Positions 1 through 32,177 of a stretch of 32,177 nt of DNA are shown in pieces. The DNA lies in contig JARXAE010000029.1 in the NCBI GenBank assembly GCA_029866005.1, forward strand, positions 1 through 32,177, written 5' to 3'. The notes under the pieces were generated by a model that saw only the letters and a program-made list of their open reading frames with translations, ran no database searches and was not told the DNA's origin. This stretch comes from Fimbriimonas sp. (GTDB lineage Bacteria > Armatimonadota > Fimbriimonadia > Fimbriimonadales > Fimbriimonadaceae). Positions within the stretch are counted from its first letter, which is position 1. Each line of letters opens with the position of its first letter. Made by a program: the position numbers and the translations under genes.

Positions 1-1349
1 ACCTTACTCCGCGCCAGATTGTGGCGGAGCTTGATAAGTACATCATCGGCCAGAATGCCGCGAAGAAGGCGATTGCGGTGGCTTTGCGGAACCGGTATCG
101 TCGGCAGCAGTTGCCTGAGGCGGAGCGGGCGGATGTGATGCCGAAGAACATCCTGATGATCGGTCCCACGGGAGTTGGGAAGACCGAGATTGCGCGGCGG
201 TTGGCGCAGATGGCACGGGCTCCATTTGTGAAAGTGGAGGCGACGAAGTTTACGGAAGTGGGCTATGTTGGGCGCGATGTCGAGTCGATGATTCGTGACC
301 TTGTGGCGACAGCGGTTCGGCTGGTTGAGGTTGAGAAGCAGGCGGCGGTTGAGGCGGAGGCGACTCAGTTTGCCTTGGACCGGGTTGTGGACCTATTGGA
401 CTCGGAGCTGAACTCGAATGTGGTTTATCCGGATGCTGAGGAGTTGGATTGGGATCGGCAGTCGGCGGAGATTGAGCGTCGAAAGGCGATTTTGCGGCAC
501 GAGATCACGCAGGGGTTGCATGACGGAGCGTTTATTGAGTTCGACGTTGAGGAACCATCAAACCCGTTTTTGCAGGTGTTTACTCCGGGTGGAATGGAGG
601 AGATGGGGTTTGATATGAACCAGCTCACGAACCCATTTGGCAATAAGCGAGTGATGCGCAAGGCGACGGTTGCGGAGTCTCTTACTCTGCTGCGGGAGGA
701 AGAGGCTTCTAAGCTGGTGGATCGGCATTCGGTGCATCGCGAGGCGGTTCAGCGAGCGGAGCAGACGGGAATCATCTTTATCGACGAGATCGATAAGGTG
801 GCTGGCAAGGGCGGCGGTTCGGGGCCGGATGTTTCGCGTGAGGGCGTCCAGAGGGACTTGTTGCCGATTATTGAGGGTTCGACGGTGCAGACCAAGTTTG
901 GGCCGGTTTCGACGGAACACATCTTGTTTGTGGCGGCGGGAGCTTTTCATATGTCGAAGCCGAGCGACCTGATTCCTGAGTTGCAGGGGCGACTTCCGAT
1001 TCGGGTTGAGCTTGAAGCGCTTTCGGATGTTGACTTCAATCGGATTTTGACCGAACCACGGAATGCGTTGGTTGGGCAGTATCAGAAGCTTTTGAAGGTT
1101 GATGGAGTTGAAGTTTCGTTTACGGCTTCGGGAATTAAGGAGATTGCTCGATTGGCGGCGCAGGTGAACTCGACGACGGACAATATTGGAGCTCGTCGGT
1201 TGCAGACGATGATGGAGTTATTGTTGCAGGACGTTCTCTTTGAGGCTCCGGAAGGGGCGCAGGGGAAGATCGAGTTTGACGAGAAGGCGGTTCGGACGAA
1301 ACTCGAGGATTATGTAGCTAATCTTGAACGAGCGAAAATGATGGTATGA
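1..1349 (+). CDS. hslU: HslU (ClpY), ATPase subunit of the HslUV protease, 5'-partial
   Basis: HslU is the AAA+ unfoldase that feeds substrates to the HslV peptidase in the cytoplasm. The gene enters from the left edge: the first complete codon is at base 3 and reads LTPRQIVAELDKYIIGQ, the family's N-terminus, so only a few residues are missing. The GTG at 21 is internal and not the start. Visible motifs are Walker A (GPTGVGKT), the pore loop GYVG, the inserted I-domain, Walker B (IIFIDEIDK), the sensor region ELQGRLPIRVEL and the C-domain motif NIGARRLQTMMELL. HslV is expected just upstream, outside the window. The C-terminus ends ANLERAKMMV instead of the usual EDLSRYIL-type tail. The stop overlaps the next start by ATGA (1346-1349), so the two genes are probably translationally coupled. 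Identification is very secure. Confidence 0.97.
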   Translation, partial: LTPRQIVAELDKYIIGQNAAKKAIAVALRNRYRRQQLPEAERADVMPKNILMIGPTGVGKTEIARRLAQMARAPFVKVEATKFTEVGYVGRDVESMIRDLVATAVRLVEVEKQAAVEAEATQFALDRVVDLLDSELNSNVVYPDAEELDWDRQSAEIERRKAILRHEITQGLHDGAFIEFDVEEPSNPFLQVFTPGGMEEMGFDMNQLTNPFGNKRVMRKATVAESLTLLREEEASKLVDRHSVHREAVQRAEQTGIIFIDEIDKVAGKGGGSGPDVSREGVQRDLLPIIEGSTVQTKFGPVSTEHILFVAAGAFHMSKPSDLIPELQGRLPIRVELEALSDVDFNRILTEPRNALVGQYQKLLKVDGVEVSFTASGIKEIARLAAQVNSTTDNIGARRLQTMMELLLQDVLFEAPEGAQGKIEFDEKAVRTKLEDYVANLERAKMMV

Positions 1350-2635
1350 AAAAGTATGTTTCTTACTTGTTGGTGCTACTGAGTTCGGCTTCGATGGGTC
1401 AGTTTTGGACAGAGTTGGAGAAGGATCAGGTGATACGGTACTGGTCGGCACCTAATCGCTTGGTTTCGGCATCGACTGGGAAGCCAGGAGTGCGGTTGAC
1501 AGTTGAGGGTTCGAAGTGGCTTTGGGAGTACAACCGGCTTCGGGGGAAAGCGAAGACGAATCCGGGGATTGTTCCGGCGGCGGCGAACCCTCAAGAAGCG
1601 GTTTGGGAGAAGTGGATCGATGCGCGGGTGGCGTATGACCGTTGGCGCGCGCAGCCGTTGGCGACGGTGGTTCCCGATCCTGGTCCGGCACCTGCCGATT
1701 TGGTGGAGTTGGCGGGGAATCCGCCTCAGTTTGCTTCGCTGGTGACTCCGAACAGGTTTTCGGTGAATATTGACGGCCAGCAGTATGTTTATGAAGATAA
1801 CTTGGACATGCGGCCCAGGTTTGCTTATTATCGGTTTACGGACGGGGTGCGATCGTTTGGGACCAAGTTAGGGACCTTGCCCGTGGCTGAGTTGAACGGA
1901 ATCTTGGATGCGGCGGGGGTTGATGAATCGGGAGCGCGGATATTTAAGGCGGTTTCACTGCTTGAGGGTGGGTTTGACTCGCTCAATACGTATGACACGG
2001 GGTTTATCTCGGTGGGCTTTATTCAATTTGCGGCTTTGGCGGAGGGCGGGCACTCTCTGGGTCAGGCGCTATTGCAGTTCAAAACCGACAACCCAATTGA
2101 TTTTGGGAAGGATTTTCGTCGGTTTGGGATTGATGTCACTCCGGCTGGTTTGATCGTTGCACTTGATACGAATACTCGAGCCGAACGAGTGGGGTCGGCA
2201 GCGAATGAACTGGTGATCACCGATAAGCGATTAGCCGCGGTGTTTCAGCGGGCAGGGCAGTTTAAGCCGTTTCGGGTTGCCCAAGTGAAGACGGCTAAGC
2301 GGATGTATTGGCCGGCCAAGGAAAAGTGGTCGATCAAGAAGCCTTCAGGAGAGGTCATTTCGGGGACTCTAGATGAGATCATTTCGAGCGAGGCAGCAAT
2401 GGCGGTGTTCTTGGATCGGAAGGTGAACACCGGGAATCTTGGCTTCCTGAATGCCGTGTTGCAAGCGATTGCTGATGATCAGCAAGAGTATTGTGTTGAT
2501 GTACTCCAGAGATTTGAAGGGGTTGTGCTGGAGACGCTTTGGTATCGTTACAATCCAGGGAAAGATGCGATCTTGTCCAAGCCGAAAGCATGCGAAATGC
2601 TTCCGGCGGTGATGGAGAAATTTAAGAGATCCTGA
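1346..2635 (+). CDS. Exported protein of unknown function, possibly lysozyme-fold
   Basis: A 429-residue protein with a clear signal peptide (MKKYVSYLLVLLSSASMGQ, predicted cleavage near residue 19), so it is probably periplasmic or secreted. I do not recognise a named family. The most informative segment lies near residues 206-230, where LLEGGFDSLNTYDTGFISVG is followed by FIQFA. An acidic residue followed by an NTYD and GxIQF pattern recalls lysozyme-like folds, with the Glu as a possible catalytic residue. This is inference from motif shape only. The N-terminal 130 residues are rich in Trp, Pro and Arg, and the C-terminus is alpha-helical. The start is fixed by the ATGA overlap with hslU. 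It ends directly against the stop codon of the convergent SDR gene, with no intergenic base. Confidence 0.85.
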   Translation: MKKYVSYLLVLLSSASMGQFWTELEKDQVIRYWSAPNRLVSASTGKPGVRLTVEGSKWLWEYNRLRGKAKTNPGIVPAAANPQEAVWEKWIDARVAYDRWRAQPLATVVPDPGPAPADLVELAGNPPQFASLVTPNRFSVNIDGQQYVYEDNLDMRPRFAYYRFTDGVRSFGTKLGTLPVAELNGILDAAGVDESGARIFKAVSLLEGGFDSLNTYDTGFISVGFIQFAALAEGGHSLGQALLQFKTDNPIDFGKDFRRFGIDVTPAGLIVALDTNTRAERVGSAANELVITDKRLAAVFQRAGQFKPFRVAQVKTAKRMYWPAKEKWSIKKPSGEVISGTLDEIISSEAAMAVFLDRKVNTGNLGFLNAVLQAIADDQQEYCVDVLQRFEGVVLETLWYRYNPGKDAILSKPKACEMLPAVMEKFKRS

Positions 2636-3349
2636 CTACCAGGGGAGCTCTTTCTCGCGGTGGAAGAACTTCCCGGTTGGTCCGTCTTCTGGCAGGGTTG
2701 CTAGGAATACGCTGGTCTTCGCGCCATCTTCAATCTTCATTGGAGCTTGTTCGCCTCCCATATCAGTTTGCACCCAACCTGGGTGCGCGGAGTTAACTTT
2801 GATGTTCGTTTCCCGAAGTTCTTTCGCTAGGAGAACTGTGAACATATTTAGAGCAGATTTGCTTGAGCAGTAGGCAACGGCGGCGTTGTAGTCCTTGAGT
2901 TCTCGTGAAGTTGATTGATTGGTTAACGAACCAATATTGGACGTCAGGTTGACGATTCTGCCAGCCTCACTCTTCTTCAGCAGCGGCAGGAGAGATTGGG
3001 TGAGAGCGATGACTCCAAAGACGTTGGTCTCGAATGTTTCGCGGAGTTGATCGATGGTGACTTCGGATGGAGGAACACCCCAGTCGAGCCCAACTCCGGC
3101 GTTGTTGATGAGGGCGTCGAGCTTTCCGAATTCGGACTCAATTCGCGAGGCGATCTCGGGGAATGAGTTGCTCTTGCTCATATCAAGTTGGATGAAGTGA
3201 GCTCCAGCTCCCAATGTAGCTGCGGCGGCACTTCCCTTCTCGGCATCACGCGCTCCGACGAGGACGGTGTAGCCGAGGGCAAGGAGCTGGCGGGCAGTTT
3301 CGAGTCCGATACCTTTGTTGGCTCCGGTGACGAGGGCAATTTTGCTCAT
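2636..3349 (-). CDS. Short-chain dehydrogenase/reductase (SDR)
   Basis: An NAD(P)-dependent classical SDR of 237 residues. It shows the nucleotide-binding TGANKGIG motif (residues 8-15), NNAG (82-85), the catalytic Ser near 137 (NLTSNIGS), and the Tyr160-x3-Lys164 pair (YCSSK). The end of the fold is HPGWVQTDMGG. The overall pattern resembles carbonyl-reductase-like SDRs, but the substrate cannot be told. The start was placed at the ATG giving MSKIALVTG. An in-frame extension of 19 residues would run into the upstream barrel gene and adds nothing conserved. A weak AGAAG lies upstream. The gene follows the barrel gene after 14 bases on the same strand, so they probably form one transcript. Confidence 0.93.
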   Translation of the reverse strand: MSKIALVTGANKGIGLETARQLLALGYTVLVGARDAEKGSAAAATLGAGAHFIQLDMSKSNSFPEIASRIESEFGKLDALINNAGVGLDWGVPPSEVTIDQLRETFETNVFGVIALTQSLLPLLKKSEAGRIVNLTSNIGSLTNQSTSRELKDYNAAVAYCSSKSALNMFTVLLAKELRETNIKVNSAHPGWVQTDMGGEQAPMKIEDGAKTSVFLATLPEDGPTGKFFHREKELPW

Positions 3350-3363
3350 TGTGTTTTGTACTT

Positions 3364-4071
3364 CTAGAATCGAATGGCGAGGCCCATAGAGGCGTAGTTG
3401 ACCCAAGCGAAGGAGTAGACGCGGGGAACGTCGGCTCCCCCTTCGAGCGTTCGAAGGCCGATGTAGAGGTCTTGATGAGAGTTGATGCGCTTGTTGAGCT
3501 GGACACCGATATCAAAGGCGCGTCCTGGCCCGCCAGCGAGGCCATCGAAGTCGAAAGTGGCGCTCCAGCCATTGCCCATGTCTTCGTATCCCGAGACGTG
3601 GAGCAAGGGGACGATACCGCGCGGATCAAGTTCAGATCGGGAGAGTGAGCCTTGGCGGAGCGTCACTTCGGCATCACGAATTTTGAGGGTGTATCCAAAC
3701 TTCCAGTTGCGGTTTGGAGATGCGAACCAGGGACGGCGGTAGCTGAGACGGTAGGAGTTGAACTGATAAGTCCCGGAGGCAGCTCCGGAGGAGAAGGTGG
3801 CGTCTTGGAAATTGACTGGGCCATTGAGGGTTCCGGTTCCGGAGATTCGGAATGGAGCGTAGAGGAGCCGCCATTCTTCTTGCTCATTCTTTTTCCATGC
3901 AAGTTCGACGCGGGAGAATTGGAAGCCACCGCGACCGGTAATGTCGGTCATAGAGAACTCGGTTCCGGTATTCCCAGGGATTCGTTGGTCATTGCGATTG
4001 ACGAAAGCGGACCCGCCTTCGACTCTAAGGGTGAATTGAGGTTGGGGCGGAATTTCGGTGAAGCCAAGCAC
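3364..4071 (-). CDS. Outer-membrane beta-barrel-like protein
   Basis: A 235-residue protein made almost entirely of alternating polar/apolar strands rich in Gly, Tyr, Trp and Phe, separated by short turns. It ends in a terminal Phe (GLAIRF), the usual C-terminal signature for outer-membrane barrel insertion. No named family is recognised. The only start in frame is a GTG at 4071; an in-frame TAG lies four codons further upstream. The resulting N-terminus (VLGFTEIPPQPQF) has no signal peptide, which is unexpected for an outer-membrane protein. Either the true start is elsewhere, the signal-coding 5' end has been lost, or export is atypical. It precedes the SDR gene and diverges from the phosphatase gene with a 44-base gap. 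Confidence 0.75.
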   Translation of the reverse strand: MLGFTEIPPQPQFTLRVEGGSAFVNRNDQRIPGNTGTEFSMTDITGRGGFQFSRVELAWKKNEQEEWRLLYAPFRISGTGTLNGPVNFQDATFSSGAASGTYQFNSYRLSYRRPWFASPNRNWKFGYTLKIRDAEVTLRQGSLSRSELDPRGIVPLLHVSGYEDMGNGWSATFDFDGLAGGPGRAFDIGVQLNKRINSHQDLYIGLRTLEGGADVPRVYSFAWVNYASMGLAIRF

Positions 4072-4085
4072 AACGTTAGTCTACG

Positions 4086-4109
4086 ATCATAGACCTGGAA
4101 TGTCACAAT
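4086..4109. promoter_or_regulatory. Divergent promoter region, barrel gene / phosphatase gene
   Basis: The 44-base gap between the two GTG starts holds a rightward -10-like CACAAT (4104-4109), six bases before the GTG at 4116, and a leftward TATGAT (complement of 4086-4091), 14 bases before the GTG at 4071. Neither start has a Shine-Dalgarno sequence. No convincing -35 boxes were seen. This is inference from spacing and consensus only. Confidence 0.4.
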
Positions 4110-4115
4110 CAATCT

Positions 4116-4592
4116 GTGCCGACCAAGGTTCTTTTTGTATGTCTCGGAAACATCTGTCGGTCGCCAATGGCGGAGTCGTTGTTAGTCTCAAAGCTGGGCG
4201 AACTTTCGGGATCGGTCCACGTGGAGTCAGCGGGAACTGGGGATTGGCATGTGGGTCAGCCGCCGGATCGGCGGACTCGGTCGGTTTTGCTGGCGAACGG
4301 GATTGAGCACTATTCGCTTTGCCGTCAAATCACAGCAAGCGATTTTCAAAGGTTTGATCACATCGTAGCCATGGATCATCAGAATCAGCTTGACCTTCTT
4401 GCGTGGCCCGGCGCTGTGCCTGAAAAGGTGAGCACGATGATGTCTTGGTTGGAGGCTCCTCCAACGCTTGAGGTTCCAGATCCCTACCATGGGACGACGC
4501 GGGATTTTGAGCTGGTTTACGAGCTTTTAGACGAGGCGACCTCGGAAATGCTCGAAAAGTTGCAACGGAATCCTGGGTTCAACGTCAAATAG
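4116..4592 (+). CDS. Low-molecular-weight protein tyrosine phosphatase family
   Basis: A cytoplasmic phosphatase of 158 residues, the normal family length. The P-loop is CLGNICRS (nucleophile Cys9, Arg15; CX5R). The general acid loop is VPDPYHG with Asp122. In bacteria such enzymes dephosphorylate tyrosine kinases of envelope or polysaccharide systems, or act in arsenate reduction. No kinase, capsule or arsenic gene is nearby, so the role is open; the intact CX5R and DP loop suggest an active phosphatase. It starts with GTG and has no Shine-Dalgarno sequence. The stop is one base before the GTG of the next gene, which suggests translational coupling. Confidence 0.93.
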   Translation: MPTKVLFVCLGNICRSPMAESLLVSKLGELSGSVHVESAGTGDWHVGQPPDRRTRSVLLANGIEHYSLCRQITASDFQRFDHIVAMDHQNQLDLLAWPGAVPEKVSTMMSWLEAPPTLEVPDPYHGTTRDFELVYELLDEATSEMLEKLQRNPGFNVK

Positions 4593-4593
4593 T

Positions 4594-5259
4594 GTGATGG
4601 CTTTGGTAGCGATGGCGGTCGGGTTTTATGCGATTCAATGGAATCGGAGTGCCTATTTGGGCAAGTCGCCGGAGCAGATTGTGGCGATGGGGCGTGATAA
4701 GTGGTACGCGGCCTACACAAAGAAGCACGGTGAACACACACGAGCGATGTGCGACGCGGAGACAACCTACGGGGACGCGCTCAAGAACCTGAATGACCGG
4801 GCATTACGTCGGTTACCAGCGGCTCGACGGGCGTTTTTAGAATCGGCTCGGTATCACTGCAAGCAGATTGCGTTGCGTGGTCATGAAGTTGGTTATGCCA
4901 TCACCGGCGGGGGGACCATTTGGAACCCGATATTCGCGAGCATCCATCCTAGTGTGGAGATGTTGATTGCTGAGAGCATCGTGAACAAGCCGATGCCCAT
5001 GGTGAAAATGAAATCGATCGAATCTCGGTTTGTCGAGATGGATGAGACCGCGAAAAAGGCCTTCCCGGAAATGACCGAAGATTCCATCACAGAATTCAAA
5101 AAAGCATTTAACGAGTTTCGGTATCAAGAATCCGTTTCTCGCAAGTTCGTGGAAAGCGCTCCGGAGTACGACCGGACTCGGCTGCGATTATTCATTCACA
5201 AGCAGTTTGAAATCGCGATTGCGAAAGAGATGATTGGCGAAGACGCACAAACGCAGTAG
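4594..5259 (+). CDS. Membrane-anchored protein of unknown function
   Basis: A 221-residue protein not recognised as any named family. The N-terminus (MMALVAMAVGFYAIQW) is a short hydrophobic segment that could be an uncleaved anchor. The rest is soluble, charged and mostly alpha-helical, with a conserved-looking stretch around GHEVGYAITGGGTIWNP (about residues 96-112) and two Cys residues. Either GTG 4594 or the next codon, ATG 4597, could be the start. It sits one base after the phosphatase stop, and is therefore probably co-transcribed with it and possibly a partner or substrate. That link is inference from position only. Confidence 0.78.
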   Translation: MMALVAMAVGFYAIQWNRSAYLGKSPEQIVAMGRDKWYAAYTKKHGEHTRAMCDAETTYGDALKNLNDRALRRLPAARRAFLESARYHCKQIALRGHEVGYAITGGGTIWNPIFASIHPSVEMLIAESIVNKPMPMVKMKSIESRFVEMDETAKKAFPEMTEDSITEFKKAFNEFRYQESVSRKFVESAPEYDRTRLRLFIHKQFEIAIAKEMIGEDAQTQ

Positions 5260-5267
5260 TTTTGCGT

Positions 5268-5273
5268 TAATAT
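5268..5273 (+). promoter_or_regulatory. -10 box of a probable leaderless promoter for the S41 protease gene
   Basis: TAATAT lies exactly six bases before the ATG at 5280. Transcription would begin on or next to the start codon. There is no Shine-Dalgarno sequence, and only 20 bases separate the genes. Confidence 0.5.
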
Positions 5274-5279
5274 CCCATC

Positions 5280-6506
5280 ATGGCAATTTTTAGGCGTCTC
5301 GTTGGAGCGTTCGTCGTTTCGTGTTTAGCTGTCTCCTCGTGGGCACAGGAGCTTTCGGCGGAGCAGAAGACGAAAATTCTCGCGGATGTTGAGGGAATCG
5401 TTACTGAGCGGGCTTTTGTGCCGGGAGTGGATTTCACGAAGTGGAAGACGTTCCTAGAATCCAAACGCACTTCCATTGATGAAGCCAAAGATATTCAGGC
5501 GTTTACTCGAGCGGTAAACCAAACCCTGCGCGAGTTTGGACTGTCTCACATGGCGCTGTTGAACCCGCGATCTACGGTTGCTCGAACTCAAACGACCGCA
5601 GTCGGCCCAGGAATGAGCATGATTCTGGAGGAGAAGGGACTTCGAGTCCGCTCAGTGCTTCCAGAAGGACCGGCGAAAGCTGCGGGGATTGCCGAGAAGG
5701 ATGTGATTGTTTCCGTCAACGGAGCAAAGCCGACTTCGGTGGAAGCCCTGAACGGCGAGAAAGGGGCGAAGTTCAAGGTTGAGATCGAGAACGAGAAAGG
5801 CGAGAAGCGTGAGATTGAGCTTGAGCTGAAAGAGTATTCGACAGTTCGGAAGAACACGGTCACTTGGTTTGGGGAAGATGCCGCGGTTTTACGGGTGAAC
5901 TCGTTCACTCGGGGCTACGAGCGCAATGACATTGAGGCTCTTGTGACCGAGGCGAGCAAGGCGAAGTATCTGATCTTAGATCTTCGATCAAATGGCGGCG
6001 GCGCGGTGAACAACCTTCGACACCTGCTGTCTTGCCTGATGCCGGACAACACCCCTTACGGGACTTTCATCAGTCGAACGACCGCTAAGGATTTCATCAC
6101 GGCTCGACCCACCGAGGAAGCGACTCCGGAAAAGATTGCGGAGTGGGCTCCGGTGAAGGCCAAGACTATCAAGGGCAAGATTGAGCCGTTCATGGGCTCA
6201 CTAGCAGTTTTGATCAACCGTGGTTCGGCAAGCGCCAGCGAGATTACGGCGGCGGCCCTGCAAGAGATTCGAGGAGCGAAGGTGATCGGCACGAAGACGG
6301 CGGGGGCGGTTTTGGCCTCAGTGTTCAGGAATATCAGCGAAGGCTTTTCGGTTCAGTATCCGGTGAGCGACTACGTGACGATCAAAGGGAAGCGCCTTGA
6401 GAAGGGTCCTGTTGTTCCTGACGTTGAAGTCACGGCGGTTCGGCAGGGCGACGGCCCCGACCCGGTGATCGAGAAGGCCTTGGAAGTTCTGCGCGGCGGC
6501 TTCTAA
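5280..6506 (+). CDS. S41-family (CtpA-like) periplasmic protease with PDZ domain
   Basis: A 408-residue exported protein: signal peptide (residues 1 to about 22, ending SSWAQ), a helical N-terminal part, a PDZ domain (about 105-185, with VLPEGPAKAAGI and DVIVSVNG), then the S41 core. Core motifs are LILDLRSNGGG (about 231-241) and NRGSASASE (313-321), which contains the nucleophile Ser. Tail-specific proteases of this type degrade or process envelope proteins. The Lys of the canonical GEKTFGKG motif is replaced by Ala343 (GTKTAGAVL), as happens in some non-CtpA S41 branches, so a standard Ser-Lys dyad is not evident. It ends interlocked with the argB stop codon. Family assignment is firm; activity and substrate are unknown. 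Confidence 0.93.
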   Translation: MAIFRRLVGAFVVSCLAVSSWAQELSAEQKTKILADVEGIVTERAFVPGVDFTKWKTFLESKRTSIDEAKDIQAFTRAVNQTLREFGLSHMALLNPRSTVARTQTTAVGPGMSMILEEKGLRVRSVLPEGPAKAAGIAEKDVIVSVNGAKPTSVEALNGEKGAKFKVEIENEKGEKREIELELKEYSTVRKNTVTWFGEDAAVLRVNSFTRGYERNDIEALVTEASKAKYLILDLRSNGGGAVNNLRHLLSCLMPDNTPYGTFISRTTAKDFITARPTEEATPEKIAEWAPVKAKTIKGKIEPFMGSLAVLINRGSASASEITAAALQEIRGAKVIGTKTAGAVLASVFRNISEGFSVQYPVSDYVTIKGKRLEKGPVVPDVEVTAVRQGDGPDPVIEKALEVLRGGF

Positions 6507-7378
6507 CGAACGATCATTGTTCCGACGCCAGCGTCGGTGAAGACTTCCAGAAGGAGGGAGTTGGGGCTGGAGCCATCGATCAGATGGACACTTCCAACTC
6601 CCTTTTCTATTGCCTCGATTCCGGCTTCCAACTTGGGGATCATTCCTCCGTCGGCTCGCTTTTGGGCGATCATGCTTTTGGCTTCTGCCGAGGTTAGACG
6701 CGAGATGGTGGACTTGGGATCGGTTCGCTCAGAGAGCACTCCGGCGGTGTCAGAAAGAAGGATGAGTTTGGTTGCACTGACGGCGGCGGCGAGGGCGGCG
6801 GCGGCGGTGTCTGCGTTGACGTTGAGAGGCTGGTGAAGGTCGTCGGTAGCAACGGAGCAGACGACGGGGATGAAACCCGCCTCTAGGGCAATGGTGACGA
6901 TTTCGTCATTGACTTTTGTGACGTTACCGACTCGGCCGAGCTGTTCGGAAATCGCTTCGGCCACAAGCAAGTTACCATCTCGGCCGGAGAGTCCGACGGC
7001 CTTGCCGCCAAGCCGTTGGATGAGACCGACAAGTGACTTGTTGGCCCTCCCGGCCAGAGCCATTTCGACAACTTCCATCGTGGTGTCGTCAGTGACTCTG
7101 AGACCTTCATGGGTTTGTTTTTCGATGCCAAGTTTCTTGAGCCAGGTGTCGATTTCGGGGCCGCCGCCGTGGACCAGGACCACCCGTATTCCTACCAGGG
7201 AGAGCAGAAGGACATTTCTGATGACACTTTCAGTAGCCTCGGAGGAGCGCATCGCGCTACCACCAAATTTGACCACAAACGTGTGGCTTTGGAACTGCTG
7301 GATGTAGGGCAGAGCCTGGTTGAGAATGTCGCCGCGAATATCGCTCACAAAAAGAGTATGACCGCTTAACATTCTCAT
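6503..7378 (-). CDS. argB: Acetylglutamate kinase
   Basis: ArgB phosphorylates N-acetyl-L-glutamate with ATP, the second step of arginine biosynthesis. The amino-acid-kinase fold is complete: VVKFGGSAM near the N-terminus, the acetylglutamate loop VLVHGGGPEID, LRVTDDTTMEVVEM, NVNADTAAAALA, LLSDTAGVL, and GGMIPKLEA near the end. Length (about 291 residues) is normal. The ATG at 7378 was chosen. The longer frame begins with TTG at 7393 and adds only MCHFF, while the ATG at 7372 is also possible. No other arginine genes are in the window, so argB stands alone here. It is convergent with the S41 protease gene, sharing bases of the two stop codons, and divergent from the coiled-coil gene. Confidence 0.96.
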   Translation of the reverse strand: MRMLSGHTLFVSDIRGDILNQALPYIQQFQSHTFVVKFGGSAMRSSEATESVIRNVLLLSLVGIRVVLVHGGGPEIDTWLKKLGIEKQTHEGLRVTDDTTMEVVEMALAGRANKSLVGLIQRLGGKAVGLSGRDGNLLVAEAISEQLGRVGNVTKVNDEIVTIALEAGFIPVVCSVATDDLHQPLNVNADTAAAALAAAVSATKLILLSDTAGVLSERTDPKSTISRLTSAEAKSMIAQKRADGGMIPKLEAGIEAIEKGVGSVHLIDGSSPNSLLLEVFTDAGVGTMIVR

Positions 7379-7388
7379 AAAAAAGTGG

Positions 7389-7396
7389 CACAATTA
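7389..7396. promoter_or_regulatory. Shared AT-rich element between argB and coiled-coil gene
   Basis: CACAATTA contains a rightward -10-like CACAAT and, on the complement, TAATTG reading toward argB. The gap between starts is only 35 bases, so both promoters must overlap. Boxes are weak and no -35 was found. Confidence 0.3.
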
Positions 7397-7413
7397 GGGG
7401 GCTGGAAACCGCT

Positions 7414-7983
7414 ATGCAAGACGTCGTTGTGCTCCTCGAAGAACTCCAAATCCTTACCTTGGAAGAACCACGGAAGATTATCGGAAGGTTGACTTACGGG
7501 CTGGATCAGGACGAGATTGAGCTTCAGATCAACAAGATTAAGCAGTCTTTGCCGGTGGAAATTGTAGGTGCGTCGCAGAATATGCGCCAGTCGGAAGAGA
7601 TCAAGAAATCTGCTCAGGAGACTGCAGAACAGATTCTTGAGAGCGCAAAGCGAGAAGCCGCTCGTCTGATAGATTCGGCTAACGAGCACGCTTCACAGAT
7701 TATCGAAAGCGCAAAAATCCAGCAAGAGAGACTCGTTTCCGACAGCGAAGTTTTCCGACTGGCTAAAGACCAGGCCGAGGGTCTTCGGAACGAGGCCGAA
7801 AGGACTGCGGCGCAAATTCGGCGCGGAGCGGATCAGTATGCCGCTGACCTGTTGACTCGTTTGGAGTCGAATGTGGATCGGATCGGGGCTTCAGTTCGGG
7901 CCAGCCGAGCAGAACTTGGGTCGGTTGAGACGCCAAGTTCAGTCACGACACTGAACCGTCCAGCAGAGCGAATTCGAGTCTAG
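7414..7983 (+). CDS. Coiled-coil protein of unknown function
   Basis: A 189-residue cytoplasmic protein. After an N-terminal segment of about 50 residues (VVVLLEELQILTLEEPRKII), residues from about 60 to 165 form one long Ala/Glu/Arg-rich helix, with repeated SAKREAARLID and ESAKIQQERL heptads. The C-terminus is Ser/Thr/Pro-rich and disordered. This architecture resembles DivIVA-type or ATP-synthase-b-like coiled coils and would suit a structural or cell-division role. No specific family is claimed. It has a weak GGAAA before the ATG and is followed by a strong terminator hairpin. Confidence 0.85.
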   Translation: MQDVVVLLEELQILTLEEPRKIIGRLTYGLDQDEIELQINKIKQSLPVEIVGASQNMRQSEEIKKSAQETAEQILESAKREAARLIDSANEHASQIIESAKIQQERLVSDSEVFRLAKDQAEGLRNEAERTAAQIRRGADQYAADLLTRLESNVDRIGASVRASRAELGSVETPSSVTTLNRPAERIRV

Positions 7984-8000
7984 ATTTGGTCAGTTCAGAC

Positions 8001-8033
8001 AAAAAAAAGGAGCCGGTTCGGCTCCCTTTTTTA
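8001..8033. terminator. Bidirectional intrinsic terminator
   Basis: An A8 run, the stem GGAGCC (8009-8014), a five-base loop and GGCTCC (8020-8025), followed by CTTTTTT. The flanking A and T tracts make it work in both directions, between the convergent coiled-coil and YHS genes. Confidence 0.9.
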
Positions 8034-8035
8034 TT

Positions 8036-8305
8036 TCAGCCCTTCTTCTTAGGGATCGGCACGTGGTCAGCGTCCTTGTACTTCGCCGGATCCTTATCGA
8101 ATGCTGGCTTGCAGCCGGCGCAGCAGAAGTAGTAGCGGTTACCCTTGTAGTCGCTAAACAGCTTGGCTTTGGTTGCCTTTTTGACGTCAACCTTGTCCTG
8201 TGGCATTACTGCACAGTGGAGGTCCTTCTTCTTTCCGTTGTCCTGGGCATTGATGGCTGGAACCACCATCGCGCAGAGAGCAAGAGCTACCACGAATTTC
8301 TTCAT
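8036..8305 (-). CDS. Small exported YHS-domain (metal-binding) protein
   Basis: An 89-residue protein with a signal peptide (MKKFVVALALCAMVVPAINA, cleavage near residue 20) followed by a YHS/TRASH-like domain. Metal-ligand candidates are Cys31 (LHCAVM) and the YYFCCAGC cluster with Cys61, Cys62 and Cys65, followed by FDKDPAKY, the typical end of a YHS domain. Such domains bind copper, zinc or other soft metals, so a periplasmic metal-binding or delivery role is likely. The Lys-rich tail is unassigned. The start lies nine bases after a TATACT box on the complement and has no Shine-Dalgarno sequence. It ends beside the shared terminator. Confidence 0.88.
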   Translation of the reverse strand: MKKFVVALALCAMVVPAINAQDNGKKKDLHCAVMPQDKVDVKKATKAKLFSDYKGNRYYFCCAGCKPAFDKDPAKYKDADHVPIPKKKG

Positions 8306-8314
8306 AACACTTCA

Positions 8315-8322
8315 AGTATAGT
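8315..8322. promoter_or_regulatory. Bidirectional promoter with overlapping -10 boxes
   Basis: AGTATAGT reads as TATAGT rightward (8317-8322, eight bases before the GTG at 8331) and as TATACT leftward (complement of 8315-8320, nine bases before the ATG at 8305). Both mRNAs would be leaderless or nearly so. The whole intergenic region is 25 bases. Confidence 0.55.
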
Positions 8323-8330
8323 CACGGACA

Positions 8331-9041
8331 GTGGGAAAAGTTTCTTTTTTGCACACAAATGATATGCACGGGACGCTGACGGAGTCGGTGTTTGCTTCCC
8401 TATCTGCGTGGCGCAAAGAGGTGAACTTGTATGTCGATTCGGGGGATTGTATTCGAACCGGGAACCTTGGTATTCCGCTTGCTCCCGATCCCGTTTGGCC
8501 TCGTTTTGCAGATTTACAACTTGATGTCTCAGTGCTTGGAAATCGAGAAACGCACCCTCTGCGAGGCGCGTTTGAGAAGAAGATTGAGGGCGCGACGCAC
8601 AAAATCGTGGTTGCGAATATGGCTTTGGCAACTGGCGAGCCAGTTTTTGCTCATGGATGGACGACGGAGGTTAATGGAGTGAAAGTGGGCTTCTTTGGAG
8701 TGATGGTTCCGATGGCTACGGAGGCGAAACGAGATAAAACCCTTTGGGCACACCGATGGACGCAGCCGATTCCGGTGGCGGTGGATTGCGTGCGCCAGAT
8801 GAGATCTTCCGTGGATTTGTTATGCGCCATCACGCATATTGGTCATCAGCGAGATGTTGAACTGGCTCGAGCTGCTCCGGAGATTGACATCATCTTTGGA
8901 GGGCACTCGCACACTGTTCTGCCAGAACCTGTTCTGGAGGGCCGAACTTACATCTGTCAAGGCGGCTCGCACAACCGATTTGCGGGAATTTACGAGTGGT
9001 CCGACGGAGTGCTTACGGGCGGACTTCGCCCGCTTCGCTGA
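8331..9041 (+). CDS. Metallophosphoesterase, 5'-nucleotidase-like catalytic domain only
   Basis: A 236-residue protein containing the calcineurin-like phosphoesterase core: HTNDMHG (Asp11, His13), DSGD (36-39), LGNRE (69-73), THIGH and GGHSHT. These bind two metal ions and match the bifunctional UshA/5'-nucleotidase type. The separate C-terminal nucleotide-binding domain is absent, and there is no signal peptide, so it is probably cytoplasmic. The usual GNH(E/D) motif has Arg in place of the catalytic His, with another His two residues later (NRETH). It starts with GTG eight bases after a TATAGT box. Its last 29 bases overlap the convergent nitrilase gene. Substrate unknown. Confidence 0.9.
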   Translation: MGKVSFLHTNDMHGTLTESVFASLSAWRKEVNLYVDSGDCIRTGNLGIPLAPDPVWPRFADLQLDVSVLGNRETHPLRGAFEKKIEGATHKIVVANMALATGEPVFAHGWTTEVNGVKVGFFGVMVPMATEAKRDKTLWAHRWTQPIPVAVDCVRQMRSSVDLLCAITHIGHQRDVELARAAPEIDIIFGGHSHTVLPEPVLEGRTYICQGGSHNRFAGIYEWSDGVLTGGLRPLR

Positions 9042-9879
9042 CCAAGCTCTGAATCGTCGGCCATGCGGCTTGGAGGTCAGAGATCAGGGGAGTTGAGGCC
9101 CTGGCGATTTGGACAAGGCCGAGATCGAGCTCGGCGATGATAATCGCTTCCTTCCCAACTGGCGCTTCGACAAGAACCCGTCCGAATGGATCGGTAATCA
9201 TTGATCCACCGACGAAGCCCTTGCCGCCCTCGAATCCGACGAGTTGGCAAAGGATGCAGAAGACACCGTGCTCCTCGCTGATGCCTTTTACTAATCGGCC
9301 GTAACGATCGTGGTTTTCGATGTGCTCGCCGCTGAAGCCGCGGGCGGGCGACGCGGAGGGGATGACCATCGTGGTTGCCCCGGCGACGGCGGTCATCGTC
9401 GGGAAGATCGAGTGCCAGACGTCTTCGCAGATCATCATTCCGGTCTTGCCGAGTTTAGTATTTACGACTCCCAGAGAGCGTCCTCGGGAGACGAACCGAT
9501 CCTCATCGAATACGCCGTAGGTGGGGAGAAAGAACTTCTGGTAGCTGCTTTTGTGCTCGGCTCCGGCGGCGTCGCATCGGAGGAATGCCGAGGAATTGTA
9601 TATGTTTCCGTCCTCAAGCTGATAATATCCGGTAACAACATCAATCTCGCTGGTCAGCTTTCCTTTGAGCCGTTGCGTCAGTTCGTCCGCAAGCTGTTGG
9701 GCGGTGATGCAGAGTTCAACGACACCGCCTTCGAGAAAATAGCCGGTTGTAGCAGTTTCGGGAAAAGCGACAAGGTCGCAGTTTTCAGCAGCAGCTTGGA
9801 GGATTCCCTCGGCGATACGATCGAGATTTGGCGCAAGTTTGCCTTTTTCGGGTGCGAATTGGATGGCAGCGACTTGCAT
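9013..9879 (-). CDS. Carbon-nitrogen hydrolase (nitrilase superfamily)
   Basis: A 288-residue amidase-type enzyme with the full catalytic triad: Glu41 (FPE), Lys115 (YQKFFLP) and Cys151 (MMICEDVWH). The segment YGVFDEDRF and the CEDVW motif are most like the glutaminase domain of NAD synthetases and related omega-amidase branches, but no NadE synthetase domain follows. A soluble cytoplasmic amidohydrolase is expected; the substrate is unknown. The ATG is 10 bases after the stop of the helicase gene. A TAGACT sequence seven bases upstream, overlapping that stop, could give it a separate leaderless promoter. Otherwise it is the third gene of the addB-like/addA-like transcript. Confidence 0.92.
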   Translation of the reverse strand: MQVAAIQFAPEKGKLAPNLDRIAEGILQAAAENCDLVAFPETATTGYFLEGGVVELCITAQQLADELTQRLKGKLTSEIDVVTGYYQLEDGNIYNSSAFLRCDAAGAEHKSSYQKFFLPTYGVFDEDRFVSRGRSLGVVNTKLGKTGMMICEDVWHSIFPTMTAVAGATTMVIPSASPARGFSGEHIENHDRYGRLVKGISEEHGVFCILCQLVGFEGGKGFVGGSMITDPFGRVLVEAPVGKEAIIIAELDLGLVQIARASTPLISDLQAAWPTIQSLVSEAGEVRP

Positions 9880-9889
9880 CTTGGTTAGT

Positions 9890-12172
9890 CTACTCCGGTG
9901 TTACAACGGTCGTGATCATGCTTGAGAAGGCGGCGGAACCGATGGAGGAACGTACGAGTTCGATCAAACCAGCGCGGTTCCCTTCCCATCCAACGAGAAT
10001 GAGTTTACGTTTGGCACGGGTCATGGCGACGTATTGGAGGCGGAGGAGTTCAGCGGCTCGGTTAGTCTTTTCTTGCTCCTTGAGGAATTCAGATGAGTAG
10101 TTTGTGGCCCGTGGCTGCCAGTATCCGAACCAGCCCCTATCGGCATCGAAGATGGGGGCGTTGACGGCGCGGGCTTTGTGCATCATCGCATCGGCAATGA
10201 TGACGACGGGCCACTCTAGACCCTTGGCAGAGTGAATCGTGATTGTTGTGACAAGGTCTTCATTTGAGTCAACGATGGACGGATCGGCTTCGGCATCGGA
10301 GAGCCGTTCGATGTCTTGGATCATTGCTGCGTATTCGAGGGCGTTCAGCTCGGGTTTGGCAGCGGCCATGACCAGGAGTTTGCGGACGTTTTCGATCCGC
10401 TTTCGTCTCTCCTGCCGGGTGGCAAGGTTGAGGAGGAGGTCGGAGTCGGCCATGATTTGGGAGATGACTTCCCATGCCGGGAGACGGTCTGCGAGCTCTC
10501 TCAGCGGAATAAACCATTTTTTGAATCGTTCAAACTTCACTTGGTCCTCTTCGATCTCAGGCTGGAATTCGAAGGGGTTGCCTTCATGGGCACCGATAAG
10601 GACGGTGCTGTCGAGGGAGAGCTCGCAGACGGGACTGCGGAGGCAGGCGATGAGGGCGAATCGGTTCTCAGGATCTGCGAGAGCGGTGAGGGTGTTGCAG
10701 ATATCGCGGACTTCGAGCTTTGCGTAATAGTTGGTCTTTCCAGCATTTTCTCTCACTCCGATGCCATTTCGGCGGAGATAGCTAGCGATGATCTTCCCGT
10801 GTTTGTGGTTCGAGGTAAGTATGGCGATATCGTTAAGTTCAATACCCTCTTGTTGTAGATTTCGAATACGTTGAACGAGTTCATGCCACGCCTCTTTTGC
10901 CCCGAGCATGAGGACTTCGGAGTGTGCTTGACTCGGTTGCCAAGGGACGTCCTCAAGGTTTCGATTGAGGACACCGGTCATGGGCTGATAGGTTTTTGGC
11001 ATTGCGGAGGAGAAGACCATATCGACGAGCTCTTGGATGGGCTGGTCGCTGCGGTGGCTCTTGCTGAGGCGCATGATTTGATCGATCTCGTAGCCTTTGA
11101 TGAAGTTTCCGACCGCGTTTCGGAAGAGGAAGATTGACTGCTTATCGTCGCCGACGAGCATCTTTGAGTCGGGCTGCAGTGCCTTGAGGAGCCGCATCTG
11201 GTTCGGGTTAAGATCTTGGCTCTCATCAACCATGACGTGGCGATACTGGCGGTTGAGTCGATCTCTTACTTCGGGCGAGCCTTCGAGAAGCCGGACTGTT
11301 CGAGCCTCCAGAGCCGTGTAGTCAAGGTGATTGCTTTGGCGGTGTTCTTCTTCGAGCATCGACCAGGCGGTGAGGGCAAGCTGAGCGATGCCGACGATAA
11401 TTCGGGCTCCGTTAAGGGAGTCGCCGTGAGTAATGACGGGCTTCAGCCAAGGGTAGGCGCCTTGTTCTTTGTTGGCTTTGAGATCCTTGAAGACGTTGTT
11501 GTGCCAGTCGGTCTCGCCGATAGGGGGGCGATAGGCGACAGGGAGTTCGGCTTTGAGGTCTTCGTCGGTGTTGCGGAGGAAGTCCTCGGGTGTAGCGTAA
11601 AGCTTGGTGAGCTCAGTGCGGGAGTGGCCACTGTCACGGAAGCTGCGGAGCGCATTGGCGACGAGGTCCATCAGCTTGGCATAGCTACCGTGGCCATCGC
11701 GCTCGGTCTTTCCGGCGAGGCGCCGAAGGGCAAAGCGCGTTTGACCACCTTCTTCCTCGGCGTAGCCGATCGCTCGCTTGATGCAGTCGGTGGTTAGCCT
11801 TACCGACTCTCCTCCGGTCACAACTTCGAACTTTGGATCAAGCCCGGCTGCGGGGGAATTCTCGCGAAGAACACGCTCATAGAAACTGTGAATGGTTTGG
11901 ATGGGGCCGGTTTCGGCTTCTTGCGCTTCATCGAAAAGGTGACGTTCCCGCAGTTTGGCGACGATTCGGCTCTTCATCTCTGCCGCGGCTTTTTTAGTAA
12001 ATGTGATCGTCAGGATTTCGCTCGGCCGGATGCCGTGGTTTTGGATGAGGTTGAGGTAGCGCTCGGAGAGGACCGTGGTCTTTCCCGAGCCGGCGGAGGC
12101 GATAACGACAAACTCGCCTTGGGTTCGTTCGACAACCGCTTGTTGTTCAGCTGTCAACTCAATTACCTTCAT
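9890..12172 (-). CDS. UvrD/AddA-like superfamily 1 DNA helicase without nuclease domain
   Basis: A 760-residue SF1A helicase. Motif I is ASAGSGKT (residues 25-32), Ia ITFTKKAAAEM, II VMVDESQDLN, III LVGDDKQSIF, then SHRSDQP, motif V TIHSAKGLEWPVV and VI LQYVAMTRAKRKL. The insertions resemble AddA/RecB more than UvrD, and the AddB-like neighbour supports that. However, the protein stops about 25 residues after motif VI region, so the C-terminal RecB-type nuclease of AddA (normally some 1,200 residues in total) is missing. The start at 12172 was chosen because GGAGG lies five bases upstream. The adjacent ATG at 12175 is too close, and the longer frame (to 12292) reads through the upstream gene. 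It overlaps that gene by 14 bases. Likely role: DNA end unwinding in double-strand break repair. Confidence 0.9.
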   Translation of the reverse strand: MKVIELTAEQQAVVERTQGEFVVIASAGSGKTTVLSERYLNLIQNHGIRPSEILTITFTKKAAAEMKSRIVAKLRERHLFDEAQEAETGPIQTIHSFYERVLRENSPAAGLDPKFEVVTGGESVRLTTDCIKRAIGYAEEEGGQTRFALRRLAGKTERDGHGSYAKLMDLVANALRSFRDSGHSRTELTKLYATPEDFLRNTDEDLKAELPVAYRPPIGETDWHNNVFKDLKANKEQGAYPWLKPVITHGDSLNGARIIVGIAQLALTAWSMLEEEHRQSNHLDYTALEARTVRLLEGSPEVRDRLNRQYRHVMVDESQDLNPNQMRLLKALQPDSKMLVGDDKQSIFLFRNAVGNFIKGYEIDQIMRLSKSHRSDQPIQELVDMVFSSAMPKTYQPMTGVLNRNLEDVPWQPSQAHSEVLMLGAKEAWHELVQRIRNLQQEGIELNDIAILTSNHKHGKIIASYLRRNGIGVRENAGKTNYYAKLEVRDICNTLTALADPENRFALIACLRSPVCELSLDSTVLIGAHEGNPFEFQPEIEEDQVKFERFKKWFIPLRELADRLPAWEVISQIMADSDLLLNLATRQERRKRIENVRKLLVMAAAKPELNALEYAAMIQDIERLSDAEADPSIVDSNEDLVTTITIHSAKGLEWPVVIIADAMMHKARAVNAPIFDADRGWFGYWQPRATNYSSEFLKEQEKTNRAAELLRLQYVAMTRAKRKLILVGWEGNRAGLIELVRSSIGSAAFSSMITTVVTPE

Positions 12173-14978
12173 CATTTCCTCCAAACAGGTCTTCTTCTTC
12201 GCTGGCGAGTTGGGAGCGACGGCAAAGGTCGCTGACATTGCAGTGTGCGCAATAGTCGCCGGGAGTAGCCAGGAGTTGGCCAGAACGAGCATTCTTGAGT
12301 CCGTCTAGATAGAGAGATTTCAGGGTGTTTCGCAGGTCGTCGCGGGTGGCCTCGCCTTGGCCGAGATTGATAACGCTGAGCTCGTCTGTTGATCGCGGGT
12401 GGGGCGCGTCTTCGGGGATGTAGATGATTTTGGTTCGGCGTTCGGCAAGGCCCTCGATCTCCACTTCGACCTCGTGGACATCGACCCACGCGGCCTCTAT
12501 CATGGAGCCGTATTCGAGGGTGAGGTCCTCTCGGTTGGAGCCGGTGATCTTCTCCGGCGGATTCATTCGGTAGATGTGGAGAGTTCTTCGTGAGTTATGT
12601 TCGGTCACACCAGCGAGGGACTCTTTGTAGATTGTCGCCGGATTGAAGTCCTCGAGGCGTCCACCGATTTTGGTATTGAGGGGGTCGCGGTGCCACTGCT
12701 CTCGCGAGGCGAATTCGCGCTCAACGAGCGCAGCAAACACACGCTCGGAGCCTTGTTCCAATAGATCAAACTCCCAAGCAGAAAGGAAGGAGCGGATCTC
12801 CTCGAGGACTCCAGTATAGGCAGCGCGGAGGGATCTCTCTGCCGACTCCGGGTCGGGGCTGGTAAGGAGTCGGGCGAGATCGGGAACCCGGAGGAGGCGT
12901 CGCCAGTAGTCACCCTGCTCCCAAGGGATCGGGAGCTTGCGTTGGGCAAGAAACTGAAACGAGCAATTTCGCATTGCCCGAAGGTCTCGGGGACGGATGG
13001 GGGATTTGTCGTAGCGGATCAGATCTTGGGCGGGTTGTGTCTCAAGATGGTTGCTCGGGGGTTGCTGAGCGGATTGCTGGAGGGTAGTTGACATCTGCTT
13101 GTCGGGCTCAAGTTCGCAGTCGTCAGGCGCGGGAAGAAGATCGCGTCGGGGGTGGACGAACTCTTGGACATCCGGGCAAACCCGGCGGATTTCTTCGAGA
13201 TAGAAGGCGGCGATATTGTCGCGATCACCATCGATTTGGGGATAGCTGAGAACGATTCCCCGTGAGGGGCAGGCGCAGAGGCGGTAAAAATGATCGCGCT
13301 CGGCGGCGGCGATGTCAAAGCTGTTGATGATCGGGGGCTCAGCGGGAAAGGCAGCGAGGTCGTCGTCACTGAGGATGGGATTTTCGGAGCGGCGTCGAGG
13401 AAAAGCGCCTTCGAGCAGGCCGAGAGCAATGACGTAATCCGTAAGCCCGATCTCATCGACGCTGGTGACAATCTCGATCCCATCTGGCGGCTTGGGAACG
13501 CTGGCGTCGCCTGAATCGAGGACTTGCTTAAGGATTTTGATCCAGGCTTGGAAGGTGATCGGATCAGGGCGATTTGCGTGGCGAACGACGGCGTCTTGAC
13601 CCAGGGCGGCGAGAAGGGCGGTGAAAGCGCGTTGGTCTCGGCCGTCGTAGCCACGCTGGATGACGGTTTGAAACCACGGGGATTCTTCGACGCCAGAGCG
13701 GATGAATGCATGCCATTCAAGAGCGGTTCTTTGCTGAGAGGGGACGCTTGATCGGAGCGCGCGAAGGTGTTCAACCGTTGCTTTCAGCTCATCGGGAAGC
13801 TCTTGCTCGGCGGTGAGAGCTGCGAATTCTTCCCACTCGTTTCCGCCCCGGATGTGGGCTTGTTCGATGGCATTGGCGATTTCGGCGGAGTAGCCGATGC
13901 CTAAATATCCGCTTTTCAGTAACGCCGAAAGCTTGCGGATGTCGCTGGATTCGAGGAGATCGAAGATGGCAAGGAGACTTTTTACGAAGCCGTTGGCAAG
14001 AAGCGGAGTGCGGCGAGCTAGGCGGACCGGGACCCGCATTCGCTGGCTGGCGGCGATGAGAACCGGGAGATAGGTTTCGCGGTCTCGGGCGAAGATGGTG
14101 ACGCTTCCTTCTCCGCTCAGAGCGGTTGCGCGACGCAGAGCCCATTCGGCTTCGGAGAAGGGATCGCCCACGGTGTGGATTTCTGTAAGATCGAGAGCGG
14201 GACCATCGGTGTCGAACTCGGTGAAGAGGTTGTTGAGGAGGCGGTTTCCTTGCCCAGGGGAGGTGGACGGCTTTTTGAGGAGCTCGCTCGTGACTTTGGA
14301 AGGGCGAAAAAGTGGGGCGTCGGTGGCGTGCCGGTCAAGAACGAGCTGGACCTCGGCGCCTTGGGTGGAGAGCCAGGTGAGCCACCGTAAGGCGAGGGGG
14401 TGGAGCTCTCCTCGGTTGAACACAAGGAGGCGGGCTTCTTGACCGTCGAGGTCGAGGGACTCTTCGAGGCATGCCTTCATCAGACTTGACGTTGAGGAGG
14501 CAGATGCTTCGCTGAGGGTTCGCTCGACCTCGGTGGCGATGGCGTGAAGAGCTTCGGCTTTAGCTCCGGTGACACCTTCGGTGACCAAGTCAAATCCTAG
14601 GTCCCAGTGCTGGAACTGCCTGAGAACATCCCTGACCACCTCGTGGAAACCGGACTTCTCACGGACTTTTTCGAAGGGACCGAGATGAGGGAGGGTTTCG
14701 CACGCGAGTTCGATCGCGGTAAGGACTTGGCGTGATGATGCTAGACGAGGGCTCGAGCCATTCAGTTGGGTGTGCACTTGACGGACAAACTCGCCGAAGG
14801 GTTTGAGATCAACCAGCGAGGATTCATCAGAATAGGTTCGGAGGGCACTCAAATAGGAGTCGGAAAATGAGGTGACAACGCCATAACTACGCTTACCAAA
14901 ACGCTGCACAAGGCCAGAGGCGATGCTGGGCGAGGGGATTGTTTGGATCACCTCAAATTTGCCCTTCGCCATATGCAT
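12159..14978 (-). CDS. AddB-like protein with iron-sulfur cysteines but degenerate active sites
   Basis: A 939-residue protein related to AddB/PD-(D/E)XK helicase-nucleases. Four cysteines fit the AddB iron-sulfur cluster: Cys672 (MRNCSFQF, cf. CPFxxF) and Cys910, Cys913, Cys919 (YCAHCNVSDLC). Two expected features are missing. The N-terminus has no GxxGxGK(S/T) P-loop, and the nuclease core reads GLAERR (from about 843) and VINLGQG (869-875) instead of the usual GRIDRID and VIDYKTG, so the Asp and Lys metal and catalytic residues are lost. It is probably a structural or DNA-scanning partner of the helicase encoded next, as RecC is for RecB. The start could be ATG 14978 or, better spaced from the -10 box, ATG 14972. 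It is cotranscribed with the helicase (14-base overlap). Confidence 0.85.
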   Translation of the reverse strand: MHMAKGKFEVIQTIPSPSIASGLVQRFGKRSYGVVTSFSDSYLSALRTYSDESSLVDLKPFGEFVRQVHTQLNGSSPRLASSRQVLTAIELACETLPHLGPFEKVREKSGFHEVVRDVLRQFQHWDLGFDLVTEGVTGAKAEALHAIATEVERTLSEASASSTSSLMKACLEESLDLDGQEARLLVFNRGELHPLALRWLTWLSTQGAEVQLVLDRHATDAPLFRPSKVTSELLKKPSTSPGQGNRLLNNLFTEFDTDGPALDLTEIHTVGDPFSEAEWALRRATALSGEGSVTIFARDRETYLPVLIAASQRMRVPVRLARRTPLLANGFVKSLLAIFDLLESSDIRKLSALLKSGYLGIGYSAEIANAIEQAHIRGGNEWEEFAALTAEQELPDELKATVEHLRALRSSVPSQQRTALEWHAFIRSGVEESPWFQTVIQRGYDGRDQRAFTALLAALGQDAVVRHANRPDPITFQAWIKILKQVLDSGDASVPKPPDGIEIVTSVDEIGLTDYVIALGLLEGAFPRRRSENPILSDDDLAAFPAEPPIINSFDIAAAERDHFYRLCACPSRGIVLSYPQIDGDRDNIAAFYLEEIRRVCPDVQEFVHPRRDLLPAPDDCELEPDKQMSTTLQQSAQQPPSNHLETQPAQDLIRYDKSPIRPRDLRAMRNCSFQFLAQRKLPIPWEQGDYWRRLLRVPDLARLLTSPDPESAERSLRAAYTGVLEEIRSFLSAWEFDLLEQGSERVFAALVEREFASREQWHRDPLNTKIGGRLEDFNPATIYKESLAGVTEHNSRRTLHIYRMNPPEKITGSNREDLTLEYGSMIEAAWVDVHEVEVEIEGLAERRTKIIYIPEDAPHPRSTDELSVINLGQGEATRDDLRNTLKSLYLDGLKNARSGQLLATPGDYCAHCNVSDLCRRSQLASEEEDLFGGNDEGN

Positions 14979-14981
14979 ACA

Positions 14982-14991
14982 AGTGTAACAT
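14982..14991. promoter_or_regulatory. Second bidirectional promoter with overlapping -10 boxes
   Basis: Leftward TACACT (complement of 14982-14987, preceded by an extended TGT) lies nine bases before the ATG at 14972. Rightward TAACAT (14986-14991) lies six bases before the GTG at 14998. The two starts are separated by 25 bases, the same as at 8306-8330. Confidence 0.5.
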
Positions 14992-14997
14992 GGCGGG

Positions 14998-15528
14998 GTG
15001 ATTTGGTCGCGGCGGCGGAGGTGGATGGGAAATATTGTTCCGCTGTTTCCGAGTGTTTTGGTTGCGGCTTGTGCGGCTGGATTAGGGTTGGGGGTTTGGA
15101 GTCTGGGGTTTGGAGTGCTCGTTGCGATTCCGTTGATCAGCCGGTATGGGTTTTGGGAGAATTCGGAGATTCGATCTGAGTTGCTGGAGAATTTTCCCGA
15201 GGGGGGAGCTTTGGTTGGGTTTGTCTTCGATCGACCTGCGGATTGGCTCGATGCCCATGCGGAAGTAGGTCTGCTGACCGTGGCAAAGAAGAAACTAACG
15301 ATAAAGACCGAGGAGCGGGTGGTTCAGATTCCCTTCACCCCAGGGACCCGGATCGGAACACAATTCAACATCCATCAACTTGTTGGGCTTGGCGGCTGGA
15401 TTCGAATTGAGAACGAGGGGTTACCTACATTACTCACTGAGAGCCGGGAGGCGGAGACGATGTACGCCAGCAAGCTGAAAACAGCTGAACTTTACAAAAG
15501 GCTGATACAAGAAAAAGGAGGCTCCTAG
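14998..15528 (+). CDS. Small membrane protein of unknown function
   Basis: A 176-residue protein. A basic N-terminus (RRRRW) precedes two closely spaced hydrophobic helices (about residues 13-47), followed by a soluble beta-rich domain (about 60-150) with VGLLTVAKKKLTIKTEERVV. No family is recognised. Topology suggests an inner-membrane protein with its main domain in the cytoplasm. The GTG at 14998 is six bases after a TAACAT box. The ATG at 15025 (MGNIVPLF) has GGAGG three bases upstream and is the alternative start. The stop codon TAG is the centre of the terminator hairpin shared with the flagellin gene. A 14-bp tandem repeat (15091-15116) lies in the membrane-helix coding part. Confidence 0.75.
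   Translation: MIWSRRRRWMGNIVPLFPSVLVAACAAGLGLGVWSLGFGVLVAIPLISRYGFWENSEIRSELLENFPEGGALVGFVFDRPADWLDAHAEVGLLTVAKKKLTIKTEERVVQIPFTPGTRIGTQFNIHQLVGLGGWIRIENEGLPTLLTESREAETMYASKLKTAELYKRLIQEKGGS
15091..15116. repeat. Two-copy tandem repeat, 14-bp period
   Basis: GGGGTTTGGAGT occurs at 15091-15102 and again at 15105-15116, separated by CT. It lies in the coding sequence for a hydrophobic helix. Confidence 0.7.
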
Positions 15529-15536
15529 GAGCCTCC
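15517..15536 (-). terminator. Intrinsic terminator of flagellin gene 1
   Basis: A perfect 20-base palindrome, GGAGGCTCCTAGGAGCCTCC. On the minus strand it is followed by TTTTTC, so it terminates flagellin 1. The TAG at 15526-15528 is also the stop codon of the convergent membrane-protein gene. Confidence 0.9.
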
Positions 15537-15560
15537 AATTTCGAATTAACGAGTCTGACC

Positions 15561-16988
15561 TTATCGCAGGAGCGAAAGAATCGACGAACCACCCTGGTTT
15601 GCCTGTCCGAGGATGGACATTCCAGCTTGCTGCATCACCTGCAACTTGGTGTAGTTGGTCATTTCCTGAGCGACATCGAGGTCTCGGATGGAGCTCTCGG
15701 AAGCCGACAGGTTCTCTCTCATGTTGGTCAGCGACCGGCTGTTGGTTTCAAGAACGTTGCGCTGGAAGTTACCAATCCTTCCTCGCATTGCCGAGACTTC
15801 TTCAACCGCCTTGTCGAGGACTGCAAGTGCGCTGGTGGCGGACTGAGCCGTCGAAAGATCAAGGTTGTTCACTGTGACACCGGTCACAACTCCCGAGCCG
15901 AGCTGTCCAGAGGACATGTTTCGAAGAGCGAGGTTGGCGGTCACACCAGAAAGGAATCCAATCTGGAAGCTGGAATCAGCTGCAACAACTCGTCCAACCG
16001 CTGCGGCGGCCGAGACGGCGTTTCCACCTTCACTCACGTTCAGCCTATTTCCATTAGCGTCGGAGAGGGTTAGACCATCTGCTCCGCTTCGTCCACCAGT
16101 GAACAGGGCAGCCACGCCACCGATGGTGACGGTTGCCGCTGCATCAACTCCAGCGGCGTTTGCCGTTGTGTTAGCTGCCGAGCTGACAACGCCAGTCGTA
16201 TCGGTGAAAGTAATCTGCTTGTTTGCACCGGTTTGAACCGATTGGAAGGTGAGTTGGTTACCCGTCGCGTTCCAAGCAGCGGTGACTCCGGTTTGACCCG
16301 ACGCGGAGTTGAACACGTTGGCGAGCGATGCACCTGTGGTACCTGCCGAGATGTTGAAGTTGACGCCGTTGAGCGCAACCGTACCGGACTGGAGTGCACC
16401 AGCTGTCAAGAGTGACGTAGCGGTGTACAGGGCACGAGTTGCAGCAGTTGTCTGTTGCAAGGTGATGAGACCGTTCGCCGTGATGGAAGTCGTTCCGAGA
16501 GCGCCGCCGAAGCTGAAGCCAGCGACCTTGGCAGCGGCCGAGATCTGCGTGGTGGTACCGGCAGAACCGTCGAGCAGCTTTCGACCCGAGTAGGTGACGT
16601 TTCCAGCAATTCGGTCGATCGAAGCGATAATCGAAGTGACCTGATCTTGGTTAGCAGCAACCTGAGAAGCCGTCAGGGTAGCCGAGTTACCGGATGCGAT
16701 GGCAAGACCACGAGCATCGCTCAGAAGCTTGTTCATTTCACCAAGTGCGTTTTCAGCAGTCTTAGCGTAGTTCATCGCTTCCTGGTTGTTCCGCAGGGCG
16801 GCATCCATCGAGTTGATCTGTGAGCGGAAAAGCTCTGACGAGATAAGACCCGCCGGATCATCCGACGCGTCCTTGATGCGAAGACCAGAGCTAAGCTTGC
16901 CCATGGACTTTGTCATCTGGTTCGTTGCCTGGCTGACGCTGTTGTAAGCGCTGAGTGCGTTTGCGTTGTTATTAATTCGAAAACTCAT
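15561..16988 (-). CDS. fliC: Flagellin, copy 1
   Basis: The 475-residue filament protein, exported by the flagellar type III apparatus (no Sec signal). The conserved D0/D1 N-terminus is present (SFRINNNANALSAYNSV, LSSGLRIKDASDDPAGL), as is the C-terminus (NMRENLSASESSIRDLDVA, MTNYTKLQVMQQAGMSIL). The central domain is Thr/Ala/Gly-rich, with VTIGGVAALFTGGRSGADG. The start ATG at 16988 has GGAGG eight bases upstream; the longer frame to 17042 is untranslated leader. It is nearly identical to copy 2, which lies 1,815 bases away on the same strand with the same leader and terminator, and differs at the end (GGSSILSLLR against GGQSVLSLLR). No other flagellar genes are in the window. Confidence 0.97.
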   Translation of the reverse strand: MSFRINNNANALSAYNSVSQATNQMTKSMGKLSSGLRIKDASDDPAGLISSELFRSQINSMDAALRNNQEAMNYAKTAENALGEMNKLLSDARGLAIASGNSATLTASQVAANQDQVTSIIASIDRIAGNVTYSGRKLLDGSAGTTTQISAAAKVAGFSFGGALGTTSITANGLITLQQTTAATRALYTATSLLTAGALQSGTVALNGVNFNISAGTTGASLANVFNSASGQTGVTAAWNATGNQLTFQSVQTGANKQITFTDTTGVVSSAANTTANAAGVDAAATVTIGGVAALFTGGRSGADGLTLSDANGNRLNVSEGGNAVSAAAAVGRVVAADSSFQIGFLSGVTANLALRNMSSGQLGSGVVTGVTVNNLDLSTAQSATSALAVLDKAVEEVSAMRGRIGNFQRNVLETNSRSLTNMRENLSASESSIRDLDVAQEMTNYTKLQVMQQAGMSILGQANQGGSSILSLLR

Positions 16989-17104
16989 GTTTGTTTCCTC
17001 CGTGATTGTCTTTGAGCCGTGACATTGGACATCCATGCCCACAGTCTCAGAAGAACCCCGTCTCCGTGAACTTCTGACGACCCCCTAACTAACCCAAATA
17101 TGGT

Positions 17105-17136
17105 TTTCCACCCAAAGTTGCGGGGCTGGCTGGCAA
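17105..17136 (-). promoter_or_regulatory. Bipartite flagellin upstream element, copy 1
   Basis: On the minus strand: TTGCCAGC, 18 bases, TGGAAA, located 116 bases before the ATG. The same two blocks occur 18 bases apart before copy 2 and 19 apart before copy 3. It could be an activator site or an unusual promoter; it does not match sigma-28 or sigma-54 consensus. Confidence 0.4.
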
Positions 17137-17331
17137 CTGTATCAGGTCGATCTAATCACAGTAAATTTACGATAACCCAGCAATCTTGCGTGGAAAGCTA
17201 GGTGAGCGAGGGGGTGGATTTGGCAACGGTTGATTACAAGCAGGCGAGCTTCTTGTCCATCAAGTTCAAAAGACTCGTCAAGGCAGACCCTGATGAGACC
17301 CGCGATTTTTGAGAGACGGACAAAAGAAAAA

Positions 17332-17351
17332 GGAGGCTCCGAGGAGCCTCC
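17332..17351 (-). terminator. Intrinsic terminator of flagellin gene 2
   Basis: GGAGGCTCC-GA-GGAGCCTCC, followed on the minus strand by a T run. It is the counterpart of the 15517 hairpin at an offset of exactly 1,815 bases. Confidence 0.9.
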
Positions 17352-17375
17352 AATTTCGAATTAACGGGTCTGACC

Positions 17376-18803
17376 TTATCGCAGGAGAGAAAGAACCGAC
17401 TGACCACCCTGGTTTGCCTGTCCAAGGATGGACATTCCAGCTTGCTGCATGACCTGCAACTTGGTGTAGTTGGTCATTTCGTTGGCAACGTCGAGGTCTC
17501 GGATGGAGGACTCGGAAGCCGACAGGTTCTCTCTCATGTTGGTAAGAGATCGGCTGTTGGTTTCAAGAACGTTGCGCTGGAAGTTACCAATCTTTCCTCG
17601 CATTGCCGACACTTCTTCAATCGCCTTGTCGAGAACTGCTAGTGCGCTGGTTGCGCCCTGAGCCGTCGAAAGATCAAGGTTGTTCACTGTGGCACCTGCA
17701 ACGACTCCACCTCCAAGCTGTCCAGAGGACATGTTTCGAAGAGCCAAGTTGGCGGTGACACCAGAAAGGAATCCAATCTGGAAGTTCGAATCAGCTGCAA
17801 CAACTCGTCCAACCGCTGCGGCGGCCGAGACGGCGTTGCCACCTTCACCAATGTTCATCTTGTTTCCGTTAGCATCAGTCAAGGTCAGACCGTCTGCACC
17901 ACTTCGTCCACCGGTGAAGAGAGCAGCCACGCCACCGATGGTGACAGTTGCCGCTGCATCAACTCCAACGGCGTTGGCCGTGGTGTTAGCCGCAGAGCTG
18001 ACGACGCCAGTCGTATCCGTGAAGGTGATCTGCTTGTTCGCACCGGTTTCAACCGATTGGAAGGTGAGCTGGTTACCCGTCGCGTTCCAAGCAGCGGTGA
18101 CACCAGTTTGTGAGGACGCCGCGTTGAAGACGTTGGCGAGCGATGCACCTGTGGTACCTGCCGAGATGTTGAAGTTGACACCGTTGAGCGCAACTGTTCC
18201 CGAAGTCAACGCACCGGTAGTCAAGAGTGACGTCGCGGTGTAGAGTGCTCGAGTTGCCGCAGCTGTCTGTTGCAACGTGATGAGACCGTTGGCCGTGATC
18301 GAGGTCGTTCCGAGAGCGCCGCCGAAGCTGAATCCTGCGACCTTGGAAGCGTTCGAAATCTGCGTGGTGGTACCGGCAGAACCATCGAGCAGCTTTCGAC
18401 CCGAGTAGGTGACGTTTCCAGCAATTCGGTCGATCGAAGCGATAATCGAAGTGACCTGATCTTGGTTAGCAGCAACCTGAGAAGCCGTCAGGGTAGCCGA
18501 GTTACCGGATGCAATGGCAAGGCCACGAGCATCACTTAGAAGCCGGTTCATTTCACCAAGTGCGTTTTCAGCGGTCTTGGCGTAGTTCATAGCTTCTTGG
18601 TTGTTCCGCAGTGCGGCATCCATCGAGTTGATCTGTGAGCGGAAAAGCTCAGACGAAATGAGACCCGCCGGATCGTCCGACGCGTCTTTGATGCGAAGAC
18701 CAGAGCTAAGCTTGCCCATGGACTTTGCCATCTGGTTGGTTGCCTGGCTGACGCTGTTGTAAGCGCTGAGTGCGTTTGCGTTGTTATTAATTCGAAAACT
18801 CAT
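17376..18803 (-). CDS. fliC: Flagellin, copy 2
   Basis: A 475-residue flagellin with the same D0/D1 termini and the same length as copy 1. Differences are scattered, mainly conservative substitutions such as TNQMA for TNQMT, DANGNKMNIGEGG for DANGNRLNVSEGG, and NEMTNY for QEMTNY. The leader carries GGAGG eight bases before the ATG, and the bipartite element lies 118 bases upstream. Long stretches are identical in DNA to copy 1, and at least one stretch of about 93 bases is identical to copy 3. Filaments may be mixed polymers of the three subunits, or the copies may be used under different conditions; the sequence does not decide. Confidence 0.97.
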   Translation of the reverse strand: MSFRINNNANALSAYNSVSQATNQMAKSMGKLSSGLRIKDASDDPAGLISSELFRSQINSMDAALRNNQEAMNYAKTAENALGEMNRLLSDARGLAIASGNSATLTASQVAANQDQVTSIIASIDRIAGNVTYSGRKLLDGSAGTTTQISNASKVAGFSFGGALGTTSITANGLITLQQTAAATRALYTATSLLTTGALTSGTVALNGVNFNISAGTTGASLANVFNAASSQTGVTAAWNATGNQLTFQSVETGANKQITFTDTTGVVSSAANTTANAVGVDAAATVTIGGVAALFTGGRSGADGLTLTDANGNKMNIGEGGNAVSAAAAVGRVVAADSNFQIGFLSGVTANLALRNMSSGQLGGGVVAGATVNNLDLSTAQGATSALAVLDKAIEEVSAMRGKIGNFQRNVLETNSRSLTNMRENLSASESSIRDLDVANEMTNYTKLQVMQQAGMSILGQANQGGQSVLSLLR

Positions 18804-18921
18804 GTTTGTTTCCTCCGTGATTGTCTTTGAGCCGTGACGTTGGACATCCTTGCCCGCAGCCTCCGAAGACCCTACATCTTCGTGAGCTTCTTGCGACTCA
18901 CCAAACTAGCTCGGGGATGAC

Positions 18922-18953
18922 TTTCCACGCAAGGTTGCGGGGATACCTGGTAA
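18922..18953 (-). promoter_or_regulatory. Bipartite flagellin upstream element, copy 2
   Basis: On the minus strand: TTACCAGG, 18 bases, TGGAAA, located 118 bases before the ATG. A complementary TTACCAG on the plus strand (18984-18990) pairs with CTGGTAA (18947-18953), which may form a spaced operator. Between the blocks is GCAA-CC-TTGC, itself an inverted repeat. Confidence 0.4.
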
Positions 18954-19000
18954 TTTCACTGTGGTTAAATCGAACTGATATTCTTACCAGCTAGTAATCT

Positions 19001-19375
19001 TTACAGGTTCGCGAAGATGTCGACTTTGTTACCGTCAGGATCGATGACTTGGGCGTAACGTTGACCCCAGAATGCGTCCCACGGTGCAGTAGCCCCTTCG
19101 AAGCCGGCTTGGAGAATCGCTTGGTAAGTCGCATCGACTTTGTCGGGAGTCTCGACATTAAATCCGAGTCCGATCCTTTGACCCTTTGGTTCTTCCCAGT
19201 GGCCGAGCCGTTTCATTAGCTCAACGGAGTCGAGCGCAAGGCGCATTCCATTATCAAAATGAGCTTCTATGTGATCCTGGCCGTTTGGATCTGAGAACGG
19301 GCAGCCGAGCAGGCGATAGAAGCGAACTGATTCTTCAAGATTAGCGGAAGTGATTCCTACGAAATCCCATTTCAT
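19001..19375 (-). CDS. Glyoxalase/bleomycin-resistance-fold (VOC) protein
   Basis: A 124-residue single-domain VOC protein. It starts with MKWDFVGITSANLEESVRFY, a typical first beta-alpha unit, and ends YAQVIDPDGNKVDIFANL, the typical last strand with DPDGN and an acidic metal ligand. The fold covers glyoxalases, dioxygenases and drug-binding proteins; the usual first His ligand is not evident at the start. Function is therefore unknown. It lies 27 bases after the PfkB-type kinase gene but has its own perfect TATAAT six bases before the ATG, with a palindrome just upstream, so it is probably a separate and possibly regulated leaderless transcript. Confidence 0.9.
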   Translation of the reverse strand: MKWDFVGITSANLEESVRFYRLLGCPFSDPNGQDHIEAHFDNGMRLALDSVELMKRLGHWEEPKGQRIGLGFNVETPDKVDATYQAILQAGFEGATAPWDAFWGQRYAQVIDPDGNKVDIFANL

Positions 19376-19381
19376 GCCGGA

Positions 19382-19387
19382 ATTATA
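19382..19387 (-). promoter_or_regulatory. Consensus -10 box (leaderless) of the VOC gene
   Basis: A perfect TATAAT on the minus strand, six bases before the ATG at 19375. A weak TTGCTT is found 17 bases further upstream (complement of 19405-19410). Confidence 0.65.
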
Positions 19388-19388
19388 C

Positions 19389-19400
19389 AGACATTTGTCT
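19389..19400. promoter_or_regulatory. Palindrome in the VOC promoter, candidate operator
   Basis: AGACA-TT-TGTCT, a perfect 12-base palindrome located between the -35 and -10 regions. This placement is typical of a repressor site. The binding protein is unknown. Confidence 0.45.
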
Positions 19401-19402
19401 AC

Positions 19403-20347
19403 TTAAGCAAGTTTCGACTCGATGGAAGATTCATCGTAGAGATCCTGGATCATCGGTAGCCGAGCAATTCCGCTTCCATCTGTCATGGCAGTTGCCGCCC
19501 CGGAGGCGAGTCCCCAGCGCAGAGCATCGGCGGGCGATTTGCCAGTGTCGATTGCCCAAAGGATTCCGGCGATCATCGAGTCACCGCTGCCAATCGTGCT
19601 TGTCGAATGAACTTTGGGAGCTCTACCTACCCATACTCCGCCACCAGTCGCCATGACGGCTCCGTCTTTGCCTCGGGAAATGACGGCGATTTTATTTCCA
19701 CCACCAAGGTTTGCGTGAAGATTCAGTACAGCTTCAACGGCTTCGAGGTCGCTTTCAATCTTTGTTTTTAGAAGACGGCTGGCCTCGGCAGCGTTTGGTT
19801 TGACGAAGTCGGGCTGGGCCAGCATTCCATGCCGTTGAGCAATCCCATCGGCGTCGAGAATTACCCGTAAGCCGGCGGCATGAAAGAGTTCACCCAGTAT
19901 TTGAAACGCTTCATCAGGAACTCCTGGGGGGAGTGAGCCACCCAGTGCCGCCCATCGCGCTCCGCGAGCGAGGTCCTTGCAGTCCGTCAGGAGTTGATTC
20001 CATTCCTTCTCCGTAATGTTGGGACCGCGACTATTTAGAGTTGTAGGTGGTGTTCCCGAATCGTCCTCAACTGAGAAGTTTGTTCTCGTTTCGCCTTGGA
20101 TGTTCACGAAGGCATCTTCAACACCCTCAACTTGCAGAACATGCCGAATGTAGGAAGCAGTTGCCCCACCCAGAAATCCGGTCGCTGCAGTGTCTCCTCC
20201 GAGCTCTGCGAACACTCGACTGACGTTGATTCCCTTACCTCCAGCGTCTTTTTCGACTCGCATCACTCGGTTCGTATCACCGATGGTGAGCTTTTCCACA
20301 AACAGCGCGTGGTCTACGCAGGGGTTGAGGGTGACGGAGACGAGCAT
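19403..20347 (-). CDS. PfkB-family sugar-phosphate kinase (1-phosphofructokinase/tagatose-6-P kinase type)
   Basis: A 314-residue ribokinase-fold enzyme. Motifs: the N-terminal TLNPCVDHAL, GGKGINVSRVFAELGG, the ATP/anion-hole motif GSGDSMIAG with catalytic Asp, and DFVKPNAAEASRLL. The TLNP start and NPN-like KPNAAE segment place it with FruK, LacC and PfkB, which make fructose-1,6- or tagatose-1,6-bisphosphate. Exact substrate cannot be read. It begins two bases after the pfkA stop, so both are on one transcript. No fructose or galactitol transport system is present that would suggest a FruK role; a second 6-phosphofructokinase is equally possible. Confidence 0.92.
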   Translation of the reverse strand: MLVSVTLNPCVDHALFVEKLTIGDTNRVMRVEKDAGGKGINVSRVFAELGGDTAATGFLGGATASYIRHVLQVEGVEDAFVNIQGETRTNFSVEDDSGTPPTTLNSRGPNITEKEWNQLLTDCKDLARGARWAALGGSLPPGVPDEAFQILGELFHAAGLRVILDADGIAQRHGMLAQPDFVKPNAAEASRLLKTKIESDLEAVEAVLNLHANLGGGNKIAVISRGKDGAVMATGGGVWVGRAPKVHSTSTIGSGDSMIAGILWAIDTGKSPADALRWGLASGAATAMTDGSGIARLPMIQDLYDESSIESKLA

Positions 20348-20349
20348 GG

Positions 20350-21312
20350 CTAATTCGACATTACTTCGGCGAGAAGGAGTTTTTCGGGGTCGATCGATCT
20401 TTCTGTGCTCAAAACATACGTAAGCGGGTGGGAAACAAGTTTGGAGCCGTCAACGCCGGCCATTTCGCCTTTGAACCCACTCAGCATTCGGTTCGCGGCT
20501 AGTGCACCCAGCCGAAGAGCGAGCACTCGGTCAAATACCGTTGGGCTTCCGCCTCGCTGGAGGTGGCCGAGGACGAGATAGCGGGTGTCGAACCCCGTGT
20601 TCTTCTCGATGAACGTCTTGACGTCACTTGCACGAGCAGCGCCTTCGGCGACAATGATGATTGAGCTTCGTTTTCCCTTCTCGGCCGCGTGGCGAAGGTT
20701 GTTTGTGATGTCGAGGAGAGAGTAGGGGACCTCGGGGATGAGAATGGCCTCAGCTCCGCCCGCTAAACCTGATTCAATGGCAATGAAACCATTGCGGCGG
20801 CCCATCACTTCAATCACGAAGACTCGCTCATGGGAATAAGCGGTATCACGGACGCGGTCGATGGCTTCGACCGAGATGTTAACGGCGGTATCGAAACCGA
20901 TGCTGTAGTCAGTTCCGCTGATGTCGTTGTCAATGGAACCAGGCACACCCATGACTGGATAATCAAACTCTTCTTGCAGCTTGAGAGCTCCCGTAAGAGA
21001 GCCATCCCCTCCGATCACAACGAGCCCCTCAACTCCATTCTTCTTAAGAACTTCGATGGCCTGGAAGCGACCCTCGGGGGTTCGGAACGTGTTGCTTCGA
21101 GCGGAGCGAAGAATCGTACCGCCGCGGTCGATGATCCCGCCCACGGTTTTCGACTCCATCAATTGGGATTCGTCGTTGATGACGCCTTCCCAACCGTGGG
21201 AAAAACCGATCACTTCGGCGCCTCTGTGGAGTGCGGCGCGCACAACCGCACGGATCGCTGCATTCATGCCGGGGGCGTCGCCGCCGCTTGTGATGACGCC
21301 AATTCGCTTCAC
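20350..21312 (-). CDS. pfkA: ATP-dependent 6-phosphofructokinase
   Basis: PfkA phosphorylates fructose-6-phosphate to fructose-1,6-bisphosphate, the committed step of glycolysis. The 320-residue length is typical of bacterial PfkA. Motifs are GGDAPGMNAAIR at the N-terminus, GGDGSLTGA (the GGDGS form points to ATP rather than pyrophosphate), PGSIDNDISGTDYSIGFDTA with catalytic Asp, EVMGRRNGFIA, and LGHLQRGGSPT near the C-terminus. It starts with GTG, eight bases after a CATAAT box on the complement, with no Shine-Dalgarno sequence. Only 11 bases separate its start from the ATG of the divergent CBS gene. Confidence 0.96.
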   Translation of the reverse strand: MKRIGVITSGGDAPGMNAAIRAVVRAALHRGAEVIGFSHGWEGVINDESQLMESKTVGGIIDRGGTILRSARSNTFRTPEGRFQAIEVLKKNGVEGLVVIGGDGSLTGALKLQEEFDYPVMGVPGSIDNDISGTDYSIGFDTAVNISVEAIDRVRDTAYSHERVFVIEVMGRRNGFIAIESGLAGGAEAILIPEVPYSLLDITNNLRHAAEKGKRSSIIIVAEGAARASDVKTFIEKNTGFDTRYLVLGHLQRGGSPTVFDRVLALRLGALAANRMLSGFKGEMAGVDGSKLVSHPLTYVLSTERSIDPEKLLLAEVMSN

Positions 21313-21320
21313 TGCTACTG

Positions 21321-21326
21321 ATTATG
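21321..21326 (-). promoter_or_regulatory. -10 box of the pfkA operon
   Basis: CATAAT on the minus strand, eight bases before the GTG of pfkA. It coincides with the ATG (21324-21326) of the divergent gene, which weakens that ATG as a start; CATACT (21339-21344) six bases before GTG 21351 is the rival. Confidence 0.45.
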
Positions 21327-22442
21327 CCCAACAAGCCCCATACTAAGGGTGTGATTCTCGACCGGCTTAACCAACCCGCCGGTCGATTTATGCGCCCTTG
21401 CCCTGTTGCGGAGACCTTTTCGAGTGTGGCGGTTGCCGCCGAGCGGATGGAATCGGCTGGTTTAGCGATTTTGCCGATTGTTCGGGATGGGCGATATGTC
21501 GGGGTTTTGACTCAAGCATCGATCCTTGCTTCCCTATCCTCAGATGATGCGTCGCCGGCCGGCGATTTTGCTCGAGACTGGCTTTCGATTCCGCCGTATG
21601 TTACGGGTGCGGAAGCAATGCGAAAGCTAGAAGCGGCAGGCGGAATCCTGGTTGTGGTTGCAGACGATGGCGAGGTTTGTGGAATTTTGACCGCCTCGGC
21701 GTTCTTGCATTCTGATCATGAGCGCGTGAAACCGCCAATTGTCGGAGGAATGGCGACGCCGCTGGGGGTCTACCTGACGACCGGTGCGGTCAACGCAGGG
21801 CGCAAAGGTTGGAACCTAATCTTGACGGGTGTTGCCATGTTTTCAGCCATGCTTTTTGGAGAGATCGTGGTCATTCTGCTATCTCCCCGGCTTGCTTCGA
21901 GTTCGCCTTGGCAAAACGTTCTAGAGCTTGCTCCCATTTTTACTCTGATCCTTATGTTCCGGCTTTTCCCGTTGGCGGGATTTCACGCCGCAGAACACCA
22001 AGTGGTTCATGCCATTGAACAAGATGAGCCGTTACTACCGGATGTCGTTCGGCGGATGCCCAGGGTTCACCCGCGTTGCGGGACAAACATCGGGGTTGGC
22101 ATCTCGCTCTTCTTGGGAATCTCTCAGTCGCGTTGGATTCCTTATGATGAGATTCGATTGCTGGCGGCGGTGCTAATCACAATATTTTTCTGGCGGCCGC
22201 TCGGCAGTTTTGTTCAGCAATACATCACGACCAAACCCGCGACTCCAAAGCAAATTCAGAGCGGAATTGATGCCGCGAATGAACTTCTTCGAAACTACGA
22301 ACAGGCGACGCAACGCAAGCCAACCGGCATCGGACGGCTCCTTAACAGTGGCATTCTGCATGTCATAGCGGGGTCGTTTTTGGCGTACTTGTTAGCAAGC
22401 CTGGTGGCCCTGCCGTTCGGAATCAAGTTCGGCGAGCTCTGA
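21324..22442 (+). CDS. Fusion of a CBS-domain pair with a DUF1385 (YqhQ-like) membrane domain
   Basis: A 372-residue protein. Residues about 23-130 form two CBS motifs (MRPCPVAETFSSVAVAAERM, ILPIVRDGRYVGVLTQASIL; then VVVADDGEVCGILTASAFL), which usually bind adenine nucleotides. From about 137, PPIVGGMATPLGVYL matches the DUF1385 start. Two or three membrane helices follow, enclosing the hallmark FHAAEHQVVHAIE (220-232) and HPRCGT (249-254). DUF1385 function is unknown; the His/Cys pattern suggests metal binding. I know DUF1385 mainly as a stand-alone protein, so the CBS fusion may allow nucleotide sensing. The start may be ATG 21324 or GTG 21351. secG follows after 24 bases. Confidence 0.88.
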   Translation: MPNKPHTKGVILDRLNQPAGRFMRPCPVAETFSSVAVAAERMESAGLAILPIVRDGRYVGVLTQASILASLSSDDASPAGDFARDWLSIPPYVTGAEAMRKLEAAGGILVVVADDGEVCGILTASAFLHSDHERVKPPIVGGMATPLGVYLTTGAVNAGRKGWNLILTGVAMFSAMLFGEIVVILLSPRLASSSPWQNVLELAPIFTLILMFRLFPLAGFHAAEHQVVHAIEQDEPLLPDVVRRMPRVHPRCGTNIGVGISLFLGISQSRWIPYDEIRLLAAVLITIFFWRPLGSFVQQYITTKPATPKQIQSGIDAANELLRNYEQATQRKPTGIGRLLNSGILHVIAGSFLAYLLASLVALPFGIKFGEL

Positions 22443-22449
22443 GCTTGGG

Positions 22450-22455
22450 TATTAT
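22450..22455 (+). promoter_or_regulatory. Possible -10 box of secG
   Basis: TATTAT, 11 bases before the GTG start. No Shine-Dalgarno sequence is visible, so a very short leader is possible. Readthrough from the CBS-DUF1385 gene is equally likely. Confidence 0.3.
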
Positions 22456-22466
22456 TTGGGGTCGTT

Positions 22467-22874
22467 GTGGAATTATTTGCCAAACTCGTTCTAGGACTCG
22501 CACTGCTCGTGGCGATTGTCTTTGCTCTCCTCGTCCTGGTGACGGGCAAGGGAGATGCGATGAGCGGTGGTGGCAGCGTTCGCACCTCCTTCAAGGGCAA
22601 GGCAAGCTTTGACGACATTATCTCAAAGTGGACACTTTACATGGGTGTTTCTTTCATGGGACTGGTTCTGCTTTACACGGTGATTTCTAACCGTCTAACC
22701 GCGTCGGAAGGAATCGCGCCGATGCCCTCCGCTCAGACTCCGATCACACCTGAAAGCAACAAGCCTGCTGAAGGAGCCAATACACCTGCGCCTACTCCTT
22801 CTCCAGAGGCGAGCAAGCCATCAGAATCTGCGAACACTCCCGCACCGGATGCAAATACTCCAGCTACGAAGTAA
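22467..22874 (+). CDS. secG: Protein-export membrane protein SecG with Pro-rich tail
   Basis: SecG is the small subunit of the SecYEG translocon in the inner membrane. The first 75 residues show the family layout: helix 1 (LVLGLALLVAIVFALLVLVT), the cytoplasmic loop GKGDAMSGGGSVRTSFKGKA and helix 2 (WTLYMGVSFMGLVLLYTV). The loop is the most conserved part of SecG. An extra tail of about 50 residues of Pro/Ser/Thr/Ala repeats (NTPAPTPSPEASKPSE) is probably disordered and is common in divergent SecG proteins. GTG start at 22467. Its stop TAA directly abuts the stop of the convergent SelB-like gene. Confidence 0.9.
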   Translation: MELFAKLVLGLALLVAIVFALLVLVTGKGDAMSGGGSVRTSFKGKASFDDIISKWTLYMGVSFMGLVLLYTVISNRLTASEGIAPMPSAQTPITPESNKPAEGANTPAPTPSPEASKPSESANTPAPDANTPATK

Positions 22875-24659
22875 CTACTTCGCTACGGTTCGTGTGTCCT
22901 GATCGCGTATTGTGAATCCGCTTTTATCGAAGTGCTCAAGCAGAGGAATGATGAACCTGCGCGATGTGTCGAGGAAGTCCCGCAATTCTGAGGCATTGAA
23001 TTCTCGGTTACCTGCCCACAAAGCCACCCTTCGCTTAATTTTTTCGAGCTGCTCCAAAGTGTAGTAAGTGCCTTCAGACACTTCGACGAGGCGACCAGCA
23101 TAGGCTCCAAGCTTCATGATCTCATCAACTGCCTGGGTAGGAAGGACAAGTGCCTTCGCCACTTCTGAAATGTAGGGAGCATTGATCTCGTGCTTGTCGA
23201 GTTCTTGCTCAACACGGACCAAGAGGCTATCCTGCTTTCCGGTGAGTTGGATGCAAAAGCCAACCATTCTGACGCGATAGTTTCCCTCTGACTCAATCTT
23301 CTTCAGGGCGACCAACTGACTAATGATCATGTCAAGGCACTTCGCATCCCAAGCGCGATTCATGAGGTCCATGACGATTTCCGCAGGTTGGAAGGCGACA
23401 GAGGGCTCCTTGACATGGAGTTCGGCAAGGCAACCGAGAAACCGTTGGGCCTCGCGCAGGAAGACATCAGGAGTAAACCAAGTCCCCCCGAAGCTAATTG
23501 CCCGCCGGCTACTCTTGATTTCAGCGAAAACATCTCCGAGCTCTTGCTGCGTAACTCCCATCAGTTTACAAATCTCGTGGGTCACCACGCCCTCATTACG
23601 CTCTCTCAAAATTCGCATGATGGCCTCCAAAGGATGCTCGACATCCCACTCGAAGACATTTTCATGGCGACGCTGAAGAGATGCTTGCAGGTTGGTAACT
23701 CTTCCTCCTCCGAGAACCAGGGGTGGGTGCAGTTGCCGCAACACAAGGGGCTGACCTGGAAGAGCGGCGATTCGCTCTGTCGGACGAATTTGCGCAATTT
23801 TAGGGTCTTGATCGCTCGGGAAGAGGCGACCTGTGACATCTTCGGTTCCGATGGTGATTCTCACTTCGGAGGCATATCCTGGAGTATGCCGCCAATCCAT
23901 TTCGGCTTCAAAGAAGTCGGTGGAACCCATGTCTTCGATCGAACCCACGAGCATCCCTGGGCGGAGTTTGTAGTGGTCTATCCCGATGAGGGTCAGTGAG
24001 ACCCGACTGCCAGCATCGATGAGCGTGAATGCCTCGTCCGTTTTGCTCACTGAGCGCATGGTTGCAGAGTGTCCTCCAGGGAAAATGCTGGCTCGGGAGC
24101 CCGCTTGTGGAAGACCTTGGGCGATGACTCCTGTGACGACGTAGCCTTGACGCGGTAGGGTGTCCACACCGTCAATTGCCATGTACCACTTGAACCCACT
24201 CGGCTTGGGGGCAACTTTGTGTATGGACGCGATGATTGCCTCACGAATTTCCTCGATTCGCTCGATCTCAATAATCGGAGAAGAGCAGAATCTGGTATCA
24301 GCAAGGAGGTTTCGAAGCTCAGCTGGAGCTAAACGCCCTCGGACGGTCACGACAAGCTCAGTTGCGGGTGAAGCAAGAATGACTTCAACGAACTCGCGCC
24401 AGGTGGGATGGTTAGCATCGCTTGGTCCAATGCAGACGACCGCGACATCCGTGAGAAGTGCAGCTGAGTAGGCGTGATGGATAAAGCGCTCGTAGCCAGG
24501 TGTGTCGATCAGGGTGGCCCGGATGGAGTCGAAATCCCATGGGTGGTAGGCACACTGACTGCTTAAAAGGGTCTGACTAGTAGGATGTTTCAGCAAGGCT
24601 TCCACCAGGCTCGACTTGCCTGCCTCGTGAGGTCCAAAAACTCCAACTACGACACCCAT
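22875..24659 (-). CDS. Divergent SelB-like translation factor (GTPase domain degenerate)
   Basis: A 594-residue protein with the layout of SelB, the elongation factor for selenocysteine tRNA: G domain (about 1-170), two beta-barrel domains (GYVVTGVIAQG..., about 172-350) and a C-terminal winged-helix array. The last winged helix, LRDFLDTSRRFIIPLLEHFD followed by KSGFTIRDQDTR, is a near-textbook SelB signature for SECIS binding. In the G domain, G1 (GPHEAGKS, 9-16) and G3 (DTPGYE, 52-57) are recognisable. G2 is not, and the NKxD/TKxD specificity motif is replaced by VTVRGRL (104-110). It may be an unusual SelB or a paralogue with a new role. No selA, selD or SECIS is in the window. It follows the glycosylasparaginase gene by six bases. 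Confidence 0.82.
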   Translation of the reverse strand: MGVVVGVFGPHEAGKSSLVEALLKHPTSQTLLSSQCAYHPWDFDSIRATLIDTPGYERFIHHAYSAALLTDVAVVCIGPSDANHPTWREFVEVILASPATELVVTVRGRLAPAELRNLLADTRFCSSPIIEIERIEEIREAIIASIHKVAPKPSGFKWYMAIDGVDTLPRQGYVVTGVIAQGLPQAGSRASIFPGGHSATMRSVSKTDEAFTLIDAGSRVSLTLIGIDHYKLRPGMLVGSIEDMGSTDFFEAEMDWRHTPGYASEVRITIGTEDVTGRLFPSDQDPKIAQIRPTERIAALPGQPLVLRQLHPPLVLGGGRVTNLQASLQRRHENVFEWDVEHPLEAIMRILRERNEGVVTHEICKLMGVTQQELGDVFAEIKSSRRAISFGGTWFTPDVFLREAQRFLGCLAELHVKEPSVAFQPAEIVMDLMNRAWDAKCLDMIISQLVALKKIESEGNYRVRMVGFCIQLTGKQDSLLVRVEQELDKHEINAPYISEVAKALVLPTQAVDEIMKLGAYAGRLVEVSEGTYYTLEQLEKIKRRVALWAGNREFNASELRDFLDTSRRFIIPLLEHFDKSGFTIRDQDTRTVAK

Positions 24660-24665
24660 AAATGA

Positions 24666-25550
24666 TTACAGCACTAATGCGGGGTATTCGCGATACTCCA
24701 CTTGTTCATTTCGGCTAATCCAGAGGGGAAATTCACCTTTTGTGGTCGCGGCACCGAAATCTCCATCCTTTCTGAGAGCGAAGACGACGCAAGGAAGAGT
24801 GAGTGACTCAGGCTGGCGGCGCATCATGTGCCGGATGGTTTCTTCGCACGCCTCAAGGGCTGACATTCCGGCTTCCATATTTCTCGTAGTTCGGAATGAG
24901 GCGCTGGCCTTCCAGAGTTCTTCGCCGAGGCCGGTTGCGCCGGCGGCGCCGATTTCGTCGTCGGCATAGATTCCTGCGCCGATGATGGGCGAGTCTCCTA
25001 CGCGGCCCGGCTGTTTCCAGGCAAGGCCACTTGTCGCCGAGGCGGCGATAAGGTGTGGCTTACCCAAGTCTTCGAGAGCGAGCATTGTGACGGTGTCGTG
25101 GCTCTCTTCGGCGGTGTGGACATAGAATTTATCCGCCTCGCCCCTTTTCCATTCATCGTACTTTGCAATGTTTGCTGCTGTCATGAGGTTCATCGGCTCC
25201 ATCCCGAGGGAGATTCCAAATCGACGGGCTTGGTCGCCGGAGAGCATGACGTGGGGAGTCTTCTCCATTACCGCGCGCGCGAGTGAGATCACTGGACACA
25301 GTCCTTGGACGGCGCAGACAGCACCTGCGTTGAGATCGGAGCCATCCATGATGGAAGCATCGAGCTCCATAACGCCGTCGGCGTTTGGAAGCGAGCCCAG
25401 GCCAATTGCGAGGAGTTCTGGATCGAGCTCGCAGGCAGCAAGGCCCCGTTCGACCATCGTGGTCAGGTCAGCTCCGGCTCTTCTAGCACTAAGCGCCGCA
25501 TTCATCCCAACCTTTCCAGGCTCTTTCCACGAAACAAGCAGAGTCGTCAC
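24666..25550 (-). CDS. Glycosylasparaginase / isoaspartyl peptidase family (Ntn hydrolase)
   Basis: A 294-residue Ntn-hydrolase precursor. It cleaves itself between Asp152 and Thr153 (HDTVTMLALE), making Thr153 the N-terminal nucleophile. Substrate-site motifs are GSLPNADGVMELDASIMDG before the cut, and GRVGDSPIIGAG with GATGLGEE after it. The motif set is closest to N4-(beta-N-acetylglucosaminyl)-L-asparaginase, although isoaspartyl or plain asparagine substrates are possible. No signal peptide is seen, so it is probably cytoplasmic. It starts with GTG six bases after a TAAACT box, without a Shine-Dalgarno sequence, and is first in a two-gene transcript with the SelB-like gene. Confidence 0.93.
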   Translation of the reverse strand: MTTLLVSWKEPGKVGMNAALSARRAGADLTTMVERGLAACELDPELLAIGLGSLPNADGVMELDASIMDGSDLNAGAVCAVQGLCPVISLARAVMEKTPHVMLSGDQARRFGISLGMEPMNLMTAANIAKYDEWKRGEADKFYVHTAEESHDTVTMLALEDLGKPHLIAASATSGLAWKQPGRVGDSPIIGAGIYADDEIGAAGATGLGEELWKASASFRTTRNMEAGMSALEACEETIRHMMRRQPESLTLPCVVFALRKDGDFGAATTKGEFPLWISRNEQVEYREYPALVL

Positions 25551-25556
25551 AGCAGT

Positions 25557-25562
25557 AGTTTA
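25557..25562 (-). promoter_or_regulatory. -10 box of a probable leaderless promoter for the glycosylasparaginase operon
   Basis: TAAACT on the minus strand, directly preceded by TG, lies six bases before the GTG at 25550. No Shine-Dalgarno sequence. Confidence 0.5.
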
Positions 25563-25648
25563 CAGATTTCAGGGCCTCAGCAATTCCAACCGGGAGGCTC
25601 CAGGCAATGTTTACAGGTTTAAATTTGAAGCGGGGAACCTGAAACCTG
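25563..25648. repeat. Inverted repeats in the region upstream of flagellin 3
   Basis: CAGATTTCAGG (25563-25573) pairs with CCTGAAACCTG (25638-25648) at 10 of 11 positions. Nested within, ACAGGTTT (25613-25620) pairs perfectly with AAACCTGT (25642-25649). No T run follows, so it is not an ordinary terminator. Confidence 0.5.
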
Positions 25649-25654
25649 TTAGAT

Positions 25655-25705
25655 TTACCAATACTGGTAATTTTACTAGGATGGTAAATGTGCTGGGGAT
25701 GGAAA
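25655..25705 (+). promoter_or_regulatory. Palindrome and bipartite element upstream of flagellin 3
   Basis: TTACCA-ATAC-TGGTAA (25655-25670) is a perfect palindrome. Directly after it comes TTACTAGG (25673-25680), 19 bases, TGGAAA (25700-25705), the same two blocks as before the other two flagellin genes. The element lies about 132 bases before the ATG. Confidence 0.4.
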
Positions 25706-25837
25706 CAAGTAAATGAACGAGGATCGTTGAACCAGCGAACTCGATCACGAAACCGGTTTAAGGAAATCGAAACGGGATCGTAAAATCCGGAAACCAAGGA
25801 TTGGTCAAGGGTCTGGTTCACGACACACGGAGGTCAC

Positions 25838-27268
25838 ATGTCATTTCGAATCAACACTAACGTCGGCGCCCTCAGCGCATTTAACAGCGTCAATCAAGTC
25901 ACGGACATGCTCAGCAAGTCCCAAGGCAAACTCAGCTCTGGTCTTCGCATCAAGGATGCATCGGACGATCCTGCCGGTTTGATCTCTTCGGAGCTCTTCC
26001 GCTCACAGATCAACTCGATGGATGCCGCACTGCGGAACAACCAAGAGGCTCTTAACTATGCAAAGACCGCCGAGAACGCTCTTGGTGAAATGAGCAAGCT
26101 ACTCAGCGACGCTCGTGGTCTTGCCATCGCATCCGGTAACTCGGCTACCCTTACGGCTGCTCAGGTTGCTGCTAACCAAGATCAGGTCAACTCAATCATC
26201 GCTTCGATTGATCGAATTTCGACCACCGTTACCTATTCGGGACGAAAGCTGCTCGACGGTTCCGCTGGAACTACCACGCAGATCTCGAACCAGTCGAAGG
26301 TCGCAGGATTCAGCTTCGGCGGATCACTGGGAACGACCTCGATCACGGCCAACGGTCTCATCACGTTGCAACAGACAGCTGCGGCAACTCGAGCACTCTA
26401 CACCGCGACGTCACTCTTGACTGCCGGTGCATTGGCTTCGGGAACAGTTGCGCTCAACGGTGTCAACTTCAACATCTCGGCAGGTACCACAGGTGCATCA
26501 CTCGCCAACGTCTTCAACGCGGCATCCGCTCAAACCGGCGTCACTGCTCAGTGGAACGCTGCGGGTAACCAGCTCACCTTCCAATCGGTTGAAACCGGTT
26601 CGAACAAGCAGATCACCTTCACCGATACCACTGGAGTTGTCAGCTCGGCTGCTAATACCACGGCAAACGTGGCTGGAGTTGACGCAGCGGCAACTGTCAC
26701 CATCGGTGGCGTGGCTGCTCTCTTCACCGGTGGTCGAAGCGGAGCAGATGGTCTGACCTTGACCGATACCAATGGTAACAAATTGCTGGTTGGAGAAGGT
26801 GGAAACGCAGTCTCGGTCGCCGCAGCGGTAGGACGAGTTGTTGCAGCTGATTCAAACTTCCAGATTGGATTCCTTTCTGGTGTCACCGCCAACCTGGCTC
26901 TCCGAAACATGAGTTCGAGCCAGCTTGGATCAGGCGTTGTTGCGGGATCCACTCTCAACAATCTCGACTTCTCAACAGCTCAAGCAGCCACCAGCGCTCT
27001 TGCAGTTCTTGATAAGGCAATCGAGGAAGTCAGCTCGATGCGAGGAAAGATTGGTAACTTCCAGCGCAACGTTCTTGAAACCAACAACCGTTCGCTGACC
27101 AACATGAGAGAGAACCTGTCGGCTTCCGAGAGCTCCATCCGAGACCTCGACGTTGCAAACGAAATGACCAACTACACCAAGTTGCAGGTCATGCAGCAAG
27201 CTGGAATGTCCATCCTCGGACAGGCAAACCAGAGTGGGCAATCGGTCATGTCACTCCTCCGCAACTAA
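25838..27268 (+). CDS. fliC: Flagellin, copy 3 (opposite strand)
   Basis: A 476-residue flagellin, close to copies 1 and 2 along the whole length, including the central domain. The N-terminus differs slightly (SFRINTNVGALSAFNSVNQV) and the C-terminus has an extra Asn (QSVMSLLRN). The ATG has CGGAGG five bases upstream. Its leader is not like the leaders of copies 1 and 2, so regulation may differ, although the bipartite upstream element is retained. It stands alone on the plus strand and ends with its own hairpin terminator. Bases 26330-26422 are identical to the matching part of copy 2. Confidence 0.97.
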   Translation: MSFRINTNVGALSAFNSVNQVTDMLSKSQGKLSSGLRIKDASDDPAGLISSELFRSQINSMDAALRNNQEALNYAKTAENALGEMSKLLSDARGLAIASGNSATLTAAQVAANQDQVNSIIASIDRISTTVTYSGRKLLDGSAGTTTQISNQSKVAGFSFGGSLGTTSITANGLITLQQTAAATRALYTATSLLTAGALASGTVALNGVNFNISAGTTGASLANVFNAASAQTGVTAQWNAAGNQLTFQSVETGSNKQITFTDTTGVVSSAANTTANVAGVDAAATVTIGGVAALFTGGRSGADGLTLTDTNGNKLLVGEGGNAVSVAAAVGRVVAADSNFQIGFLSGVTANLALRNMSSSQLGSGVVAGSTLNNLDFSTAQAATSALAVLDKAIEEVSSMRGKIGNFQRNVLETNNRSLTNMRENLSASESSIRDLDVANEMTNYTKLQVMQQAGMSILGQANQSGQSVMSLLRN

Positions 27269-27298
27269 TCACTCTTCTTCACCGAAAGACAAGACCAA

Positions 27299-27327
27299 CC
27301 CCACCTTCGGGTGGGGCCTTCTTGTTT
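27299..27327 (+). terminator. Intrinsic terminator of flagellin gene 3
   Basis: The stem CCCCACC (27299-27305), a TTCG tetraloop and GGTGGGG (27310-27316) are followed by CCTTCTTGTTTTT. Confidence 0.92.
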
Positions 27328-27397
27328 TTCAGGCTTGAGGATTTTGGCTTCAGGATTCAGGTTCCTAGAAAGCAACTTTCTAACTTGACGCAAGCGG

Positions 27398-27403
27398 TAC
27401 ACT
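27398..27403 (+). promoter_or_regulatory. -10 box of mfd, probable leaderless start
   Basis: TACACT seven bases before the ATG. A TTGACG upstream (27385-27390) is a good -35 sequence but only seven bases away, too close for ordinary use. No Shine-Dalgarno sequence. Confidence 0.45.
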
Positions 27404-27410
27404 CCCTTCA

Positions 27411-30400
27411 ATGCGCGTTGCCGATTGGGCTCGCCTCATTGCATCTTCGGAGTCCTTCCAGGAACCGTTCGACCGCCTTTCTGAATCCGTTGTGTGGAAC
27501 AGCGTGCCATCGGAAGCTCGAGCGGTCTTTGTTGGTGCATCTTACTTGCGAAATCCACGTAAAGTGCTCATCGTCACGGCTTCGTATGACCGGGCGTTGG
27601 CATGGCAGGCAAAGCTCGAACTGAGCGGCGTTCCGCATAGCGACATCCATCAGCTTCCTAGCGGAAACTCAGCTTTGTTTGAGGACGCCACACCTGAGCA
27701 AATTGCTCTTTCGGATCGCCTTGGAGCCCTTAGGTCTCTGGCTGAAGCCGGACCTAAGATCGTTATTGCGTCACCCCAAGCGGCGCTGGAACGAACGATC
27801 CCCTCCGATCTGCTACTAGAATCGTTTATCACCATTCGTTCAGGTGAGACTCACGACCAGGATGAGGTGGTGGAGACACTCAAGAGGTTGGGATATGAGT
27901 TGCAGGAACCCGTGCGACTTCCCGGTGGATACAGCAAGCGTGGCGGAATCATTGATGTTTGGCCAAGCGGGTACGAGCAGCCGATACGCATCGAATGGTT
28001 TGATACCGAGGTAGAGTCGGTTCGCTCCTTTGATGCTGGGTCTCAAAGGTCAACGGGTATTGTTCCCGCTTTACAGCTCGCCCCTTCACGAGAAGTTCTC
28101 TTTTGCGGAGATGAGAATGAGATTCGGGACACAATTCTTTACCAGCTTGAACGAGAAGTGGGCGGGGTTGAGGATGAAGAGGCGGCGGCGAGGCTAGAGG
28201 AACTGGTTTCGGCGGATGCCGAGCATTTTGCGGCGCGGCAGTTCTTCGACCGGATGGAGCTTTACCGACCCCTTCTGTTCCCTGACTCTGGCTGTGCCAT
28301 CGACCTTTTGGACGGTGAGGGTGACACTCTGATTCTCGATGAGCCGCTTGAGTTGGAAGCAATAGGGAATCGGGCTGAGGAAGAGCTGGCGCAGGCCCTG
28401 GCTGCGCGGGCCGCGCGTGGAGAGATCCTTCACGCAACAGCTAACGACTTCTTTCTTCCGGTGGAACACCTTGACTCTAGTTCAGTGAAGTGGGTTCTTA
28501 CCGCAATGAACGACAAGCCGAATTGGCTGGACGTTCGATCTGAATTTGAACTGGGTGGAGCGTCGCTTGAACCCTATCGAGGGCGCGCAGACGCACTCGC
28601 CCAAACAATGAAGACTTGGCGCGAACAGAATCTGACCGTTGTCTTCACAACTGATCAGCCGAACCGTGCCAAGTCAGTTCTCAGCCAAATTGACCTCTAT
28701 CCCCAGGAAACGGCGCCCGAAGAAACGCCGGAGAAGCCTTGGGGAGAACCAAACGGTCACTTGGTCAATGGCAACTTGGGTGGCGGATTCATCCTTCCGA
28801 ACTACAACCTCGCGTTCATCTCCGATGCCGAGCTGTTTGGTGTTGCTCGCCTGAAGCTCCCTCAGCGGAGATTTCAGGAGGGTGCGCCGGTCACTACGGT
28901 GCTTGACCTCAAGCCCGGCGACTACATTGTTCACATCAACTTCGGCATTGGAGTCTTCCGAGGACTCACTCGGCGCGAAGTTGAAGGGGTCGAGAAGGAA
29001 TTCCTGTTCATCGAGTACGCGGCTCCTGACAAGCTCTTTGTTCCGGCAGATCAGCTCGACCGCATCCAGAAATACCTCAACCCGGGGGATGCAAATCCCA
29101 AGCTCAATCGATTAACCGGAGGTGAATGGCAGAGGACCCTGGGAAAAGCGAAGGAGGAGGCCCGGGCGTTCGCCCGGGACCTCGTGAAATTGTACGCAGT
29201 TCGGAAAGACGTCCAACGTACACCTTACGGGGCGGACACTCCATTCCAGACGGAAATGGAACAGACGTTCCCATGGGTGGAGACTCCGAGTCAGCTGAGA
29301 GCGATTCGGGAAGCGAAGAATGACATGATGCAGCCGTATCCGATGGATCGGCTGGTTTGTGGTGACGTCGGATTTGGAAAGACAGAAGTTGCGATCAGAA
29401 TCGCCTTCAAGGCGATCCAATCGGGTCGTCAGGTCGCGATTCTTTGTCCGACCACGATTCTTTCGGAGCAGCATCACCGGAATTTTGTGGACCGACTTGG
29501 CTCTTTTGGAACTCGCGTCGGCTTGATCAATCGTTACACGCATGCCAGCGAGAGACGTGAGATCATCGCAGACCTGAAGAGCGGATCGATCGAGATGGTC
29601 ATCGGAACTCACGCCTTGCTGGGCAAAGAGATTCAGTTCAAGAATCTCGGCATGGTGGTGATCGACGAGGAGCAGAAGTTTGGCGTGAAGCAGAAGGAAA
29701 TGTTGAAGGAGCTTCGTACGGAGGTGGACGTTTTGACCCTTTCGGCGACCCCGATTCCGAGAACTCTGAGTATGGCGCTGATGGACATTCGGCAAATGTC
29801 TACAATCAATGACCCACCACCGGGGCGACTTCCGGTTCGGACATTTGTGCGGCAGTACTCCACGGAAGTCGTTCGAGAGGCCATTCTGCGAGAGCTTGCC
29901 CGAGGTGGGCAAGTGTTCTATGTTTACAACCGGGTGGACTCGATTGAGCATGTCGCCGAAAAGCTTCGAAAGCTTGTTCCTACCGCACGGATTGGAGTCG
30001 GCCATGGGCAGATGAACGAGAAGGAACTTGAGCCGATCATGGTCGGGTTCATCAAAGGCGAAATCGATATTCTGCTTTCAACGACAATTGTTGAGAGTGG
30101 AATCGATATTTCAAATGCCAATACGCTGATTATTGAGAACGCGGATCGCCTTGGTTTGGCTCAGTTGTATCAGCTACGTGGTCGGGTCGGACGGTCTGAT
30201 CGGCAGGCTTACGCGTTATTCCTTTACAACCGCAACTTGGACGCAAGCTTTATCGCCGCAAAGCAGGCTCAAGAAGATGCCTCCGGAGAGAATCGAAAGA
30301 AGAAGACGATGTCGGAAGGAGCACTCGCTCGGCTTCAGGCCCTGCAAGAATTTTCTTCGCTCGGCTCGGGCTACTCGCTGGCCTTTCGAGACTTGCAGAT

Positions 30401-31031
30401 ACGTGGTGCTGGTGAGCTGATTGGGGCGAAGCAAAGCGGAACAATGCTTCAGGTTGGATATGAGTTGTATACGCAACTGATCAATGAAGCCGTCGCATCG
30501 CTGAAGACTAGCGTTGATGGTCAGCCAATCACATCGGATACCGCTCGAGATCCGTTGGAGGCACTGACCCCGCTGCCTTCCTTTGAAATTCCGGTGATTG
30601 CGATGCTGCCGGAAAGCTACATCAAGGAGCAGGCTCAGCGGCTGTTCTACTACCAACAGATGATGTCTTCGCGAGATCAAACCAGGCTTGGTGAGGTTCA
30701 GACTGAGATCGAGGATCGGTACGGCAAGCCACCTTCTCCGGTATCCAACGCATTTGCTGTGATGTCGCTTCGGATTCGGGGCAAGAAGCTTGGCGTCGAT
30801 AAGGTTGACGCCCGACAGGGTCGCGTCGCGCTAACGTTTAAGAACCTCGAAGATGTCCCTCCGAGGCTTTTTGTGTTGCTTCCGAAGACTCTTCAAGGGT
30901 CGCACAACACTCGTGATGCATTCATATTCCCTTTCACTGGGGATCCAATTTTGGCGGTTGAAGCTCTGCTTAACGCGATCGAAAAGTGCTCGCGCCAAAT
31001 CGAAGAATCGAGGGCGGCCCTGAGCGTATGA
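27411..31031 (+). CDS. mfd: Transcription-repair coupling factor
   Basis: Mfd removes RNA polymerase stalled at DNA lesions and recruits UvrA. The 1,206-residue length fits. In order: the UvrB-like N-terminal module (about 1-330, with [20 protein letters not shown]), the linker domain, the CarD-like RNA-polymerase-interacting domain (about 490-560, [18 protein letters not shown]), the RecG-type translocase (GDVGFGKT at 651-658, [12 protein letters not shown] from 752, [21 protein letters not shown]), and the C-terminal TRCF domain. All helicase motifs appear intact. It begins seven bases after a TACACT box. The stop overlaps the next start by ATGA, so the pseudopilin and thpR genes are probably translated from the mfd mRNA. 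Confidence 0.97.
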
Positions 31032-31681
31032 GAAGAGCCTTTACCCTCATTGAGCTTCTCGTTGTCATCGCGATCATTGCAATTCTTGCCGCGATCCTTT
31101 TCCCGGTCTTCTCCCAAGCCAAAGCCGCCGCCAAGCGCGCGGGCTGTCTCAGCAATATGCGCCAGATCGGAATTGGCTTCAATCTCTATCTGAACGACTC
31201 TGACGACCGATTCCCAGATCGGCGCGATCTCAAAGCAATAGGATACCGTCCTTGGACGACTTGGCCCCCCAGCGACCCTCGAGCCGGATGGGCGATACCC
31301 CTCGTTGATCCGTATCTCAAGAATAGAGAGATCTGGTCCTGCCCAATGCTTCAGCAGGAGCAAGCCGTTCAAATTCGACAAGCTGAATCCACCTACTGGA
31401 TGTGGCGTTTCGACCGAACTACCGATCCCGTCGACCTCGATAATTTTTGGGGCAAAACTCCAGAGCAAGCAGCCGAAGACGCCAAGAATGCGAATAATCC
31501 AACGATTGGCACTCCACAAGGCGTCGCTGAAGTTGAACTTCTGGTTGATCCCTATTTTCCTCGAACCATCCCAACCGTCCCCGCAAGCCTAAGAGGCAAG
31601 ACTCCCCACGCAGGTGGCCGAAACCGCCTTTTCCTCGATCTCCACGCCAAGTGGATCCGAGACCCAAGAACAAATCCATGA
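31028..31681 (+). CDS. Type IV pilin-like (DUF1559/H-X9-DG-type) prepilin
   Basis: A 217-residue pseudopilin. The N-terminus [20 protein letters not shown] is a prepilin signal cut by a prepilin peptidase between Ala4 and Phe5; Glu9 (mature Glu5) is kept. Ala rather than Gly before the cut, and the continuation [17 protein letters not shown], are typical of Armatimonadota proteins of this kind. The rest is a globular domain ending [16 protein letters not shown], a variant of the H-X9-DG motif. Such proteins are numerous in Armatimonadota and Planctomycetes and of unclear role. The start is set by the ATGA overlap with mfd; the longer frame (from 30986) lies inside mfd. Its stop overlaps thpR by another ATGA. 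Confidence 0.93.
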
Positions 31682-32177
31682 ACAGACTCTTCCTAGCTCT
31701 TGAACCCTCGTCGATCGTCCGTCGCGCGATCGCTGATTGGCAGCCAAAGCCACACGAGCGACTCGATCGGCAGGGGATGCGTTGGGCGAAGTCTGACAAG
31801 TATCACGTCACTCTTCTTTTCTTGGGCGACCTCCCGGCCGATCAAGTCGCAGAGGATACGACGAGAATCGTCAGCCAGCACAAGGCCCCGAACCTTCAAG
31901 TCAATCGAGTCACCGGCCTCCCCGACAACAAGCGCCCCGGAGTCATCGCGTTAGCCATCTCCGACTCTAGCACTTACCTGCAGCCCCTGCAAAAGGAGCT
32001 TCAAGCGGCGCTGCTCGGAACCGAAGATGTCTACACACCGCACCTTTCGCTGGCCCGCATGAAGCCCGCCAGCACAAAGCTGGGACACAAGTTGCGAGAC
32101 TACATTCACAGCGGTGAGCACCCAGACCTACTTTCGTGGATACCTGAGGCGGTCACTTTGTTCAACTCTCTTCCCGA
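31678..32177 (+). CDS. thpR: RNA 2',3'-cyclic phosphodiesterase (2H/LigT family), 3'-partial
   Basis: A 2H phosphoesterase that opens 2',3'-cyclic phosphates on RNA. The reading frame runs open for 166 codons to the window edge. Both catalytic HxT/S motifs are present: [10 protein letters not shown] (about residues 42-51) and PHLSLARMK (about 122-130). The N-terminus [10 protein letters not shown] and the closing [10 protein letters not shown] also fit the family (usually about 180-190 residues), so only the last 15-20 residues are missing. It starts in an ATGA overlap with the pseudopilin stop and is the third gene of the mfd transcript. The coupling with mfd suggests nucleic-acid maintenance, but this is inference. 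Confidence 0.92.

Follow-up and report, generated by a model that had tools for sequence, protein, structure and literature searches.

The window analysed here, a stretch of 32,177 nucleotides from Fimbriimonas sp. of the order Fimbriimonadales (Armatimonadota), carries on its minus strand a helicase gene of the addA type and, directly upstream of it, the gene of an AddB-like partner (Table 1). The two reading frames share 14 bases, and the adjacency of addA and addB is also seen at other loci of the clade described below. For addA, the ATG at 12172 (MKVIELTAEQ) is the likelier start and gives a protein of 760 aa; an alternative open reading frame from 12292 would encode 800 aa.

Table 1. Features of the addAB locus and its surroundings in the window
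Feature	Position	Strand	Remarks
addA-type SF1A helicase gene, 760 aa	9890..12172	-	complete motor, C-terminal nuclease absent
addB, 939 aa	12159..14978	-	no P-loop in the helicase-like domains; PD-(D/E)XK domain inactivated; all Fe-S cysteines kept
Inactivated AddB nuclease domain, about residues 663-939	12162..12992	-	sub-threshold match to Pfam PDDEXK_1, 19.5 bits
Fe-S ligand Cys672	12963..12965	-	
Fe-S ligands Cys910, Cys913, Cys919 (CAHCNVSDLC)	12222..12251	-	
AddB residues 787-793 (SLAGVTE), expected place of motif II G-x-x-D	12600..12620	-	alignment with nuclease-active relatives
AddB residues 799-805 (TLHIYRM), expected place of motif III D-x-K	12564..12584	-	alignment with nuclease-active relatives
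Gene of a 176-aa protein	14998-15528	divergent from addB	no Pfam match; next to addAB at 22 of 25 family loci
Two similar flagellin genes in tandem	15561-17042 and 17376-18803	-	just upstream of addB

The AddA protein keeps all SF1A motor motifs, including the Walker A motif ASAGSGKT at residue 25, VDESQD at 315 and motif VI, RLQYVAMTRAK, at 711. A profile search of the PDB with an alignment as query gave AddA of Bacillus subtilis as the top match (3u44_A, E 1.8e-79). The best NCBIfam model was addA_Gpos, whose score of 234.6 bits lies under the cut-off of 707.7 bits. The AlphaFold model of AddA (mean pLDDT 84) superimposed on 3u44_A with 716 aligned residues and a Z-score of 29.5; PcrA ties with 3u44_A in Z but aligns over 565 residues only. 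Residues 5-758 correspond to residues 10-958 of the 1232 residues in 3u44_A, and only the linker and the nuclease are missing. An assignment to a defence system was rejected, as the PADLOC matches of the helicase (GajB, RTasHel) are of the general UvrD kind and there are none for AddB.

For AddB, the sole match in the corresponding PDB search was again the B. subtilis protein (3u44_B, E 2.6e-12). Its AlphaFold model, also with a mean pLDDT of 84, fitted B. subtilis AddB (4ceh_B) over 877 residues with a Z-score of 27.4, compared with 20.8 for RecC and 20.0 for AdnA. Inspection of the sequence found no P-loop, and the four iron-sulfur cysteines named in the initial annotation (Cys672, Cys910, Cys913 and Cys919) were confirmed together with this absence. 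Profile search and comparison of the predicted structures thus assign the two proteins to AddA and AddB, the fold matching over almost their full length. By sequence and predicted fold, the pair is AddAB and not RecBC or AdnAB.

Neither subunit retains a nuclease. The initial annotation had described a helicase that stops after motif VI without the C-terminal RecB-type nuclease, and AddA indeed ends at residue 760, 39 residues beyond that motif. Such a domain is absent from AddA in the window's own family (f1) and its sister family (f5), where 36-59 residues follow motif VI as against 320-373 in the nuclease-bearing AddAs of the phylum. In AddB, motif II (GVIDRID), motif III (DYKLG) and the QxxxY motif of nuclease-active relatives align with SLAGVTE, TLHIYRM and LEYGSMI (residues 821-827), respectively. 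At the six site positions that hold H, D, D, K, Q and Y in the phylum's nuclease-active AddBs, the window has D, A, I, R, E and M. In the model, the segments aligned with the motifs form strands at 790-794 and 797-803 and a helix at 816-830. The loss of the AddB site had been recognized in the initial annotation, which took GLAERR (843-848) and VINLGQG (869-875) for the motif positions. Both are located C-terminal to the aligned motifs; correcting their placement leaves the conclusion unchanged.

Could a cryptic site of displaced residues survive in AddB or AddA? The PD-(D/E)XK superfamily tolerates migrated residues, and the fold of the AddB domain is predicted to persist in the AlphaFold model. 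However, in the dead domain of the clade no lysine reaches a conservation of at least 70%, and hence no conserved D/E occurs together with a conserved lysine. The charges that are conserved (E755, D/E842, R848 and R920) are common to active AddBs as well and are therefore structural, with no displaced site visible. AddA has only 36-59 residues past motif VI, and we regard a cryptic site as very improbable.

Truncation, assembly error or pseudogene decay would likewise account for a missing domain, and nothing beyond that missing domain speaks for them. The same AddA ends recur in 42 orthologues, from independent assemblies of which at least three are single contigs; since all AddA orthologues end at the same point, the sequencing error that could have shortened the helicase gene is ruled out. 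Compared with its two nearest relatives, the window's proteins are 87% and 78% identical, and the dead nuclease domain, with 88.5% and 75%, is as conserved as the rest. Synonymous differences are saturated (pS 0.74-0.80), so that an exact Ka/Ks is not computable, at a dN of only 0.08-0.17. Judged from these substitutions, purifying selection is strong, the dead domain included, and the chance that the locus is an artefact or a decaying gene is negligible.

The loss is fixed in a clade. A contig scan with a single AddB sequence gave no matches, and it was the AddB alignment as query that found the relatives. In f1 and f5, the nuclease site is lost in all 47 AddBs compared, none of which keeps the histidine or the D-x-K pair; Cys672 is present in 47 of the 47 and Cys910, Cys913 and Cys919 in 46. 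These dead AddBs form one clade with an SH-aLRT support of 100, and leaving out every column from residue 651 onwards does not change this. By comparison, 31 of 33 AddBs from other families (f2, f3, f6, f8, f12, f13, f14, f24, f25, f28, f34 and f40) keep all six site residues, and the AddB of f4 (L230) matches the active-nuclease profile across the whole domain. The exceptions among the 33 come from genomes G101 and G104. In G101, whose AddB (L204) lies on one contig of 3.44 Mb, K is replaced by T, H by R and Q by R with the Fe-S cysteines kept, and a short AddA is encoded elsewhere in the genome; this AddB is a case of independent decay, and with the short AddA it possibly makes up a second, independent nuclease-free AddAB. 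In G104, AddA keeps a nuclease.

The short form of AddA is more widespread than the dead AddB. Every AddA examined in the order is short, those of f2 and f4 have no nuclease match, and in a further 14 loci, taken from other families of the phylum, AddA continues for 59-108 residues past motif VI. The AddABs of f2, f3, f4, f6, f8, f12 and f28 resemble the window's pair in their short AddA without nuclease and orthologous AddB, but differ in that nearly all have an AddB with the H-D-D-K-Q-Y site and thus represent a one-nuclease form. Because other Armatimonadota keep the AddB site (31/33), many of them with an equally short AddA, the simplest reading of the sequences would be a stepwise loss from two nucleases to one, in AddB only, and then to none. 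In this scenario, AddA may have lost its nuclease more than once.

Several loci show other arrangements. In f2, f8, f12 and f28, addA and addB lie apart in most genomes, the operon having been split or never formed there. In G068, a member of the window's own family, a single open reading frame of 2028 aa (L120:3739-9825, minus strand) joins two complete proteins, an AddB that has the nuclease motif and the Fe-S cysteines and an AddA that bears a nuclease. The fusion coexists with the nuclease-free AddAB of the same genome and was apparently acquired as a second system. A few other genomes (G011, G038 and G030) likewise have, beside a resident pair with short AddA, a second AddAB-like locus (L117, L118 and L119, respectively) in which AddA is of full length and nuclease matches occur.

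The genome of the window itself (2.8 Mb, 97% complete) encodes two UvrD-type helicases, AddA and a separate PcrA/UvrD-like one, and a search of it for a second AddAB, RecBCD or AdnAB found none. RecJ, RecO and RecF are all present; for RecJ the same holds in 52 of 52 good genomes in the sample of the order. The genome has just one other PDDEXK_1 protein, a stand-alone Cas4-like protein of 253 aa (G000:C11:147687-148412) with an intact site (IVDYKSG), four cysteines and a Pfam PDDEXK_1 score of 124 bits. Among curated models it comes closest to AddB, AddA and Cas4, and it has weak PDB matches to the nuclease structures 9iab/9iac. This nuclease was found in 34 of 34 f1 and 8 of 8 f5 genomes of the sample and also in nearly all others. 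As it is universal in the order, it was rejected as a specific compensating gain: being equally present beside active AddBs, it is available but not specific. In G039 its gene lies one gene from addB in the same orientation (L230:425-5584), and in G049 it lies on the addAB contig about 10 kb away. SbcCD was ruled out as a replacement nuclease, since the sbcD model finds no match in the window's genome and scores above its cut-off in just 1 of 62 genomes. An operon partner was likewise dismissed, the recurrent neighbours being only the 176-aa protein and a nitrilase, neither of them a nuclease.

We also considered the latch that in B. subtilis AddB is formed by a salt bridge between E129 and R629 (PMC4824097). 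The corresponding pair in the window is Q121 and L541. Arg629 is kept in 33 of 33 active AddBs as against 35 of 47 dead ones (Fisher p 0.001, with relatedness ignored), so that most members of the dead clade retain the latch arginine and it is lost in the window's sublineage, where regulation may differ. As a lead, this hints that Chi gating may matter less once there is no nuclease to switch off.

In AddAB as known from its structure, AddA is the motor that pulls on the 3' strand, and the path of the 5' strand leads past the nuclease domain of AddB. We propose, with a probability of about 0.72, that the window encodes a genuine AddAB heterodimer that has become an end-unwinding machine free of nucleases, with a separate 5'-3' exonuclease and RecFOR acting downstream. 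AddA would be the sole motor, pulling the 3' strand, and AddB a motor-dead scaffold and strand guide. The dead nuclease domain and its Fe-S staple would have been retained for end binding and strand routing, binding DNA without cutting it, as in RecC, which carries an inactivated nuclease domain used as a strand guide (PMC1185551). The output would be two unwound strands. A separate 5'-3' exonuclease, for which RecJ and the stand-alone Cas4-like protein are the likeliest candidates, would remove the 5' strand, and RecFOR would load RecA onto the 3' strand. Genes for such a route (RecJ, RecF, RecO and the stand-alone nuclease) are present in the same genome; we infer helicase activity, the role at DNA ends and the partner nuclease. 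Mutants of model bacteria provide precedents. RecB1080CD of Escherichia coli, a helicase without nuclease or RecA loading, recombines via RecJ and RecFOR (PMC3375238), and nuclease-dead AddAB of B. subtilis repairs nicks like the wild type, requiring its helicase and RecFOR (PMC12748557). In the latter mutant, an extra recJ deletion was without effect and the other nuclease was unidentified in that study (PMC12748557).

Two other explanations start from the same nuclease-free pair. The stand-alone Cas4-like protein could restore cutting in trans, either as a dedicated subunit or as a partner docked to AddAB, and the system would then be a split AddAB. Its intact site, its position as the sole other PDDEXK_1 protein of the genome, its occurrence in all 34 own-family and all 8 f5 genomes sampled, its closeness to the AddB, AddA and Cas4 models and its linkage to addAB in G039 and G049 are all in keeping with such a role. 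Yet genomes with an active AddB have it just as often, its gene is unlinked to addAB in the window's own genome, and two linked cases among about 60 genomes are little more than chance would give; we consider a split AddAB unlikely, if worth keeping in sight. The equal presence of RecJ and the stand-alone nuclease beside active AddBs weighs against either of them as a specific compensation.

Alternatively, the pair may no longer resect and may take part in some other process on DNA, for example remodelling forks or separating strands to feed SSB without nucleolysis. Nuclease-dead AddAB suffices for nick repair by SSB loading in B. subtilis (PMC12748557), and the uneven retention of Arg629 (33/33 active against 35/47 dead AddBs, with Q121 and L541 in the window) points the same way. 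Against this stand a sequence and a predicted fold that are still those of an end-processing AddAB, the latch kept in most dead-clade members, and the finding of no other end-processing helicase complex in the genome. The evidence favours a separate nuclease over a role outside resection, which we judge improbable. A broader version of our proposal, at somewhat under even odds, is that nuclease-free AddAB is the lineage's sole end-processing motor. Breaks would then be repaired by pure strand separation together with SSB and RecFOR, resection would be left entirely to other enzymes, and Chi control would be relaxed. Outsourced resection would resemble the eukaryotic pairing of a helicase with a separate nuclease, as in BLM/EXO1 and Sgs1/Dna2.

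To our knowledge, AddAB, AdnAB and RecBCD are treated as helicase-nucleases, and the need for their built-in nucleases has been asked only with laboratory mutants. Throughout a whole lineage, Fimbriimonadales and kin, end unwinding appears to be naturally separated from end cutting. Such an ordered loss, AddA first and AddB second, in proteins otherwise conserved down to the Fe-S staple of the dead domain, allows the question to be addressed by comparing f2-type relatives, which have one nuclease, with the dead clade, which has none. The clade also offers a predicted natural helicase-only enzyme, in which a nuclease domain has once more gone the way of the one in RecC. What is new is a naturally fixed nuclease-free AddAB, as read from its genes, with a nuclease partner that is a candidate only; our literature search, although incomplete, found no report of such a natural AddAB, nor of AddAB in Armatimonadetes.

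The motifs, the lost site and the AddB without P-loop support the initial view of a complex with one motor and no nuclease, unlike AddAB, AdnAB or RecBCD. AdnAB of mycobacteria is similarly a pair of SF1A-type proteins with the same domain order. Both of its subunits bear nuclease domains, whereas the window's pair has none in either subunit and an AddB without P-loop. The closest counterpart is AddAB of B. subtilis (PDB 3u44, 4ceh), which both models match over nearly full length and which shares the subunit pair, the single AddA motor, the motor-inactive AddB and the Fe-S staple; the differences are an AddA without C-terminal nuclease, the vanished AddB site and the Q/L latch. RecBCD shares the inactivated PD-(D/E)XK domain of RecC that guides a strand (PMC1185551), but has an active RecB nuclease and a second motor, RecD, neither of which is present here, and as a match for the window's AddB, RecC comes after AddB by sequence as well as by fold. 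Among natural cases, the nearest parallel that we found is isopod Wolbachia, where the nuclease of AddA alone has been lost (PMC4224334). Also close are two laboratory mutants, E. coli recB1080 and B. subtilis AddA-dNUC AddB-dNUC, which keep the helicase without nuclease and in which repair remains possible (PMC3375238, PMC12748557); the state described here, by contrast, is natural and fixed over two families.
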